From assembly GCF_000633455.1 (NCBI RefSeq), contig NZ_AYMG01000023.1, forward strand, positions 124,001 to 188,000: 64,000 bases of DNA, read 5' to 3'. A program made the position numbers and the translations under genes. The number at the start of each line of letters is the position of its first letter. The stretch's first letter is position 1. Positions 1 through 64,000 of the stretch are shown in pieces. This DNA is from Pedobacter jeongneungensis. GTDB taxonomy: Bacteria > Bacteroidota > Bacteroidia > Sphingobacteriales > Sphingobacteriaceae. The notes beneath the pieces were generated by a model. That model was not told the DNA's origin. It saw nothing but the letters and a program-made list of their open reading frames with translations, and ran no database searches.

Positions 1-183
1 AAGTTTGGTAAAGCGGATGTACCTTGCTGTAAAAACCACAGAATCTTTTCCACCATCCAGTTTTTTCCGCACAGAATCGAGTTCTTTGTTGGTACCCACA
101 TTTGTTTTTAAATCTTGTGCAAAGGCTTTATTGATGCCAGCAAGCATAAAGACTAAAAAACAGATTTGAACGATTTTACGCAT
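1..183 (-). CDS. Partial secreted protein, probable outer-membrane porin N-terminus
   Basis: Only the first 61 codons lie in the window; the gene runs off the left edge. The ATG at 183 follows the stop of the purine nucleoside phosphorylase by one base, so the two are probably co-transcribed. The start MRKIVQICFLVFMLAG and a cleavage-like AFAQ form a clear signal peptide. The mature part begins with a charged stretch followed by DSVVFTARYIRFTKL, which resembles the opening of the Bacteroidota putative porin family (Porin_10). That assignment is from memory of the family and rests on few residues; any secreted protein is possible. Confidence 0.6.
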   Translation of the reverse strand, partial: MRKIVQICFLVFMLAGINKAFAQDLKTNVGTNKELDSVRKKLDGGKDSVVFTARYIRFTKL

Positions 184-184
184 G

Positions 185-1000
185 TTACAATTCAGAAATT
201 AAGCGGGTTAAAATCTCTGTCATCTTTGGTTCGGCCTTGGCCGCAGCAGCTAAAATTTCATCTAAATTAAAAGGTTGCAGATCTTCAGGGAAACCTTCAT
301 CTGTAAGTACAGAAATGGCAAAAACGGGTAAACCGGCATGATTCGCCACAATTACTTCGGGTACAGTACTCATGCCCACTGCATCGGCACCAATTAAACG
401 TAAATATTTATATTCTGCTTTGGTTTCTAAATTCGGACCGGAAACGGCTACATACACGCCTTTATGGCATTTGATATCAACATCTTTTGCAATTTCTAAA
501 GCTTTGGCAATGATATCGCGTTTGTAAGGCTGGCTCATATCCGGAAAACGAGGTCCCAACTCACTTTCGATGATACCGCGCAAAGGATTATCGGGTTGCA
601 GGTTAATGTGATCTTCGATAATCATTAAATCGCCTTTTTTAAATTCGGGATTTAATGAACCCGCAGCATTGGAAACGATCAGGTTTTCGATGCCTAAACC
701 TTTCATTACCCTTACCGGGAAGGTAATTTGCTGCATGCTGTAACCTTCATAATAATGCAGACGGCCCTGCATGGCAATAATTTTCTTTCCGTTTAATGTA
801 CCAAAAATAAGTTTGCCGCTATGAAATTCTAAAGTAGAAATAGGAAAGTTTGGGATATTAGAATACATCAATTGATGTTCAACCTCGATTTCTTTTACCA
901 GGCCACCTAAACCAGTACCTAAAATAATGCCTATTTCTGGTTTAAAATTTTCTGTTTTACGTTTTATATATTCAACGGTTTCTTCTATTGCTCTTAACAT
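185..1000 (-). CDS. punA: Purine nucleoside phosphorylase (class I, trimeric type)
   Basis: Cytoplasmic purine salvage enzyme that splits inosine or guanosine with phosphate into the free base and ribose-1-phosphate. The 271-residue length fits the trimeric PNP-II family. Visible motifs are the phosphate-binding GTGLG at residues 28-32, MQGRLHYYEGY near 77-87, NAAG at 111-114, and the family signature GVYVAVSGPNLETKAEY near 184-200 followed by GMSTVPEV. It overlaps the downstream end of lpxK by 29 bases on the same strand, so translation of the two is probably coupled, and it is followed one base later by the partial secreted gene. The exact nucleoside preference cannot be read from sequence alone. 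Confidence 0.93.
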   Translation of the reverse strand: MLRAIEETVEYIKRKTENFKPEIGIILGTGLGGLVKEIEVEHQLMYSNIPNFPISTLEFHSGKLIFGTLNGKKIIAMQGRLHYYEGYSMQQITFPVRVMKGLGIENLIVSNAAGSLNPEFKKGDLMIIEDHINLQPDNPLRGIIESELGPRFPDMSQPYKRDIIAKALEIAKDVDIKCHKGVYVAVSGPNLETKAEYKYLRLIGADAVGMSTVPEVIVANHAGLPVFAISVLTDEGFPEDLQPFNLDEILAAAAKAEPKMTEILTRLISEL

Positions 1001-2033
1001 AATTTAAAATGAGTTCGTCAAAGGTAATCTTATCTTCTTCAAATAATTCAACCTCTATGGGTAAATAATATACAGGTAAATCTACCAGTAAATCTTCAAA
1101 TCCGGTAGCTCTTAAACGCTTGCTATCCTTTTCTGTTGTGATGATGATTTTTTCTTTTTTAATCCCGGCCAGAAAAGTGCTTTTAAACTTTCTGATATCT
1201 GCTTCTTTAAAGGCATAATGATCAGGAAATTCTTCGTGTTTAATGGTTGTTGAATATTTCCCGAGTTCTTCTATTAAGGGTTCCGGATTGGCGATTCCGG
1301 TTAAAAGAAAAATTTCAAAATCTTTAATTGATTCGAGTGTGCGGCTTTCATTTTGATACAAATGATGCAGATTGCCATATTGTAGGTAAGAATGTAATAC
1401 CGGTTGACCGACATTGGGCTGCAACTCATTTACTGAAGCCTGTTGGGCCACATGTAACAAAGGAACGGGCGACTTTGTAACTAATAAAACATCTGCTCTT
1501 TTTCTGGAAGAAAAAACATCTCTCAGATTACCCGCCGGCAGTAAAAATTGCAAAGTGCCTAATTTTCTAAATTCGAAAAGCAGGATATTAAAACCTGCCC
1601 GCACAGCACGGTGCTGAAAGGCATCATCGAGGATAATTAAATCGTGATTTTCTTTCAACTTATTAATGCCTTTTACACGGTCTTCGCACACGGCAACGGT
1701 TATCCCATTAAATTTTTGATGGTACTGCAAAGGTTCATCACCAATGGTTTCGGCAGTGGCATTGCCATCGGCAAGAATGAATCCTTTTGTTTTCCTGCCA
1801 TATCCCCTACTTAAAATCGCGATTTTGTAATCAGCCAGCAACCTCACCAAATATTCAACGGTAGGTGTTTTTCCCGATCCGCCAACGGCCAGATTACCTA
1901 CACAAATTACAGGCAGATCAAACTTCACCGATCGTAGGATCCCCCAATCGTAAAGTTTTTTACGGAGGATGATGGCCATTCCGTAAATCAATGAAAAAGG
2001 GAGCAGTAAAAGACGTAGGTAGTTTAGTAACAT
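972..2033 (-). CDS. lpxK: Tetraacyldisaccharide 4'-kinase
   Basis: Phosphorylates the 4' position of the lipid A disaccharide precursor at the inner membrane, the sixth step of lipid A synthesis, so the cell makes lipopolysaccharide or a relative. The 353-residue protein has a hydrophobic N-terminal segment (about residues 5-22) and the P-loop GNLAVGGSGKTP at 46-57, followed by the SRGYGRKTKG and DDAFQHR motifs typical of LpxK. It is the first gene of a minus-strand group, and its 3' end overlaps the phosphorylase gene by 29 bases. Confidence 0.95.
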   Translation of the reverse strand: MLLNYLRLLLLPFSLIYGMAIILRKKLYDWGILRSVKFDLPVICVGNLAVGGSGKTPTVEYLVRLLADYKIAILSRGYGRKTKGFILADGNATAETIGDEPLQYHQKFNGITVAVCEDRVKGINKLKENHDLIILDDAFQHRAVRAGFNILLFEFRKLGTLQFLLPAGNLRDVFSSRKRADVLLVTKSPVPLLHVAQQASVNELQPNVGQPVLHSYLQYGNLHHLYQNESRTLESIKDFEIFLLTGIANPEPLIEELGKYSTTIKHEEFPDHYAFKEADIRKFKSTFLAGIKKEKIIITTEKDSKRLRATGFEDLLVDLPVYYLPIEVELFEEDKITFDELILNYVKSNRRNR

Positions 2034-2381
2034 ATCGTGGTTTCAAAAATACTGATTATTTAAAAAAGAAAGGCATTGTAGTGGCATGCCCCATAAAGGA
2101 ACCGATAAGCGGATGAAATGGTTTGGAGAAAAATGATATAGTCCGAAGTCGGGAGTCCGGAGTCGGAAGTCGATTTACTAATGACCAATAATCAATGTCC
2201 AATGATCAGTAATCAAGCGCATTATTGACTAAACGAAACAATATCCTGTTTTCAGTTGGCAGTTGGCAGTTGGCAGTTACCAATAAACGAATGACAATTG
2301 AACCAATGAACAATTGAACTAATAAATCAACTATAATTTAAGTTTTTTTATTATCATTGTTATCTATCAAAACATATTTTA
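2034..2381. other. Intergenic region with short shuffled repeats
   Basis: This 348-base divergent space between lpxK and the hydroxylase gene carries no convincing ORF. It holds an agtc/ggag-rich shuffled tract (about 2142-2174) and a 7-base tandem repeat at 2253-2279. Promoters for both flanking genes must lie here, but I see no unambiguous TAnnTTTG match. Confidence 0.6.
2253..2279. repeat. Tandem repeat of CAGTTGG (about 3.9 copies)
   Basis: Three perfect copies of the 7-mer CAGTTGG are followed by a partial copy, CAGTTA. The unit is too short and lacks spacers, so this is a simple tandem repeat and not CRISPR. Copy number may vary between strains. Confidence 0.85.
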
Positions 2382-3521
2382 ATGTCTCCGAGTAAAAGAT
2401 TAGTTGTAGGCCAAGGCCAGATCAGTGGGTATATTTCTATTTTTTTAGCTGTATTGGCGCTTTTAGGGATCCTTTGTTTTCATTATCCTGAAAAGCTTAC
2501 CACCCCCGAATTCCGCGAAATATACACCAAAGAGAGTATGGAAGCTTTAATGCTTGGTGGTGTTATTGCCTGTTTCTTTTTCGCTTTATTAAGTTTAATC
2601 CTCAGCAAAAAAATTAAATGGGCGTGGCCAGGTTTTGCATTGGGCGCTTTAGCGGTTATACTGGGTGCGTTAAGCGTAGAAGGCAGGGATGTTGCTAAAT
2701 CGAACTGGCATTTTGGGTTAGACTGGATGATCTTAGACCTGCTTTTAATGGTCGCTATTTTTGTTCCATTGGAGTTGTTTTTCCCGAAAAATAATGAGCA
2801 GACCAAATTCCACGAAGAATGGCGTACCGATTTAACGTATTTTGTAATCAGCCACCTGTTTATTCAATTTTTCGGTATCATCACCCAAAAACCTGCAGTA
2901 TTATTTTTTGGATGGATGGGACTGGATAAGGTACATGCCTGGGTACAGGGTTTGCCATTTATAGTAGCCTTGTTTTTGGCATTTTTTAGCACGGATCTTT
3001 TTCAATATTGGGCACATCGTTTTTTCCACACCAGGGTATCGCTGTGGCGTTTCCACTCCATACACCACTCTACACAGAATATGGATTGGCTGGCCGGAAG
3101 CCGTACCCATTTTATCGATATCTTTTTTACCCGTGCCATGACTTTTATTCCGCTTTATGTATTGGGTTTTTCATCAACGGTATTTAATGTGTACATCATT
3201 TTTATTGCCATCCACGCAGTTATGATCCATGCCAATACCCGGATTAATTTCGGACCATTGAAATATATTTTCACAACACCTCAATACCACCACTGGCACC
3301 ATTGCGAAGACCCTAAATATTACGGACATAATTTTGCCTCTATATTCCCTTTTATCGATATGATATTCGGCACTTATTATTTACCAGGCAAGGAATGGCC
3401 GGCAGGAACGGGTGTGCATGAGGCTGCCTACCCGAAAGGTTTTGTTAAACAATCTATTTATCCATTTACCAAAAGTCCGTTCGATACCGATTTGAATATG
3501 GAAGAACGGAGTGATAGATAA
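2382..3521 (+). CDS. Sterol desaturase / fatty acid hydroxylase family membrane protein
   Basis: A 379-residue polytopic membrane protein with hydrophobic segments near residues 17-34, 54-74, 79-94 and 109-129, and further segments after 150. The di-iron histidine motifs of the fatty-acid hydroxylase superfamily are plain: HRFFH at 212-216, HSIHH at 225-229 and HHWHH at 303-307. Such enzymes hydroxylate or desaturate lipids, sterols, carotenoids or alkylglycerol chains; the substrate cannot be told from sequence. The first two or three helices precede the usual catalytic domain and make it longer than minimal family members. It appears to be a single-gene unit, with repeat-rich spaces on both sides. 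The next operon, on the same strand, makes a lipid-like product, but 462 bases of repeats separate them. Confidence 0.85.
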   Translation: MSPSKRLVVGQGQISGYISIFLAVLALLGILCFHYPEKLTTPEFREIYTKESMEALMLGGVIACFFFALLSLILSKKIKWAWPGFALGALAVILGALSVEGRDVAKSNWHFGLDWMILDLLLMVAIFVPLELFFPKNNEQTKFHEEWRTDLTYFVISHLFIQFFGIITQKPAVLFFGWMGLDKVHAWVQGLPFIVALFLAFFSTDLFQYWAHRFFHTRVSLWRFHSIHHSTQNMDWLAGSRTHFIDIFFTRAMTFIPLYVLGFSSTVFNVYIIFIAIHAVMIHANTRINFGPLKYIFTTPQYHHWHHCEDPKYYGHNFASIFPFIDMIFGTYYLPGKEWPAGTGVHEAAYPKGFVKQSIYPFTKSPFDTDLNMEERSDR

Positions 3522-3983
3522 AAAATTAGCGCTAACGCCCGTGTTCAACGATGCAATCGTAAAGCTATTTCTTCACAAGCAATAAACAGATTAAAATAAT
3601 TGGGAAAGCAGTGCCTGCAGTAAAGATTAATGTTAGCCGGGCTTTCCGCTAAATCTTTTGTTTTTGAAGGAAAACAAAAGTATATCGCTGCAATCCCGTT
3701 TAACCAATACTGCCACTGCTGCTATTAAAGGTTTTTAAACCCGGTCTCAAACTGTTAACGTTCCTGTCAGATGGTAACATCTGACTGCACGCTATCTATA
3801 CGCCCAACTCCGTGCCCTCGGTGTCTTTTCTCGGCGACCTCTGTGGTAAAAGTGCAACACGTTCTACGATACAATCATAAAGCTATTTCTGCACTCGTTT
3901 GGAAACGAGCGCAAACGCGTTAAAGACTTGCAACCGGAACAAACAGACATTTAAAGTGTTATATTAGCGTTCCATCTCATTTT
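3522..3983. other. Intergenic region with degenerate repeats
   Basis: 462 bases with no supportable gene. A 33-base direct repeat with about five mismatches lies at 3544-3576 and 3862-3894 (both contain the core AAAGCTATTTCT). The space between holds the perfect hairpin at 3766-3785 and a segment (about 3640-3740) resembling the repeat family seen near 29680-29760. The promoter of the polyketide operon must lie towards the right end, but I cannot place it. Confidence 0.6.
3766..3785. repeat. Perfect short hairpin, 8-bp arms
   Basis: GTCAGATG, a 4-base loop GTAA, and CATCTGAC form an exact inverted repeat. No T-run follows on either strand, so it is not a standard intrinsic terminator. It sits inside a repeat-like intergenic block. 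Confidence 0.75.
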
Positions 3984-5114
3984 ATGCAGCCCGAAACAGA
4001 AATTTTAATTATTGGCGGTGGATTGGCAGGCTTAACTGCTGCACTCCACATGAACAAACTCGGGCTAAATGTGATGCTGATTGAGAAAGATACCTATCCC
4101 CATCATAAAGTTTGTGGCGAATACATTTCGAACGAGGTACTGCCCTATTTTAAATGGCTCGGCCTCGATATTGAAAGCCTTGAACCTGCTTTGATCAGCG
4201 ATCTGATTTTTACTTCCCTTTCGGGCAAAAGCATACAGACGAAATTACCGCTTGGCGGTTTTGGACTAAGCAGGTACACTATAGACCACTACCTCTACAC
4301 CGAACTCATCAAAAGAAATGTAAAGGTGATCCACGATCGTGTTGTGCAAGTGAATTTTACAGATGATCAATTCATAGTTGAAACGGCAACGGCTAGTTTT
4401 GCTGCTTCTTACGTAATCGGGGCTTATGGAAAAAGATCAGCCATTGATGTTAAACTGAACCGGAAATTCATCAACAAGCAATCGCCCTACCTTGCGGTTA
4501 AAGCACATTATAAAGCTAATTTTCCTGATGATGTGGTTAGCCTGCATAATTTCGAAGGTGGCTATTGTGGGGTTTCCAAAGTAGAAAACGATCGGTTAAA
4601 CATCTGTTACCTGGCCAATTACGAAAGCTTTAAAAAGCATAAAAACATTATAGCTAACCAGGAAAACATCCTTTACAAAAACAAGTTCCTAAAAGACATT
4701 TTCGAAAATGCAGAAAATTTGTTTGAAATGCCATTAACCATCAGCCAGATTTCCTTTGAAGCTAAAGAGCCTGTTTATAAACACATTTTAATGATCGGTG
4801 ATACGGCCGGACTGATCCATCCACTTTGTGGAAATGGTATGGCGATGGCTATTCACAGTGCTAAAATTGTATCGACGCTGCTGCACCAAAAAATAGAAGG
4901 CAAAATTGCTTCTCGTGATGCGCTTGAACTAAATTATATTGCACAATGGAACAAGGAGTTTAAAAACCGATTAAAAATGGGCAGGATTTTATCTTCGCTG
5001 CTCAAAAACAATAAATTCGAAAAGTTTGCCATGAATACTTTAGGCAAAATGCCTTTTCTACTCGACACCATTATCAAACAAACCCACGGAAAACCCATTA
5101 CCATTACAACATAA
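3984..5114 (+). CDS. FAD-dependent oxidoreductase of the polyketide operon
   Basis: A 376-residue flavoprotein of the geranylgeranyl-reductase / aromatic-ring hydroxylase type. The Rossmann FAD motif GGGLAG is at residues 11-16, an acidic residue ends the second strand (MLIEKD), and the second FAD motif GDTAGLIHPLCGNGMAMA is near 272-289. It has no signal peptide. Its stop codon overlaps the methyltransferase start by one base (TAATG), so it opens a tightly coupled seven-gene operon. By analogy with Streptomyces SrsC, a flavoprotein beside a type III polyketide synthase may hydroxylate the resorcinol ring to a hydroquinone or quinone; that role is inferred. Reduction of a lipid double bond is an alternative. 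Confidence 0.85.
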   Translation: MQPETEILIIGGGLAGLTAALHMNKLGLNVMLIEKDTYPHHKVCGEYISNEVLPYFKWLGLDIESLEPALISDLIFTSLSGKSIQTKLPLGGFGLSRYTIDHYLYTELIKRNVKVIHDRVVQVNFTDDQFIVETATASFAASYVIGAYGKRSAIDVKLNRKFINKQSPYLAVKAHYKANFPDDVVSLHNFEGGYCGVSKVENDRLNICYLANYESFKKHKNIIANQENILYKNKFLKDIFENAENLFEMPLTISQISFEAKEPVYKHILMIGDTAGLIHPLCGNGMAMAIHSAKIVSTLLHQKIEGKIASRDALELNYIAQWNKEFKNRLKMGRILSSLLKNNKFEKFAMNTLGKMPFLLDTIIKQTHGKPITITT

Positions 5115-5827
5115 TGCCTGTAGATACCACATATAGAAGCACTGCCCCCGAAATTATGGACGATTTTGACATGGAAGGCGAAATATTACGAGATGCACTG
5201 GATAAAATAGCCAGCATTAACCAACTCCTTGGCGGTAATAAAGTTACATTAGATGGGGTTAAAAGCTTAATCGCCAGCAAACCAAAGGATGAAGTTATAC
5301 GTATTACTGATATTGGCTGTGGAAACGGCGATATGTTGCGCACTTTGGCCGATTATGCCAATAATAATGGCCTGCATTTTATGTTGAAAGGAATTGATGC
5401 CAATAGGTTTACCATTGATCATGCAAAAAGTTTATCCGAAAATTATCCCAATATCACCTACGATTGCAGCGATATTTTTGAGGATTTAAGTCAGGATGAA
5501 CCCTGCGATATTATGCTCTGTACCTTAACACTCCATCATTTTAAGGATGAAGAAATTATTAAACTGTTGGAAAATTTCAAAAGATCGGCCAAAATAGGCA
5601 TCGTTATTAATGATCTGCAGCGAAGTGCATTGGCTTATCGCCTTTTTAAGGTTTTATGTTATGTATTTCGGTTAAATGATATGTCGCGCGAAGATGGATT
5701 GGTATCTATCCTTCGTGGGTTTAAAAGATCCGACCTGGTTAAATATACCAAACAATTAAACCTTAAATCGAGTTCGATAAAATGGAAATGGGCTTTCCGC
5801 TACCAATGGATAATTAAAAATATATGA
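5114..5827 (+). CDS. SAM-dependent methyltransferase of the polyketide operon
   Basis: A 237-residue class I methyltransferase. The glycine-rich SAM motif DIGCGNGDM is near residues 66-74, the acidic second motif GIDANRF follows, and CTLTLHHFKDEEI is the usual post-IV stretch. It overlaps the gene before it by one base and the polyketide synthase after it by four (ATGA). Placement suggests methylation of the polyketide product or its ring oxygen, as SrsB does in Streptomyces phenolic-lipid synthesis; this is inferred from the neighbourhood. The C-terminal part is rich in Arg and Lys, which may help it meet membranes or an acyl carrier protein. Confidence 0.87.
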   Translation: MPVDTTYRSTAPEIMDDFDMEGEILRDALDKIASINQLLGGNKVTLDGVKSLIASKPKDEVIRITDIGCGNGDMLRTLADYANNNGLHFMLKGIDANRFTIDHAKSLSENYPNITYDCSDIFEDLSQDEPCDIMLCTLTLHHFKDEEIIKLLENFKRSAKIGIVINDLQRSALAYRLFKVLCYVFRLNDMSREDGLVSILRGFKRSDLVKYTKQLNLKSSSIKWKWAFRYQWIIKNI

Positions 5828-6876
5828 GCGTAACCGTAAAAGCAGTAAGCAAAGCCTTGCCCGAGTTCTGGAGATCAACCGATGAGATTTTACCCTTCCT
5901 TGATGTTTGGCTGAAAGATCATGATGAGCGTTTTATCAGAAAGGTGAAAAAGATTTTCGAAGGTGCAGCAGTTGATAAACGCTATTCGTTCATGTCGCCC
6001 GAAGAGGTTTTTAGCGATTTAAGCTTCGAAGAACGAAATCAGATTTATGTGCGGGAAGGCATTAAATTAGGCGCTAAATGTTTGAGTTCGGCACTCGAAA
6101 AAGCAGGCTGGCAAGCTCAGGATTTAGATTACATCATCACGGTAAGCTGCACGGGCATTATGATCCCATCTTTGGATGCTTACCTGATCAATTTATTGAA
6201 ACTTCGCCAGGATGTGGTGCGTTTACCCGTAACCGAAATGGGCTGTGCCGCCGGGGTATCGGGTATGATTTACGCCAAGAATTTTCTGAAAGCAAATCCA
6301 GGCAAACGGGCAGCAGTTGTTGCAGTAGAATCGCCAACGGCAACCTTTCAGCTCAACGATTTTTCGATGGTCAACATTGTAAGTGCAGCCATATTTGGAG
6401 ATGGTGCGGCCTGTGTACTGTTAAGTTCGAATGAGGAAGATAAAGGTCCTGAAATTTTGGCCGAAGAAATGTACCATTTTTACGATGCGGAAGAAATGAT
6501 GGGTTTTCAGCTTACCAATACCGGATTACGAATGGTATTGGATATTGCCGTACCCGAAACGATTGCTGAACATTTCCCTGCTATTATCCACCCGTTTCTG
6601 GCTAAAAATGATCTTGAAATTAAAGATATAAACCACTTAATTTTTCATCCGGGTGGAAAAAAGATTATCCAGACCGTAGAAGAACTATTTAGCGACCTCG
6701 GTAAAAATATAGACGAAACCAAAGAAGTTTTAAGACTCTATGGAAATATGAGCAGTGCAACGGTACTCTATGTTTTAGAACGTACTATGGATAAAAAACC
6801 GGCAAAAGGAGAAAAAGGATTGATGCTGAGCTTTGGTCCAGGCTTTTCGGCACAAAGAATATTATTGCAATGGTAA
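5824..6876 (+). CDS. Type III polyketide synthase
   Basis: A 350-residue chalcone/stilbene-synthase superfamily enzyme. The full catalytic triad can be placed: Cys141 in EMGCAAG, His275 in FHPGGKK and Asn308 in YGNMSS, with the terminal GFGPGFS-like loop present as LSFGPGFSAQ. Such enzymes extend an acyl starter with malonyl-CoA and cyclise it to alkylresorcinols, alkylpyrones or similar. It has no own ACP, but ketosynthase, dehydratase and ACP genes follow, which suggests that the starter is a carrier-bound or specially made acyl chain. Its start overlaps the methyltransferase stop (ATGA), and the next gene begins 33 bases after its stop. Product identity is unknown. Confidence 0.93.
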   Translation: MSVTVKAVSKALPEFWRSTDEILPFLDVWLKDHDERFIRKVKKIFEGAAVDKRYSFMSPEEVFSDLSFEERNQIYVREGIKLGAKCLSSALEKAGWQAQDLDYIITVSCTGIMIPSLDAYLINLLKLRQDVVRLPVTEMGCAAGVSGMIYAKNFLKANPGKRAAVVAVESPTATFQLNDFSMVNIVSAAIFGDGAACVLLSSNEEDKGPEILAEEMYHFYDAEEMMGFQLTNTGLRMVLDIAVPETIAEHFPAIIHPFLAKNDLEIKDINHLIFHPGGKKIIQTVEELFSDLGKNIDETKEVLRLYGNMSSATVLYVLERTMDKKPAKGEKGLMLSFGPGFSAQRILLQW

Positions 6877-6909
6877 AATTCATTCAATCACTCAATCCTT
6901 CAATAACTC

Positions 6910-7356
6910 ATGACAAAAGAAGAAATATTAGCTAAACTTCCTTACGGCAAATCCTTTCTATTTGTTGATGAATTATTGCATATTGATGAAAATGGTGCAA
7001 AGGGAGTATTTACTTACACTGAAAACCTATTTTTTTACGAAAGTCATTTTAAAAACCATCCGGTTACCCCTGCCGTAATTCTCACCGAAACCATGGCGCA
7101 GATCGGTTTGGTATGTTTGGGAATTTACTTATTAAAAGATAACGATATAGAAGATCAACTATCAATTGCCATGACATCAAACGCGATAGATTTTTTAAAA
7201 CCGGTTTATCCGGGTGAGAAAGTGATTGTAACCAGCGAAAAAATATATTTCAGGTTTAATAAACTAAGCTGCAAGGTAAAAATGGAAAATGTTGCTGGCA
7301 AGGTGCTTTGCAAGGGAAATATTTCAGGTATGTTAATTTCAAAAAGCAATGGATAA
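6910..7356 (+). CDS. FabZ-like 3-hydroxyacyl-ACP dehydratase
   Basis: A 148-residue single hot-dog-fold protein related to FabZ. The stretch SHFKNHPVTPAVILTETMAQ aligns with the FabZ active-site helix and keeps the catalytic His46 and the acidic residue Glu60. It should dehydrate 3-hydroxyacyl chains on the ACP encoded two genes on. It overlaps the ketosynthase start by eight bases, so the pair is translationally coupled. A dedicated dehydratase in a type III PKS operon implies that the operon makes or reshapes its own acyl starter, possibly unsaturated. No ketoreductase is encoded here, so that step would come from primary fatty acid synthesis. Confidence 0.88.
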   Translation: MTKEEILAKLPYGKSFLFVDELLHIDENGAKGVFTYTENLFFYESHFKNHPVTPAVILTETMAQIGLVCLGIYLLKDNDIEDQLSIAMTSNAIDFLKPVYPGEKVIVTSEKIYFRFNKLSCKVKMENVAGKVLCKGNISGMLISKSNG

Positions 7357-8626
7357 CAGGGTTGTAATTACCGGTTTGGGCGTATGTGCACCCAATGGCA
7401 CCACCATTCCTGAATTTTCGGATGCAATAAAAAATGGGATTTCGGGTATCCGTCACCAGCCTGACCTGGAAACTTTAAATTTCTCCTGTCAGATTGCCGG
7501 AAAACCCGAATTGAGCGAAGAACGGATCAGTCGATACTTTACTCCGCTCGAATTACGCAACTTAAATAGTACAGGTATTGTTTATGGTGTAATTGCAGGA
7601 TTAGATGCCTGGAAAGATGCAGGTTTAGCTATAGAAAATAATGACGAACCCGATTGGGACAGTGGATCTATTTTCGGTACCGGAACTTCTGGTATTGATA
7701 AATTTAGATGGGCCATTAATAAAATTGATGAGCTTGAAATCAGGAAACTGGGAAGTTCTGTCGTGATACAAACGATGGCCAGCGGCGTGAGTGCATTTAT
7801 CAGTGGCAAACTCGGATTGGGTAATCAGGTAAGCACCAATTCTTCAGCCTGTGCAACGGGAGCCGAAAGCATTTTACTGGCTTACGAAAGGATTAAATCC
7901 GGTCAGGCTACAAAAATGCTGGCAGGCAGCACCAGTGATAGCGGTCCTTATATATGGGGTGGTTTTGATGCCATGAAGGTTTGTACCTTTAAACATAACC
8001 ACGAACCGGAAAAAGGCAGCAGACCGATGAGCGCCACAGCAAGTGGTTTTGTACCGGGAAGCGGTGCAGGCGCATTGGTTTTAGAATCGCTGGAAAGTGC
8101 ACTGGCCAGAAAAGCCAAAATTTACGGGGAAGTACTGGGTGGCCATATCAATTCTGGTGGTCAAAGGGGCTTGGGAACCATGACTGCACCCAATCCAACC
8201 GCGGTTCAGCGCTGTATACAAACATCCTTAAAAAACGCGGGCATTGAAGCACACGAAATTGATGTGATTAATGGTCACCTTACTGCTACCACCAAAGATG
8301 CCCTGGAAGTAGAAAACTGGAAAGCAGCATTGCAATTACCTCCGGACCATTTCCCCTACATCAACTCATTAAAAGGCATGATCGGGCATTGTATCGCCGC
8401 TTCGGGAAGTATAGAATGTGTGGCCTCCATACTAGAATTATCTGAAGGTTTTATTTTCCCCAATATCAATTGTGAAGATTTAAATCCTGAAATCTCCAAC
8501 TTAATCGATGTAAAAAGCATTCCCCAAACGTTAATCCGACAACCAATTAATATCTTAGCCAAAGCCAGTTTCGGATTTGGCGACATTAACGCCTGTGTTA
8601 TCTTTAAAAAATACTCCTATGAATAA
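7349..8626 (+). CDS. Beta-ketoacyl-ACP synthase (FabF-like, operon-specific)
   Basis: A 425-residue condensing enzyme with a FabF-like layout. The Cys-His-His triad is intact: Cys168 in SSACATGAE, His310 in INGHLTATT and His347 in GMIGHCIAASG, with Lys342 five residues before the last His and FGFGDINAC at the C-terminus. The motif around His310 is unusual: FabF enzymes normally read NAHGTST, while here it is NGHLTAT with Leu for Gly, so the chain pocket or partner choice may differ. It should elongate acyl chains on the operon's ACP. The N-terminus (MDNRVVITGLGVCAPNG) supports the chosen start, which overlaps the dehydratase by eight bases. Confidence 0.9.
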   Translation: MDNRVVITGLGVCAPNGTTIPEFSDAIKNGISGIRHQPDLETLNFSCQIAGKPELSEERISRYFTPLELRNLNSTGIVYGVIAGLDAWKDAGLAIENNDEPDWDSGSIFGTGTSGIDKFRWAINKIDELEIRKLGSSVVIQTMASGVSAFISGKLGLGNQVSTNSSACATGAESILLAYERIKSGQATKMLAGSTSDSGPYIWGGFDAMKVCTFKHNHEPEKGSRPMSATASGFVPGSGAGALVLESLESALARKAKIYGEVLGGHINSGGQRGLGTMTAPNPTAVQRCIQTSLKNAGIEAHEIDVINGHLTATTKDALEVENWKAALQLPPDHFPYINSLKGMIGHCIAASGSIECVASILELSEGFIFPNINCEDLNPEISNLIDVKSIPQTLIRQPINILAKASFGFGDINACVIFKKYSYE

Positions 8627-8879
8627 AGAACAGATTATCGAAGCTTTAAAAACCATCGTTCAGCCTTACAGCGAAGAAACATCAGCCCTGGCCCATATCG
8701 ACGAGAACACCGACTTTATTAATGATTTAAAGATAAATTCAGCCAACCTGGTTGATATCATTCTTGATATTGAAGAAAAATTCAATATTGAAATAGACAA
8801 TGATTCGATGGCAAAAATGCTTAATGTAAAAGCCACTACTGAAATTATTGAATCAAAATTAGCGGCAAATGCTGGGTAA
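8619..8879 (+). CDS. Acyl carrier protein
   Basis: An 86-residue discrete carrier protein. The phosphopantetheine attachment residue is Ser41 in DLKINSANLVDI, where the common DSL is replaced by NSA. The following helix (IILDIEEKFNIEI) is acidic, as in other ACPs. I place the start at MNKEQIIEAL; an upstream in-frame ATG at 8577 lies within the ketosynthase gene and would add residues foreign to ACPs. It overlaps the ketosynthase by eight bases and the phosphopantetheinyl transferase by eleven. It probably holds the chain handled by the neighbouring ketosynthase and dehydratase and may hand it to the type III PKS. Confidence 0.88.
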   Translation: MNKEQIIEALKTIVQPYSEETSALAHIDENTDFINDLKINSANLVDIILDIEEKFNIEIDNDSMAKMLNVKATTEIIESKLAANAG

Positions 8880-9324
8880 TGATATTGTTGATCTGGATTT
8901 AGCCAAAACCCAAAGTAACTGGCGGCGTAAAAACTATCTGGATAAGATTTTTACTGATGAGGAACAGGTATTGATTTCATCGGCAAAAAACCCTGATGGT
9001 ATGGTGTGGCTGTTGTGGAGCATGAAAGAATCGGCCTATAAAATCCATAACCGTAAAACAGGTAACAGAAATTTTGCCCCTAAAATTTTGAAGTGTATTA
9101 TTCATTCAAATATTGATGGAGAGGTAAATATTGATGGAGATACCTATTTCACCAAAAGTAATATTCAAACACCTTTTGTTCATACCATTGCCTCTCCTGT
9201 TTACAACCACTTAGAAGAGATTAAAATCTCGATTTTTGAAGCTCCGAATCATATTTTCGATTATAAAAGCACTAAACCAAGTTGTGTGAGCCACCACGGA
9301 AGGTATTTGGCTTTGGTTTATTAA
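8869..9324 (+). CDS. 4'-phosphopantetheinyl transferase (AcpS-like)
   Basis: A 151-residue member of the 4'-phosphopantetheinyl transferase superfamily. The magnesium-binding motif GNDIVDL is at residues 3-9 and the second motif WSMKESAYK at 50-58 with Glu54. It would activate the operon's ACP by attaching phosphopantetheine from CoA to Ser41. It starts inside the ACP gene (11-base overlap) and is the last gene of the seven-gene operon. A dedicated transferase fits an ACP whose attachment motif (NSA, not DSL) departs from the norm. Confidence 0.88.
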   Translation: MLGNDIVDLDLAKTQSNWRRKNYLDKIFTDEEQVLISSAKNPDGMVWLLWSMKESAYKIHNRKTGNRNFAPKILKCIIHSNIDGEVNIDGDTYFTKSNIQTPFVHTIASPVYNHLEEIKISIFEAPNHIFDYKSTKPSCVSHHGRYLALVY

Positions 9325-9697
9325 AGGATTAACTACTATACCATCCTTAACGTCCCGTTAAAATCTTCTTAAATCTGCGGCAGTTTTCTTTGTAATCTAT
9401 GGGTACGCACTAACTTAAATAGTATAATCCATTATGGGAGATATTTGGTTTTCGGCTTATTAATTAAAGAGTTGACAACTTTCTTACCACCCTGCTTTTA
9501 AAGTTGTCAACTCTTCTTATCAACGTTTTTTCCCGCAGATTTAAAATGATAAAAAACGCAGATTAAACAGATAAGGGTTTTTAGATTTTCCCTAGTTAGT
9601 AGGGTATTTATTCAGCATCGCTTTTATTCAAGCTGCAAAGAATATTTTTTGATTATCATCATCTCTACCGCAATGAAGAAATTTTCAAACTATGCAA
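9325..9697. other. Intergenic region after the polyketide operon
   Basis: No ORF that I can support. It holds the strong inverted repeat at 9467-9515 and degenerate cgcagatt-containing repeats around 9528-9570, a kind of intergenic sequence familiar from Bacteroidota genomes. Confidence 0.5.
9467..9515. repeat. Perfect 16-bp inverted repeat, 17-base loop
   Basis: The arms AAGAGTTGACAACTTT (9467-9482) and AAAGTTGTCAACTCTT (9500-9515) are exactly complementary. It lies 142 bases after the last gene of the polyketide operon. A short T-rich stretch comes about 15 bases later, not directly after the stem, so it could be an operon-end structure, an operator pair or a mobile hairpin. Confidence 0.85.
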
Positions 9698-9829
9698 TTA
9701 TTTCTTTACTTCTATCTTATGAAGATCAAAATCTGCCGCAATGCTGCGTCCTAAAGATTCGGCTATTTCACCAAAGAGAAGAACCATTAAAACAATGCTC
9801 CAGATTATAGATAATGTCTTTTTTTCCAT
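9698..9829 (-). CDS. Possible 43-residue single-pass membrane peptide
   Basis: An ATG at 9829 opens a 43-codon frame ending in TAA at 9698. The peptide begins MEKKTLSIIWSIVLMVLLFG, a positively charged start and a hydrophobic helix, and ends in a charged tail (DLHKIEVKK). The start is preceded by an A-rich stretch, as is common in Bacteroidota. No homologue comes to mind and no clear promoter is visible. It is on the opposite strand to both neighbours. A chance frame cannot be excluded. Confidence 0.35.
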   Translation of the reverse strand: MEKKTLSIIWSIVLMVLLFGEIAESLGRSIAADFDLHKIEVKK

Positions 9830-9988
9830 AGTAGTAATTTTTTTTAAAAATGGTTGATGAGATTAGTTGTTTTATTTTTAAATTAAGCTAATATAACGAA
9901 TAATTGTTTGATACCACAATTCCGATTTAGGCAGATTTTAACCATATCTTCTTTAAAATTACCCGTTCCATAATCCAGTTTCCACAGT

Positions 9989-9998
9989 CAAACGTTTG
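9989..9998. promoter_or_regulatory. Palindromic operator-like site CAAACGTTTG upstream of pruA
   Basis: A perfect 10-base palindrome 28 bases before the -33 element of the pruA promoter. The same palindrome, with a nearly identical right flank (CTCTGTT here, CTTTGTT there), lies upstream of the 63735 gene. AACGTT-centred palindromes are typical LacI-family operators, but no LacI gene is in the window. Confidence 0.4.
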
Positions 9999-10025
9999 CT
10001 CTGTTTTCTTTACAGAATTATAGAA

Positions 10026-10053
10026 TTGCCTAGCTCAAAAAGCCTTATCTTTG
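10026..10053 (+). promoter_or_regulatory. Bacteroidota-type promoter of pruA
   Basis: TTG at 10026-10028, a 17-base spacer, and TATCTTTG at 10046-10053 match the Bacteroidota sigma-ABfr consensus (TTG at -33, TAnnTTTG at -7). The gene start at 10076 lies 22 bases beyond, giving a short leader. Confidence 0.75.
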
Positions 10054-10075
10054 TGCAAATCATAAAAAATAAAAT

Positions 10076-11710
10076 ATGCTTAAAGGATTTTTTAACGTAC
10101 CCACTCCGGTAAACGAACCTATATTAAATTATGGCCCAGGCAGTAAAGAACGTGCACTTTTAAAAGAAGCACTTGCCGAGGCTCGCGCTCAGCAACAGGA
10201 TATTCCGATGTATATTGGCGGCAAACAAGTTCATACCACCAAAAAAGGTAAAGTTGTTCCTCCACACGATCACCAACATATTTTAGCCCAATTTAGCATT
10301 GGCGATAAAACACATATTACACAGGCCATTGATGCTGCTTTAGCGGCAAAACAAGACTGGGAAAACCTGGCCTGGGAACACCGCGCTGCTATTTTCTTAA
10401 AGGCTGCCGATCTGATTGCCGGTAAATACCGTTATAAATTAAACGCTGCAACCATGTTGGGTCAAAGCAAAAATGCTTACCAGGCCGAAATTGATGCGGC
10501 TTGCGAGCTGATCGATTTCTTACGTTTTAACGTAAGTTATATGGTTGATATTTACAAACAACAACCTCCTGTTTCGCCACGCGGAAGCTGGAACCGTGTA
10601 GAGCAGCGCCCTTTAGAAGGTTTTGTTTTTGCCCTTACCCCTTTTAACTTTACAGCAATTGCAGCTAATTTACCAGCATCTGCAGCCATGATGGGTAATG
10701 TTGTGGTTTGGAAACCAGCTGATACACAAGTGTACGCTGCCAACCTTTTAATGGAAATTTTCCGCGAAGCGGGTGTACCTGATGGGGTAATCAATTTGGT
10801 ATATGCCGACGGTCCTGAAACTGGAGAGGTTATTTTTAACCACCCTGATTTTGCAGGTATTCACTTTACCGGTTCTACCAAAGTGTTTCAGGAAATCTGG
10901 AAAACCATCGGAACCAATATCCACAAATACAAATCATATCCACGTATTGTGGGCGAAACCGGTGGTAAAGATTTTATCCTTGTCCACCCATCCGCACAAA
11001 CAAAAGTAGCGAGCACCGCCATTGTTCGTGGTGCATTCGAATACCAGGGACAAAAATGTTCTGCGGCCAGCCGTGTGTACATTGCAGAAAGCCTTTGGCC
11101 AGAAATTAAAGAACAGATGTTAGCTGATCTTGCAACCTTTAAAATGGGCGGAACGGAAGATTTCAGCAATTTTATCAATGCTGTTATCGACGAGCGTTCG
11201 TTCGATAAATTATCAAAATACATCGATCAGGCTAAAAAAGATAAAGGTGTAGAAATTATTGCTGGTGGTAACTACGATAAATCTAAAGGTTATTTCATCG
11301 TACCAACCATTTTAGTGGTTGATGATCCGAAATATACTACCATGAGCGAAGAGTTGTTCGGTCCTGTTTTAACCGTTTATGTTTACGCTGATAAGGATTT
11401 CGACCAGGTTTTAGAATTGATTGATACCACTTCGCCTTATGCTTTAACCGGTGCTTTAATTGCTCAGGACAGGTATGCGATTGAAAAAGCCAGCCACGCT
11501 TTGCGTAACTCAGCGGGTAACTTCTACATCAACGATAAATGTACTGGTGCCGTTGTAGGTCAGCAGCCATTTGGTGGTGCAAGAGGTTCGGGTACTAACG
11601 ATAAAGCAGGATCGATGATCAATTTATTGCGTTGGGTATCTCCACGTACCATTAAAGAGGTTTTCGAATCGCCAACTGATTACCGTTACCCATTCTTAGC
11701 GGAAGATTAA
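10076..11710 (+). CDS. pruA: L-glutamate gamma-semialdehyde dehydrogenase (P5C dehydrogenase)
   Basis: Oxidises glutamate semialdehyde (from proline via pyrroline-5-carboxylate) to glutamate with NAD, the second step of proline breakdown, in the cytoplasm. The 544-residue protein is a single-domain enzyme of the human ALDH4A1 type, without a fused PutA proline dehydrogenase. Catalytic residues are visible: Glu294 in VGETGGKD and Cys328 in YQGQKCSAASR; FVLTPFNFTA-like (FALTPFNFTAI) and FTGSTKVF are the cofactor-side motifs. It is a single-gene unit with its own promoter at 10026-10053 and an intrinsic terminator at 11724-11754. No proline dehydrogenase is nearby. Confidence 0.95.
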   Translation: MLKGFFNVPTPVNEPILNYGPGSKERALLKEALAEARAQQQDIPMYIGGKQVHTTKKGKVVPPHDHQHILAQFSIGDKTHITQAIDAALAAKQDWENLAWEHRAAIFLKAADLIAGKYRYKLNAATMLGQSKNAYQAEIDAACELIDFLRFNVSYMVDIYKQQPPVSPRGSWNRVEQRPLEGFVFALTPFNFTAIAANLPASAAMMGNVVVWKPADTQVYAANLLMEIFREAGVPDGVINLVYADGPETGEVIFNHPDFAGIHFTGSTKVFQEIWKTIGTNIHKYKSYPRIVGETGGKDFILVHPSAQTKVASTAIVRGAFEYQGQKCSAASRVYIAESLWPEIKEQMLADLATFKMGGTEDFSNFINAVIDERSFDKLSKYIDQAKKDKGVEIIAGGNYDKSKGYFIVPTILVVDDPKYTTMSEELFGPVLTVYVYADKDFDQVLELIDTTSPYALTGALIAQDRYAIEKASHALRNSAGNFYINDKCTGAVVGQQPFGGARGSGTNDKAGSMINLLRWVSPRTIKEVFESPTDYRYPFLAED

Positions 11711-11723
11711 TATTTATTATATC

Positions 11724-11754
11724 AAGGCCAGGCAATTATTGTCTGGCCTTTTTT
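11724..11754 (+). terminator. Intrinsic terminator of pruA
   Basis: AAGGCCAG (11724-11731) pairs with CTGGCCTT (11743-11750) around an 11-base loop, and the stem runs straight into a T-tract. It lies 14 bases after the pruA stop. Confidence 0.9.
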
Positions 11755-11781
11755 ATGCCTAACCGAATAGCCTTTCTAACC

Positions 11782-13290
11782 ATGAACCACAAATTTTTAC
11801 TCTCCTTATTTGTCTTTTTGGCAAGCTTTAACTTTTATGCATCTGCACAAAAGAAACCCAATGTTATTATTATTTACGCTGATGATTTGGGCTATGGCGA
11901 CCTTAGCTGCTATGGTGCAACAAAAATTAAAACGCCAAATATTGATGCCTTGGCCAAACAAGGCTTAAGGTTTACCAATGGACATTGCACGGCTTCTACC
12001 TGTACACCTTCGCGTTATTCGTTAATGACAGGGAGGTATGCCTGGCGCAAAAAGGGAACTGGTGTTTTACCCGGCGATGCGGCATTGATTGTCCCAACAG
12101 ATAACAGTTCACTCCCATCAATTTTCCAGCAGGCGGGTTATAAAACCGGCTTGGTTGGTAAATGGCATTTAGGTTTGGGCACTGCGGTAGAAAAAGACTG
12201 GAACAAGGAGGTAAAACCAGGTCCAAAAGAAGTAGGTTTTGATTATTCTTTTATTTTTCCGGCCACTGCCGATAGGGTGCCAACCGTTTTTATGGAAAAT
12301 CAATTGGTGGTAGGTTTAGATGCAAATGATCCGATTACGGTAGATTATAAAAACCCGGTGGGTACCGATCCAACAGGAAAAGATCATCCTGAACTGTTAA
12401 AAATGCCTGCAGAACAGAATCACGGTCATAACATGACGATTGTAAACGGCATCGGCCGTATTGGTTACATGCAAGGTGGAAAACTGGCCCGCTGGACCGA
12501 TGAAGAATTACCTTTTACCTTTTTAACTAAAGCCAAAAACTTTATCGAAGACAATAAAGAGCAACCATTTTTTCTGTACTATGCCTTAACCGAACCGCAT
12601 GTACCGCGCTTACCTGCCACCATGTTTAAAGGTAAAAGCGAACTGGGCTACCGTGGCGATGTAATTTTACAACTCGACTGGGCCGTTGGCGAAATCACCA
12701 AACAACTGAAATACCTGGGTCTGGATAAAAACACGATGATTATTTTCAGCAGTGATAATGGTCCGGTAATTATGGATGGCTATGAAGATCAGGGCGCTGA
12801 AAAACTGAACGGACATACACCTGCAGGCCCGTTAAGAGGTGGGAAGTACAGCATTTTAGAAGGTGGTACCCGAGAACCTTTTATCATTTCGTGGCCGGCG
12901 AAAATAAAACCCGGCGTTTCTGATGCACTGGTATCACAGATTGATTTTCTGGCGTCTTTTGCCAGTTTCTTCAACATCGAAAGTAAAAATGCAATTGACA
13001 GTAAAAATGTATGGAATGCCTTTATTGGAAAAGACCAGAAGGGGCGTGATTTTTTTATCGAACAGAGCGGCCAACTGGCCATAGTTAAAGACCAGTGGAA
13101 ATACATCAGGCCATCAAAAGGAGAAGCTTATTACAAACTTCCCCATACCGATACCGGCAACCTGCCAAACGCCCAATTATATAATTTAAGCGATGATGTG
13201 GGCGAAAAGAATAACCTTGCGTTAAAATATCCTGAAAAAATAAAAGAACTGGAAGCTTTATTAAGTGCTGAGGAAGCGAAGACGAAGTAA
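11782..13290 (+). CDS. Secreted sulfatase (arylsulfatase family)
   Basis: Hydrolyses sulfate esters, probably on polysaccharides, in the periplasm or outside the cell. The chosen ATG at 11782 gives MNHKFLLSLFVFLASFNFYASAQ, a clear signal peptide; an in-frame ATG at 11755 lies inside the pruA terminator and would spoil it. The mature protein begins with PNVIIIYADDLGYGDLSCYG, the metal-binding start of sulfatases. Cys74 in CTPSR is the residue converted to formylglycine, and GKWHLG follows near 127-132. The 502-residue length is normal. No anaerobic sulfatase maturase or formylglycine-generating enzyme lies in the window. It faces the fucose locus across a repeat, so sulfated fucose glycans are a reasonable but unproved substrate. 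Confidence 0.92.
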   Translation: MNHKFLLSLFVFLASFNFYASAQKKPNVIIIYADDLGYGDLSCYGATKIKTPNIDALAKQGLRFTNGHCTASTCTPSRYSLMTGRYAWRKKGTGVLPGDAALIVPTDNSSLPSIFQQAGYKTGLVGKWHLGLGTAVEKDWNKEVKPGPKEVGFDYSFIFPATADRVPTVFMENQLVVGLDANDPITVDYKNPVGTDPTGKDHPELLKMPAEQNHGHNMTIVNGIGRIGYMQGGKLARWTDEELPFTFLTKAKNFIEDNKEQPFFLYYALTEPHVPRLPATMFKGKSELGYRGDVILQLDWAVGEITKQLKYLGLDKNTMIIFSSDNGPVIMDGYEDQGAEKLNGHTPAGPLRGGKYSILEGGTREPFIISWPAKIKPGVSDALVSQIDFLASFASFFNIESKNAIDSKNVWNAFIGKDQKGRDFFIEQSGQLAIVKDQWKYIRPSKGEAYYKLPHTDTGNLPNAQLYNLSDDVGEKNNLALKYPEKIKELEALLSAEEAKTK

Positions 13291-13327
13291 GAGAAATGGT
13301 ATTCAACAGCAATTGATATAGAATAAT

Positions 13328-13425
13328 CGTCATTGCGAGGAGGCTTTTTCAGCCAACGAAGCAATCTTTCATACCCGCGAGTCTTACACCAAAGATTGCT
13401 TCGTCGTTCCTCCTCAGCAATGACG
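13328..13425. repeat. Imperfect palindrome between convergent genes
   Basis: CGTCATTGCGAGGAGG (13328-13343) pairs with CCTCCTCAGCAATGACG (13409-13425) with one bulge, and inner parts (ACGAAGCAATCTTT and AAAGATTGCTTCGT) pair again, giving a long hairpin. It lies between the ends of the sulfatase and AraC genes. Short palindromes that open with GTCAT and close with ATGAC recur through the window. Confidence 0.85.
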
Positions 13426-13467
13426 ACCCCTCTAGAGGAATCTCTGAATAAAGCATAGCCAGAAGTA

Positions 13468-14346
13468 CTAATCCACCACCAACATCTTCTTATACTCCTT
13501 CGGCGTAACCCCTTTAGCCTGTTTAAAAAACTTATTAAAGTTAGAAAGGTTGTTAAAACCACAAGCATAAGCCAGTTCACTGATCTGCTGATCGCTTTGT
13601 GCCATTAATTTACAGGCATGGCCTATTCTTACCTCATTTACAAAACTTACAAATGTTTTTTGCGTGCGGTTTTTAAAATAGCGGCAAAAGGCCTGCTTAT
13701 TCATATTCGTCATCTCGGCCGCAGCACTCAATAAAATCTCCTGATTAAAATGATCAAAAACATACTTTAAAATTTTATCCATCCTGTCGTTATCCTTCAA
13801 CTGATAATTATTGGTGTAACCCGGACTGGTTAAAAATTTGTAATCCTTAGTGGAACAAAGCAGGTTTAAAATTTCCAGCACACTTATTAAACGTTCAATT
13901 TCTTCTGTCTGTAATGCTGCTTTCAGCATCAGTTCCTTTAACCGGTTCTTTACCCCATTGCCAAATTTCATTCCCCGTTTGGCCAGTTGAAAAAAGTTTT
14001 TAATCCGCTGGATATTATCCGGCTCCTTAAAAAGATCAAGGACTTTATCAGGATGTATAAAGATTGAAATTGAGCGGGCATGCGGTTGCGGATCAACCGC
14101 GTTAAAGTATTGGTTACTGTTATGCCACACGTGCGGTAAATTAGAACCCACCAAAATGAGTTCATCAGAACCAAAATTTTCGATACTATCGCCAATCATA
14201 CGCCGCCCCTCACTTTCTAACGTATAGGTAAGCTGACATTCCTCGTGAAAGTGAAATTCAGTAGAAAAATACGGCGCATCAACTACCTTTAAGCCATAGG
14301 TATCGTTTACTTTTCCATCTAATATTTTAGCAAAAATGGGTTTCAT
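13468..14346 (-). CDS. AraC-family transcriptional regulator, probable L-fucose locus regulator
   Basis: A 292-residue protein with an N-terminal cupin sensor domain (HFHEECQLTYTLESEGRRMI, LILVGSNLPHVWHN) and a C-terminal double helix-turn-helix of the AraC/XylS type (ISELAYACGFNNLSNFNKFFKQAKGVTPKEYKKM near the end). It is transcribed away from the fucose operon, with 172 bases between the two starts, so it most likely senses a sugar and activates that operon and perhaps itself. The inducer is inferred to be L-fucose or a derivative from the neighbours. Confidence 0.9.
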   Translation of the reverse strand: MKPIFAKILDGKVNDTYGLKVVDAPYFSTEFHFHEECQLTYTLESEGRRMIGDSIENFGSDELILVGSNLPHVWHNSNQYFNAVDPQPHARSISIFIHPDKVLDLFKEPDNIQRIKNFFQLAKRGMKFGNGVKNRLKELMLKAALQTEEIERLISVLEILNLLCSTKDYKFLTSPGYTNNYQLKDNDRMDKILKYVFDHFNQEILLSAAAEMTNMNKQAFCRYFKNRTQKTFVSFVNEVRIGHACKLMAQSDQQISELAYACGFNNLSNFNKFFKQAKGVTPKEYKKMLVVD

Positions 14347-14518
14347 AAATAGAAATTATTGTTTGGTCAATCTCAAAAGCAATCAATATTACCTAAATCA
14401 TATAACAATATAATAAAAAGAGCTAATATAACATCAGTATTAGCAAACCTCATTTCAGTGATTGCAAATTTTCATCAATAAATTAGCTGAAGATTAACCA
14501 AATATTAAAAACAGAGGC
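14347..14518. promoter_or_regulatory. Divergent control region of the fucose locus
   Basis: 172 AT-rich bases separate the AraC gene and the SDR gene, transcribed in opposite directions. The promoters and AraC sites must lie here. I could not pick out a convincing -7/-33 pair or a direct repeat by eye. Confidence 0.5.
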
Positions 14519-15283
14519 ATGCTCGAAAATAAAGTTGTCGTACTCACTGGCGGTGGGGATGGTATAGGCTGGGAATGCGCAAAAGCTTATGTAAAAGCCG
14601 GCGCCATCATCTGCATTATCGATAAAAATCCCTTAGCAGACGAAAAACTGAATGAACTCATCAACACCGAAAATTTAGTTATAACCTGCAATTTAATAAA
14701 CGAAACAACTGTTGCTGCGGCTTTTGATGCCATTGTTGAAAAATATGGCCGTATAGATGCCATTCATAACAATGCAGCCGTTGCTCATCCTTCAAAAACA
14801 TTAGATGAAACCACTAATTCAGAATGGGATTTATTGATGGATGTAAATTTAAAAAGCATCCTATATACCACCCGTTACGGGATAGCGCATTTAAAAAAAT
14901 CGCAGGGCTGTATTTTAAATACAAGTTCGGTGGTGGGTAGCATCGGGCAAGATAACCATGCGGTATATGTAGCCACCAAAGGGGCAATTAATGCACTTAC
15001 CAAAGCCATGGCCTTAGATTATGCTCCATTTAAGATCAGGGTAAATGCAGTATCACCAGCGGCAATAAATACACCAACACTACAAGCCTGGAGCCAGGAA
15101 CAACCCAATCAAAACGAAATTGAAACCTACCTTAATAAACTACAGCCTCTAGGCCATATGCCAGCAGGTGATGTAATTGCCGATGCCTGTGTTTTTCTTT
15201 TGAGCAATGCCGCCCGTTTTATTACGGGAATAATTTTACCTGTTAGTGGTGGCGCAGAACTAGGCTATAGAACTTTAATATAA
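14519..15283 (+). CDS. SDR-family dehydrogenase, probable L-fucose or 2-keto-3-deoxyfuconate dehydrogenase
   Basis: A 254-residue short-chain dehydrogenase. The cofactor motif TGGGDGIG is at residues 10-17, NNAA follows near 90-93, and the catalytic YVATK is at 150-154. It is the first gene of the fucose operon and ends seven bases before the L-fuconate dehydratase. In the non-phosphorylating fucose pathway two SDR enzymes are known: L-fucose dehydrogenase (first step) and 2-keto-3-deoxy-L-fuconate dehydrogenase (fourth step). Sequence alone does not tell which this is. Asp34-Lys35 after the second strand (CIIDKN) suggests NAD rather than NADP preference. Confidence 0.85.
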   Translation: MLENKVVVLTGGGDGIGWECAKAYVKAGAIICIIDKNPLADEKLNELINTENLVITCNLINETTVAAAFDAIVEKYGRIDAIHNNAAVAHPSKTLDETTNSEWDLLMDVNLKSILYTTRYGIAHLKKSQGCILNTSSVVGSIGQDNHAVYVATKGAINALTKAMALDYAPFKIRVNAVSPAAINTPTLQAWSQEQPNQNEIETYLNKLQPLGHMPAGDVIADACVFLLSNAARFITGIILPVSGGAELGYRTLI

Positions 15284-15290
15284 ATATAAC

Positions 15291-16508
15291 ATGATTGATA
15301 AAATACAGATACAGGATAAGAGGTTCGAACTTGCCACGGGTGCCGGAAGCGATGCGATACATAAAGATCCCCAATACTCTTACGCCGTTACACAATTGAC
15401 CGAAAATGGCAAAACAGGAACAGGTTTGGCTTTTACCCTTGGTGCAGGCAACGACCTGGTTTGCAGCGCTGCAAAATTTTATGCTGATACTTTAAAAGGA
15501 ATTGAAATAGAGGAGTTGATGGGTAATTTTGGTCAAACCTTTAAAACCTTATCAAACGAGCAACAATTTAGGTGGCTGGGGCCTCATAAGGGTGTAGTGC
15601 ATTTGGGCTTAGCCTCTGTAACCAATGCCTGTTTCGATCTTTGGGCTAAGAAAAGGAATGTCCCACTTTGGAAATTACTGATCGATTTAAGTCCTGAAGA
15701 AATTGTAAATACCCTCGACTTATCTTATCTGGAAGATGTGCTCACCAGAGACGAAGCCATCGAAATGTTGCAAAATCAGGTAGATTCGAAAAAATCGAGG
15801 ACAGGGATTCTGGAAACCGGTTATCCGGGCTACGATACCTCTGTCGGCTGGTTTAATTACGATGACGAAAAGGTACGCGAAAACTGCAAAAAAGCAATTG
15901 ATAATGGCTTTACCGCAATGAAACTGAAAGTGGGTTCAACTGATCCAAAGCGTGATATCCGCAGGGCGAATATTGTGAGGGAGGTTGCCGGAGAAACCTC
16001 AAAAGTAATGCTCGATGCCAACCAACAATGGACTTTACCACAGGCCATATCCATCTGTAATGAGCTAAAACAGATGAACCCTTACTGGGTTGAAGAACCT
16101 ACCCATCCTGACGATGTTTTAGCACACCAAACCCTGGCAAAAGCCATTGCGCCCGTAAAGCTGGCTTTGGGTGAACATGTTCCCAACCGTATTATTTTTA
16201 AGAATTATTTACAAACGGGCTGTACCAGTTTTGCACAGGTAGATGCGGTACGCGTTGGTGGGGTAAGTGAGTTTATCACCATCAGTTTAATGTGTAAAAA
16301 ATTTGGCGTTCCGGTAGTGCCACATGTTGGCGACATGGGCCAGCTGCACCAGCACCTCGTATTGTTTAACCACATTGCCATGGGCCACGAAGCCTTGTTT
16401 TTAGAACATATCCCCCATTTAAAACAACATTTTACAAATCCCATTAAAATTGAGAACGGCGTATACATTACCCCACAAGAAGCAGGAAGCAGTTGCGATT
16501 TAAAATAG
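15291..16508 (+). CDS. L-fuconate dehydratase (enolase superfamily)
   Basis: Removes water from L-fuconate to give 2-keto-3-deoxy-L-fuconate in the cytoplasm. The 405-residue protein has the mandelate-racemase-group layout. Catalytic and metal residues can be placed: Lys211-x-Lys213 in MKLKVG, Asp242 in LDANQQW, Glu268 in WVEEPTH, Glu295 in LGEHVPNR and His345 in VPHVGDM. The N-terminal stretch GSDAIHKDPQYSYA is characteristic of fuconate dehydratases rather than other acid-sugar dehydratases. It sits seven bases after the SDR gene and 19 before the symporter. The pair with fucosidases downstream strongly supports L-fucose as the sugar. Confidence 0.9.
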   Translation: MIDKIQIQDKRFELATGAGSDAIHKDPQYSYAVTQLTENGKTGTGLAFTLGAGNDLVCSAAKFYADTLKGIEIEELMGNFGQTFKTLSNEQQFRWLGPHKGVVHLGLASVTNACFDLWAKKRNVPLWKLLIDLSPEEIVNTLDLSYLEDVLTRDEAIEMLQNQVDSKKSRTGILETGYPGYDTSVGWFNYDDEKVRENCKKAIDNGFTAMKLKVGSTDPKRDIRRANIVREVAGETSKVMLDANQQWTLPQAISICNELKQMNPYWVEEPTHPDDVLAHQTLAKAIAPVKLALGEHVPNRIIFKNYLQTGCTSFAQVDAVRVGGVSEFITISLMCKKFGVPVVPHVGDMGQLHQHLVLFNHIAMGHEALFLEHIPHLKQHFTNPIKIENGVYITPQEAGSSCDLK

Positions 16509-16527
16509 ATTTTTAAAGAAACCAGAT

Positions 16528-18180
16528 ATGATCAGTACCATAGATATTGTAATCACCATAGCCTACATCTTATTTATTGTAACCATAGGACTTTGGACGG
16601 GTACAAGAAAGAAAAAAAACCAGGAAACCACCAGTGGCGAATATTTTCTGGCGGGCAAAAGCCTTAAATGGCCGATGATTGGTTTAGCTTTATTCGCTAC
16701 TAATATCTCTTGTCTGCATTTGGTCAGTTTGGCACAAAGCGGTTTCGATAGCGGCCTTTTAAACGGTAATTTCGAGTGGATGGCGGCTTTTACGCTCATT
16801 CTTTTAGCCTTATTGTTCATTCCATTTTATATCCGCTCGGGTATATCTACCCTACCCGATTTTTTGGAACGCCGTTATAACCGTGCCTGTAGAGATTGGC
16901 TGGCGTTTATTTCCATCCTATCAGCCATCATCATCCACATCGCTTTTTCGTTTTTAGCTGGTGGCATCGTACTCGAAACCTTATTCGGCATTAACATGTA
17001 CACCAGTATTATCGTAATTGCTGCACTAACTGGCCTGTACACCATTATTGGTGGCTTAAAAGCAGTGGTAGTTACCGAAACGATACAGAGTTTGGTTTTA
17101 ATTACAGGTGCGATTATTATTACGGTATTTGCCTGGAACAAAATAGGTGGCTGGGAACAGATGACAGCTGTACTGCAGAAAGAAAGTGCTATGGATAAAA
17201 TTAGCATGTTGCGGCCAATCGGCGATGCAAGTGGAATGAGCTGGGTGGCCGTGTTTTTGGGTTACCCGATTCTCGGTATCTGGTACTGGTGCGCCGATCA
17301 AACCATTGTGCAACGTGTATTGGGTGCCAAAGATGAAAACCATGCCCGCGTTGGTGCACTTTTTTGTGGTTTTATTAAAATTTTACCCGTATTTATTTTC
17401 GTATTGCCAGGTCTGTTCGCTTACACCCTGTATAAATCGGGCTCAATGGATTTAAGCTCCCTGCAGCATATTGGGGCAAATGGCGAAAGCGTATTAAATA
17501 CCAAGGGAATCTACACCTTAATGATTACCCAGCTATTGCCCAAAGGACTGGTGGGTATTTTGGTGGCAGCACTCTTATCGGGATTAATGAGCCAGATTGC
17601 AGGCGCCTTAAACTCCATTGCTACCTTAAGCAGTTACGACTTATACAAACGCTTTAAACCTGAAACTACCGACAAAAAACTGGTAAGCGTAGGGCGTTGG
17701 TCGGCGGGTATTGCCTTAGTGGTTTCAATTGGCTTATTGCCACTGCTAAACAGTTATCAAAGTTTATTTGAAGGGATAAACGACGTAATTGCCCACATTG
17801 CCCCTCCCATAACCTGCGTATTTTTGTTGGGGGTTTTCTGGAAAAAAGCTTCAGCTAAAGGGGCGCAATATACCTTACTCATCGGTTCCATATTGGGGGT
17901 TGCTGTATTCATTGTAAATAAAGTATATGGTGCAGAAACCTTCATCGGACAAATTCCATTTATGATGATGGCATTTTACCTTTTCTGCGTGTGTGTAATT
18001 ACACAAATCGTTTTTTCATACCTATACCCGGTAAAACATACCGCACAAAGTGAAGTATTGTACTGGAAATCTATCTGGGAACCCTTACAGCGCAAAGGCT
18101 GGAGTGGAATAGGCAATTATAAGGTACTATCGGCTGTTTTACTGCTAATCATGGGCGTTTTATATGTCTTTTTTAAATAA
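16528..18180 (+). CDS. Sodium/solute symporter (SSS family), probable fucose importer
   Basis: A 550-residue inner-membrane transporter of the SGLT-like SSS family, with about 13-14 hydrophobic helices across its whole length and no large soluble domain. Family features include the GEYFLAGKSLKWPMIGLALFAT start, the GGLKAVVVTETIQ stretch and the ALLSGLMSQIAGALNSIATLSSYDLY region that shapes the sodium site. Its place between fuconate dehydratase and a secreted fucosidase suggests uptake of free L-fucose, coupled to sodium, from the periplasm. The substrate is inferred from context only. Confidence 0.88.
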   Translation: MISTIDIVITIAYILFIVTIGLWTGTRKKKNQETTSGEYFLAGKSLKWPMIGLALFATNISCLHLVSLAQSGFDSGLLNGNFEWMAAFTLILLALLFIPFYIRSGISTLPDFLERRYNRACRDWLAFISILSAIIIHIAFSFLAGGIVLETLFGINMYTSIIVIAALTGLYTIIGGLKAVVVTETIQSLVLITGAIIITVFAWNKIGGWEQMTAVLQKESAMDKISMLRPIGDASGMSWVAVFLGYPILGIWYWCADQTIVQRVLGAKDENHARVGALFCGFIKILPVFIFVLPGLFAYTLYKSGSMDLSSLQHIGANGESVLNTKGIYTLMITQLLPKGLVGILVAALLSGLMSQIAGALNSIATLSSYDLYKRFKPETTDKKLVSVGRWSAGIALVVSIGLLPLLNSYQSLFEGINDVIAHIAPPITCVFLLGVFWKKASAKGAQYTLLIGSILGVAVFIVNKVYGAETFIGQIPFMMMAFYLFCVCVITQIVFSYLYPVKHTAQSEVLYWKSIWEPLQRKGWSGIGNYKVLSAVLLLIMGVLYVFFK

Positions 18181-18211
18181 AATCCTGACTAACCATTTTT
18201 AATCAAAAAAT

Positions 18212-19522
18212 ATGAAATTCATAAAGTACACCATCTTATTGTTGCTGAGTTTGAATATAAGTTTAGCAATAAATGCGCAGACCAAAAGCCCAAAATCGTC
18301 AACCATGAGCGATTTTATGGATAAACGTTTTGGCATGTTTATCCATTGGGGGCCGGTAAGTTTGCGCGGTACCGAAATTGGCTGGAGCCGTGGAGACCAG
18401 GTTGAAGTAAATGATTACGATAACTTATACAAAGAATTTAATCCTGTTTTATTTGATGCTGATGCCATTGTAAAAACCGCTAAAGATGCTGGCATGAAAT
18501 ACCTCACCATCACCGCCAGACACCATGATGGATTTTGTTTATGGCCAACTGCATTTACCGATTTCAACATTAAAAATACACCTTACAAAAAGGACATTGT
18601 GGGTGCACTAAACGAAGCCTGCAAAAAGCAGGGCATTAAATTCTGTATTTATTATTCAGTGCTGGATTGGCACCATCCCGATTACCCGATCCATTCGCCA
18701 AAAGATCAAACCATTGATCCAAAATCGGACATGAACCATTATCTGTTGTACATGAAAAATCAGTTAAAAGAACTGATTACCAATTACGATCCTTACATGC
18801 TCTGGTTTGATGGTCAGTGGGAAAAACCCTGGACAGACGAAATGGGTAAAGACCTGTATGCCTATCTTAAAAAACTGAAACCCGATGTAATTACCAATAA
18901 CCGCCTCGGAAAAGAATTTGCAGCGATGGAAAATAAAAACATCGATGCGTCTAAAATGATTGGTGATTATGATACGCCCGAGCAGGTAGTAGGTAAATTA
19001 AACATGACAACACCCTGGGAAAGCTGTTTTACCATTTGCAACCAGTGGGCCTGGAAACCAAATGATAAAATGAAATCGCTAAAGCAATGCCTCGATATTA
19101 TTTCTAAAACTGCAGGTGGCAATGGCAATCTTTTATTAAACGTTGGCCCCATGCCTGATGGAAGGATTGAAGCAAGGCAGGTAGATCGTTTAAGAGAAAT
19201 AGGCGATTGGTTAAAGGTTAACGGTGAAGCCATTTATGGCACATTAGGCGGTCCTTATCAACCCAATAATGATTATGCAACCACCAGAAAAGGCAATAAA
19301 ATGTATTTGCACGTACTTAATACAGGTATAGCTAAATTGAATTTAAAAGCTATCCCTGGCCGAAAAGTAAAGAAAGCATATCTTTTAAACGGACAGCCGG
19401 TTGATGTGGTTCAAAACAGTGATATTTCGATAACACTTCCTGCCAGTCAGGCGGATAAGTTAAATTACATCATTGTTTTGGAACTAAACGGAAATGCTGA
19501 AGATATCCAGATCATCAAATAA
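18212..19522 (+). CDS. Secreted alpha-L-fucosidase, GH29
   Basis: A retaining exo-fucosidase that releases L-fucose from glycan ends. A signal peptide is clear (MKFIKYTILLLLSLNISLAINAQ). The GH29 N-terminal motif RFGMFIHWGPVS, the YLTITARHHDGFCLWP block and WFDG with the probable nucleophile Asp200 are all present; GNLLLNVGPMPDG closes the catalytic barrel. The 436-residue length leaves room for only a small C-terminal beta-domain. It follows the symporter by 31 bases. The acid/base residue cannot be fixed by eye. It and the GH95 enzyme of the same operon use different folds and mechanisms, which should widen the linkage range. Confidence 0.93.
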   Translation: MKFIKYTILLLLSLNISLAINAQTKSPKSSTMSDFMDKRFGMFIHWGPVSLRGTEIGWSRGDQVEVNDYDNLYKEFNPVLFDADAIVKTAKDAGMKYLTITARHHDGFCLWPTAFTDFNIKNTPYKKDIVGALNEACKKQGIKFCIYYSVLDWHHPDYPIHSPKDQTIDPKSDMNHYLLYMKNQLKELITNYDPYMLWFDGQWEKPWTDEMGKDLYAYLKKLKPDVITNNRLGKEFAAMENKNIDASKMIGDYDTPEQVVGKLNMTTPWESCFTICNQWAWKPNDKMKSLKQCLDIISKTAGGNGNLLLNVGPMPDGRIEARQVDRLREIGDWLKVNGEAIYGTLGGPYQPNNDYATTRKGNKMYLHVLNTGIAKLNLKAIPGRKVKKAYLLNGQPVDVVQNSDISITLPASQADKLNYIIVLELNGNAEDIQIIK

Positions 19523-19529
19523 GTCAGAT

Positions 19530-19988
19530 ATGAAAACCTTAAAAAACAGGTATGGCTTGATGTTTATGCCATTATTAATCCTTTTAGCCTGCAATACCAC
19601 TACAAAACCCGAACAATCGGGTTTTGACCGAAAAGATGCGGAACAGAAAGTAAAGCGCTACGGCTCAATAACCGGATTAAAACCAGAAAAAATTGCGGCT
19701 TATAAAAAATTACATGCTGCGGCATGGCCCGGGGTATTAAAAAAAATAACCGAATGCAACATCCATAACTATTCAATCTACCTCAAAGAAATAGACGGGA
19801 AACCATATTTATTCAGCTATTTCGAATATACAGGAAAAGATTTTGATGCAGATATGAAAAAAATGGCAGCTGATACCACTACCCAACGTTGGTGGAAAGA
19901 AACCGCGCCCATGCAGATTCCCCTGCCCGATGCCGCTGCAAAAAGCGAAACCTGGAGTGGCATGGAAGAAGTTTTCCATCAAAATTAA
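19530..19988 (+). CDS. Lipoprotein with L-rhamnose/L-fucose mutarotase domain
   Basis: A 152-residue protein of the RhaM-like (DUF718) mutarotase fold, carrying the family pattern RYGSITGLKPEKIAAYKKLH, AAWPGVLKKITECNIHNYSIYL and a late RWWKETAPMQ. I start it at 19530 because this gives a lipoprotein signal ending in LLAC with the lipidated residue at Cys21; an upstream in-frame ATG at 19494 lies inside the GH29 gene. It should interconvert sugar anomers. Most characterised RhaM/FucU proteins are cytoplasmic, so the lipoprotein anchor is notable: it could convert the anomer released by fucosidases to the one the symporter prefers. Sugar identity is inferred from the operon. Confidence 0.85.
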   Translation: MKTLKNRYGLMFMPLLILLACNTTTKPEQSGFDRKDAEQKVKRYGSITGLKPEKIAAYKKLHAAAWPGVLKKITECNIHNYSIYLKEIDGKPYLFSYFEYTGKDFDADMKKMAADTTTQRWWKETAPMQIPLPDAAAKSETWSGMEEVFHQN

Positions 19989-20024
19989 CGCTATCTGATA
20001 ATTAATAAAAATCATCTCACCATA

Positions 20025-22448
20025 ATGAAGAAAATACCTCTCTTCTTTTTTGTATTAATAACCTGTGCTACAACAAAAGTTTGGTCTCAGGTAAATCATA
20101 ATGATAAAATCTGGTTTACTTCTCCTGCAAATGCCAATACAAAAGATAATCCGAATGGATGGAAAAGTGATCCCGAATGGTTAAAAGCACTGCCTATTGG
20201 TAATGGTTTTTTAGGTGCAATGGTATTTGGTGATGTAAACCAGGAAAGAATACAGCTTAACGAAAAATCTTTATGGAGCGGTAGTGTAGATGATAATGAC
20301 AATCCGGATGCAGCAAAATACATCCCCGAAATAAGAAATCTTCTTTTTGAAGGAAAATATAAGGAAGCGGCCGAATTAACCAACAAAACCCAGGTTTGCA
20401 AGGGTAAAGGCTCTGGCCAGGGCAGCGGCGCAAATGTTCCCTTTGGCTGTTACCAAACCCTGGGTGATCTGAGAATCGATTTCGGCAAAAAATCCGGTTT
20501 TAAAAATTACTACCGTGAACTCGATCTCATTACCGGAATAGCGCTAACGGAATATGAGCAAGATGGTGTAAAATATAAACGGGAAGTTTTTTCCAGTTTT
20601 CCAGACCGGGCTTTGGTGATTAGATTAACAGCAGACCAACCAAATGCATTATCTTTTTCATTATCGCTAAACAGACCCGAACGATTTACAACCAGAGCAG
20701 AAAAAGATCGCCTGGTAATGAGCGGAACTTTAAATAACGGTAAAGGTGGCGATGGCATGAACTATAAAACCTATGCCGTTCCACAGCTTACAGGTGGAAC
20801 AATAAAAATCAACGGAAATACCTTACAGATTGTAAAAGCAACTTCTGTTACCATTATTTTAACAGCGGCTACAAACTACCGTTTGCATTACCCCGATTAT
20901 ACCAATCCAAATTTTGAAAGTGAATTGAATGTTATAATTAAAAATGCAACAGCCAAAAATTACAGGTTATTACGACAACGGCATGTAAGTGACTTCTCTT
21001 CTTTTATGAAAAGATCGGGTTTGCAGATAAATAACAGCAGCAATAATTTACCAACAAATGAGCTGATGGCTAAAAATGTGCAAAACCATAACGAATCGGC
21101 CCTATATGGGCTATATTATCAATATGGCCGTTACCTCTTGTTATCCTCCTCGCGCAAAGGAAGCTTACCTGCCAACTTACAGGGCATCTGGGCCAATCAG
21201 ATCCAAACACCCTGGAACGGGGATTACCACACCAATATTAATGTTCAGATGAATTACTGGCCTGCAGAGGTCACCAATCTGTCCGAATGCCAGGAACAAT
21301 TTGTTGACCTGGTTTCATCGCTCTTAGCGCCTGGAAAACGTACTGCGAAAGTACAGTACCAAATGGACGGCTGGGTATTACATACCATTACAAATATTTG
21401 GGGTTATACCTCGCCGGGTGAACATCCAAGCTGGGGCATGCATGTTGGTGGTGGTGGCTGGATGTGCGAACATTTATGGGAGCATTATGCCTTTACCCAG
21501 GACAAAAATTATTTAGCAAAAGTATTTCCTATCCTTAAAGAAGCCAGTAAGTTTTATTTGAGCTGGTTGGTAAAAGATCCAAAAACCGGCAAACTGGTAT
21601 CAGGTCCTTCCCCATCACCCGAAAATTCATTCTTAGCCCCCGATGGTGCCAAGGTGCAGATCAGCATGGGCCCTACCCACGATCAGGAAGTGATGTACGA
21701 ATTATTTGGCAATACACTAAAAGCAGCCAGCATTTTAAAAATTAACGAAGCCACATTCCTGAAAAAACTAGCAGATGCCAGACAAAATTTGACGCCGCCT
21801 AAAATAGGTTCAGATGGCAGATTAATGGAATGGAGAGAAGAATTTAAAGAACCTGAATTACAACATCGCCACCTGGCGCACTTGTACGCCCTTTATCCCG
21901 GCAACCAGATTACAAAAGATAAAACACCCGAACTTGCAGAGGCGGCAAAAAAATCGTTGGAAGTAAGGGGCGATGGAGGCGTAGGCTGGACTTATGCCTG
22001 GAAAATTGCCCTCTGGGCCAGATTAAATGATGGCGATAGGGCCTTCAAAATATTAAATGCCCAGTTGCGTCCAACTTCAGATACCGATACCAAATACGAC
22101 CAGGGTGGCGGAAGCTATTATAACCTGTTTGATGCCTGTCCTCCCTTTCAGATTGACGGAAATTTTGGTGTAATTGCAGGGATGGCCGAAATGTTGATGC
22201 AAAGCCACGAAGATTTTATTTCCTTATTACCTGCCTTGCCAACAGCCTGGAAAGAGGGTTCGGTTAAAGGATTGGTGGCAAGAGGTGGTTTCGTAATCGA
22301 CATGAACTGGAAAAACCTTCAATTACAATCGGCAACCCTTGTTGCCAAAAAAGGGGGACTTTGTACCATCAGTTATCAAGGAAAAAAAGTAATATTACAT
22401 ACAAAAGCTGGTCAGCATTACCAAATTGGCGCTGCAGATTTTAAATAA
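20025..22448 (+). CDS. Secreted alpha-L-fucosidase-like enzyme, GH95
   Basis: An 807-residue protein with a signal peptide (MKKIPLFFFVLITCATTKVWSQ), an N-terminal beta-sandwich (to about residue 280), an alpha/alpha-barrel and a C-terminal beta-domain, the GH95 layout. Family marks include ALPIGNGFLGAMVFG and NEKSLWSG at the start, NINVQMNYWPAE in the barrel, LMEWREEFKEPELQHRHLAH (Glu602, likely the general acid) and FQIDGNFG with Asp711. Known GH95 members are inverting alpha-1,2-L-fucosidases or L-galactosidases; the operon favours fucose. It follows the mutarotase by 36 bases. Confidence 0.92.
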   Translation: MKKIPLFFFVLITCATTKVWSQVNHNDKIWFTSPANANTKDNPNGWKSDPEWLKALPIGNGFLGAMVFGDVNQERIQLNEKSLWSGSVDDNDNPDAAKYIPEIRNLLFEGKYKEAAELTNKTQVCKGKGSGQGSGANVPFGCYQTLGDLRIDFGKKSGFKNYYRELDLITGIALTEYEQDGVKYKREVFSSFPDRALVIRLTADQPNALSFSLSLNRPERFTTRAEKDRLVMSGTLNNGKGGDGMNYKTYAVPQLTGGTIKINGNTLQIVKATSVTIILTAATNYRLHYPDYTNPNFESELNVIIKNATAKNYRLLRQRHVSDFSSFMKRSGLQINNSSNNLPTNELMAKNVQNHNESALYGLYYQYGRYLLLSSSRKGSLPANLQGIWANQIQTPWNGDYHTNINVQMNYWPAEVTNLSECQEQFVDLVSSLLAPGKRTAKVQYQMDGWVLHTITNIWGYTSPGEHPSWGMHVGGGGWMCEHLWEHYAFTQDKNYLAKVFPILKEASKFYLSWLVKDPKTGKLVSGPSPSPENSFLAPDGAKVQISMGPTHDQEVMYELFGNTLKAASILKINEATFLKKLADARQNLTPPKIGSDGRLMEWREEFKEPELQHRHLAHLYALYPGNQITKDKTPELAEAAKKSLEVRGDGGVGWTYAWKIALWARLNDGDRAFKILNAQLRPTSDTDTKYDQGGGSYYNLFDACPPFQIDGNFGVIAGMAEMLMQSHEDFISLLPALPTAWKEGSVKGLVARGGFVIDMNWKNLQLQSATLVAKKGGLCTISYQGKKVILHTKAGQHYQIGAADFK

Positions 22449-22484
22449 AAACCAGGCTAAACTGCTTCTAAACATATCACAACC

Positions 22485-24677
22485 ATGAAAATCGTAAAAA
22501 CATGTCTAATAATTCTGTTTGTTTTTCAATTTTTAGACCTTTTAGCCCAGGAAACCCCTTTAGCCTATTCGCCGGTTGTAGAAAATTTAAGTCCATCCGA
22601 TTGGCTGGTGAATTTAAACAAATATCCAGCACAAATTTATGCTACTGCTGATAAAAAAGGAATTATGCTATATAATGGTTTGGTTAAACGTGTTTTTACA
22701 TTATCGCCGGGTTTAGCCTGTACCGATTTCAAAAACATGAGCAATGGCCAGCAATTAATACGCGCTTTAAAACCAGAAGCTAAAATTACCATAAACGGAA
22801 CTGAATACAATGTTGGCGGACTTTACGGACAAAAAGAAAATGCCTACTTTCTTAATCAATGGACAGATCAACTCGATGCTAAAGCCGATTTCACTTACCA
22901 ATCGTTCAAAATAGATTCCATAAAGCCTTTTCTTAATTGGAAAAACACTACCTGGGCTTCGAACAGGCAACAAGGGAAAGGTAAAATGCTCACCTTTAAT
23001 TTTGAAAGTAAACAAGCCGCTTTGAAGGGTATCAGCATCAGTATACATTACGAACTTTATGATCATATTCCGCTAATTATAAAATGGCTGAGCATAGAAA
23101 ACAAGCGTGAAAAAGCGGTGAAAATAGACCGTGTAATGAATGAAATTTTGGGCGTAGTGGAAGAAGAAAGCGCTGTAGTGGGAACTGAAGCACAAATGAA
23201 AAAGCAGCATGGTATTTACATCGAATCTAACTATGCTTTCAACAACTCCATGACTTATGAAATAAGCGACCAAACCACACATTGGAAAAAGGATACCACC
23301 TACACTTCGCAGGTTAACTACGATTATAAAACGCCTGCCCTATTGGAAATATATCCAGAAAATGCACCCGGAATTTTGCTAAATCCCAAAGAAACTTTCC
23401 AGTCTATCCGCACCCACGAACTGCTGATCGATACTTACGACCGTGAAAGAAAGGGTTTGATGATTAGAAAAATGTACCTTACCATTGCCCCCTGGACCAC
23501 GCAAAATCCAATTTTTATGCATTTGGTAAGCAAAAACGACGATGAGGTATTAAATGCAATAGAACAGTGTGCCAATACAGGTTATGAAGCCTTGATTATG
23601 AGTTTTGGCAGCCACTGCAATATGGAAGATACTTCTGCTAAAAACATCAGTCACTGGAAAAAAATAGCAGATCTGGCCCGCAAAAAAGGCATAGCCATTG
23701 GCAGTTACTCCCTGTTCAGCTCCCGTCACATTAGCGAAGAAGATGATGTGGTCAATCCTAAAACCGGCAAAATTGGTGGTTCATTTTTTGGTAACGCGCC
23801 CTGCTTTGGCAGCAAGTGGGGTTTGGCTTATCGCGATAAGATCAAATATTTTTTAAGCAAAACGGGTTTTACAATTTGGGAAAATGATGGGCCCTATCCT
23901 GGCGATATCTGTGCATCAACCACACATCCCGGTCACCGCGATAAAGAAGATTCGCAATGGCGGCAAATGGAAATACAAAAAGAACTCTACCATTGGTGTA
24001 ATGAAAACGGGATTTATGTAAATGCACCAGATTGGTACCTGCTGGATGGTACAAACAAAGTTTCAATAGGTTACAGAGAAGTTAATTTCTCCTTGCCTCG
24101 CGATCAGCAAAAAATTTTAAACAGGCAGAATATTTTTGATGGCAACTGGGAAAAAACACCTTCAATGAGCTGGGGTTTTGTGCCTTTAACCAAATACCAG
24201 GGCGGCGGTCCGGAAGCCATACTGGAACCGCTTTCAGCACACCTTACCGATTATAAACAGCTGATGATGCAATATTATGGAGCGGGTGTACAAGCCTGTT
24301 ACCGTGGTCCACGTTTATATGATACCGAATCAACAAAAGCAACTGTAATTGAAGTCATCAACTGGTATAAAAAATACCGTGACATTTTAAACAGCGATTT
24401 ACTCCATTTACGTCGGGCAGATGGCCGGGATTGGGATGGCTGGCTTCATGTAAACCCATCACTTAAACAAAAAGGACTTGCCATGATTTTTAACCCTTTA
24501 AAAGAAAAAATCACCAGAAAAATAAAAATACCTTTATATTATACGGGTTTAACACAAACCGCATCTGTTCGTGTTGATGATGGAAAACCACAACAATTAA
24601 ACCTCAACAGGGCTTACGAAATAGAAATACCTGTTACCCTGAATCCGGAAGAATACAAATGGATTACGATTGAATAA
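22485..24677 (+). CDS. Secreted putative glycoside hydrolase (alpha-galactosidase-like barrel)
   Basis: A 730-residue exported protein (signal peptide MKIVKTCLIILFVFQFLDLLAQ). The first ~330 residues look like a beta-sandwich; the middle part has barrel-like strands (ALIMSFGSH, IAIGSYSLF, FTIWENDGP, IYVNAPDWYL), and a short beta-domain ends it. WENDGP holds Asp468, a candidate nucleophile in the style of clan GH-D alpha-galactosidases. The GH family cannot be named with confidence. It lies between the GH95 gene (36 bases) and another hydrolase-like gene (7 bases), so it probably acts on the same fucose-bearing glycan, perhaps removing galactose or a substituted sugar. Confidence 0.65.
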   Translation: MKIVKTCLIILFVFQFLDLLAQETPLAYSPVVENLSPSDWLVNLNKYPAQIYATADKKGIMLYNGLVKRVFTLSPGLACTDFKNMSNGQQLIRALKPEAKITINGTEYNVGGLYGQKENAYFLNQWTDQLDAKADFTYQSFKIDSIKPFLNWKNTTWASNRQQGKGKMLTFNFESKQAALKGISISIHYELYDHIPLIIKWLSIENKREKAVKIDRVMNEILGVVEEESAVVGTEAQMKKQHGIYIESNYAFNNSMTYEISDQTTHWKKDTTYTSQVNYDYKTPALLEIYPENAPGILLNPKETFQSIRTHELLIDTYDRERKGLMIRKMYLTIAPWTTQNPIFMHLVSKNDDEVLNAIEQCANTGYEALIMSFGSHCNMEDTSAKNISHWKKIADLARKKGIAIGSYSLFSSRHISEEDDVVNPKTGKIGGSFFGNAPCFGSKWGLAYRDKIKYFLSKTGFTIWENDGPYPGDICASTTHPGHRDKEDSQWRQMEIQKELYHWCNENGIYVNAPDWYLLDGTNKVSIGYREVNFSLPRDQQKILNRQNIFDGNWEKTPSMSWGFVPLTKYQGGGPEAILEPLSAHLTDYKQLMMQYYGAGVQACYRGPRLYDTESTKATVIEVINWYKKYRDILNSDLLHLRRADGRDWDGWLHVNPSLKQKGLAMIFNPLKEKITRKIKIPLYYTGLTQTASVRVDDGKPQQLNLNRAYEIEIPVTLNPEEYKWITIE

Positions 24678-24684
24678 TGAGATC

Positions 24685-26334
24685 ATGAAAAAGCTATTAT
24701 CCCTATTATTGTTTATTACCATTATCAATGATGTGAATGCACAGATTACTGAACGCCCCCGTCCGGAAAGCTGGAAACAACTGGTAAAAGGTGGTGCTTT
24801 CAAAGACCGTTTCTTAGCCATGCCAGATGGAAAATTGAGCAGCGATACCTGGGGAGCAAAAAATGTACTGCCAAGATATGTGGATAATGGCATTGAAGAC
24901 AGACAGCGGTCTTACTGGTGTGGCGATATTATTCAATCAAAAGACAATTTATATCATTTATACGTAGTTGGCTGGAAAGAAAGTGCCCCTAAAGGCCATT
25001 TCGAATGGCCCAAATCAATTATTTACCACGCTACAGCTAAAAGTTCGTTTGGTCCTTTTGTGATTAAAGATACCATTGGTTATGGCCATAATGTAGATGC
25101 TTTTAGGGCAAAAAATGGTAAACTGGTGCTGTATGCCATCGATAAAAATTATGTTGCCGATAACGAAAACGGTCCGTGGACAGCAGGGAAATTCAATTTT
25201 GATAAAAGAGACCGGCCAATTATAGAAGGGCTTTCCAACCTTACTTTTGCACAGAGAACTGATGGCTCTTACCTGATGGTTTGCAGGGGCGGCGGCAGCT
25301 GGATCAGCGAATCTGGCCTTTCAACCTATTATCAAATATCTAACAAAACGGCTTATCCGAATATAAAAGGAGAATTTGAAGATCCTGTAATTTGGCGTGA
25401 TCATGTTCAGTATAACCTAATCGTAAACGACTGGCTTGGCCGCATTGCTTATTACCTACGCTCAAAAGATGGTGTAAACTGGATTACCGAAGCAGGCGAA
25501 GCTTATGTTCCGGGCATTTCTTTCCATCAGGATGGTTCAGTAGAAAGCTGGTTTAAATACGAAAGAATGCGGGTTTTTCAAGATCAATATGGTAGGGCAA
25601 CGCAGGCCAATTTTGCCGTTATTGATGCACAGAAAGAAGAAGATTTTGCCAACGATAACCACAGCTCCAAAAACATTGTAATCCCTTTAAATCCGGGCGT
25701 TTTAATTACCATGCTGACCAAAACCTTACCCGATGCTAAAACCAAAAACATTAGAATAAAGGTTAAGGCCGAAAAGGGTTTTAACCCGCAAACCGATATT
25801 GATCTTAAATCGTTGCGTTTTGGCTCATCTGAAGTGGTAAATTTTGGCAAAGGAGCTCAAGTAATCAGTACAGAAAAATCGGGCAACGACCTTGTTATAA
25901 CCTTTAGCACAATTGGTCTTGCCTTAACCAAAGATGAATTCGCACCAAAACTGCTGGGCAAGTACCGTTCCGGTAAAATGCTTTTTGGTTATACCCGTGT
26001 GCCCTGGGTAAAATACGATGAAGCCATTTTAAGCGCACGGAAACCCGATTTCAAAGTCGGTTTAGGAAAGCTAACAGCAGCAATAAATATAGAAAATTTT
26101 GGTTTAAGCACTTCGCAGCCTGGCAGGATAGAACTTTATGTCAGCATCAATCAACAGGAAAAATTAATAGCCAAAGGCGATATTCCACCTATAGCTAAAT
26201 ATGCCAACATGATTAAAACAATCGCTGCAGCCAATACATTCCAAAAAGGGCAAAATTATGATTTCACGCTCTACATCATTAACGGCACTAACCGATCTGT
26301 CTTTAACTTTAAAGCCATACCAAACCTGCCCTAA
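24685..26334 (+). CDS. Secreted five-bladed beta-propeller protein, putative glycoside hydrolase
   Basis: A 549-residue exported protein. The ATG at 24685 gives MKKLLSLLLFITIINDVNAQ; an earlier ATG at 24670 overlaps the previous gene and is less likely. The first ~330 residues show repeating blade-like strands and acidic positions typical of GH43/GH117-like propellers (YHLYVVGWKES, GHNVDAFRAKNGKLVLYAID, EFEDPVIWRDHVQYNLIV, SVESWFKYERM). The C-terminal ~200 residues look like beta-sandwich domains of a CARDB type. It is the last gene of the fucose operon. The substrate is unknown; a role on a fucose-containing algal or plant glycan is a guess from context. Confidence 0.65.
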   Translation: MKKLLSLLLFITIINDVNAQITERPRPESWKQLVKGGAFKDRFLAMPDGKLSSDTWGAKNVLPRYVDNGIEDRQRSYWCGDIIQSKDNLYHLYVVGWKESAPKGHFEWPKSIIYHATAKSSFGPFVIKDTIGYGHNVDAFRAKNGKLVLYAIDKNYVADNENGPWTAGKFNFDKRDRPIIEGLSNLTFAQRTDGSYLMVCRGGGSWISESGLSTYYQISNKTAYPNIKGEFEDPVIWRDHVQYNLIVNDWLGRIAYYLRSKDGVNWITEAGEAYVPGISFHQDGSVESWFKYERMRVFQDQYGRATQANFAVIDAQKEEDFANDNHSSKNIVIPLNPGVLITMLTKTLPDAKTKNIRIKVKAEKGFNPQTDIDLKSLRFGSSEVVNFGKGAQVISTEKSGNDLVITFSTIGLALTKDEFAPKLLGKYRSGKMLFGYTRVPWVKYDEAILSARKPDFKVGLGKLTAAINIENFGLSTSQPGRIELYVSINQQEKLIAKGDIPPIAKYANMIKTIAAANTFQKGQNYDFTLYIINGTNRSVFNFKAIPNLP

Positions 26335-26393
26335 ACAATCTAAAACCAATTCATTATTATGCTGTTCTATAATAAATACCTTATCCTAAGATT

Positions 26394-26654
26394 ATGGAAA
26401 GCACAAAAGATAATAACGACAATTTAGGCGATAAAAATGCAGATAATTCGGCAGATAAAACCAATATGCCCGATCAGCTGGTGCCCCGCCACCGCAGCAA
26501 TGATAACGAAAAGAAAAATACGGTAGAAAGCGATGCCGGTAACCTGGGCAGAAATTTTGGAAGAGGCGATTTCGGCTCTGAAGAAGCCAGGGAAGATGCT
26601 GAAAAAGGCAATAAAGGCCATGCTGGCAATATGCCGAACAGTACAGAAAAATAA
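26394..26654 (+). CDS. Small hydrophilic protein of unknown function
   Basis: An 86-residue, highly charged protein, rich in Asn, Asp, Lys, Glu and Gly and without hydrophobic stretches, so probably disordered and soluble. It contains DNLGDKNADNSADKTN and GRNFGRGDFGSEEAREDAEK. A good gene-end hairpin follows its stop directly (26655-26681). I recognise no family; the character resembles stress-related hydrophilins. The low-complexity make-up could also arise by chance, but the compact fit between the fucose operon and the terminator favours a real gene. Confidence 0.55.
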   Translation: MESTKDNNDNLGDKNADNSADKTNMPDQLVPRHRSNDNEKKNTVESDAGNLGRNFGRGDFGSEEAREDAEKGNKGHAGNMPNSTEK

Positions 26655-26681
26655 AAGCCCCCGATGTAAAATCGGGAGCTT
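26655..26681. terminator. Hairpin terminator shared by convergent genes
   Basis: AAGCCCCCGAT (26655-26665) pairs with ATCGGGAGCTT (26671-26681) with one mismatch around GTAAA. Read on the minus strand the stem is followed by TTTTATTTTT, which suits the carbonic anhydrase gene; on the plus strand the T content is weaker. Confidence 0.75.
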
Positions 26682-26717
26682 CTCCTAACAACTAAAAAAT
26701 AACACCTATGGGGTGTT

Positions 26718-27374
26718 TTATCCTACCTTAAACGCAGGGGCAACATCATCAAGACAAGTACAGGTTACTTTCAGATCTTTGATGATTCCTGTTTTCAGGC
26801 TGTAAACCCAGGCATGTACAGCTAATTCCTGTCCATTTGCCCAGGCGCTTTGCACAATCGAAGTATTGGTCACATTTGCAGCGCCCTCAATGGCGTTTAA
26901 CTCCACTAAGCGGTCAAATCGCTGATCCGGATCTTTAATGGTAGCCATCTCACGTTCATGGGTACGGTATACATCACGGATATTTCTCAACCAGTTGTCA
27001 ATAATACCAACCTGTTTATTACCCAAAGCAGCTTTAACACCACCGCAACCATAATGGCCGCAAACAATAACATGTTTTACTTTTAACACATTAATCGAAT
27101 AATCGAGTACCGACAGCAGGTTCATATCAGTATGTACCACCACATTGGCAATGTTTCTGTGTACGAAAATATCACCTGGTCTGGTGTTTGTAATCTGGTT
27201 GGCTGGTACACGGCTATCTGAACAGCCGATCCATAAAACAGGTGGGCTCTGACCTTCTGATAATTTATCAAAAAAGGCAGGATCGTTATCTATTGTATCT
27301 TTAACCCAGTCTTTATTACCCTGTAATAAGTTCTCGTAAGTGATATCTTTTGTATCTATTGTTTTTGCGCACAT
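26718..27374 (-). CDS. Beta-class carbonic anhydrase
   Basis: Interconverts carbon dioxide and bicarbonate in the cytoplasm. The 218-residue protein holds the zinc ligands Cys51 and Asp53 in WIGCSDSR and His107 and Cys110 in CGHYGCGG, with the usual RPGDIFVHRNIAN segment between. It starts two bases after the stop of the SulP transporter gene, so the pair is one operon. A SulP-carbonic anhydrase pair suggests bicarbonate capture for carboxylases; an acyl-CoA carboxylase subunit lies 3 kb away, but on the other strand. Confidence 0.95.
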   Translation of the reverse strand: MCAKTIDTKDITYENLLQGNKDWVKDTIDNDPAFFDKLSEGQSPPVLWIGCSDSRVPANQITNTRPGDIFVHRNIANVVVHTDMNLLSVLDYSINVLKVKHVIVCGHYGCGGVKAALGNKQVGIIDNWLRNIRDVYRTHEREMATIKDPDQRFDRLVELNAIEGAANVTNTSIVQSAWANGQELAVHAWVYSLKTGIIKDLKVTCTCLDDVAPAFKVG

Positions 27375-27376
27375 AA

Positions 27377-28984
27377 CTATAATTTATTAATGTCTTCTTC
27401 TACTTTTATATTTAATTTTGGTACAGAGTAATGTTTCTGTATGTTTTCTAAAGTTACAATAATGCCTTTTGTATAAGCATTATGTTTGTAATTGTAAATG
27501 GTTTCCAATACATCCGGGTCAATATACCTCGCGTTAGAACCATCAATAATTACGTTTGTTTCTTTGGGGATATTCGTTAAAACCACCTGTATCGCTGCTT
27601 TATTTAAAAAGGAAACTTCTTCTGCCAGTTTAATCCTGATGTTCTTTTTATCACCTTCGTTCGAGATCCTGTAAAAAAAGGGATTGCGCATATTGGTACG
27701 CAATAAATAGAAAACCGAAACCAGCATACCAACAGCCACACCTTTTAACAGATCGGTAAATAAAACCGCCACAACCGTAATTACAAACGGAACAAACTGG
27801 TCCCAGCCCTTATGGTACATGTGTTTAAACAAGCTGATGCGTGTTAATTTATAACCCGTTACCAATAAAATGGCCGCTAAACATGATAATGGAATCATAT
27901 TGATTAAACCCGGAATAAACAACAGCGATAATAATAGCCAGGTACCATGAAAAATGGCCGACATTTTGGTCCTGCCACCGGCATTTACATTGGCCGAGCT
28001 ACGTACAATTACCGATGTCATCGGTAAACCGCCAACCATACCGCTGGTAATGTTACCTATACCCTGTGCAATTAATTCCCTGTTTGTTGGTGTTACACGT
28101 TTAATCGGATCTATTTTATCTACCGCCTCAATACTCAGTAAAGTTTCTAAACTGGCCACAATAGCAATGGTTAAAGCTACGATGTAAACATTTTTGTTGG
28201 CCAGTTGCGAAAAATCAGGCAGGGTAAATAAACCCACAAATTCACCAAAACCGCCTACCACCGGGATTTTCACCATCTGATCGGCACGTAAAGGATGATC
28301 AGTACCGGCAAACAACAGCGTTCCTAAAACCCCTAAAGTAACCACCAATAAAGGTGCAGGCACCACGGCCAGTTTCGGAAATTTAGGCCATATAATCAAA
28401 ATGGCTATCGATAACAAGCTGATGACCACTGCTGCCAAACTAAAATGGCTCAAGGCTGCTGTAATCGCAGAAAAAGTATTTTCGTGATCTTGTTGAAAGA
28501 ATCCTTCATCACCCGTAAAATCCGTATCAACACCCAGCGCATGCGGTAACTGTTTTAAAATCAAAATCAGTCCGATGGCGGCAAGCATTCCTTCAATTAC
28601 GCTTGATGGAAAGTAATTACCAATCGTTCCGGCTTTAACCAGGCCCAAAATCAATTGGAAAACCCCGGCAAGTACAACGGCAAGTAAAAAGGTTGGATAG
28701 CTGCCCAAAGAGGTAATGGCACCCAGCACAATAACGGTTAAACCCGCCGCCGGGCCACTCACACTAAGCTGCGAGCCACTAAAAGAAGCAACCACTATTC
28801 CTCCAATAATGCCGGTGATTAAACCGGCAAACAATGGCGCACCCGAGGCCAGTGCAATACCCAAACACAATGGCAATGCCACCAAAAACACTACAATACT
28901 TGCAGGTAAATCTTTCTTTAAATTCTTTTTAAGAATATATTTCTTCACATCCGAACCTGAAAAGGCCGGGTTAAACTTTTGCAT
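27377..28984 (-). CDS. SulP-family anion transporter, probable bicarbonate or sulfate uptake
   Basis: A 535-residue inner-membrane protein with the SulP layout: a charged N-terminus, about 10-14 hydrophobic helices and a C-terminal STAS-like domain (from about residue 440, including NVIIDGSNARYIDPDVLETI). Family motifs such as ASIVVFLVALPLCLGIALASGAPLFAGLITG and GNITSGMVGGLPMTSVIVRSSAN are present. I start at MQKFNPAFSG (28984); upstream in-frame residues to 29098 carry no family similarity. It is followed two bases later by a carbonic anhydrase, which argues for bicarbonate, as with BicA, though sulfate remains possible. Confidence 0.88.
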   Translation of the reverse strand: MQKFNPAFSGSDVKKYILKKNLKKDLPASIVVFLVALPLCLGIALASGAPLFAGLITGIIGGIVVASFSGSQLSVSGPAAGLTVIVLGAITSLGSYPTFLLAVVLAGVFQLILGLVKAGTIGNYFPSSVIEGMLAAIGLILILKQLPHALGVDTDFTGDEGFFQQDHENTFSAITAALSHFSLAAVVISLLSIAILIIWPKFPKLAVVPAPLLVVTLGVLGTLLFAGTDHPLRADQMVKIPVVGGFGEFVGLFTLPDFSQLANKNVYIVALTIAIVASLETLLSIEAVDKIDPIKRVTPTNRELIAQGIGNITSGMVGGLPMTSVIVRSSANVNAGGRTKMSAIFHGTWLLLSLLFIPGLINMIPLSCLAAILLVTGYKLTRISLFKHMYHKGWDQFVPFVITVVAVLFTDLLKGVAVGMLVSVFYLLRTNMRNPFFYRISNEGDKKNIRIKLAEEVSFLNKAAIQVVLTNIPKETNVIIDGSNARYIDPDVLETIYNYKHNAYTKGIIVTLENIQKHYSVPKLNIKVEEDINKL

Positions 28985-29141
28985 AACGATATAATTAGCT
29001 GGTAAATTTTTAACGAATAAATCGTGAGGGGATATTAAATGCGCACAGTAAAGAACAGCACAACACCATGTAAAATGCTTAAACACGGCAATGTTCAATT
29101 CAATAAAAAAGGCACAGATAATTTACCCCAAATAATAGAAA

Positions 29142-29486
29142 CTAAATAAAGTTAGGCGGCGGTGTTGGTACCGTAGGGTGATATGGATCTACATATCTTT
29201 TGAAGTGTTCGATAAAACTGCTCTTCAGTACGAAATGGCTTGAAGAGAACTCGTAAGAAAAGATAGGATGGTTAAGTTCTACGAGTTTAAAATCGGTAAA
29301 TTTTGCGGTGTCTTTGGCGGTATCCTTCCCGCCGTCATGCTCTAACTCAATCTGCATGATTACCGCATTCATGATTTCCTTGTCAATACTCGTACAAAAA
29401 ACCGGCGCACCAGATATACCCATCTTCGCCATGAAGATGAACATGAATGCGGTAACGATTATATACTTGTATTTTCGTAAAAACAT
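29142..29486 (-). CDS. Small exported or membrane-anchored hypothetical protein
   Basis: A 114-residue protein with a basic start and one hydrophobic helix (about residues 8-27, KYIIVTAFMFIFMAKMGI), then a mostly polar body and a proline-rich end (DPYHPTVPTPPP). The helix could be a signal peptide or an anchor. I recognise no domain. It precedes the SulP-carbonic anhydrase pair on the same strand with a 157-base gap, so it may be a separate unit. The protein-like composition and the long frame favour a real gene. Confidence 0.55.
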   Translation of the reverse strand: MFLRKYKYIIVTAFMFIFMAKMGISGAPVFCTSIDKEIMNAVIMQIELEHDGGKDTAKDTAKFTDFKLVELNHPIFSYEFSSSHFVLKSSFIEHFKRYVDPYHPTVPTPPPNFI

Positions 29487-30290
29487 CTGCTGATTCTAAT
29501 GTCGTTTTAATACTAACGTTTACAAAAATAAACGGATAATTGGTTTTTCAATACTTTAGGCTGTAAAAAAAATGTAATTTAAGTAAAATGCAGGCATCCA
29601 TGATGCAAAAACAGGGTTTATTTAGAGGTTTTGAAAACAGTTGGTTCCACTATTATCGGTTAGTTCAGTCCTGCCATCCGCTAAATCTTTTTGGCAATAT
29701 TGGCTATAAATTCAAAATCAACTGAGGCCAAAAAGGATACCGCTGCTGTCAGGTTTATAAACAAAGAGAGTGGAAAGATATTTTTATTGGTGTGCTTTCG
29801 CATTATTCAAACCTCAAAGGTTTTTATAACATCAAGATTTTCCTTAGTTGTTCTTAGATGGCTAAGGCGGTCATTTTTTTTTGGAAACTAAGGGTTCAGT
29901 TTCTATGGCGGCTTCAGTCCCGCTATCGCTTTACTCCGTTGCACTTCGTGTTCGCTCCTATCGGGTTTATTTAACAAGGGCAGGTGGCACGATTGAAGTG
30001 TTCAAACCATAAGCCCTACATTCTAAACCCGACAGCAGCGATTCCGATCCTTCATCGGAAGTAGCGAATGGCGGGACTGCTGTTTCCGAAAAGTACAGAA
30101 GCCTTCATTTCCCAATTATTTTCAACCATATGAGACATTTAAGTATACATAAGTGCTTTTCCAAACCTACTCCTACTATGGTTATTATAAATAACATCAA
30201 ACTAGTCTTGCATTACCGCTGGTAATTTTTAATTTTAAAACTTAAATAAAAATTCAGTTATCATCCCAACTGCGTTTTAAAAAATAATTT
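29487..30290. other. Repeat-filled intergenic region
   Basis: 804 bases with no supportable gene. It contains a long inverted element at 29911-30082, a segment near 29680-29760 that resembles 3640-3740, and a right flank (30095-30165) that resembles 53135-53205. Short frames here are not protein-like. The last ~60 bases are very AT-rich and presumably hold the promoter of the Bro-N gene. Confidence 0.6.
29911..30082. repeat. Long imperfect inverted repeat (about 60-bp arms)
   Basis: The left arm (29911-29970) begins with GCTTCAGTCCCGCTATCGCT and ends with TATCGGGTTTA; the right arm (30024-30081) begins with TAAACCCGACAGC and ends with AGCGAATGGCGGGACTGCTG. Outer and inner ends are complementary with a diverged middle. 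Related partial copies lie near 52960-53150 (right arm and flank) and 55490-55550 (left arm). Confidence 0.75.
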
Positions 30291-30896
30291 ATGAGTGATA
30301 TTAAGCTATTTGAAGAAAAACAGGTTAGAAGCCATTGGGATGATGTAGAAGGACAATGGTATTTTTCAATTATTGATGTAATTGAAGTTCTAACAACTTC
30401 AGATCGTCCTAGAAAATATTGGGCCGATTTAAAGTCTAAACTTAAAAAAGAAGGAAGTGAACTGTCCGATCAAATCGGACAGTTGAAAATGAAAGCTTCA
30501 GATGGAAAATCAAGAGCTACTGATGTTGCCAATACTCCCCAACTCCTACGGATTATTCAATCCATACCAAGTCCAAAAGCAGAGCCTTTTAAACAATGGC
30601 TTGCAAAGGTTGGTTATGAGCGGATCCAAGAAATAACTAATCCTGAACAAAGTGTAAATAGAGCAAGGGAAAACTGGCAAAAACTAGGTCGCAGTACAGC
30701 ACTCGCCGAATTATCTACTAGACAAATTGCAGAGACAGAAGAATCAATGGGATTAAAAGAAAATGCTAGTTCAGGTAAAAAGGGAGGTGCTATAGCAAAG
30801 AATGCAAGAATTGCTTTAGAAAGCAAAACGGGAAAAAGTGTTATTACAGGAGAAAATTTTTTACCTACACCAAAAGAAAACAAGAAATTGAAATAG
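30291..30896 (+). CDS. Bro-N domain protein, phage antirepressor-like
   Basis: A 201-residue protein whose first ~110 residues are the Bro-N domain seen in viral and phage antirepressors (HWDDVEGQWYFSIIDVIEVL, RPRKYWADLKSKLKKEGSEL, SIPSPKAEPFKQWLAKVGYE). The C-terminal part has GRSTALAELSTRQIAETEES and KGGAIAKNARIALESKTGKS, also found in stand-alone antirepressor-like genes of Bacteroidota. It probably binds DNA. There are no other phage genes nearby, so it is likely a domesticated or stranded phage gene. It ends six bases before the acyl-CoA carboxylase start, an odd partner; its base make-up appears more AT-rich than its neighbours. Confidence 0.85.
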   Translation: MSDIKLFEEKQVRSHWDDVEGQWYFSIIDVIEVLTTSDRPRKYWADLKSKLKKEGSELSDQIGQLKMKASDGKSRATDVANTPQLLRIIQSIPSPKAEPFKQWLAKVGYERIQEITNPEQSVNRARENWQKLGRSTALAELSTRQIAETEESMGLKENASSGKKGGAIAKNARIALESKTGKSVITGENFLPTPKENKKLK

Positions 30897-30902
30897 TTCG
30901 CA

Positions 30903-32444
30903 ATGGATAAAAAAATAGCATTACTTAAAGATAAAATTAACCAGGCCAACCTTGGCGGCGGACAGGCCCGTATCGACAGTCAGCATAAAAAAGGTAAACT
31001 TACTGCCCGTGAGCGCATCCATTTTTTAATGGACGAAGGCAGTTTCGAAGAAATCGGCATGATGGTTACCCACCGCAGCACCGATTTCGGTATGGAGCGC
31101 GAAAAATACCTTGGTGATGGCGTTGTAACTGGTTACGGAACCATTAACGGGCGCTTAATTTATGTTTTCTCTCAGGATTTTACCGTATTTGGTGGTTCGC
31201 TATCCGAAACTCATGCCGAAAAAATCTGCAAGCTGATGGATATGGCCATGAAAAATGGTGCACCATTAATCGGCTTAAACGATAGTGGCGGTGCCCGTAT
31301 TCAGGAAGGCGTGGTATCATTAGGTGGTTATGCCGATATCTTTTACAAAAATGTACAGGCATCAGGCGTTATTCCGCAGCTATCGGCCATTATGGGGCCT
31401 TGTGCTGGTGGAGCGGTGTATTCGCCTGCCATTACCGATTTTATCCTGATGGTAGAAAATACCTCGTATATGTTTGTTACGGGGCCTAACGTAGTAAAAA
31501 CCGTAACCCACGAAGAAGTAACTTCAGAAGAACTGGGCGGTGCCAGCACACATGCTACAAAATCGGGCGTTACCCATTTTGCCTGCGCCAACGAAATTGA
31601 TGCGATTACCCATGTAAAGAAATTACTCAGTTACATGCCTCAAAACTGTGAGGAAATTGCAGATCATTTACCTTACGAAGCTACCGACGAAAGCCGGCCA
31701 GAACTCAATACTTTTATGCCTGAAAATGCTTCACAGCCTTACGATATCCGTGAAGTGATTAGTACTGTTGCCGATACTGATAGCTTTTTAGAAGTACACG
31801 CCGCTTATGCAGAAAACATTGTAGTAGGTTTTGCCCGTTTAGCAGGCAGAAGCATCGGCATTGTGGCTAATCAACCAGCCTATTTAGCGGGTGTTTTAGA
31901 TAGCAATTCTTCAAGCAAAGCGGCCCGTTTTGTCCGTTTTTGCGATTGCTTTAACATCCCATTACTGGTATTTGAGGATGTGCCGGGCTTTTTACCGGGT
32001 ACTGATCAGGAGTGGAACGGCATTATCACCAATGGGGCAAAATTATTATACGCCTTTAGCGAAGCTACGGTGCCGCGCATTACGGTGATTACCCGAAAAG
32101 CCTATGGTGGCGCCTACGATGTAATGAACAGCAAACACATTGGCGCCGATATGAACTATGCCTGGCCGAGTGCCGAAATTGCGGTAATGGGTGCAAAAGG
32201 TGCTGCAGAAATCATTTTTAAAAGAGAGATTACTTCAGCAGAAAACCCGGAAGAAAAATGGCTGGAAAAAGAAAAACTCTACTCTGATATCTTTGCTAAC
32301 CCCTATCGTGCAGCAGAGCGTGGCTTTGTTGATGAAGTAATAGAACCTGCCCAAACGCGTATAAAGTTGATAAAAGCTTTCAAGATGTTAGAAAATAAGG
32401 TGGTGAATAACCCCAGAAAGAAACATGGAAATATACCTTTGTAG
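30903..32444 (+). CDS. Acyl-CoA carboxylase beta subunit (carboxyltransferase)
   Basis: A 513-residue carboxyltransferase of the propionyl-CoA/methylmalonyl-CoA decarboxylase group. The two crotonase-like halves are visible: [22 protein letters not shown] with [16 protein letters not shown] in the first, and [26 protein letters not shown] with [19 protein letters not shown] in the second. It transfers carboxyl from biotin to an acyl-CoA such as propionyl-CoA. No biotin carboxylase or biotin carrier gene is in the window, so partners are elsewhere. It starts six bases after the Bro-N gene and may share its transcript. Confidence 0.93.
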
Positions 32445-32454
32445 AAAATAGTCA

Positions 32455-32527
32455 TTAGTCCATAGTCAGGTAGTAATCAACTCGCCTCTTAAGACTCATG
32501 ACTGGGGACTTCCGACTCAAGACTCAA
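32455..32527. repeat. Shuffled gact/agtc low-complexity tract
   Basis: A run of short variants of AGTC and GACT words between the carboxylase stop and the MFS start. Similar tracts lie at about 2142-2174, 44608-44645 and 53281-53317, always directly beside gene ends or starts. They do not form long hairpins or code for protein. Confidence 0.55.
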
Positions 32528-33697
32528 ATGCAGATTACTCAGAAACTATCCCGAACCGATATATTGCTCATGGCTTTTTGCACAGGCCTCATTGTTGCAA
32601 ACATTTATTACTGCCAGCCATTGGTGATCTTGATTGCAAAAGATTTTAACCTTACGGAAACCGACGCTGGAAAAATTACCTACCTCACGCAAATTGGTTA
32701 TGCACTAGGGCTTTTCCTTTTGGTTCCGCTGGGTGATATGTTCGAGCGTAAAAAGCAGATCCTCATCATTACAGGTCTGGCTATTTTTGCTTTATTGGTT
32801 GCCGCACTTTCGCACACCTTTTTTATATTGGAAATTGCTTCTATCCTGATCGGAACCTGTTCTATCGTTCCTCAGCTTATCCTCCCATTAGCAGCCAATT
32901 TAAGCACCGACGAAAACCGTGGAGCTAACATTGGTATGATCATGAGTGGTTTATTGGTGGGCATTCTGGCCTCGCGTGCGGTAAGCGGAAGCATTGGTTT
33001 TTGGTTAGGCTGGAGAGCGGTTTATTATATCGCAGCTGCAATTTGCGGATTACTTATACTGTTAATGGCCAAACGTTTTCCGCAAAGCTATCCTGCATTT
33101 AAAGGTACATACAAAGAACTGATGCGCTCGATGTTCAGTTATATCAAAACCCAACCTGCTTTAAGGGAAACTTCCATTATCAACTTTTTGGCCTTTGCCA
33201 TTATCAGTGCATTCTGGACCACCATGGTGTTATTCCTCGCCAACCCGCCATTTAGTTTCCAAACCTTGCAAATCGGATTATTCGGTATTGCAGGTGCTGC
33301 AGGTGCATTGGCCGCACCATTGGTTGGAAAACTGAGCGATGGCAACAATCCACGTAAAAACTTAATGATCGGTTTTATCCTGCAGATCATCAGCATTGCC
33401 TTATTCTATTTTACCGGCAACAACCTGTACCTGTTTGTAATTGGCATTATACTAATCGACATCGGTCAGCAAGCCATACATGTAACCAACCAGACCCATA
33501 TTTATACCCTGATACCTGAAGCAAGAAACCGGCTTAACACCATTTTTATGTCGGTAAGTTTTATCGGTGCCAGTTGCGGTTCAGCTTTAGGCCTCTGGTT
33601 ATGGGGTCAGGGTGGCTGGGCATTATTCTGCTATGGTATGACGGGTATTATTGTCCTCAACATTTTAATTTATCAGTTTTACGGAAGAAAAAAATAA
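32528..33697 (+). CDS. MFS transporter (DHA1-like efflux family)
   Basis: A 389-residue inner-membrane protein with about 12 hydrophobic helices. The loop 2-3 motif GDMFERKKQ is near residues 71-79, typical of major facilitator drug/H+ antiporters; NIYYCQPLV in the first helix resembles YjiJ/NepI-like exporters. I start at MQITQKLSRTD; an upstream in-frame ATG at 32498 lies in a shuffled gactc repeat. Transported compound unknown. Its promoter region is occupied by that repeat tract (about 32455-32527). Confidence 0.87.
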   Translation: MQITQKLSRTDILLMAFCTGLIVANIYYCQPLVILIAKDFNLTETDAGKITYLTQIGYALGLFLLVPLGDMFERKKQILIITGLAIFALLVAALSHTFFILEIASILIGTCSIVPQLILPLAANLSTDENRGANIGMIMSGLLVGILASRAVSGSIGFWLGWRAVYYIAAAICGLLILLMAKRFPQSYPAFKGTYKELMRSMFSYIKTQPALRETSIINFLAFAIISAFWTTMVLFLANPPFSFQTLQIGLFGIAGAAGALAAPLVGKLSDGNNPRKNLMIGFILQIISIALFYFTGNNLYLFVIGIILIDIGQQAIHVTNQTHIYTLIPEARNRLNTIFMSVSFIGASCGSALGLWLWGQGGWALFCYGMTGIIVLNILIYQFYGRKK

Positions 33698-33713
33698 CTA
33701 ACCAATAAAATTT

Positions 33714-34316
33714 ATGAAATCTAAAAACGCAATCAAAACATTTTCAATGCTGTTTATTTGCCTGGCTATTTTTGGCAGTGCTAAAGCACAGGACAGTACA
33801 AAAGTAGAACAGCCAACAGAAGTAAAATCGCTGAATAAAATACGGCTGAACCTATTGTCTCTTCACTACGAGAGAGAGCAAAAGATCGGAAAATTAACCA
33901 CCGCATATGTAGGTGCAGGTGTAGCCGGAACTTTGTCGGTAGAATATCATTACAACTATATTTCAGGAGGTAAAACCAATACCTATTTTGATCTTGCACC
34001 AAACTTATATGCCGGAATCAGGAAATATTATCATTTCGAAAACAGAATAAAAAAAGGAAAAAAAACCATTAATAATGCCTCTAATTATTTTGGTCTGGAT
34101 GTTGCCAGTTATTTTTCTCCACTGATCAAAGGAGGTAATATGGATCAGTACAATGTGGTAGATTTTGAAATTGGAATCACACCGCAATGGGGTTTTCAGC
34201 GTAGCATTGGCAAAAAAACAAATTTCGAACTTTCATTAGGTCCAACTATGCGTATCAACAAATATCAAACTTATTATGGCGTTGACGGAAGAATAGGCTT
34301 TAGCTTTCTACTTTAA
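33714..34316 (+). CDS. Exported beta-barrel-like protein of unknown function
   Basis: A 200-residue protein with a signal peptide (MKSKNAIKTFSMLFICLAIFGSAKAQ) and an acidic linker, then alternating hydrophobic-polar strands rich in Tyr, Phe and Gly, ending in aromatic GRIGFSFLL. The pattern and terminal residues are those of small outer-membrane barrels. No family can be named. It follows the MFS gene by 16 bases and precedes the acetyltransferase by two, so the three may be one transcript. Confidence 0.75.
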   Translation: MKSKNAIKTFSMLFICLAIFGSAKAQDSTKVEQPTEVKSLNKIRLNLLSLHYEREQKIGKLTTAYVGAGVAGTLSVEYHYNYISGGKTNTYFDLAPNLYAGIRKYYHFENRIKKGKKTINNASNYFGLDVASYFSPLIKGGNMDQYNVVDFEIGITPQWGFQRSIGKKTNFELSLGPTMRINKYQTYYGVDGRIGFSFLL

Positions 34317-34318
34317 TT

Positions 34319-34732
34319 ATGGTTCAGATTGAACAGATATTCCCCTCATTAACCTGGCGGATCAGACATGAAACCATGTATCCTGACCAACCTTTCGATA
34401 TTGTAAAACTGCCCGACGATTTTGATGGCATCCATTTTGGATTGTACCTCGATCATAAGTTAACCGGCGTAGTTTCGCTATTTCATGATGGCGATGTTTA
34501 TCAGTTCAGAAAGCTAGCCGTTCTTCCTTCGGCACAAAAAGCAGGTTTAGGTTCGCAACTGATGGACTATATACTCGATTTTTGTAAAATTCAAAAAGCG
34601 ACAAAACTATGGTGCAATGCCCGTGTAAATGCTAAAGAATTTTATTTTAAATTTGGCTTCCACGAAACCGATAAAATCTTTTTTAAAGATGGGCACGATT
34701 TTGTGGTCATGGAAAAAGAATTATCAAGTTAA
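34319..34732 (+). CDS. GNAT-family N-acetyltransferase
   Basis: A 137-residue acetyltransferase of the GNAT fold. The acetyl-CoA-binding segment KLAVLPSAQKAGLGSQLMDYIL carries the Q-x-x-G-x-G pattern, and the last strands (KLWCNARVNAKEFYFKFGFHE) match the family. The short N-terminal part has the strand and helix expected for such enzymes. Substrate unknown; the acceptor could be a small amine or a protein. It starts two bases after the barrel gene. Confidence 0.88.
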   Translation: MVQIEQIFPSLTWRIRHETMYPDQPFDIVKLPDDFDGIHFGLYLDHKLTGVVSLFHDGDVYQFRKLAVLPSAQKAGLGSQLMDYILDFCKIQKATKLWCNARVNAKEFYFKFGFHETDKIFFKDGHDFVVMEKELSS

Positions 34733-34789
34733 GTTAAAAATGAGTATGAGGTCGCAGATCTCAATACTCCCATCTTATATCTATTAATA

Positions 34790-35905
34790 ATGGCTAAGAA
34801 AAAAGACGACGAAAAAAAGAAACACAATCAGGTAGTAACCAAAAAATCTTTACAGTTTCTTGAAGAATACATTAACAACCCTGCCCCTACAGGTTATGAG
34901 TGGGAAGGACAAAAACTTTGGTTAAACTATTTAAAACCATATATCGATGAACATTTTATCGATAATTATGGCACCGCAGTTGGTGTAATTAACCCTAAAG
35001 CTGCTTTTAAAGTAGTTATAGAAGCTCATGCGGATGAGATTTCGTGGTATGTAAACTACATCACCAGTGATGGCTTAATTTATGTGATCCGTAATGGCGG
35101 TTCAGATCATCAGATTGCACCTTCAAAACGTGTAAACATCCATACCGAAAAAGGATTGGTTAAAGCAGTATTCGGCTGGCCGGCTATTCATACCCGCCAT
35201 GGCGAAAAAGAACAGGCTCCGGAGTTAAAAAACATCTTTTTAGATTGTGGCTGCACTTCAAAAGAAGAAGTAGAAAAACTGGGCATCCATGTAGGTTGTG
35301 TAATTACCTACGAAGATGAGTTTATGGTTTTAAACGATCGTTATTATGTTGGTCGTGCATTAGATAACCGTGTAGGTGGTTTTATGATTGCTGAAGTTGC
35401 CCGTTTATTAAAAGAAAACAAGAAAAAACTTCCTTTTGGCTTATACATTGTTAACTCGGTACAGGAAGAAATCGGTTTACGTGGTGCTGAAATGATTGCC
35501 CAACGCATTAAACCAAATGTGGCTATCATTACCGATGTTACACACGATACCACCACCCCAATGATTAACAAAAACATTCAGGGTGATTTATCTGCGGGTA
35601 AAGGGCCAGTGGTTTCTTATGCACCAGCTGTTCAAACCAATCTGAATAAATTACTGATCAAAACTGCTGAGAAAAACAATATTCCGTTCCAGCGCCAGGC
35701 CTCATCACGTTCTACCGGAACGGATACCGATGCTTTTGCTTACTCAAACGGCGGCGTACCTTCGGCATTAATTTCATTACCATTACGTTACATGCACACT
35801 ACAGTAGAAATGGTGCACAAAGAAGATGTAGATAATGTAATCAGCCTGATTTACGAAAGCTTGCTTAACATTACTGATGGACAGGATTTCAGGGAATTTA
35901 AATAA
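34790..35905 (+). CDS. M42-family metallopeptidase
   Basis: A 371-residue cytoplasmic aminopeptidase-like enzyme of the M42 (glutamyl aminopeptidase / FrvX) family. The first metal-binding motif AHADEI contains His80 and Asp82; GRALDNRVGG, VQEEIGLRGA (catalytic and metal glutamates), ITDVTH and PLRYMHTTVE follow in family order. The lysine-rich start (MAKKKDDEKKKHN) precedes the fold and lacks a signal peptide. It should trim N-terminal residues from peptides, working as a large oligomer. Its stop overlaps the start of a small membrane protein by one base. Confidence 0.92.
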   Translation: MAKKKDDEKKKHNQVVTKKSLQFLEEYINNPAPTGYEWEGQKLWLNYLKPYIDEHFIDNYGTAVGVINPKAAFKVVIEAHADEISWYVNYITSDGLIYVIRNGGSDHQIAPSKRVNIHTEKGLVKAVFGWPAIHTRHGEKEQAPELKNIFLDCGCTSKEEVEKLGIHVGCVITYEDEFMVLNDRYYVGRALDNRVGGFMIAEVARLLKENKKKLPFGLYIVNSVQEEIGLRGAEMIAQRIKPNVAIITDVTHDTTTPMINKNIQGDLSAGKGPVVSYAPAVQTNLNKLLIKTAEKNNIPFQRQASSRSTGTDTDAFAYSNGGVPSALISLPLRYMHTTVEMVHKEDVDNVISLIYESLLNITDGQDFREFK

Positions 35906-36162
35906 TGGAAAAAGTAAATCATCAAAAAATTATCATCAGGACTTTGCTAAAGTTTTTGCTACTGGTTTTTATCATATTTACGATAAACTCCTGGCCCAGT
36001 ATCAAGCAAAGTTTTAGTGGCAATACCCCGCCTTTTGATTATTGGCTCGACCATAGTTTTAAGTTCAGCAACATCATTCTCATTTTGGGATTTACGGCTT
36101 ACTTCTATTATAAAGATTTAACCGATCAAAGAGAATTGATCGAAAAGGCGAATAAACAATAG
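35905..36162 (+). CDS. Small two-helix membrane protein
   Basis: An 85-residue protein with two hydrophobic helices (about residues 12-28 and 53-68) joined by a polar loop (NSWPSIKQSFSGNTPPFDY) and a charged tail. I recognise no family. It begins on the last base of the M42 peptidase stop codon (TAATG), which implies coupled translation and supports it as a real gene. The palindrome at 36211 lies 48 bases after its end. Confidence 0.7.
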   Translation: MEKVNHQKIIIRTLLKFLLLVFIIFTINSWPSIKQSFSGNTPPFDYWLDHSFKFSNIILILGFTAYFYYKDLTDQRELIEKANKQ

Positions 36163-36210
36163 TCCCATCATTTTGAGGGTGTTATCATTAACAACCTCAA
36201 ATAAAAAAAC

Positions 36211-36307
36211 GTCGTCATCTCGACTGGAGCGCAGTCCCGAATATTCGGGAGAGAGATCTATCTAGGCAGATTTCTCGGCTACGCTGCACTTCGCTCGAAA
36301 TGACGAC
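36211..36307. repeat. Dispersed ~90-bp palindrome, copy 1
   Basis: Starts GTCGTCATCTCGACTGGAGC and ends CGAAATGACGAC, with complementary ends and an inner GAGATCTATC...GATTTCTC pairing. Copies 2-4 lie at 52841, 56671 and 60661. The inner CCCGAATATTCGGG is itself a perfect palindrome, shared with copy 3. This copy separates two plus-strand genes. Confidence 0.9.
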
Positions 36308-36418
36308 ATTACGGGTAGCCACAGCCTACAAAAAAACCGCCTTCTTTTTCAAAGGAATTTACATTTATTGTACATTTTTTCGAGAACTTTTCGCCTCCTG
36401 ATTGTTTATTTTATTACC

Positions 36419-37108
36419 ATGAAAAAAATTGTATTGATTCGCCATGGCCAAAGTGTTTGGAACCTCGAAAATCGTTTTACAGGCTGGACTGATGTAGATT
36501 TATCAGAAAATGGCTATTTAGAAGCTAAAAAAGCTGGTGAAATTTTAAAAAAGCACGATTACAATTTCGATATTGCTTTTACCTCTTTATTAAAGCGGGC
36601 CATTAAAACACTCCATATTATTTTAGAAGACCTGGATCATCTTTGGATACCCGAGCATAAAAGCTGGCATTTAAACGAGCGTTTTTATGGGGCTTTACAA
36701 GGCCTGAATAAAGCAGAAACGGCTGAAAAATATGGCACAGACCAGGTTTATAAATGGAGAAGGGATCCTGATGAAGAACCGCCACAGATTAGCAAAAACG
36801 ACGAGCGATACCCGGGTAATGACCTGCGCTATCAACTTTTAAAACCCGAAGAACTCCCTTTAACCGAAAACCTAAGCGATACCATTGCAAGGGTACTGCC
36901 TTATTGGAATGAAAGTATAGTACCAGCAATAAGCAGAAATGAAAAAGTAATTATATCTGCACACGGCAATAGTTTGAGGGCATTGATCAAATACATTGAT
37001 AATTTATCAAACGAAGAAGTAACCGCACTCGAAATCCCAACGGGCGTTCCTTTGGTTTACGAACTGGATGATGACCTAAAAAAAATAAGGCATTATTATC
37101 TGGAATAA
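36419..37108 (+). CDS. gpmA: 2,3-bisphosphoglycerate-dependent phosphoglycerate mutase
   Basis: Interconverts 3- and 2-phosphoglycerate in glycolysis. The 229-residue enzyme begins [20 protein letters not shown] with the phosphorylated histidine in RHGQ (His9), followed by [28 protein letters not shown] and the late [15 protein letters not shown] with the second catalytic histidine. I place the start at 36419, since the residues before it are hydrophobic and absent from the family. It is a single-gene unit between the palindrome and the PAS gene. Confidence 0.95.
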
Positions 37109-37169
37109 ACCTTGGGTGCTCCGGAGCCAATAAGCCATTATTTCACTAAAACTTTAAGGATTACGTTTA

Positions 37170-37197
37170 TTGTTATTTATACCCGAAATTATATTTA
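37170..37197 (+). promoter_or_regulatory. Possible promoter of the PAS-domain gene
   Basis: TTG at 37170-37172, a 17-base spacer and TATATTTA at 37190-37197 approximate the Bacteroidota TTG / TAnnTTTG pattern, the last base being A rather than G. The start codon lies 39 bases further. Confidence 0.4.
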
Positions 37198-37236
37198 CAT
37201 TGTTTTTATAATTTAACAACGTCAGATATCCTTATT

Positions 37237-37647
37237 ATGAGATCAAACAAAAGAAGCGTCGATCTCTCAATTATCTGTAATGATCATTGGGATGTAGTAT
37301 TCGACCATGTTGGTATGGGTTTTTGGGAATTAAGTGTAGCCACAGGCATACTTCGCTCAACCCAATCGTTTAAAAAAAATTTTGGTTACCCGCCAGATGG
37401 GGTTTTAAGTTATGAAACCCTTTTGGGCTTAATCCTCTCCGAAGATCTTGACCATGTTCAGGATGAAATTGAGCACACGGTTACCCGCGAAAAAAGCAGT
37501 TATGATGTGTTATACCGGATTCGCCGGCCGGATGGAGAAATCCGTTGGATTAAAGCCGATGGAATACTATCCCAACAGGACGGCGAATCGCTAAAATTAA
37601 TCGGAACAACTTTAGATGTTACCGATTTAAGGAAAACACTTTCATAA
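37237..37647 (+). CDS. Stand-alone PAS-domain protein
   Basis: A 136-residue protein consisting of almost nothing but one PAS domain of the PAS_3 type (GMGFWELSVATGILRSTQSFKKNFGY, the charged helix, then YRIRRPDGEIRWIKADG and LIGTTLDVTDLRK). It has no kinase or output domain. It probably senses a ligand or redox state and acts through a partner; the nearby histidine kinase (41506) also has a PAS domain of this type, but 4 kb away. Its stop codon abuts the exonuclease III stop on the other strand with no spare base. Confidence 0.85.
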   Translation: MRSNKRSVDLSIICNDHWDVVFDHVGMGFWELSVATGILRSTQSFKKNFGYPPDGVLSYETLLGLILSEDLDHVQDEIEHTVTREKSSYDVLYRIRRPDGEIRWIKADGILSQQDGESLKLIGTTLDVTDLRKTLS

Positions 37648-38424
37648 TTACAAATCATTTAGCTCTATCCATACAGGTCCGTGGTCGCTTGTTTTTTCCC
37701 ACCCCCTAACCTGCTTATCTACTCCCGCCGATTTTAAGCGATCGCTTACCTGAGGACTGAGCAAGAAATGATCAATCCGTAATCCTGCGTTTCTGCCATA
37801 GGCATTGCGGAAATAATCCCAAAAAGTATATATGGTTTCGTCAGGATATAGCTTCCTAATGGCATCCGTCCATCCTTGCGCAAGTAAATTTTTAAATGCT
37901 AAGCGCGTTTCCGGACGGAACAAAGCATCTTCAACCCATCTTTCAGGCTTGTAGGCATCCAACTCCGTCGGAATCACATTATAATCGCCAGCTAAAACCA
38001 CAGGTAAATTTTGTGCCAGCAAATCGGCTGTATGGGCTGCAAAACGCTCAAACCATTGCAACTTATAATCGAACTTAGGCCCAGGTGCAGGATTGCCGTT
38101 TGGAAGGTATAAACAGCCAATTACCACCCCGTTTACCAAAGCCTGAATATACCTGCTTTGAAGGTCTTCAGGATCACCTTCTAAACCACGTTTTAATTCT
38201 GTTATTTCTAAGTTTCTGGCGAGTATAGCCACTCCGTTCCAACTTTTCTGACCATGCCAGATGGCATTATAGCCTGCATCTTTAATCGCCTGCTCGGGAA
38301 ATTTTTCTTGCGGGGCCTTTAATTCCTGCAGGCACACCACATCTGGTTGGGTTTCTTCCAACCAACGTAACAAAACAGGCAGGCGTCCATTCACGCCGTT
38401 TACATTATAAGTAGCTATTTTCAT
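37648..38424 (-). CDS. xth: Exodeoxyribonuclease III
   Basis: A 258-residue AP endonuclease/3'-exonuclease of base-excision repair. It begins MKIATYNVNGVNGRL with Asn7 and has LQELKAP with the metal-binding Glu34, then GWNGVAIL-like (SWNGVAILAR), VLAGDYNVIPTELD, GLRIDHFLLSP and the catalytic SDHGPVW near the end. The chosen ATG at 38424 matches the family start; earlier in-frame codons do not. It is convergent with the PAS gene, with zero bases between the two stop codons. Confidence 0.95.
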   Translation of the reverse strand: MKIATYNVNGVNGRLPVLLRWLEETQPDVVCLQELKAPQEKFPEQAIKDAGYNAIWHGQKSWNGVAILARNLEITELKRGLEGDPEDLQSRYIQALVNGVVIGCLYLPNGNPAPGPKFDYKLQWFERFAAHTADLLAQNLPVVLAGDYNVIPTELDAYKPERWVEDALFRPETRLAFKNLLAQGWTDAIRKLYPDETIYTFWDYFRNAYGRNAGLRIDHFLLSPQVSDRLKSAGVDKQVRGWEKTSDHGPVWIELNDL

Positions 38425-38564
38425 TTGTAAATATATTTTTAATACTGATGAAGCAATCAAGATGGCTTCATTTTATAAATTTCCACATTAAATGCCGAAA
38501 AAGGAAGATGATGTTAAAAATCATCAATTCAACCGATATTGAGCCATATTTTGTGCAAATAATT

Positions 38565-38593
38565 AAGATAATTCAAAAATTTGGAATTATCTT
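38565..38593. promoter_or_regulatory. Perfect 10-bp inverted repeat upstream of the sigma-like gene
   Basis: AAGATAATTC (38565-38574) and GAATTATCTT (38584-38593) flank a 9-base AT-rich spacer, ending 33 bases before the start of the sigma-like gene. It could be an operator or a leader hairpin; no T-run follows directly. Confidence 0.5.
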
Positions 38594-38626
38594 GCGGTTC
38601 ATTAAGCGTAACCGTTCAAACATCCC

Positions 38627-39082
38627 ATGTTCAAAGCAGTTTTAAACATCCCTTCTGCCGAACCAAAAGACATCCGTTGGTTTTATGATCAGTATGCCCC
38701 CATGCTGCTTGGCTATATCAATGGCATTGTGCAAGATCACCAAAAATCAGAAGATCAACTGGTTTCCATACTTACTTCCTTTGTTAAGGATGTTGTTTTA
38801 CAGGAAAAAAGCAGGTTAAACATCTGGCTCGAATTGCGTCAGTATGCACAAAGCAAATTAACTTTGTTTACAGCAAAAGATCATCACTTAAAACCTAATC
38901 AATTTGTAAACCAGGGCAAGTTAGATTTGTTAGATGATTTACAGAAGCAAATATTTTGTGCGGTATATTATCATGGAAAATCAATTCCATATCTGGCGGC
39001 AAAAATGGACAGTGATGAAAACGAAATCCGCAATCAATTAAAATTATCAATCGATAAAATGAGGAGGGCAAGTGGAAATTAA
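38627..39082 (+). CDS. Diverged ECF sigma-factor-like protein
   Basis: A 151-residue protein with the outline of an ECF sigma factor: an N-terminal helix pair (WFYDQYAPMLLGYINGIVQDHQKSEDQLVSIL, region 2-like) and a C-terminal helix-turn-helix (IFCAVYYHGKSIPYLAAKMDSDENEIRNQLKLSIDKMR, region 4-like). Key aromatic and basic residues of region 2 are weak and the protein is shorter than the ECF factor at 40173. The next gene encodes an anti-sigma-like protein and overlaps it by 11 bases, which supports the reading. It may have lost or altered promoter binding. Confidence 0.65.
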   Translation: MFKAVLNIPSAEPKDIRWFYDQYAPMLLGYINGIVQDHQKSEDQLVSILTSFVKDVVLQEKSRLNIWLELRQYAQSKLTLFTAKDHHLKPNQFVNQGKLDLLDDLQKQIFCAVYYHGKSIPYLAAKMDSDENEIRNQLKLSIDKMRRASGN

Positions 39083-39563
39083 TAAAATTATTGAAAGTGG
39101 TTTAATGGAAACCTATGTAATGGGGATTGCCACTGAAGAGGAGGTACAGAAAGTTTTATCGCTAAAGAAAGAGTTCCCGGCATTTAAAGATGCTTTAGAA
39201 CAGCTTGAATACGATATAGAAGTGCTTGCGCAAAGCATGAGCATTGAGCCGCCTGCTGGTACTTTAGCTAAAATTGAGCATGAGATTAACGAAATCCAGC
39301 GCCGCAATCAAGCTGTACAAACCGCTGAGCCTGAATCCCGACATGATAAAAATGATCAGGAAAACAAACAGGAAAGATATATAGAGGTAGAATCAGAATC
39401 TAACCAAATGCGCGTAAATAAAGCCTGGAAATGGGTATTTATTGCAGTTTTTGTGCTAGGTAAGGTATTCTTGGCCAGTGCGATTTATTTTTATCTGGAG
39501 AACAGACAGGCGCAGGAACAGATCAAAGAATTAAAAATAGAACTGAAGCAAAAGATCAGGTAA
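39072..39563 (+). CDS. Anti-sigma-factor-like membrane protein (RskA-type), GTG start
   Basis: A 163-residue protein. The N-terminus (EINKIIESGLMETYVMGIATEEEVQKVLSL) resembles the anti-sigma start ESGxLExYxLGxxxxEE of Bacteroidota RskA relatives. A single transmembrane helix lies at about residues 115-132 (WKWVFIAVFVLGKVFLAS), followed by a short coiled tail (NRQAQEQIKELKIELKQK). I use a GTG start because it restores the conserved N-terminus; the next ATG (39105) would cut into it. It overlaps the sigma-like gene by 11 bases and is ended by a strong terminator. The periplasmic part is very short compared with full RskA proteins. Confidence 0.7.
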   Translation: MEINKIIESGLMETYVMGIATEEEVQKVLSLKKEFPAFKDALEQLEYDIEVLAQSMSIEPPAGTLAKIEHEINEIQRRNQAVQTAEPESRHDKNDQENKQERYIEVESESNQMRVNKAWKWVFIAVFVLGKVFLASAIYFYLENRQAQEQIKELKIELKQKIR

Positions 39564-39673
39564 AATTTTGCTCATTATGGCTAATAAACCTGAATTTTAA
39601 AACCAATACTAAACTGAAATGTTTAGTTGTTAAGATTCATTCATGTTTGAGCGCATGTTTGAGTTTAGATATA

Positions 39674-39703
39674 GGGATAGGCTGTAAGCCTGTCCCTTTT
39701 TTT
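39674..39703. terminator. Intrinsic terminator between convergent genes
   Basis: GGGATAGGCT (39674-39683) pairs with AGCCTGTCCC (39687-39696) with one wobble pair and is followed by seven Ts on the plus strand. It ends the sigma/anti-sigma pair; the response regulator on the other strand ends 9 bases later. Confidence 0.88.
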
Positions 39704-39712
39704 ATAATAAAC

Positions 39713-40090
39713 TTATATTTTGCGTCCTAACAAATGGTTAACCTTTTCAACTAGGTGGCCAATATCAAAAGGTTTTTCGATTACATCATCCGGAATGCAG
39801 CCCAAGTTATTGAGATCAATATTTAGGGCAGATAGTAAGAGAATAGGTATATGTGCTATGTTAGGGTTTTCTTTTAACCTGTTGCAGAGTTCACGACCAT
39901 CAGCATCTCCCATCCGGATATCCATTAGGATGATATCTGGCGAAAATGTCAGTATCGATTTTTCTAAATTATCGGCTTTTACAACACCATGAACTAAGTC
40001 TTGCTCAAAAATTAAATTAATAATATCATGGATGCTTTCATCATCATCAACGATAAATATTTTCTTAACCGGGTAAGTGGGCTTGCTCAT
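39713..40090 (-). CDS. Single-domain response regulator
   Basis: A 125-residue receiver domain with no output domain. The acidic pocket VDDDES is at residues 14-19, the phosphorylated Asp57 lies in ILMDIRMGDADG, and the conserved lysine is in VIEKPFD. Such proteins act by phosphate relay or by binding a partner. A histidine kinase and a NarL-type regulator are encoded upstream on the same strand (40815-42582), with an ECF sigma gene in between, so it may belong to the same signalling set. No direct evidence fixes the partner. Confidence 0.92.
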   Translation of the reverse strand: MSKPTYPVKKIFIVDDDESIHDIINLIFEQDLVHGVVKADNLEKSILTFSPDIILMDIRMGDADGRELCNRLKENPNIAHIPILLLSALNIDLNNLGCIPDDVIEKPFDIGHLVEKVNHLLGRKI

Positions 40091-40172
40091 TCGAGAGCAA
40101 AGCTAACTTAAGTTGCCTAATCAGCGTACCGTATTTATACTTGATTTTATTCCTAATATGTGTTGGCAGTTG

Positions 40173-40691
40173 TTATGCTGCCAAACCATCTTTGTAGTTT
40201 TTAAGCATCTTTTTCAACAGGCCCCTTGCAACATGTATTTTAGTTTTTACTGTTCCTAAAGGAATATCAAGTTCGGCAGCAATTTCGTGATATTTGTATC
40301 CTTCAAAGTAACGGCAGAAACAAAAGCGGCAATCTTCAGGTAATAAGTTTAATGAACGCTGGATATCTTCCATCATAAATTTGGCCGCTCCGCCGTTTGC
40401 TGAGGCACTTGGCACCAGTTGAACAGAGGTAAGGTCATCTTCCTGCTGGATCATTTCATTTTTGCGCTTTACCTTGTAATAATGGTTAAGGAAGGTGTTT
40501 TTTAAGATTGTAAAAAGCCAGGCCCTAACATTACTGCCCATTTCAAACTTTGCCGAAAATCTAAAAGCTTTCATAAAGGTATCCTGCACTAAATCTGCAG
40601 CATCGTCTTCATCACGGGTATAAGCTAAGGCACGGTCAAAAAGTGGTTGTTTGTACTGGTAAATGTCGCAATTGAAATTTAATGTTTCCAT
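40173..40691 (-). CDS. ECF RNA polymerase sigma factor
   Basis: A 172-residue sigma-70 family protein of the ECF group. Region 2 is clear (PLFDRALAYTRDEDDAADLVQDTFMKAFRF, then NVRAWLFTILKNTFLNHYYKVKRK) and region 4 has the CRYFEGYKYHEIAAELDIPLGTVKTKIHVARGLLKK helix-turn-helix. I start at the ATG at 40691; a GTG two codons earlier is possible. No anti-sigma gene follows, so control may come from the neighbouring two-component genes. The promoter set it reads is unknown. Confidence 0.92.
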   Translation of the reverse strand: METLNFNCDIYQYKQPLFDRALAYTRDEDDAADLVQDTFMKAFRFSAKFEMGSNVRAWLFTILKNTFLNHYYKVKRKNEMIQQEDDLTSVQLVPSASANGGAAKFMMEDIQRSLNLLPEDCRFCFCRYFEGYKYHEIAAELDIPLGTVKTKIHVARGLLKKMLKNYKDGLAA

Positions 40692-40814
40692 GTTCACTAG
40701 GGGTTGATTACATATTCAACAAAACAGCATCATCCAATGTTGGTTGTAGAAATACCCGATTTTTTACGGTTTATTTAAAACAGTAAGAAACACCCCCTAA
40801 AACAGGCAAAAATA

Positions 40815-41465
40815 CTAGGAAACATAGCCATTCCGCATGGCAAAACGCACCAGCGAAGCGGAGTTTTTTGTACCGGTTTTATTGATTAAAGCCTCCCGCT
40901 GACTCTCGACAGTACGCCTGCTCAGGTATAATTTATCAGCAATTTCCTGATTGGTTAAACCATCTGCGATGAGTTTTAACACATTAATTTCGCGCTCCGA
41001 AAAGTTGATTTCTGTGCCTGTTTTTTGCGATAACATATTCAACTCAGTGTTAAAACGCTCTAATATCGCAATGCATAAATTGGAAGAAAGATAGCGTTTT
41101 CCCTTCATTACATGCTGCAGGCAAAACAACAGTTCATCTTCTTCAATGTCTTTTGAGAGGTAAGCAAAAGCCCCTGAAATAAAGGCGTTTGAAGCGTATT
41201 TTTCGTCATCTAAAATAGAGAGCACCACCACTTTTGTATCGTATCCACCTGCCTTAATTTTGCTGATCAAACCAATCCCGTCGAGGTTAGGCATTACAAT
41301 ATCTGATAAGATAATATCAGCTTTTATTCCTTTTTCGAGAAGTTCTAAAACACCTAAACCATCCGATACTTCTGCTACAACTTTAATCCCTTCGTGTTTT
41401 TCTATCAGTACTTTTAGAGAGGTCCGGATGATATTGTGATCGTCCGCAAGAATAATGTTAATCAT
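40815..41465 (-). CDS. NarL/LuxR-type response regulator
   Basis: A 216-residue DNA-binding regulator. The receiver domain has the acidic pair in LADDHNI (residues 6-12), phosphorylated Asp55 in ILSDIVMPNLDG and a late YLSKD lysine. The C-terminal LuxR helix-turn-helix reads FSEREINVLKLIADGLTNQEIADKLYLSRRTVESQREALINKTG. It lies 40 bases after the histidine kinase stop on the same strand, so the two form a likely two-component pair in one operon. Confidence 0.93.
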   Translation of the reverse strand: MINIILADDHNIIRTSLKVLIEKHEGIKVVAEVSDGLGVLELLEKGIKADIILSDIVMPNLDGIGLISKIKAGGYDTKVVVLSILDDEKYASNAFISGAFAYLSKDIEEDELLFCLQHVMKGKRYLSSNLCIAILERFNTELNMLSQKTGTEINFSEREINVLKLIADGLTNQEIADKLYLSRRTVESQREALINKTGTKNSASLVRFAMRNGYVS

Positions 41466-41505
41466 AATCCAAATATAACTTACGGTATTTTAAAATTAAA
41501 AACGG

Positions 41506-42582
41506 CTACTTTGGCAGCTCGATATAGAAGGTAGTTCCGACACCGGTTTTACTCTTAAACCAGATTTTTCCTTGATGTAAATCAACAATTGCTTTGATAA
41601 TGCCCATTCCAAAACCACCAGATTCTTCGCCCTTTAAGCCGGGTCTTAAGGTTTCAGGCAAATGATCAAAAAGGCCGGGCTGTAACTCATCCGGGATTCC
41701 GATTCCATTGTCGGTTACTGTAATCAGCACCGTGTTTTCCAATTCTTCGGCATGTAGGCCAATGTAACCATTATCATCGGTAAACTTCAGTGCATTGGAA
41801 ATTAAGTTATTAATTACCTGAAGAAATTTCATGCTATCTAAATACAGGTAGATCTGTTCTGCCGAACTGGTAAATTTAATATTTTTGACTTTCCCCAGTT
41901 TAGACCGTTTGTAAAAACGAACTACATCTCTAAGCTCCCATACCAGGTCTGCCCTTTCTTTACCAATCTCTACTACTGATGATTTTAAAAATTCACGGTT
42001 AATCATACTTCTCACCAGCAATAAATTACGTTCGCACATATCTTTTATAAAAGAGAGCGAATTCATCATATGCTCATCACCTGTTTGTGCAATACCATCT
42101 TCCATTGATGAAGCTGTTAATTTCATCATGCCCAAAGGTTCTTTTAAATCATGTGCCAATACTTCCAGGGTGATGTTTTTACGAGCATTGATCTGCTCGA
42201 TATGGATTTTGTTATGTCGTGCAACGGTAGTATCTTCTACTGTACCAATTAAACGCTTACCAGCTTTATCCTCAACAGCAAAAACAATGATACGTACATA
42301 TTTTTCTCTACCGGCAAACAACAAACGGAACTCGTATTTCTTTTCCGTCCCGTCTTCCAGGCATTCTTCGTAACAAGATATTACATGTGCTAAATCTTCG
42401 GGGTGTACCTGATTTAAAAGTATTTGTGAATGATCAAGAATTTGATCTGTTTCTAATTCCCAAATTTCGCCAAACGATTTATTCAGGTACAAAAATTTTT
42501 GCTGTTGAGGTTCAAAAATAAAATATCCATCAGCAGACAAATCGCCTAGTGTGCAAAAGAGCTCGTTATTTAATTCGACCAT
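41506..42582 (-). CDS. PAS-domain sensor histidine kinase
   Basis: A 358-residue kinase without transmembrane helices. One PAS domain covers about residues 8-120 (GYFIFEPQQQKFLYLNKSFGEIWEL ... LIGTVEDTTV). The phosphoacceptor His144 lies in VLAHDLKEPLG, the N box is NNLISNALKFTDD, and the G boxes are VTDNGIGIP and GGFGMGIIKAIVDLHQGKI. It should sense a cytoplasmic signal and phosphorylate the NarL-type regulator encoded next. The H box HDLKEPL is typical of PAS kinases in Bacteroidota. A 358-base space upstream likely carries the promoter. Confidence 0.93.
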   Translation of the reverse strand: MVELNNELFCTLGDLSADGYFIFEPQQQKFLYLNKSFGEIWELETDQILDHSQILLNQVHPEDLAHVISCYEECLEDGTEKKYEFRLLFAGREKYVRIIVFAVEDKAGKRLIGTVEDTTVARHNKIHIEQINARKNITLEVLAHDLKEPLGMMKLTASSMEDGIAQTGDEHMMNSLSFIKDMCERNLLLVRSMINREFLKSSVVEIGKERADLVWELRDVVRFYKRSKLGKVKNIKFTSSAEQIYLYLDSMKFLQVINNLISNALKFTDDNGYIGLHAEELENTVLITVTDNGIGIPDELQPGLFDHLPETLRPGLKGEESGGFGMGIIKAIVDLHQGKIWFKSKTGVGTTFYIELPK

Positions 42583-42939
42583 GATTTTATATTTGATAAT
42601 TTTCGATATGAAGGGCTACCTAAACCCGATGGAACAACCAAATCACAAACATCAAATACCGAAAAAAGTTTTTTCTTTAAAAATTTAGGTAGAAATGCGC
42701 CGGGATTTACCCTTTTTAACCTCATTTGCTAAATTTCATGGAGATATTAACATTTTCCACACGATGTGTAAAATTATTTTGCAGAACAAAACCAAGTATT
42801 GCCTAAATTGTTATGCATAAAGGAAAGACAAAAAAGTCCTGTGAGCGGGAGATCCGCGGAGGGCAGGCACACCATAAAAAAGATGAATATCTTTTACCAA
42901 TAGCCATCATTAAGGTGGCTATTTTATTTTGGGGCCAGC
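42583..42939. other. Intergenic region upstream of the histidine kinase
   Basis: 357 bases. The left part, next to the kinase start, should hold its promoter. A short open frame across 42813-43049 overlaps the end of the Gfo/Idh gene and has no protein-like features. A hairpin with a T-tract on the plus strand lies at 42899-42930. Confidence 0.5.
42899..42930 (+). terminator. Terminator-like hairpin
   Basis: AATAGCCA (42899-42906) pairs with TGGCTATT (42916-42923) around a 9-base loop, followed by TTATTTT. The T-tract is on the plus strand although the neighbouring genes are on the minus strand; it may work both ways, or end a plus-strand transcript not recognised here. Confidence 0.55.
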
Positions 42940-44058
42940 CTATTTCAAAATCACTTTCTTCCCTGTTTTGGCCGAAATTTTTGCAGCCTCTAAAATTTTC
43001 ACCACAATTAAATTATTCGCCAAAGATGAGAGATCGTTATCAGGATTGATTTCGCCTTTCAAAACGGCAGATAGATAGTTCAAATGATTTGCATAAGTGG
43101 AGGCTAAGGTTTTGGCCGGATAAATTTTATAGCCATTATTACCGCTTTGTTTCGACCTTATATCTTTTTCGTTGATGGCCTGGATATAGCCGGTTGCGCC
43201 AAATACTTCCATATCTTTTATGCTAAAGGGCCAGTTCCAAGAGGCTTCAACAATTCCTGTAGCATTTGGGTACTCCAATAAGATTGTTGCATCATCATCA
43301 ACATTTGGGTACACCTCTTTTTTAATCTGATGGGTGATTGCTGTAACAGAAATGGGTGCTTTGCCATCCATTAACCAGGTCATTAAATTAGCACCGTAAC
43401 AGCCAAAATCGACCAGCGCACCTGCCCCATTTTTGTTTGGATCTGTTAACCAGTTTAAAAATTCTTTGCTCACACCGATTTCTTTTGGTCCCTGGTGCCC
43501 ATCATGTACAATTATTTTTCTTAACGCACCTATGCTATTACTTTCTTTTACATTTTTATAAATTTCCTGATTACTCGGGTACCAGGTGGTTTCGTAATTG
43601 GTTAGTATATGTACCTTATACTGTTTAGCCAGTGCTGCCATTCGCTCTGCCTGTTTAACCGATATGGCCAAAGGTTTTTCTACCATCACCGATATGCCCA
43701 GTGGAGCCGCAGCCTCTACCACTGCCAAATGATCGCTAATGGCATTGTAAGCAAGCACCACATCAGGTTTCTTTTTCTTTAATAAATCGGGCAGATTACT
43801 ATAAAATATACTGTCAGGTATCTTATAACGTGTTCTAAAACGGTCAACCAGCTCAGGATTACTTTCTACAATGCCAATGATGTTAACTTCGGCCTTTTGA
43901 TAGCTGTTCATAATCAGATACACATGATCGTGATTTAAGCCGGCGATAACCACATTTAATTTTTGCTGAGCCTTGCTGCTCATAAACGAGAGTAAAAAGC
44001 TAACGATCACACTACTAAACCGGCAAAAATATTTAATCTTATTGTTAACTGCCATCAT
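42940..44058 (-). CDS. Exported Gfo/Idh/MocA-family oxidoreductase
   Basis: A 372-residue NAD(P)-dependent oxidoreductase. A hydrophobic N-terminal segment (about residues 14-26, ending SSKAQ) looks like a signal peptide before the Rossmann start LNVVIAGLNHDHVYLIM. The conserved EKPLAI motif (with MVEKPLAISVKQAERM) and a later DFGCYGANLMTWLM are typical of the family. The substrate is probably a sugar or inositol derivative. An exported member needs a tightly bound cofactor, since free NAD is absent from the periplasm; it lacks a visible twin-arginine motif. It is a lone gene. Confidence 0.87.
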   Translation of the reverse strand: MMAVNNKIKYFCRFSSVIVSFLLSFMSSKAQQKLNVVIAGLNHDHVYLIMNSYQKAEVNIIGIVESNPELVDRFRTRYKIPDSIFYSNLPDLLKKKKPDVVLAYNAISDHLAVVEAAAPLGISVMVEKPLAISVKQAERMAALAKQYKVHILTNYETTWYPSNQEIYKNVKESNSIGALRKIIVHDGHQGPKEIGVSKEFLNWLTDPNKNGAGALVDFGCYGANLMTWLMDGKAPISVTAITHQIKKEVYPNVDDDATILLEYPNATGIVEASWNWPFSIKDMEVFGATGYIQAINEKDIRSKQSGNNGYKIYPAKTLASTYANHLNYLSAVLKGEINPDNDLSSLANNLIVVKILEAAKISAKTGKKVILK

Positions 44059-44192
44059 GTTATTTTAAATTGATGCTTACCAAATTAGAAATTTATAAAA
44101 GGCTTACCGCTATCACTTAAAAATATTACAAAGTGAAGGATTATAACATATTGAACAATTCTGCTTTAAATCTTATATTCATCATAAAAAAT

Positions 44193-44609
44193 ATGGCACA
44201 GAATAAAACCACTGAAAATGATTTAAGCGTAACTGATTTTCTAAATACCGTAACGGACGAAACCAAACGGAAAGATTGTTTCAGTCTCTCGGATATTATT
44301 ACTGAAACCACAGGTTTTAAAGCGAAAATGTGGGGAACGGCCATTGTTGGTTTTGGCAGCTATCATTATAAATATGAAAGTGGCAGAGAAGGTGATGCAC
44401 CCTTAGTTGGTTTTTCGCCACGGAAAGATGCTATAGCTTTATACTTCTCATCCGAATTTAAAAACCGCGAAGAACTGCTCACAAAATTCGGAAAACATAA
44501 AACAGCTAAAGCCTGCGTATATGTAAAAAAAATAAGCGATATCGATGTAGAGGTATTAAAAGAAATGGTTACAAATTCTGTTGCCAGGATTAGTAGTTTG
44601 TATCCGTAA
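44193..44609 (+). CDS. DUF1801-family protein
   Basis: A 138-residue protein with the DUF1801 pattern (VTDFLNTVTDETKRKDCFSL, then GFGSYHYKYESGREGDAPLVGFSPRKDAIALYF and the C-terminal KHKTAKACVYVKKISDIDVEVLKEMV). These small proteins have a YdhG-like fold; their biochemical role is not established. I start at MAQNKTTEND; an upstream in-frame ATG at 44133 adds a segment without family similarity. It is a lone gene on the plus strand. Confidence 0.85.
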   Translation: MAQNKTTENDLSVTDFLNTVTDETKRKDCFSLSDIITETTGFKAKMWGTAIVGFGSYHYKYESGREGDAPLVGFSPRKDAIALYFSSEFKNREELLTKFGKHKTAKACVYVKKISDIDVEVLKEMVTNSVARISSLYP

Positions 44610-45107
44610 GTCCGAAAAGTCAGGAGACCGGAGTCCGAGGTTTATAGTACAAAAATACAAATTCTTTTTACATAAAACTTTGCGATCTTTGTGCTTCATC
44701 TTTGCGGTTATATCACTGCGGGCGGTTTGTCAGTCTGAGCGGAGTCGAAGACTAAAAAAGTATAATTACTAGTATTAATGTGGCGCTAATACCCGCATTT
44801 ATTTTTTTTACAATTATTTAATTGCGATGGATGCACAGATTAGCACGGAATATTTCCGCTTTCCATTTGGCACTGAAGGCTCTACATCTATCAAACGCTG
44901 TGGTTATCTTTGTGGCTTTGTGGTTAAATCACTATAGGTGGGCCTACCAATCAGACCGGAGCTGAAGTGCCTTCTCTTTCTTGCATGAAAGACCCTGAAA
45001 CAAGTTCAGGGTTACGGTCGCGATTACCATGTAAATAAGAAGTTACGCTACAATAAGTTAAATTTTCCAATATTTGATCATTCCTTATTTCGAACAAAAA
45101 ACCGGAA
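44610..45107. other. Intergenic region with repeat fragments
   Basis: 498 bases without a supportable gene. It contains a shuffled agtc tract (44608-44645), a fragment of a GTCTGAGCGGAGTCGAAGAC palindrome (44731-44752) and a small perfect hairpin CCCTGAA-ACAAG-TTCAGGG (44993-45011). The promoter for the S9 peptidase should lie in the last 100 bases. Confidence 0.55.
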
Positions 45108-47525
45108 ATGATTAAAAAATTACACCTCTATTTATTAATAGCTGGCACATGTGCATCGTTAAGCGCTGCCGCTCAGGATGCCATAAGCTACCAAACCCCA
45201 CCAAAAGAAATCGCCGATCTGTTACTCGCAAAACCAACACCCGGTGTGAGTATTGATGGTAAGGCTGAATGGATCTTATTTAGCGAACGTAACTCCTATC
45301 CTTCAGTAGAAGAATTAGCAATGCCTGAGTACCGGATTGCAGGCTTAAGGTTAAATCCAAATAACTATTCGCCCAGCAGACAGACCTATATCAATAATTT
45401 CAGTCTTAAAAATATTAAATCCAACCAGAGTTTTCAGGTTGCTGGCTTGCCAACACCATTATTTGCAGGTAACATCAGCTGGAACCCTTCAGAAAACAAA
45501 ATTGCTTTTACCAACACTACACAAAAAGGAGTAGATCTTTACATTATCGATCTGGCTACAAAAAAAGCAACTAAAGCCAATAAAGCTTTCTTAAACGTAG
45601 TTTTGGGTAGCGGACTTACGTGGTTAAACGATAATACCATTATTTATCGCACGGTAACCAAACCTGCCAGCGCTGCACCAACAAAACCATTGATGCCTAA
45701 AGGGCCAACCATCCAGCAAAATTTAGGGAAAGCCGCACCAAGCGTTACTTATCAGGATTTAATTAAGTCGCCTTTTGATGAACAGTTATTCGAGTTTTTT
45801 GCCACCTCACAACTGGTTAAAAATACAGCTGGTGTAGAAACGCCGATCGGCAAACCGGCCATTTATGGTTTAACCAATTTATCGCCTGATAAAAATTATA
45901 TGATGGTAGAAACCATCCGCAAGCCTTTTTCTTACCTTGTTTCGGCTTATGGCTTTCCATCAACCGTAAGCATTACCGATTTAACAGGTAAAACCATCAA
46001 GGTTATTGCCGAGCTGCCATCATCAGAAGGTACGCCATCAGGTTACGACAATACGCAAAATGTAGCCCGTGGTTTCGATTGGAGAGATGATGAACCTGCC
46101 ACATTGGTTTGGAGCAAACCTTTAGATAGCGGTTTGATCAAAAAAGATGTTCCTTTTCACGATGCGGTTTATGCTTTAAGTGCCCCTTTTGCCGGAGCGG
46201 AAAAAGAATTGTTCAAAACAAAGACGCGCTATCGTGGCGTACAATGGGGCGATGCCAACCTGGCAATTATCATGGAAGGCCTGCGCAGCAAACAAACCAG
46301 CAAGGTAAGCCGTTACAACCCCTCAACCGGAGCGGTTGAAGAATTATACAGCCGTAACCAAACCGACGCTTATGGCAATCCTGGCTCACCAGTTACTGTT
46401 AAAAACAAATACGGCCGCCAGGTGATAAAAACTGTTGATAATGGCACCAAACTGTTAATGAATAATATAGTGGGTTCCTCAGAAAAAGGAGATTTACCTT
46501 TTCTGGCCAAATTCGATTTAACCACCAAAAAGAACGAAATTATCTGGCGCAGTGCTGAAGGGACTTTCGAATATGTAAGTGATGTGATCAATCCTGATAA
46601 ACTGGTTTTACTTACCCGTAAAGAGAGTCAGAAAATGGTTCCGAATTACTTTATCAAAAACCTGATGCTGCGTATTGCCGATCAGCCGATTACCAATTTC
46701 ACCAATCCATATCCATCACTGGAAGGCATCACCAAAGAGAAAATTTCTTATAAACGTGCCGATGGAGTTGATTTAACAGGCGATTTATATTTACCAAAAG
46801 GATACAATAAAGATAAAGACGGACCATTGCCTACCTTAATCTGGGCCTACCCGCGCGAATTTAACTCTGCTGCCGATGCGGCACAGATCCGTGGATCAAA
46901 AGATAAATTTACCACCATTAGCTGGGCTTCTCCTATTTTTTGGGTAACACGTGGTTATGCGGTTTTAGATAACGCAGAAATGCCAATTGTAGCTAAAGAC
47001 GGCAAAAAACCTAATGATACTTTTGTTGATCAATTACAGTTAAATGCCGAAGCAGCCATTAATAAACTATCTGATTTAGGTGTTGGCGATAAAAAACGTA
47101 TGGCTGTTGGCGGTCACAGTTATGGTGCTTTTATGACGGCGAATTTATTGGCGCATACCAATCTTTTTGCTGCTGGTATTGCGCGTAGCGGTGCTTACAA
47201 CCGTACATTAACGCCATTTGGTTTCCAAAACGAAGAGCGTACTTATTGGCAGGCCCCTCAATTGTATTACGAAATGAGTCCTTTTAGTTATGCTGATAAA
47301 ATTAAAACCCCGATATTGTTAATCCACGGCGATTCTGATGATAACCCGGGTACGTTTCCGATTAACAGTGAACGTTTATTTAATGCCATTAAAGGAGCAG
47401 GCGGTACCACCCGTTTTGTATTTTTACCTTACGAAGCACATAGCTACCGCGGTAAAGAAAACTTATTACACATGCTCTGGGAGCAAGACCAGTGGTTAGA
47501 AAAATATGTGAAAAACAAAAAATAA
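45108..47525 (+). CDS. Secreted S9-family (prolyl oligopeptidase-like) peptidase
   Basis: An 805-residue exported serine peptidase. A signal peptide is clear (KKLHLYLLIAGTCASLSAAAQ). The first ~520 residues are beta-propeller-like repeats; the last ~270 form the alpha/beta-hydrolase. The catalytic triad can be placed: Ser671 in GGHSYGAF, Asp744 in HGDSDDNPGT and His778 in YEAHSY. The C-terminal HGDSDDNPGTFP signature matches the glutamyl-endopeptidase-like S9D branch. It probably trims peptides in the periplasm for nutrition. A strong terminator follows at 47549-47578. Confidence 0.92.
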   Translation: MIKKLHLYLLIAGTCASLSAAAQDAISYQTPPKEIADLLLAKPTPGVSIDGKAEWILFSERNSYPSVEELAMPEYRIAGLRLNPNNYSPSRQTYINNFSLKNIKSNQSFQVAGLPTPLFAGNISWNPSENKIAFTNTTQKGVDLYIIDLATKKATKANKAFLNVVLGSGLTWLNDNTIIYRTVTKPASAAPTKPLMPKGPTIQQNLGKAAPSVTYQDLIKSPFDEQLFEFFATSQLVKNTAGVETPIGKPAIYGLTNLSPDKNYMMVETIRKPFSYLVSAYGFPSTVSITDLTGKTIKVIAELPSSEGTPSGYDNTQNVARGFDWRDDEPATLVWSKPLDSGLIKKDVPFHDAVYALSAPFAGAEKELFKTKTRYRGVQWGDANLAIIMEGLRSKQTSKVSRYNPSTGAVEELYSRNQTDAYGNPGSPVTVKNKYGRQVIKTVDNGTKLLMNNIVGSSEKGDLPFLAKFDLTTKKNEIIWRSAEGTFEYVSDVINPDKLVLLTRKESQKMVPNYFIKNLMLRIADQPITNFTNPYPSLEGITKEKISYKRADGVDLTGDLYLPKGYNKDKDGPLPTLIWAYPREFNSAADAAQIRGSKDKFTTISWASPIFWVTRGYAVLDNAEMPIVAKDGKKPNDTFVDQLQLNAEAAINKLSDLGVGDKKRMAVGGHSYGAFMTANLLAHTNLFAAGIARSGAYNRTLTPFGFQNEERTYWQAPQLYYEMSPFSYADKIKTPILLIHGDSDDNPGTFPINSERLFNAIKGAGGTTRFVFLPYEAHSYRGKENLLHMLWEQDQWLEKYVKNKK

Positions 47526-47548
47526 ATTTCTCTCTACCTTTATCGATT

Positions 47549-47578
47549 AAAGTGCTTCAAATTGAAGCACTTTTTTTT
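47549..47578 (+). terminator. Intrinsic terminator of the S9 peptidase gene
   Basis: AAGTGCTTC (47550-47558) pairs with GAAGCACTT (47564-47572) around AAATT, followed by a run of eight Ts. It lies about 24 bases after the stop. Confidence 0.92.
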
Positions 47579-47775
47579 GTTTACAATATTTGTCATCCTG
47601 AGCCTGTCGAAGGATTTACCAAAATACTCAGCAAAGCATTTCGGCTATATTAACCTTATTTAACAGTAAGCTGGTAACAGCTAACTGCATCACCTGCTCT
47701 ATGCCCATTTCACTTTAAAACCTTACATTTATTCCATTAAACTGAACATTACCTTTACTTATTTGTTAAGCCATT

Positions 47776-48675
47776 ATGGACTACATAGACTATTATAAAA
47801 TCCTCGATTTAAAGAAAGATGCAACAGCAGAGGATATTAAAAAAGCTTATAGAAAACTAGCCAGAAAACACCATCCTGACCTTAACCCCAACAATGAGGA
47901 AGCCAATAAAAAATTTCAGCAGATTAATGAGGCTAATGAAGTTTTAAGCGACCCGGAGAAAAGGAAGAAGTACGATAAATATGGTAAAGATTGGCAACAT
48001 GCCGATCAGTTAGATGCCCAACAGCAGCAACAAAGGCAATACCAATCGCAAGGTGGAAGCTATGGAGGTGGCAACAGCTATTCTGGAGGTTTCGACGGTG
48101 ATGATTTTTCTGATTTCTTCTCTTCAATGTTTGGCGGAGGTGGTGGAAGAAGCAGCCGAAATTCACCTTTTAAAGGTCAGGATTATAACGCCGATTTGCA
48201 GCTAAACCTGCTCGATGCCTATACCACACATAAACAAACCTTAACCGTAAATGGCAAGCAGGTGCGCATTACCATTCCGGCCGGAGTAGAAAACGGACAA
48301 AAGATTAAATTGCCTGGTTACGGTGCCGCAGGTGTTAACAATGGCCCTCCAGGCGATCTGTTTATCAAATTTAACATCAGCGATGATCCTAAATTTAAAC
48401 GGAAAGGAAACGACATTTACATACAGGAAGAAATAGACCTGTACACCGCTGTTTTAGGAGGAGAAAAAATTGTTGAAACACTTAACGGCAAGGTGAAACT
48501 TAAAGTACCGGAAGGTACACAGCCTGACGCTACCCTGCGCTTAAAAGGTAAAGGATTTCCTGTTTATAAAAAAGAAAACCAGTTTGGCGATCTATACATT
48601 AAATGGCAGGTAAAATTACCAACCAACTTAAACCCTGAGCAAAAAGAACTATTCGAAAAACTTTCCAAATTCTAA
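47776..48675 (+). CDS. cbpA: DnaJ-family chaperone, CbpA-like
   Basis: A 299-residue class B J-domain protein. The J domain (residues 1-65) contains HPD at 33-35; a glutamine- and glycine/phenylalanine-rich linker (about 78-130, GGGGGR) follows, then two C-terminal substrate-binding domains ([34 protein letters not shown] and the KGKGFPV-like LKGKGFPVY). There is no zinc-finger domain, which separates it from DnaJ proper. It helps DnaK fold proteins. The CbpM-like modulator gene follows by five bases, which supports the CbpA assignment. Confidence 0.92.
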
Positions 48676-48680
48676 CCATT

Positions 48681-48983
48681 ATGGAAACCAATTTAATATC
48701 AGTAGAAGATATCTGTGCTTATCATCATGTGGAAATTAATTTCATCCAATCACTCGAAGATTTTGGATTGATCCATACGACCATTAAAAAACAATCTGTT
48801 TTTTTACCTATTGATGAGTTATCTAAATTGGAGCAGTATCTACGATTGGCGCAAGACCTCGAAATTAATTTAGAGGGCATTCATGCTGTTTCACACTTAT
48901 TAAGTCAGCTACAGAATATGCAGGAAGAAATGACTGCCCTGCGTAACGAGTTAAATTATTATAAACAACTTAACCAGCATTAA
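48681..48983 (+). CDS. cbpM: Chaperone modulator CbpM-like protein
   Basis: A 100-residue MerR-like helical protein. METNLISVEDICAYHHVEINFIQSLEDFGLI is the helix-turn-helix-like start of CbpM, and the rest is a long helix (MQEEMTALRNELNYYKQLNQ) likely to form a coiled coil. CbpM binds the J domain of CbpA and restrains it. The gene begins five bases after the J-protein gene, the usual cbpA-cbpM order. Confidence 0.88.
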   Translation: METNLISVEDICAYHHVEINFIQSLEDFGLIHTTIKKQSVFLPIDELSKLEQYLRLAQDLEINLEGIHAVSHLLSQLQNMQEEMTALRNELNYYKQLNQH

Positions 48984-49080
48984 TAAACAACCGTTTGTGC
49001 AATATCTTGCATTAAAAGTGCGCATTAAAACACTTCCTTTTTAAGATATCTTTCTTAAATTGGCAATCTAATTTTAAAAA

Positions 49081-50655
49081 ATGAGCGATCTTTCTTCAAA
49101 ATTCATCGAAAAAATAAAATCATCCTATGCCCCAACAGGCTCGTACATTTATTTAGGCGCCGGAATTTTAGACGGACAGGTTTACAGCGATGCTGAAGTT
49201 AATTTATCACTAAAAATGATGAACAGACACGGCCTGATTGCCGGAGCTACCGGGACAGGTAAAACGCGTACGCTACAATTGCTGGCAGAACAGCTATCGG
49301 ATGCCGGAGTTCCCGTTTTTATGTTAGATGTTAAAGGCGATTTATCAGGCTTGAACCAGCCGGGCGCAGTTAACCCAAAAATAGAGGAAAGGGCTCAACA
49401 GCTTAATAAACCATTCTCTCCAACGGGTTTTCCAATCGAGATCTATTCACTTTCGGGTAAAATGGGTTCGCAGATGCGTGCAACAGTCCTCGAGTTTGGC
49501 CCTACCCTTTTATCGAAAATTTTAGATTTAAACGATACACAGGCAGGCGTTATGGCGGTAATATTTAAATATGCCGACGATAACAAAATGCCAATCATTG
49601 ATTTAAATGACTTAAAAAAACTGGTTTCCTATTTATCAGAGGGTGCAGGAGCTGCCGAAATTAAAAGCAGTTATGGCAGTATTTCAACGGCCACATCAGG
49701 CACCATGTTAAGGAAAATCGTTGCGATAGAACAGCAGGGATTGGGCGGTATGTTTGGCGAAAAATCGTTTGATATTGAAGACCTTTTCGAACGGGTTGAT
49801 GGCAAAGGAACCATTAATTTATTAAACATTGCTGATGTTCAAAACCAGCCTGTATTATATTCAACTTTTTTACTCAGCCTGCTGGCAGAGTTATTTAATA
49901 CCATGCCAGAGGTTGGCGACTTAGATAAGCCGAAGCTGGTATTTTTCTTTGATGAAGCACATTTATTGTTCAAAAACTCATCAAAAGCATTTCTAGAACA
50001 AATAGAAACCATTATCAGGTTAATCCGCTCAAAGGGTATTGGTGTTTTCTTTTGTACACAGGCACCAGGCGATGTCCCTGAAAGTGTTTTAGGTCAGTTG
50101 GGTAATCGCGTACAGCATGCACTAAGGGCATTTACTCCTAACGATGTAGATGCCTTAAAAAAAACGGTGAATACCTATCCAAAATCAGATTTTTACGAGA
50201 TTGATAAAATATTAACTTCATTAGGTACCGGTCAGGCATTGGTTACTGTACTTAATGAGAAAGGTATCCCAACTGAAGTTTCGGCAACCCTGCTAACCCC
50301 GCCAAGAGCTGTTATGGGCCCGCTTACTGCTGCAGATTTCGAGCAACTGGTTCACGCAAGCCCGATGTATACCAAATACAAAGATGCCATTGATCCGGAA
50401 AGCGCCTACGAGATTTTAACAAAACGTATTAACGACCAAACTGCTGCTGCAGAACAACAGAAACAAGAGGTAGAAGCCCAAAAGCAGGCTGAACAAGAAA
50501 ATAAACCTAAACCAGGTGAAAAAAGTTTGGTAGAGCAGGTAATGGGTGCAACCATCACCCGCCAGATCGGTAAAGAAATTGTCCGCGGTATTTTTGGCAT
50601 GCTTACCGGAAAAAAAACAAGGTCGAAAACTGGCGGCGGACTATTTGGCTTTTAA
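49081..50655 (+). CDS. HerA-like ATPase, YjgR/DUF853 family
   Basis: A 524-residue P-loop ATPase. Walker A is GATGTGKT at residues 55-62 and Walker B is VFFFDEAHLLF near 285-295; the arginine-containing FCTQAPGDVPESVLGQLGNRVQHALRAF block completes the RecA fold. It ends in a glutamine/lysine-rich helix and a glycine-rich tail (KTGGGLFGF). This is the YjgR (DUF853, HerA-helicase C-terminal) family, of uncertain function, related to DNA translocases. It is a single-gene unit. No nuclease partner (NurA, Cas4-like or Sir2) is adjacent, so a defence role is not supported here. Confidence 0.9.
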   Translation: MSDLSSKFIEKIKSSYAPTGSYIYLGAGILDGQVYSDAEVNLSLKMMNRHGLIAGATGTGKTRTLQLLAEQLSDAGVPVFMLDVKGDLSGLNQPGAVNPKIEERAQQLNKPFSPTGFPIEIYSLSGKMGSQMRATVLEFGPTLLSKILDLNDTQAGVMAVIFKYADDNKMPIIDLNDLKKLVSYLSEGAGAAEIKSSYGSISTATSGTMLRKIVAIEQQGLGGMFGEKSFDIEDLFERVDGKGTINLLNIADVQNQPVLYSTFLLSLLAELFNTMPEVGDLDKPKLVFFFDEAHLLFKNSSKAFLEQIETIIRLIRSKGIGVFFCTQAPGDVPESVLGQLGNRVQHALRAFTPNDVDALKKTVNTYPKSDFYEIDKILTSLGTGQALVTVLNEKGIPTEVSATLLTPPRAVMGPLTAADFEQLVHASPMYTKYKDAIDPESAYEILTKRINDQTAAAEQQKQEVEAQKQAEQENKPKPGEKSLVEQVMGATITRQIGKEIVRGIFGMLTGKKTRSKTGGGLFGF

Positions 50656-50772
50656 AAAACTAATTAATTAACATAATAAAACGCGCAAATTATTAATTTC
50701 GCAATATGAACCGGGCATGATTAAATTTTGTTTTAATCATATCGGGTTCACCCACAAATAAAAAAACAATAA

Positions 50773-51672
50773 ATGAAACCCACCCTATTAATATTGGCTG
50801 CAGGTATGGCAAGCCGTTATGGAAGTATGAAACAGATCGATGGTTTTGGTCCTAATGGAGAAACCATTATCGATTATTCAATATATGATGCCATTAATGC
50901 TGGCTTTGGTAAAGTTGTATTTATCATTAAAGAAGAGTTTGTTGATAACTTTAAAGCTATTTTTGAACCGAAACTTGCAGGAAGGATTGAAACTGATTAT
51001 GTTTTTCAGAATTTCGATTTAAAACAGTTCGGCATAGAAGAAGAAATATACAGAGAAAAGCCCTGGGGTACCGCACATGCAATCCTTTCGGGCAGGAACG
51101 TAATTAAAGAACCATTCTGCGTAATTAATGCTGATGATTATTATGGTTACGATGCCTTTAAAAAAATGGTTGATTTCTTAACCACAGAGGTAACAGATAG
51201 CAACTATTCGATCATTGGTTACGAAATCGGCAAAACATTATCAGAGTTTGGTGCTGTTTCGCGTGGTGTTTGTAAGGTAGATGAAGCTGGTAATCTCGAG
51301 GAAATTGTAGAACGCACCAAAGTTTATCCTAAAGATGGCAGTATATTTTACGAAGAAAATGGCGAGGAATTTCCTCTGGCTTACGAAACGCCTGTTTCAA
51401 TGAATTTCTGGGGTTTTACACCAGCCGTTTTTAAAATTACGGAAGAGATGTTCAGGGAATTTGCAGAAGCAAATAAAGATAAACCAAAAGCTGAATTTTT
51501 TATTCCTTTAATCGGCGAAAATCTGGTAAAAAGAAATATTGCAACTTTTAAAGTGGTGCCAACGCCTAATAAATGGTTCGGTGTAACTTATAAGGAAGAT
51601 AAACCATATGTTCAGGACAGTATTGACCAGCTGGTTAAAAACGGAACATATCCTGAAAAACTATGGAACTAA
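50773..51672 (+). CDS. Sugar-phosphate nucleotidyltransferase-like protein
   Basis: A 299-residue enzyme of the NTP-transferase fold. The nucleotide-binding motif LAAGMASRYGSMKQ is at residues 8-21, and VINADDYYG carries the metal-binding acidic residues. The expected product is a nucleotide sugar, but the sugar is unknown; the insertion YVFQNFDLKQFGIEEEIYREKPWGTAHA and a late PTPNKWFGVTYKED are characteristic of a Bacteroidota subgroup rather than RfbA or GalU. It overlaps the kinase-like gene by ten bases, so the two work in sequence: phosphorylation, then nucleotidylation. Confidence 0.88.
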   Translation: MKPTLLILAAGMASRYGSMKQIDGFGPNGETIIDYSIYDAINAGFGKVVFIIKEEFVDNFKAIFEPKLAGRIETDYVFQNFDLKQFGIEEEIYREKPWGTAHAILSGRNVIKEPFCVINADDYYGYDAFKKMVDFLTTEVTDSNYSIIGYEIGKTLSEFGAVSRGVCKVDEAGNLEEIVERTKVYPKDGSIFYEENGEEFPLAYETPVSMNFWGFTPAVFKITEEMFREFAEANKDKPKAEFFIPLIGENLVKRNIATFKVVPTPNKWFGVTYKEDKPYVQDSIDQLVKNGTYPEKLWN

Positions 51673-52739
51673 ATTTAGACTCTGAAGTTTTAGAAGCCTA
51701 CGGATACGCTAAAGAAAATACAAAAATTACACAAATAGGTACGGGTTTAATTAACCGTACTTATTTGCTTTCGCCCCAAGCTGAAGAGCAGAAATACATT
51801 CTTCAAAACATTAATACTTCAGTTTTTAAATACCCACAGGCCATTGCCAATAACCTTAGGGCAATTGCCGATTACCTTACCTTTAATTATCCCGAATACC
51901 TTTTTATAAAACCTGTTTCCACAGCCAACAGTGAGGAAATGGCACATATCCACAAAGAATATTGGAGGATGCTCCCTTTTGTACCTAATACCGTCTCTTT
52001 AGATGTTCTGGCCGACCCTAAACAAGCTTATGAGGCTGCTAAACAGTTTGGGAAATTGAGCAGACTGTTAGATAAATTTGACGCTAAAACACTTCAGCCA
52101 ACTATCCCAGGTTTTCATGATTTAGGTTTAAGGTATGAGCAGTTTAAAGAGGCGTTAAACCAGACAGAAGGAGCGCTTAGAGAGCTTGCCAAAGCACAAA
52201 TAGAAGATGTTCTAACGCATCAATATATCCTTGATTATTATACCTCTTATTCGCATCGAAACGATTTTCCTGATCGTGTAATGCACCACGATACCAAAAT
52301 TAGTAATGTGTTATTGGATAACGAAACGAACGAAGGTATTTGCGTAATTGATTTGGATACGATTATGCCCGGCAAATTCATATCCGACCTGGGCGATATG
52401 ATGCGTACGTATCTTTGTGCTTTCTCAGAAAATGAAACCGATCTGAACAAAATTAAAATTCGTTTGCCTTATTTCGAAGCGATGATAAAAGGTTACTTAT
52501 CTGAAATGAAGAGCATTTTAACGGAAACGGAAAAAGAGCTCATTTTATTTTCGGGTAAATACATGATATATATGCAGGCCCTGCGCTTTTTAACCGACTT
52601 TTTAAGCGGGAATAAGTACTATCCGACAAGTTATACCACACAAAACTTAGACCGTGTTAAAAACCAGTTTAAGCTGCTTTATGAGTTATCTGTAAACGAA
52701 AAAGAATTGCAGGATATTATTGAAGAGAATTTGGGTTAG
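51663..52739 (+). CDS. Aminoglycoside-phosphotransferase-fold sugar kinase (NahK-like)
   Basis: A 358-residue kinase of the choline/aminoglycoside phosphotransferase fold. The catalytic loop reads VMHHDTKISNVLLD, with the Asp in HHDTK and the Asn in SNVLL, and the metal-binding VIDLDTIMPG follows. Relatives in the same operon layout include N-acetylhexosamine 1-kinase. Its start overlaps the nucleotidyltransferase by ten bases. Together they resemble a two-step salvage route (sugar to sugar-1-phosphate to NDP-sugar); the sugar is not known. A palindrome copy begins 102 bases after the stop. Confidence 0.88.
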   Translation: MELNLDSEVLEAYGYAKENTKITQIGTGLINRTYLLSPQAEEQKYILQNINTSVFKYPQAIANNLRAIADYLTFNYPEYLFIKPVSTANSEEMAHIHKEYWRMLPFVPNTVSLDVLADPKQAYEAAKQFGKLSRLLDKFDAKTLQPTIPGFHDLGLRYEQFKEALNQTEGALRELAKAQIEDVLTHQYILDYYTSYSHRNDFPDRVMHHDTKISNVLLDNETNEGICVIDLDTIMPGKFISDLGDMMRTYLCAFSENETDLNKIKIRLPYFEAMIKGYLSEMKSILTETEKELILFSGKYMIYMQALRFLTDFLSGNKYYPTSYTTQNLDRVKNQFKLLYELSVNEKELQDIIEENLG

Positions 52740-52840
52740 ATTTTATCATTAATCACCCTAATCCGAAAGTTGTCGGATTTATTTCAGAGGTCCAAGCTAG
52801 GTTGCACTCTGCTACTATTGATAGTTTAATAAAAAGAGGC

Positions 52841-52923
52841 GTCATCTCGACTGAAACGCAGTGGAATGGAGAGATCTATCTCGATAGATTTCTCGACTAC
52901 GCTTCACTCCGCTCGAAATGACG
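52841..52923. repeat. Dispersed ~90-bp palindrome, copy 2
   Basis: Starts GTCATCTCGACTGAAACGCA and ends CGCTCGAAATGAC. Outer ends pair (GTCATCTCGA with TCGAAATGAC) and inner GAGATCTATC pairs with GATAGATTTCTC. Nearly identical to copy 4 in its left half (ACTGAAACGCAGTGGAATGG). It lies between convergent genes. Confidence 0.9.
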
Positions 52924-53018
52924 ACCTATATTAAAACACCATCCATAAACAACAAGCCCTCCTCCATAAACCCGACAGCAGCAAAATCCTTTTTTGTTTG
53001 CAGCAACCCTTAATACCC

Positions 53019-53082
53019 TGTCATGCTGAGGTACGAAGCAACTGTAAACCATGGAAAAGATGCTTCGTTCCTCAGCATGACA
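53019..53082. repeat. 64-base hairpin (22-bp arms) inside another repeat
   Basis: The arms at 53019-53040 and 53061-53082 are complementary except for one position, around a 20-base loop. The outer ends read TGTCATGCTGAGG and CCTCAGCATGACA. It interrupts a copy of the long inverted element, whose flanks match 30024-30165 on both sides. Confidence 0.88.
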
Positions 53083-53199
53083 GCAGTTTAAAAAGATTGC
53101 AGCGAATGGCGGGACTACAATCGCCGAAAAGCACCGGAACATTCATTTCCAAAATCTTTTGAACCACATAAGATATTTAAGGTCATATAAGTGATTTCC

Positions 53200-53232
53200 A
53201 AACCTCGCAGGTTCTAAAAACCTGCGAGGTTT
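53200..53232. repeat. Perfect 14-bp hairpin
   Basis: AAACCTCGCAGGTT (53200-53213), loop CTAAA, AACCTGCGAGGTTT (53219-53232). It sits directly before the dnaK terminator. The T-run on each strand is short (three Ts), so it could be a weak bidirectional terminator or a mobile hairpin. Confidence 0.85.
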
Positions 53233-53238
53233 AATGCA

Positions 53239-53274
53239 CAAAAAAAGCGTTCCTGAATTAATCAGAAACGCTTT
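53239..53274 (-). terminator. Intrinsic terminator of dnaK
   Basis: On the minus strand AAAGCGTTTCTG pairs with CAGGAACGCTTT (one wobble pair) and is followed by a run of Ts. It lies 43 bases after the dnaK stop. Confidence 0.9.
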
Positions 53275-53317
53275 CTATACTCCCAAGACTCTCGACTCAG
53301 GACTGAAGACTCAAGAC

Positions 53318-55222
53318 TTATTTATCTTCTTTCACTTCTTCAAAATCAACATCAGTAACGTTATCACCGCCACCTTGAGGCTGACCATCAGCTTGTGGTT
53401 GCTCACCACCTTGAGGCTGACCGCCATCTTTGTACATTTCCTCAGATGCTGCGTTCCATGCATTTTGCAATTCAGCTTGCGCTGCATCGATATCTGCAAA
53501 GTTACGTGAACCGTGAGCTGCTTTCAATTTCTCTAAACCAGCTTCGATTGGTGCTTTTTTATCAGCTGATAATTTATCACCAAACTCTTTTAATTGTTTC
53601 TCAGTTGAGAAGATCAATGCATCAGCTCCGTTGATTTTATCAGCTTCTTCTTTTTGCTTAGCATCATCTGCAGCATTAGCTTCAGCTTCTTCTTTCATTT
53701 TTTTGATCTCAGCGTCAGTTAAACCTGAAGATGCTTCGATACGGATTTTTTGCTCTTTACCAGTAGCTTTATCTTTTGCACTTACATGTAAGATACCGTT
53801 AGCATCAATATCGAATGATACTTCTACCTGAGGCACACCACGAGGTGCTGGTGGAATACCATCTAAAATGAAACGGCCAATTGTACGGTTCTGACCAGCC
53901 ATTGGGCGCTCACCTTGTAAAATATGGATTTCTACTGAAGGCTGATTATCAGCTGCAGTTGAGAAAGTCTCCGATTTTTTGGTTGGGATAGTTGTGTTAG
54001 ACTCGATTAATTTAGTCATTACACCACCCATAGTTTCGATACCTAATGATAAAGGCGTAACGTCTAATAACAATACATCTTTCACATCACCAGTTAATAC
54101 ACCACCTTGAATAGCAGCACCGATAGCTACAACCTCATCAGGGTTAACACCTTTACTTGGCTCTTTACCGAAGAAAGCTTTAACAGCCTCCTGGATAGCA
54201 GGGATACGGGTTGAACCACCTACTAAAATAATTTCGTCGATATCGCTTGTGCTTAAACCAGCATTTTTCAAAGCAGATTTACAAGGATCGATAGTACGTT
54301 TAATTAAGCTATCAGCTAATTGCTCAAATTTAGCACGAGATAATGTACGTACTAAGTGTTTAGGGCCGCTGGCATCAGCAGTAATGTATGGTAAGTTAAT
54401 TTCAGTTGAAGTTGTGCTTGATAACTCAATTTTAGCTTTCTCAGCAGCTTCTTTTAAACGTTGTAAAGCCATTGGATCTTTTGCAAGGTCCATGCTGTTT
54501 TCTGATTTAAATTCTTCAGTTAACCAATCGATAATAATGTGGTCAAAGTCATCACCACCTAAGTGAGTATCACCATCAGTAGATTTTACTTCGAAAACGC
54601 CATCACCTAATTCTAAAACAGAAACGTCGTGTGTACCACCACCACAGTCAAACACAACAATTTTCATGTCTTTGTGTGCTTTATCTAAACCATAAGCTAA
54701 AGCAGCTGCAGTTGGCTCGTTAATGATACGTTTTACAGTTAAACCTGCAATTTCACCAGCTTCTTTAGTAGCCTGACGTTGTGCATCGTTAAAATAAGCA
54801 GGTACAGTGATAACTGCTTCTGTAACTTCCTGACCTAAGAAATCTTCAGCAGTTTTTTTCATTTTTTGTAAAATCATTGCAGAAATCTCTTGTGGAGTAT
54901 ATTTTCTGTCGTCGATTTCTACACGTGGTGTATTGTTATCACCTTTAACTACTTTATAAGGTACACGCCCAGCTTCTTTCGCACTTTCGTCGTAGCTGTT
55001 ACCCATAAAGCGTTTAATCGAATATATCGTTTTTGTTGGGTTGGTTATAGCCTGACGTTTAGCAGGCTCGCCAACCTTGCGCTCACCGTTTTCTGCAAAA
55101 GCAACAATAGACGGTGTAGTACGTTTACCCTCACTGTTTGCGATAACTACAGGCTCGTTGCCCTCCATTACGCTTACGCAAGAGTTTGTTGTTCCTAAGT
55201 CTATTCCAATAATTTTTCCCAT
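53318..55222 (-). CDS. dnaK: Molecular chaperone DnaK
   Basis: A 634-residue Hsp70. [14 protein letters not shown] opens the ATPase domain, followed by [37 protein letters not shown] and [13 protein letters not shown]; the linker [16 protein letters not shown] leads to the substrate-binding domain, and the tail is rich in Gly and Gln and ends EEVKEDK. I start at 55222; the open frame extends 60 codons upstream, but that part is unlike Hsp70. It uses ATP to help fold proteins with J proteins such as the CbpA-like one here. It lies alone, without grpE or dnaJ, has a sigma-54-like promoter at 55272-55288 and ends in an intrinsic terminator. Confidence 0.97.
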
Positions 55223-55643
55223 TGTATTTTTAATTTCTCTTTTTAAAGTATTATAATTTCTACTCCTATTAAACAATGCTTGTGCCAATTGGTTTTTGGC
55301 AGAAAATATAGGTAAAAGACTGTTAAAATGTAAAAAAAGACGTCTGATATTACTGACAGCATGACAGAGAACAATGGAAGATGCATGAGGGAGCAAGACC
55401 ATAGGTGAAAGCTTAAAGACTAAAGGTTAAAGCAAAGTTTATTTTTTAAAAGGATTTGGAAATGAAAGTTAGCAGTGCTTCGGGAGTACCTGCCCCGCTA
55501 TCCGCTTTATCCCGACATGACATCGGGATGCCCGCTCTTATCGGGTTTAGTTACAACGGACAGTAAAAAACCAACCTTAATTTTTATATCTTTAGAGATA
55601 CAATTAATCTATGCAATCATTTAAATCTGTGTAATCCTATTAT
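55223..55643. other. Divergent intergenic region upstream of dnaK
   Basis: 421 bases. The first 70 hold the dnaK leader and a sigma-54-like promoter. A left-arm relative of the long inverted element lies at about 55490-55550 (CCCGCTATCCGCTTTATCCC ... TATCGGGTTTA). I see no gene here. The DUF1304 gene promoter is not clear, though TATATCTTTA at 55587-55596 is a weak candidate. Confidence 0.6.
55272..55288 (-). promoter_or_regulatory. Sigma-54-like promoter of dnaK
   Basis: Read on the minus strand the site is TTGGCACAAGCATTGTT. It matches the -24/-12 consensus YTGGCACGrNNNTTGCW at all but two fixed positions (A for G after the -24 CAC, T for C in the -12 element), with exact 4-base spacing after the GGCACA block. 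It lies 49 bases upstream of the ATG, which leaves a leader of about 38 bases. Confidence 0.6.
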
Positions 55644-56003
55644 ATGCAAATAGCAGCTCAAATCGTAATCGGCTTAGTCGCCTTCATCCACATCTACATC
55701 CTGTGGTTAGAAATGTTCGCCTGGACCACCAGAGCATCAAAAGTTTTTAAAACCATCCCGAAAGATTTATTCGTACCGACCAAAACATTAGCTGCCAACC
55801 AGGGCTTGTACAATGGATTTTTAGCGGCAGGCTTAATCTGGTCGTTATGCATCAGCGATCATCAATGGAAATTTTATGTGGCCATATTCTTTTTAACCTG
55901 TGTAATCATTGCAGGTATTTATGGTGCCGCAACCGCCAGTAAAAAAATCCTTTATGTACAATCAATACCGGCTTTAGTGGCGCTGATTTTATTACATTTA
56001 TAA
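55644..56003 (+). CDS. DUF1304-family membrane protein
   Basis: A 119-residue protein with four hydrophobic helices (about residues 4-24, 50-66, 75-95 and 103-118). The motif LWLEMFAWTT with the following KTLAANQGLYNGFLAAGLIW is the DUF1304 signature. It is an inner-membrane protein of unknown function. It is a lone gene with no partner that explains it. Confidence 0.88.
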   Translation: MQIAAQIVIGLVAFIHIYILWLEMFAWTTRASKVFKTIPKDLFVPTKTLAANQGLYNGFLAAGLIWSLCISDHQWKFYVAIFFLTCVIIAGIYGAATASKKILYVQSIPALVALILLHL

Positions 56004-56071
56004 TTCGACCCATCCTATTGGTTAGTGTCACACCGACCAAAACAGTGAATTCTTCATGCCATTAATTCTAC

Positions 56072-56647
56072 ATGCAAAAGTTATCCGTTCTCCTCGCTTT
56101 ATTTACACTTTTCGGGTTTAAACCTGTTGCGAACAATAAAATAACTGAAGATAGAATTAATGAAGCCCTGGCTTTCTGCCAGAAAAACAATATGGATACT
56201 TCAATTGCCATCATGGTTGATATGAGTATTCATTCGGGCAAAAACAGGATTTTTATTTACGATTTTAAAAAGAAAGAAATCACCATCGAAGGTTTATGTG
56301 CCCATGGTGTTGGTGGTGGAAGTACCCCAACAAAACCTGTATTTAGCAATAAGGAAGGTAGTTATTGCACATCATTAGGCAAATACAAAGTTAAAGGCCG
56401 TTCTTTTAGCAACTGGGGAATCCATGTACACTACAAAATGTATGGTTTAGAGAAAACAAACAGCAATGCTTTTAAACGTATTGTGGTTTTACATTCTTAC
56501 ACGCCTGTCCCAAATCAGGAAATTTATCCGCAAACTTTATTTGGGCAAAGTGCCGGCTGCCCTGTTTTATCTGATGGAACAATGCGAAAAATTGATATGT
56601 TGCTAAAAACCAAGAAAAAACCCGTACTGCTTTGGATTTATGTTTAA
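56072..56647 (+). CDS. YkuD_2-family (murein L,D-transpeptidase-like) protein
   Basis: A 191-residue exported protein (short hydrophobic N-terminus, MQKLSVLLALFTLFGF). The catalytic domain shows GKYKVKGRSFSNWGIHVHYKMYGLE and, near the end, LFGQSAGCPVLSDG with the active-site Cys of the SxGCP motif, as in PF13645. It may remodel peptidoglycan crosslinks in the periplasm. It is the last plus-strand gene before a convergent pair; palindrome copy 3 lies 24 bases after its stop. Confidence 0.88.
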   Translation: MQKLSVLLALFTLFGFKPVANNKITEDRINEALAFCQKNNMDTSIAIMVDMSIHSGKNRIFIYDFKKKEITIEGLCAHGVGGGSTPTKPVFSNKEGSYCTSLGKYKVKGRSFSNWGIHVHYKMYGLEKTNSNAFKRIVVLHSYTPVPNQEIYPQTLFGQSAGCPVLSDGTMRKIDMLLKTKKKPVLLWIYV

Positions 56648-56670
56648 TTAAAGGAAAGTTAAAAAGAGTA

Positions 56671-56767
56671 GTCGTCATTTCGACTGAAGCGCAGTCCCGA
56701 ATATTCGGGAGAGAAAGCTATGGATTAACAAACTCAAAGATTTCTCCACTGCGGTCGAAATGACGAC
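56671..56767. repeat. Dispersed ~90-bp palindrome, copy 3
   Basis: Starts GTCGTCATTTCGACTGAAGC and ends GTCGAAATGACGAC; it shares CCCGAATATTCGGGAGAGA with copy 1. It lies between the convergent YkuD_2 and methyltransferase genes. Confidence 0.9.
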
Positions 56768-56793
56768 CCTTCGCGGGCGTCTGACTAAGACAA

Positions 56794-57981
56794 CTACAAT
56801 CCCAATAATCTTTCCAAATGGTGGTAACCAATCCCAAAATATTCCTTACTCGCTTTAATCTTGAGTAAAATCTCCTCTTTTCGCTCCGCACCATGCACCT
56901 TGCTCTTTACCCCCACAACAAGCACATTTTTAGGTGTATGTGCATCTGAGATAAATTCGAAAACTTTAGTTTTATATCCGAAGTATTCTAAGATCAAGGC
57001 ACGGATTCCATCGGTAACCATTTCGGCCTGGCGTTCTAAAAAGATGCCATATTTGGTTAAAAACGAAACATCATTCTTCACTTTGTTTTGCTCAATTTCT
57101 CTACGAATCTGTTTATGGCAACAAGGTGCAACAACAATCAGTTCGGCGTTGGCTTTAATTCCTTTAAAAATGGCATCATCAGTTGCCGTATCGCATGCGT
57201 GCAAGGCGATTAATAAATTAACATCCTCGGCATTATAATCTTCAATCGTCCCCTGAACAAAATTCAATTGGGCAAAAGCAGATTTTTCAGCAACCTGATT
57301 ACACAAATCCACCATATCCTGGCGATACTCTACTCCTACTACTTTAGTTTCCAGTTTTAAAACCGAATGAAGGTAATCGTACAGCGCAAAAGTTAAATAA
57401 CCCTTTCCAGAGCCCATATCAGCCACTTTTTTAATGGTACCTTCTGGCAATTCTTTAATCAAGGCACTTAAAATCTCGATATAATGGTTAATCTGACGAA
57501 ATTTATCCTGCGCATTTTTGAAAACCTTTCCTTCTGTATCGGTTATTTTTAATTCGGTTAGGTACGATTTCGAATCAGGTTTAATCAATCTGGTTTTTTC
57601 TTTGTCATGGCCGGCAGAAGGAACTTCCTTAGTTGATGCTTTGGTTTCCCTCAAAATCACTTTACCGTTGTTCAGTTCCTCTAAAATCAGGTCTTTTTCG
57701 GTAGTAAATAGGGTTCCTATTTTAAATCCATTTTCCAGGTAATCAGCAACCAAATCTACAGCTTCATTAATACCATAGTTTTTTACCACATCGCGGGTTT
57801 TGTAGCGATAGGTAAAGGCCAGCTTATCATCACGTTTAATCACCACTTTACGGATAAGTATCTGCTTTAATGCTTCCTCTACCCCTTTATAATTTCCTAA
57901 AGAAATTTTCACGAAAGTTGCGGCATCGAAACTTTCTTTTAAAGCTGTAGTAAACTGTTTAATATATTCTGACACGGCCAT
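56794..57981 (-). CDS. SAM-dependent methyltransferase with N-terminal extension
   Basis: A 395-residue protein. The N-terminal ~130 residues are a charged domain of unknown type (FTTALKESFDAATFVKISLGNYKG). The C-terminal part is a class I methyltransferase: VADMGSGKGYLTFALYDYL, GVEYRQDMVDLCN, LIALHACDTATDDAIFKGIKA and VVAPCCHKQIR. The ALHACDTA and PCCH pair is typical of a group of tRNA/rRNA-associated or unassigned methyltransferases. I start at MAVSEYIKQF; earlier codons have no family similarity. The target is unknown. Confidence 0.85.
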   Translation of the reverse strand: MAVSEYIKQFTTALKESFDAATFVKISLGNYKGVEEALKQILIRKVVIKRDDKLAFTYRYKTRDVVKNYGINEAVDLVADYLENGFKIGTLFTTEKDLILEELNNGKVILRETKASTKEVPSAGHDKEKTRLIKPDSKSYLTELKITDTEGKVFKNAQDKFRQINHYIEILSALIKELPEGTIKKVADMGSGKGYLTFALYDYLHSVLKLETKVVGVEYRQDMVDLCNQVAEKSAFAQLNFVQGTIEDYNAEDVNLLIALHACDTATDDAIFKGIKANAELIVVAPCCHKQIRREIEQNKVKNDVSFLTKYGIFLERQAEMVTDGIRALILEYFGYKTKVFEFISDAHTPKNVLVVGVKSKVHGAERKEEILLKIKASKEYFGIGYHHLERLLGL

Positions 57982-58206
57982 TGATAATTTTGAACTGCAA
58001 AGATAATCAAGTTTATTTGGCGAATAACATGCCTTGCACAATGTAACAATAGGGCGACTATATAAAATTGATGGAAAATGTAGTATCTAATACGGACAGG
58101 CATTTTCAACTCGAAAAACCCGTAGCATTGCTTTAAATAAATGAATGAGGTAATACGATTTAGAAATACGCAAGCGTAATATTATCTATATTGATTACAA
58201 AATAGA

Positions 58207-58216
58207 CAAACGTTTT
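58207..58216. promoter_or_regulatory. CAAACGTTTT, near match to the CAAACGTTTG operator
   Basis: Nine of ten bases match the palindromes at 9989 and 63804. It lies 54 bases before the GMC gene start. The long T-run that follows blurs its right half, so it could be coincidence. Confidence 0.25.
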
Positions 58217-58270
58217 TTTTTCAAAAAATTAAACTTTAGATTAGGGTATTTAAATAGCTAACCAAAACAC

Positions 58271-60007
58271 ATGAGTGACTTTCAGATAAAAAAATCGCCT
58301 ACCGTTTATGATGCCATTATTGTTGGTTCAGGTGCAGGTGGCGGAATGGCAGCGTACGTTCTGGCACATGCAGGGCAAAAGGTATTATTGCTCGAGGCTG
58401 GTCAAAATTTCGATCCACGATTAGATTCGCATCAATTAAAATGGCCCTGGGAATCGCCCCGCCGCGGTGCAGGTACCGTTCGCCCATTTGGTGATTTTGA
58501 TGCTTCTTACGGTGGTTGGGAGTTAGAAGGCGAGCCTTATACCCAGAAAAACAAAAGCGAATTCGAATGGTTCCGTTCGCGGATGCTCGGTGGCCGTACC
58601 AACCACTGGGGCAGGATTTCTTTACGGATGGGTCCGGAAGATTTTAAACCCAAAGATGGTTTGACCGATGCCTGGCCAATTACTTATGCGGATGTAAAAC
58701 CATTTTATGATAAGGTTGACCGCATGATTGGTATTTATGGAACGGCCGAGGGGATTGAAAGTGAACCTGACGGTATTTTCATGAAACCGCCAAAACCAAG
58801 GTTAAACGAGCTTTTCATTAAAAAAGGTGCAGAAAAAGCGGGTGTAAAAGTAATTACCGGTCGTGGATCAGTGCTTACTGAAGCTTTACCGAATAACAAC
58901 GATCGTGCACCTTGTTTTTATTGTGGCCAATGCGGCAGAAGCTGTAAAGTTTATGGCGATTTTTCATCTTCATCATGTTTGGTAAATCCTGCAGTAAAAA
59001 CCGGAAACCTTACCGTAATTACCGACGCCATGGTGCGGGAAGTAATTACCGATAAAGATGGCTCTGCAAAAGGTGTATCTTATGTAAACCGTAAAGATCT
59101 GCAGGAATATCAGGTAAACGGTAAACTGGTTATTTTAGGTGCCAGTGCCTGCGAATCTGCCCGTATATTACTAAATTCAAAATCAGCCTCACATCCTAAT
59201 GGGTTAGCCAATAGTAGTGGTGTGGTTGGAAAATATTTGCACGATTCTACCGGAGCAAGCGTTTCGGGCTTTCTTCCACAGTTAATGGATAGAAAACGTT
59301 ATAATGAAGATGGCGTTGGCAGTGTACACATTTACTCACCATGGTGGCTGGATAACCGTAAACTCAACTTCCCTCGGGGTTACCACATCGAATATTGGGG
59401 TGGCATGGGCATGCCAGCTTATGGTTTTGGCGGCGGTGTGGCCGAAATGAACGGAATGGTACCAGGCAGAGATGGAAAAATGAAAGAAGCTGGAGGTTAC
59501 GGAAAATCGTTAAAAGATGATTACCGCCGTTTCTATGGAACCGGAGTTGGAATGGCTGGTCGTGGTACCGCAATTGCCAGAGAAAGCAATTACTGCGAAA
59601 TTGATCCGAATACAGTAGATAAATATGGTATTCCGGTTTTAAGATTTAATTATAAGTGGGACAAAGATGAAATTCTGCAGGCAAAACACATGCAGGAAAC
59701 CTTCCTTTCGATTATGAAAGAAATGGGTGCCGTGGTTACTTCTGAGATTCAGGGGGCCGATACCAATTATGGTTTACTTAACCCTGGAAAAATTATCCAC
59801 GAAGTGGGTACTATCCGCATGGGCGATGATCCTAAAAAATCAGCGTTGAATAAATATTGCCAGGCGCATGACTGTAAAAACCTTTTCGTGGTTGATGCAG
59901 GGCCATTTGTACAACAAGGCGATAAAAATGCTACCTGGACGATTTTAGCCCTTTCGATGCGTACAGCCGAATATATTTTAGCTCAAAAGAAAAAACAAAA
60001 CATTTAA
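58271..60007 (+). CDS. GMC-family oxidoreductase, catalytic subunit with a cysteine cluster
   Basis: A 578-residue flavoprotein of the glucose-methanol-choline group (gluconate/glucose dehydrogenase-like). The FAD motif VGSGAGGGMAAYVLA is at residues 18-32, GGRTNHWGR near 112-120, and the C-terminal HEVGTIRMG and GDKNATWTILALS carry the catalytic His and Asn. CFYCGQCGRSC at 215-225 has a C-x2-C-x2-C-x3-C pattern. Related FAD glucose dehydrogenases hold an iron-sulfur cluster with clustered cysteines, so one is possible here. It has no signal peptide, and the subunit-3 partner (60018) has a Tat-like one, so the pair is probably exported together. It probably oxidises a sugar alcohol group. Confidence 0.9.
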   Translation: MSDFQIKKSPTVYDAIIVGSGAGGGMAAYVLAHAGQKVLLLEAGQNFDPRLDSHQLKWPWESPRRGAGTVRPFGDFDASYGGWELEGEPYTQKNKSEFEWFRSRMLGGRTNHWGRISLRMGPEDFKPKDGLTDAWPITYADVKPFYDKVDRMIGIYGTAEGIESEPDGIFMKPPKPRLNELFIKKGAEKAGVKVITGRGSVLTEALPNNNDRAPCFYCGQCGRSCKVYGDFSSSSCLVNPAVKTGNLTVITDAMVREVITDKDGSAKGVSYVNRKDLQEYQVNGKLVILGASACESARILLNSKSASHPNGLANSSGVVGKYLHDSTGASVSGFLPQLMDRKRYNEDGVGSVHIYSPWWLDNRKLNFPRGYHIEYWGGMGMPAYGFGGGVAEMNGMVPGRDGKMKEAGGYGKSLKDDYRRFYGTGVGMAGRGTAIARESNYCEIDPNTVDKYGIPVLRFNYKWDKDEILQAKHMQETFLSIMKEMGAVVTSEIQGADTNYGLLNPGKIIHEVGTIRMGDDPKKSALNKYCQAHDCKNLFVVDAGPFVQQGDKNATWTILALSMRTAEYILAQKKKQNI

Positions 60008-60017
60008 GAATTACCAT

Positions 60018-60650
60018 ATGAACAGACGTGATTCCATAAAAGCATTAGGTTTAACAGCCATTAGTACAACCGTACTTTTGGATGCTTGTAAACAACCTGA
60101 CACAAAAACAGAGGCAGCCGTACCAGAAGAAACCGCAAAAGAAACCGGAAGAGAGCAGTGGGAAATAGACCGCGACAAAAAACTTAAATCTGAAACTTAT
60201 TTCACCAAACATGAAATGGCTACGATTACGGTATTGGCTGATATAATCATTCCTAAAGATGATGTATCGGGCAGCGCATCTGATGCGAAGGTACCCGAGT
60301 TTATCGAGTTTATTGTAAAAGACATCCCCGAACATAAAGTACCCATGCGCGGTGGCTTGAAATGGCTGGATGTATATAGCTTTAATAGATTCCAAAAACC
60401 ATTTGTTGAGGCATCTGCCGATCAGCAAATTTCGATCGTGGATGAAATTGCCTATCCTAAAAAAGCCCGGCCAGAAATGCAGGCAGGTGTAACCTTTTTC
60501 AACAGGATGAGAAGTTTAACGGCATCGGGTTTTTATACGACAGAAATGGGCGTAAAAGACATTGGTTATGTGGGCAACGCACCAAACCAATGGGCCGGCG
60601 TTCCCGCTGATGTACTGAAACAGTACGGCATGGAAAACGTGAAGGTATAA
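60018..60650 (+). CDS. Gluconate 2-dehydrogenase subunit 3-family protein
   Basis: A 210-residue small subunit. The start MNRRDSIKALGLTAISTTVLL is a twin-arginine-like signal (NRRDSIK), and the next Cys (LLDAC) could be a lipobox. The mature part holds the family segments LADIIIPKDD, PEFIEFIVKDIPEHK and the late YVGNAPNQWAGVP. It lies 10 bases after the GMC gene. In related systems the small subunit carries the signal and chaperones its partner through the Tat pore. Palindrome copy 4 follows. Confidence 0.88.
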   Translation: MNRRDSIKALGLTAISTTVLLDACKQPDTKTEAAVPEETAKETGREQWEIDRDKKLKSETYFTKHEMATITVLADIIIPKDDVSGSASDAKVPEFIEFIVKDIPEHKVPMRGGLKWLDVYSFNRFQKPFVEASADQQISIVDEIAYPKKARPEMQAGVTFFNRMRSLTASGFYTTEMGVKDIGYVGNAPNQWAGVPADVLKQYGMENVKV

Positions 60651-60660
60651 TATAAAAAAA

Positions 60661-60748
60661 CCGTCATCTCGACTGAAACGCAGTGGAATGGAGAGATCTG
60701 TCTCGAGGCAGATTTCTCGACTTCGCTGCACTCCGCTCGAAATGACGG
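60661..60748. repeat. Dispersed ~90-bp palindrome, copy 4
   Basis: Starts CCGTCATCTCGACTGAAACG and ends CGAAATGACGG, with inner GAGATCTGTCTC pairing. Left half almost identical to copy 2. It lies between convergent genes, 10 bases after the subunit-3 gene stop and 17 bases before the next gene's stop. Confidence 0.9.
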
Positions 60749-60765
60749 GAACTTTAAGGGAGTTA

Positions 60766-63735
60766 TTACTCCACTATCAAAATCAGACCTTTTCCTTTTT
60801 CAACAGGAACCGATTTTCCATCCACATAACTGCCTGCTATTTGGAATTTATCAATTGCAGGTGCCGTAATTTTAACTTTACCGGCATCTAAACCAAGCTT
60901 AACCCAATCAATGGTTAAATTAACCTTAGTATCTCCTTCTGCCCAGCTCGCTAAAGCAATCATTGTTTTTCCCTGCTTTTTATAAACCGTAGCCAAAACT
61001 TTTGGGTTATCGGTTTTAACCGGGCAGTTTTCGCTCCAATAGCCAATCATTTCAGATCCCTTTATGCCAAAGTTATCCCAGGCTTTCCACAGTGGTTTTG
61101 GATCACTTTTATCCGACCAGCCTAAACGGCTCGTCATGCCATAAATCATCCCACGCCAGGGGTTTCCATCATCCTGCAACATCTCGCCCATTAAACCGAA
61201 AGGAATACCACTTACTTCAGTTAAAAAGAAATCAGGATTATTTTTCTGGTAATCGAAATATTCGCCAAACCATAAACGATTCAGGTAAGGGAAATGCTCC
61301 AGGTATAAAATGGCACTGTTGTTAAAACCATCACTTTTATTGTACTGGTTTGCGGAGTGCAGATCGATAATGCCCGGATGATTATTCTGTGTCAGTACAC
61401 GCTTAATGCGTTTCATGGTTACGCGATCGAAGGCTACATCATCTAAATAAACACCATCAATCCCAACATTATTTACCAGCCAGTTCATGCCTTCTACATA
61501 GTAATTATGCCAGCGGTTCATTCCGCTGTTAATCACAGCCGCATCTTTAATTTCGGGCACAAACCAGGCAGCAATATAATTACTATCCAAATGCTCCTGT
61601 AACCAGCTAAAACCGCCACCTTTACCAGGTGAATATACTTCGGTACCCAAGCTTCTTAAAGCAGGCCACTCGTATGCATGGTTAGAAAGCTCACGAACTG
61701 TATTATAAATCTTGACTTTTAAACCTTTCGAGTGTGCATTATCGATATAACCTTTCATCTTTTTCCATTCGATAAATGGATAATTGATCCAGGGATTAAT
61801 TGGTGTGGCATGGTGAATGTTCACCACCGTTGCGCCTGTCGATTTAATCGAATCTAAATCCCCATACTTATGATAAAAACGGTTATCCCATTGAAAATCG
61901 GTATTGATTAAGTGAAAAGGCGTAATCAGCAAGTTGAAATTGTAATAAAGTACATCCCCTTTTTTCATGCTTCTTGCCCCTGTAAAATTATCGGCCAGCA
62001 TCGAACTGCCTTTTACATTGATCTGGATTCCACCTTTATCTCCGTTACCCCATGATTTAGGTAATAATAAAGGCTTCTGAAGATAAAAATTGGTATTCAG
62101 CGGGCGAACATAGTTTTCATCTCTCAAGTTGTAGTACAGGCCTGCATTCACGTTCCCGATCCATACGGCATCCTGGTTTTTATTGGGCACATCCCATTTC
62201 CATTTTAAGGTATCAGGCCGAATACCACCTTTTTCTCCCAAACCCATTAAATATTTGGTAGAACCTTTATCAAACGGAATATGAAAATCGACATTACTGA
62301 ATGCTACATCCTTTAACGCTGTAACTTTAACCACGTAATGTACATAACCATCAAACTCTAAAGCACCTTCTAAATCCATTTTGAGGTTTTCAGAAGTATT
62401 ACTTGCCGACCATTTTACTGTTCCAGCCTCTTTACTGGTAATCTGGAAATTATTGGGAATAAATTTCTCCTGGGTTTTTGGCGTATTATAAAAGTGAAAG
62501 TGAATAGGCTCAGCCAGGATATTATTCGGTTTTTCGCTATAAGCCGTCATTTCAGCATTAAAGAAAGTCTGGATCTGTTTAGGGAAACCATCTGCGTTAA
62601 TTTCAAATTTTCTGCCTAAAAGAGAGATTACATTTCCCTCAACCGTTAGCGGCGTATAAGGAGCAACCACAGTATTGGCTTGTGCCAAAGTAGAATTTAA
62701 CCAGGTTAAACGAGTCTGTTTGTTTGGCGTTCCTACACCGGCATCAGCTAAAACTTCACTACCTACGGTAATTTTAACATCGATTACTTTAGATTTTCCA
62801 TTGGCTTTGACCGTAAATTTTCCAGCATAAATGCCTGCAATTGTAGTTTTAGGAAAATTTATAGTAATCCACATCGGCTGAATTTTACCTGATACTACAT
62901 TTACTGTCTCTACCAATGGTTTGTTATCGTAACTCGTTCCATTGGTATTTAAACAGTTGATATTTTTCGAAGAAATTATTTTTCCTGCTGTAGTTTTTAA
63001 ATCGCCGAAGTTCACCTCAACGTTTTTTAAATCTTTCAAAGCATATACACCCAATTGAAAAGCATAGTTTTCGCCTTTGCTGGCCGTTCCTGTGAAAGAA
63101 TTTAATGCACCTTTTTGCACCCAACGGTAAGGCAGGTCGTTTTGCATTTTGATGGGGTACATCCTATCCTCCGGAAATACAATAAAAGCTTCGGACGGAT
63201 ATTTTGCTTTAATTGCATTGGTTTCTTTAGCTGTGGCAATCACTTCCATCGGATAAAAAGAGTTGAATGCATCAATGGATTGAATCTCCATCACTGAAGT
63301 ATTCACTTTAACTTGCTTTGCAGCAGCTAACCAAGCCTGATCTACCTGTTTAGGTTTGATGTAAACACCTTTTGGATAATTGCTCCTGCCCTCGTTTTTA
63401 TAAGCGAGATAATACACATAATATTTTCCGGCACCAGTAGTTTCAAAATAAACATCGGCACTTTCTCTAGTTAGTTTATCTGTACCAACAATTGAAATAG
63501 TTTTACCGTTGGCATCCTGAATAATGATTCCTTTTAACTCAGGATGTTCGTCTCTTCTACGCCAGTCTATTTTTGCATGGCCAATCTTGCCGTTACCTGC
63601 AAACTGTAACACAATCCTGTGGTTACCCAGCGAATCAGGGTTCCAGGCATTATTGCCATTCGTATATTTTAATATTTGTGCATTAAGGGATAGCTGCCCG
63701 AATAGACAGAACAGTAGAAAAAGCCTAAATTTCAT
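60766..63735 (-). CDS. Large secreted glycoside-hydrolase-like protein
   Basis: A 989-residue exported protein. ATG at 63735 gives MKFRLFLLFCLFGQLSLNAQ, a clean signal peptide; a TTG two codons upstream is less likely. The first ~600 residues are beta-sandwich-like. A barrel follows (VVNIHHATPINPWINYP, KGLKVKIYNTVREL, GIDGVYLDDVAFDR near residue 763, GIIDLHSANQYN), then a beta-domain that ends it. The paired aspartates in VYLDD resemble catalytic acids of amylase-like or GH123-like barrels. The order recalls the DUF6067 group, but I could not name a GH family. It is a lone gene; CAAACGTTTG lies about 70 bases upstream. Confidence 0.7.
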   Translation of the reverse strand: MKFRLFLLFCLFGQLSLNAQILKYTNGNNAWNPDSLGNHRIVLQFAGNGKIGHAKIDWRRRDEHPELKGIIIQDANGKTISIVGTDKLTRESADVYFETTGAGKYYVYYLAYKNEGRSNYPKGVYIKPKQVDQAWLAAAKQVKVNTSVMEIQSIDAFNSFYPMEVIATAKETNAIKAKYPSEAFIVFPEDRMYPIKMQNDLPYRWVQKGALNSFTGTASKGENYAFQLGVYALKDLKNVEVNFGDLKTTAGKIISSKNINCLNTNGTSYDNKPLVETVNVVSGKIQPMWITINFPKTTIAGIYAGKFTVKANGKSKVIDVKITVGSEVLADAGVGTPNKQTRLTWLNSTLAQANTVVAPYTPLTVEGNVISLLGRKFEINADGFPKQIQTFFNAEMTAYSEKPNNILAEPIHFHFYNTPKTQEKFIPNNFQITSKEAGTVKWSASNTSENLKMDLEGALEFDGYVHYVVKVTALKDVAFSNVDFHIPFDKGSTKYLMGLGEKGGIRPDTLKWKWDVPNKNQDAVWIGNVNAGLYYNLRDENYVRPLNTNFYLQKPLLLPKSWGNGDKGGIQINVKGSSMLADNFTGARSMKKGDVLYYNFNLLITPFHLINTDFQWDNRFYHKYGDLDSIKSTGATVVNIHHATPINPWINYPFIEWKKMKGYIDNAHSKGLKVKIYNTVRELSNHAYEWPALRSLGTEVYSPGKGGGFSWLQEHLDSNYIAAWFVPEIKDAAVINSGMNRWHNYYVEGMNWLVNNVGIDGVYLDDVAFDRVTMKRIKRVLTQNNHPGIIDLHSANQYNKSDGFNNSAILYLEHFPYLNRLWFGEYFDYQKNNPDFFLTEVSGIPFGLMGEMLQDDGNPWRGMIYGMTSRLGWSDKSDPKPLWKAWDNFGIKGSEMIGYWSENCPVKTDNPKVLATVYKKQGKTMIALASWAEGDTKVNLTIDWVKLGLDAGKVKITAPAIDKFQIAGSYVDGKSVPVEKGKGLILIVE

Positions 63736-64000
63736 TATCAATTTGTTTTAGGCTAATTTATGTATAGCAGATTGAATTAAAGCTATGTAATGAAAAAATG
63801 AGACAAACGTTTGCTTTGTTGGTTCATTTGTTCATTAGGCAATGGTTTATTGGTGGGAGCTGTTGTCATTCTGAGCGCAGCAAAGAATCCCTTTTCTAGT
63901 ACCCCAGAAATTTCAATGTCCACAAATCGTTGTAATTTGGGTTTATCTGTTTATTAAGGTCAGCATTTCATAGCTTAAAGATTCTTCACCATGCTCAGAA
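63736..64000. other. Intergenic region at the right edge
   Basis: The first ~110 bases are the leader and regulatory space of the 989-residue gene, with the palindrome at 63804-63813. A fragment of a GTCATTCTGAGCGCAGC repeat lies at about 63866-63895. I see no gene in the last 150 bases. Confidence 0.5.
63804..63813. promoter_or_regulatory. Palindromic operator-like site CAAACGTTTG
   Basis: A perfect palindrome 69 bases upstream of the ATG of the 989-residue gene. The right flank CTTTGTT nearly repeats that of the pruA site. A LacI-family regulator is a natural candidate; none is in the window. Confidence 0.4.

Follow-up and report, generated by a model that had tools for sequence, protein, structure and literature searches.

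A predicted phenolic-lipid operon of Pedobacter that joins a type III polyketide synthase to its own putative acyl-chain builder

In the Streptomyces srsABC genes and the M. smegmatis pks10 operon, a type III polyketide synthase (PKS), a methyltransferase and an oxidation step give rise to methylated phenolic lipids and quinones, and the passages of PMC5916927 that describe them mention no dedicated chain builders. The hidABC hierridin-type and planctomycete triads hold the same three functions in each operon and lead to long-chain alkylresorcinols; in the sections that cover them, these operons have mainly three genes, some with further tailoring functions (PMC8086630, PMC10896814). Planctomycete type III PKSs expressed in C. 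glutamicum produced pentadecyl- and heptadecylresorcinols, and adding the methyltransferase and oxidoreductase of G. maris gave methyl forms; because the relevant table passage shows methylated products only, these data leave ring hydroxylation unsupported (PMC10896814). Type III PKSs can also accept acyl-ACP: the relevant part of PMC6274091 describes this for germicidin synthase and for ArsB and ArsC of the Azotobacter vinelandii ars system, which are served by direct ACP transfer from ArsA, a fatty acid synthase with a built-in ACP domain. A further type III PKS, CylI of the cylindrocyclophane pathway, receives an ACP-bound chain from other synthases, which are large type I PKSs in the account given in PMC8086630.

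Here we describe a seven-gene operon from a window of 64,000 nucleotides of the soil-type bacterium Pedobacter jeongneungensis, the whole stretch of DNA that was analysed. A PKS, a methyltransferase and a flavoprotein stand in one gene run, as in phenolic-lipid triads of the srs and hid type, and the run adds a dehydratase (DH), a ketosynthase (KS), an acyl carrier protein (ACP) and a phosphopantetheinyl transferase (PPT), putative chain-building genes that the accounts of the triad operons above do not mention. ArsA is a type I synthase; the window instead encodes KS, DH and a free-standing ACP as small individual proteins, not as a multidomain synthase with its own ACP, and they are discrete FAS-like enzymes in contrast to the feeders of CylI. 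Judged from its genes, the operon is likely to be a phenolic-lipid pathway in which a private type II acyl builder feeds a type III PKS.

Layout of the operon and its putative ring-forming and tailoring genes

ORF calls and Pfam place seven genes, all on the + strand, at positions 3984-9324 of the window. The run begins with a FAD-dependent flavoprotein, a probable ring oxidase or hydroxylase (3984..5114, 376 aa; PF01494, E 1.2e-12), followed by a class I SAM methyltransferase resembling PRK06202 (5114..5827, 237 aa; PF13649, E 3e-12) and the type III PKS (5824..6876, 350 aa; PF00195 and PF02797 above cut-off). A FabZ-like 3-hydroxyacyl-ACP dehydratase (6910..7356, 148 aa; PF07977, E 3.4e-13), a FabF-like beta-ketoacyl-ACP synthase (7349..8626, 425 aa; PF00109 and PF02801 above cut-off), the ACP (8619..8879, 86 aa; PF00550, E 3.7e-5) and a PPT of the AcpS superfamily (8869..9324, 151 aa; PF01648, E 2.2e-12) complete it. 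The ACP was started at the ATG at 8619, the alternative TTG of the ORF tool (8577) falling within the KS. The Pfam matches of all seven genes passed the gathering cut-off, and five of the six junctions overlap (by 1, 4, 8, 8 and 11 bases), the sole exception being a 33-base gap between the PKS and DH genes. The Pfam search of the seven genes found no ketoreductase or acyltransferase, and no thioesterase or acyl-CoA ligase. These results bear out the original prediction, made from the sequence without database searches, of an unbroken seven-gene run lacking the first two of these functions. We did not count the OlsE-like gene upstream (2382-3521) as an operon member because, among 80 named loci, it is present only in those of Pedobacter. 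The Bacteroidetes-type promoter has the pattern TTTG-N17-23-TAnnTTTG; with at most one mismatch, it had no match in 3522-3984, where a promoter may still exist.

The PKS has both the Cys-His-Asn triad and the chalcone-synthase domains of a type III PKS. The original prediction had placed the triad at Cys141, His275 and Asn308; these positions are right, and all 122 aligned type III PKS rows share the three residues. By sequence the best PDB match is Pks11 (E 5.5e-51), at an identity of only about 30%, and the nearest folds to the structural model are Pks11 and CylI, the latter with a nearly equal score. Assignment as the DpgA 3,5-dihydroxyphenylacetyl-CoA synthase failed, at 179 bits against a model cut-off of 425.

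Both tailoring enzymes fall below the cut-offs of their NCBIfam models: the methyltransferase scored 130.6 bits with NF004851 (cut-off 243) and the flavoprotein 94.6 bits with its top model, GG-red-SF (cut-off 158.8). The AlphaFold model of the flavoprotein (pLDDT 89.5) has as neighbours PltA-type halogenases at Z 36 (PltA best, 36.1) and PHBH-type hydroxylases at Z 33, and halogenases, hydroxylases and a geranylgeranyl-reductase-like protein fit it about equally (Z 36 to 32). Flavin-dependent halogenases carry the motif WxWxIP. Although the fold is compatible with a halogenase, the pattern WxWxI was present in none of 102 flavoproteins, which speaks against this assignment; by analogy, we prefer ring oxidation as the role. 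The pattern xDGxxS was also found in 0 of 102 flavoproteins, and we count this against our best explanation. The original prediction equated the three ring-forming and tailoring genes with srsA-srsB-srsC; the correspondence holds for PKS, methyltransferase and flavoprotein as a likeness of function only.

Conservation and separateness of the putative chain-building genes

In a sample of the order (n = 300), the PKS clade and the KS clade were found in the identical 99 genomes, in 98 of which the two genes lie on one contig at most 3 kb apart. In a sample of the phylum (n = 395), 33 genomes have the PKS clade and the same 33 have the KS clade. That neither clade occurred without the other in either sample excludes a chance adjacency of the PKS and the chain builders. 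The survey of gene order across relatives that the original prediction had proposed gave a clear answer, with the order retained in 76 of 80 named loci (75 with seven genes and one with an additional gene); three of the other four end at contig edges and that of Dyadobacter sediminis is rearranged. Within the window's genus, 32 of 36 genomes have the operon PKS, and Flavobacterium is the source of 32 of the 80 named loci. A comparison set of 19 chosen loci with a distant type III PKS (28-39% identical) had none of the operon's DH, KS, ACP and PPT families within about 8 kb, and methyltransferase and flavoprotein neighbours were clear at five of them and weak at a sixth (L163). Because the cassette is missing from all of these loci and the triad partners occur at some, the PKS-methyltransferase-flavoprotein triad looks like the core of the system and the chain-building cassette like an addition.

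The expected catalytic residues of the chain-building enzymes occupy invariant alignment columns: C168, H310, K342 and H347 of the KS in 104 of 104 rows, H46 and E60 of the DH in 106 of 106, Ser41 of the ACP in 104 of 104, and D5, K53, E54 and K58 of the PPT in 96 of 96. The DH matched FabZ structures down to E 7.8e-10, and the other DH match in the genome, a stretch of 105 residues within a 471-aa frame, shares 33% identity with it. The KS scored 269 bits with the primary FabF model TIGR03150 (cut-off 493.75) and shares 33% identity with the two single-domain FabF-type KSs that the genome has besides. A tree of 28 rows groups the 21 operon KSs in a single clade (SH-aLRT 96), well removed from the host FabF-type KSs. 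This was the phylogenetic check proposed at the outset, and it places the operon KS outside the primary FabF clade, with its link to the PKS conserved. Separateness from the primary genes thus rests on a tree for the KS and on identity and motif for the DH and ACP.

Another ACP is encoded elsewhere in the genome, next to genes for a FabF-like protein and for RNase III. Around the phosphopantetheine site at Ser41, the operon ACP reads INSAN where the primary ACP reads ADSLD, and (I/V)NSAN is found in 99 of 104 ACP rows. This substitution may be the reason for the operon's private PPT. A strict rule that an INSAN ACP always comes with a dedicated PPT is broken by loci L171, L172 and L174 (and by L173, with INSSH), which keep this type of ACP yet had no PPT found nearby; an adjacent PPT is therefore not always needed.

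The cassette in relatives

At 12 of the 99 loci of the PKS clade, a FabL-like enoyl reductase (ER) gene is present, usually between the PKS and DH genes. The active-site spacing Y-X6-K is present in all 15 copies that were read, of which three belong to cassettes lacking the operon PKS, and FabL was the top NCBIfam model for the three copies tested, at 141-150 bits against a cut-off of 328. We considered whether this additional gene is the missing ketoreductase and rejected the idea, since the spacing and the best model are of the enoyl-reductase type. The window genome has no close counterpart of it (26 matches, the best-scoring 29% identical). On a PKS tree of 69 rows, which is a quick build with 27 of 66 inner branches below 80 and long outgroup branches, the ER label requires five changes and early branches bear ER, so that repeated loss of ER fits.

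The ER-DH-KS-ACP cassette also stands alongside the dialkylresorcinol (dar)/flexirubin genes of related genomes, adjoining dar genes at 20 of 22 examined loci without the operon PKS (21 of the 22 from one genus, the link being one of neighbourhood), with a PPT found at 19 of these 20. The remaining two loci had no dar genes within the examined stretch. In L212 both DarB and DarH scored above their NCBI cut-offs, and in L213 DarB did so; neither Pfam nor NCBIfam gave a match for the gene that we take from its position to be DarA. The ketosynthase DarB and the operon PKS belong to different families, and the latter scored 19.5 bits with the DarB model NF053539 against a cut-off of 550. In three genomes, DH-KS-ACP lies beside glycosyltransferase and acetyltransferase-like genes, and not beside a known ring-former. 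We tentatively suggest, at somewhat less than even confidence, that ER-DH-KS-ACP-PPT is a portable, insulated acyl cassette with an INSAN carrier and its own PPT, joined in Bacteroidota to at least two unrelated ring-formers (the type III PKS triad and DarA/DarB) and perhaps to a third lipid pathway, and that repeated ER loss in Pedobacter and most Flavobacterium changed the tail from saturated to unsaturated.

Proposed pathway and alternatives

We infer the following catalytic steps, ACP hand-over, host-enzyme help, product class and order of tailoring. The PPT would arm the private ACP, on which the KS and DH would extend an acyl chain, assisted by the host malonyl-CoA:ACP transacylase and FabG ketoreductase and, in the window lineage, by a host enoyl reductase or none. 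The acyl-ACP or beta-ketoacyl-ACP would be handed directly to Cys141 of the PKS, which would add malonyl-CoA units and close the ring, most likely to a 5-alkylresorcinol and alternatively to an alkylpyrone; the flavoprotein would then oxidise the ring and the methyltransferase methylate it. A role in building chains for resorcinol-type lipids is favoured because almost the same cassette adjoins dar genes at most of the examined loci without the operon PKS. The original prediction had envisaged a special acyl-ACP starter turned into a methylated, hydroxylated lipid; the KS clade, the PKS-KS link and the dar-side cassette support its chain builder, while ACP-to-PKS transfer, ring oxidation and product stay conditional.

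The nature of the product is where the alternatives weigh most. Pks11, nearest to the operon PKS by sequence and by fold, is an alkylpyrone synthase, which is evidence against a resorcinol, and a Pks11-like lactonisation of a triketide or tetraketide could give an alkylpyrone that the methyltransferase would convert to a methyl ether. The product might even be methyl-branched, since the genome has genes of the methylmalonyl-CoA mutase family (best 756 bits) and methylmalonyl-CoA could therefore be available. We nevertheless consider an alkylpyrone unlikely, given the low identity to Pks11, the almost equal fold score of CylI, a resorcinol former that takes an ACP-bound chain, and the triad flavoprotein and dar-side cassette, which point to resorcinols. 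A doubtful but serious proposal is that the product of the window lineage, which has no ER, is a resorcinol or pyrone with an unsaturated (enoyl or polyenyl) chain, and that of its ER-bearing relatives a saturated one; the intact DH and KS, the lack of a close ER counterpart in the genome and the fit of repeated loss on the PKS tree speak for it, but the host's own enoyl reductase from primary synthesis could take its place and the tree has the weak branches noted above.

Two further explanations would dissolve the link between chain builder and PKS. Many type III PKSs use acyl-CoA, and the cassette does occur in contexts without the operon PKS, so that it might have a product of its own, an unusual fatty acid or an enoyl thioester, and only be co-regulated with a PKS that uses ordinary acyl-CoA. 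This is improbable in view of the complete PKS-KS co-occurrence and the retained gene order, and of an operon that has neither a thioesterase to release the chain nor a ligase to activate it. That DH, KS, ACP and PPT are primary genes beside the triad by chance agrees with their membership of fatty-acid families but is almost certainly wrong, as the genome has its own ACP gene and DH match and the KS tree and the low identity to the host KSs contradict it. We thus retain direct feeding of the type III PKS by a private acyl builder as the preferred reading.

In the sections of PMC10734526 on Flavobacteriaceae, type III PKS clusters make up 10.74% of biosynthetic clusters and are given no named product; the portions consulted of the open-licence literature searched likewise name none for the seven-gene operon. 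Because the cassette adjoins both the type III PKS and dar genes, it permits a testable prediction of product class. In relatives of this organism, almost the same chain-building set also accompanies a different ring-making system. If our reading is true, the operon would be a natural example of fatty-acid synthesis kept apart from primary metabolism through a dedicated carrier and the enzyme that activates it, and such a system would be useful to engineers of lipid starters.

Gene content and conservation of the operon

The seven genes of the operon all lie on the plus strand at window positions 3984-9324 (window, G000:C23:124001-188000 of a 6.7 Mb host genome). Five junctions overlap (by 1, 4, 8, 8 and 11 bases), the junction between the type III polyketide synthase (PKS) and the FabZ-like dehydratase (DH) is a 33-base gap, and all seven genes score over their Pfam cut-offs; open reading frames, junctions and Pfam thus bore out the gene run of the original prediction. 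The PKS residues it had named, C141/H275/N308, were invariant in 122 of 122 rows when read off alignment columns. By the same reading, C168/H310/K342/H347 of the FabF-like ketosynthase (KS; 104/104), H46/E60 of DH (106/106), Ser41 of the ACP (104/104) and D5/K53/E54/K58 of the phosphopantetheinyl transferase (PPT; 96/96) were kept in every row. Upstream of the operon, positions 2382-3521 (+) encode a membrane protein of the fatty-acid-hydroxylase superfamily (PF04116), OlsE-like under cut-off, which is 85-99% identical where present among named Pedobacter loci and was found in none of the Flavobacterium loci in the named-locus comparison. Elsewhere in the window lie ordinary glycan-degradation genes: one of glycoside hydrolase family 95 at 20025-22448 and, at 60766-63741, one that matches GH123_N very strongly (1489 bits).

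The PKS of the closest named relative, a Pedobacter MAG, is 93% identical to the window PKS, and 32 of 36 genomes of the genus, counting the window genome, carry the PKS at no less than 74% identity. PKS scores of at least 524 bits occurred in 99 of 300 genomes of the order sample (next match, only 211 bits) and of at least 516 bits in 33 of 395 genomes of the phylum sample (next match, 217 bits); these high scorers define clade A. The best 80 of 277 relatives in the named-genome scan comprised 42 Pedobacter, 32 Flavobacterium, 1 Dyadobacter, 4 genus-less entries and 1 labelled Candidatus Nitrotoga. This last locus (L121) is a 5.3 kb contig whose operon PKS has 79% identity, probably a mis-binned Bacteroidota contig.

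The seven genes stand in order at 75 of these 80 loci and, with one extra gene, at L085; at L076, L082 and L121 the locus is truncated by a contig end, and at L097 (Dyadobacter sediminis) DH-KS-ACP-PPT and a reductase occupy the opposite strand, with no flavoprotein found within the stretch. Nineteen further clade-A loci, picked to span other genera, consisted of nine with the seven in order, six with the seven plus the reductase, and four (L171-L174) with the reductase, near which a search found no PPT. Two of the nine, L178 and L180, keep the order with another ORF interposed, a GIY-YIG domain protein (L178:6779-7156) and a MepB-like ORF in the relatives' reductase slot (L180:7445-7969); neither locus has the reductase, and both ORFs are unrelated to the operon.

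A query with the KS type linked to dar (dialkylresorcinol/flexirubin) genes retrieved KS from 130 order-sample genomes (E 1e-120); removing the 31 dar-type ones (at least 652 bits) left 99, identical to the 99 PKS genomes. KS scores of at least 555 bits likewise marked the same 33 phylum-sample genomes as the PKS. Both genes lie on one contig, at most 3 kb apart, in 98 of 99 genomes, and on separate contigs in G022. In both samples, then, the KS and PKS clades occur in exactly the same genomes. Gene order across Bacteroidota, the comparison suggested with the original prediction, came out in its favor (75 of 80 named loci; co-occurrence in 99/99 and 33/33 genomes), and we conclude that the operon is a real, conserved unit.

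Relation to primary fatty-acid genes and to distant PKS loci

We considered the possibility that the chain-building genes belong to primary fatty-acid synthesis. Next to genes for RNase III and a fabF-like KS, the host genome has a separate ACP gene; it also has one further single-domain KS. Each of these two KSs shares 33% identity with the operon KS, and the other two KS matches in the host are parts of very large frames, of 1433 and 2357 aa. In a KS tree of 28 rows (25 chosen loci, the window and the host's two own KSs), the 21 operon rows formed a single clade (SH-aLRT 96) adjoined by dar-linked and glycosyltransferase-linked rows, with the host's own two KSs distant. The phosphopantetheine site reads ADSLD in the primary ACP and (I/V)NSAN in 99 of 104 operon and cassette ACP rows, the cassette being (ER-)DH-KS-ACP(-PPT). 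The separate host ACP, the 33% KS identity and the distinct KS clade led us to reject a primary fatty-acid assignment, and the operon KS passed the phylogenetic test set for it.

At 19 chosen loci with distant PKSs (28-39% identical; stretches of about 8 kb, shorter at L159), none had DH, KS, ACP or PPT of these families within about 8 kb (E 1e-3). At L164-L168 the PKS adjoins genes for a flavoprotein (38-45% identity to its window counterpart) and a methyltransferase (30-38%); the corresponding neighbors at L163 are weaker (21% and 25%), and 13 loci have neither beside the PKS. Because the cassette families are absent from all 19 and triad partners are present at some, this sampling suggests that PKS, methyltransferase and flavoprotein form an older core to which the cassette was added.

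The cassette in other contexts and the enoyl reductase

Five additional phylum-sample genomes had KS scores of 436-506 bits and lacked this PKS. At L212 and L213, a gene run ER-DH-KS-ACP-PPT is divergent from dar genes, with DarB at 635 and 615 bits, respectively (cut-off 550), and DarH at 454 bits in L212 (cut-off 300); the gene we take to be darA, from its position, encodes a protein without a match among NCBIfam or Pfam models. All 31 order-sample genomes with dar-type KS belong to one genus (code g26). Among 22 dar-type loci (21 of the 31, namely 20 plus L212, and L213 of another family), genes called DarA-, DarB- and DarH-like by phmmer against L212 proteins adjoin the cassette in 20 and were absent beside it at L239 and L242; a PPT search at L245 found none. 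All 22 ACPs carry INSANL, and all 22 reductases Y-X6-K (17 by regex, 5 by eye). The available text of a flexirubin study (PMC3992019) does not describe a cassette beside dar. Each of the 130 order-sample genomes had one KS match, so none of them combined the PKS-linked and dar-linked forms at E 1e-120. The remaining three of the five phylum-sample genomes (L214-L216, one family code) show a third context: DH-KS-ACP, with a reductase in L214, adjoins a glycosyltransferase of family 2, as model matches in L214 and L215 show, and, in L214, a weak GNAT acetyltransferase match.

The reductase, an SDR of about 265 aa, is present in 12 of 99 clade-A loci (80 named, 19 chosen), between PKS and DH in 11 (L085, L170-L177, L179 and L189) and in the split arrangement of L097. 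Three copies tested against NCBIfam scored highest with FabL (141-150 bits, under the 328 cut-off), and the copy from L176 has its best structure match in FabL 3oic (E 3.1e-26). The active site is Y-X6-K, the enoyl-reductase spacing, in 15 of 15 copies read, including two dar-linked and one other. The best-scoring of 26 matches in the window genome is only 29% identical, so that genome has no close counterpart. In a PKS tree of 69 rows, the 50 clade-A rows were monophyletic against 19 distant ones (support 100), the reductase label took 5 changes, and early branches included carriers. Repeated loss is the simplest reading of this quick tree, in which 27 of 66 inner branches fall below 80 and outgroup branches are long. 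Proteins of 76-81 aa, hydrophobic by eye, adjoin the ACP gene at two reductase-bearing loci (L171:11807-12037 and L175:11638-11883).

Proposed pathway and product

The PKS model (pLDDT 88.9) is nearest in fold to Pks11 (TM 0.91), then CylI (TM 0.90), and the flavoprotein model (pLDDT 89.5) to PltA, FasV and ChlB4 (Z 36.1-35.6), followed by PHBH-type hydroxylases (Z 33) and a geranylgeranyl-reductase-like protein (Z 32.3). A pattern search found a GxGxxG-type pattern in 98 of 102 flavoproteins and WxWxI and xDGxxS in none of the 102. Given these folds and patterns, a ring-oxidizing role for the flavoprotein is a choice by analogy with other triads. We propose that PPT would arm the operon ACP, and that KS and DH would build an acyl chain, aided by FabD and FabG of the host and perhaps by an enoyl reductase; the finished chain would pass to PKS Cys141, malonyl units would be added before ring closure, and oxidation and methylation would come last.

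Hand-over from ACP to PKS has precedents in ArsA to ArsB/ArsC and in germicidin synthase (PMC6274091), and triad products in hierridins (PMC8086630) and M. smegmatis polyketide quinones (PMC5916927). The planctomycete triad is a further product precedent: 5-pentadecyl- and 5-heptadecylresorcinol were the products of its type III PKSs in C. glutamicum, where the G. maris methyltransferase and oxidoreductase gave methyl forms, with no hydroxylated product in that source's product table (PMC10896814). Type III PKS clusters account for 10.74% of all clusters in one survey of Flavobacteriaceae (PMC10734526) and for 9% in a second survey (PMC7440613), neither of which names a product for them in the parts available. 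A table ties Spirosoma and Flavobacterium T3PKS clusters to 'hypocrellin and kanamycin synthesis' (PMC9100364), which we do not accept as the product of this operon. In five amphibian-skin Pedobacter isolates, the type III PKS clusters share seven genes, and differences in these may contribute to varying chytrid-fungus inhibition, with no clear pattern over all isolates in the text available (PMC10452622); since the genes are unnamed there, a match to the operon's seven cannot be asserted.

The operon combines known parts. The original prediction, a special acyl-ACP starter made with help from primary metabolism and turned into a methylated, hydroxylated resorcinol, pyrone or quinone lipid, is probably still the best explanation, with catalytic steps that we infer; the relatives' reductase and the shared cassette make it more precise. 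The near restriction of dar-linked loci to one genus and the lack of a model match for DarA slightly lower the odds of this reading and of a broader, more tentative one: that the cassette might be a portable, insulated acyl builder shared by the type III PKS triad and DarA/DarB, in which loss of the reductase would leave the lipid with an unsaturated tail.
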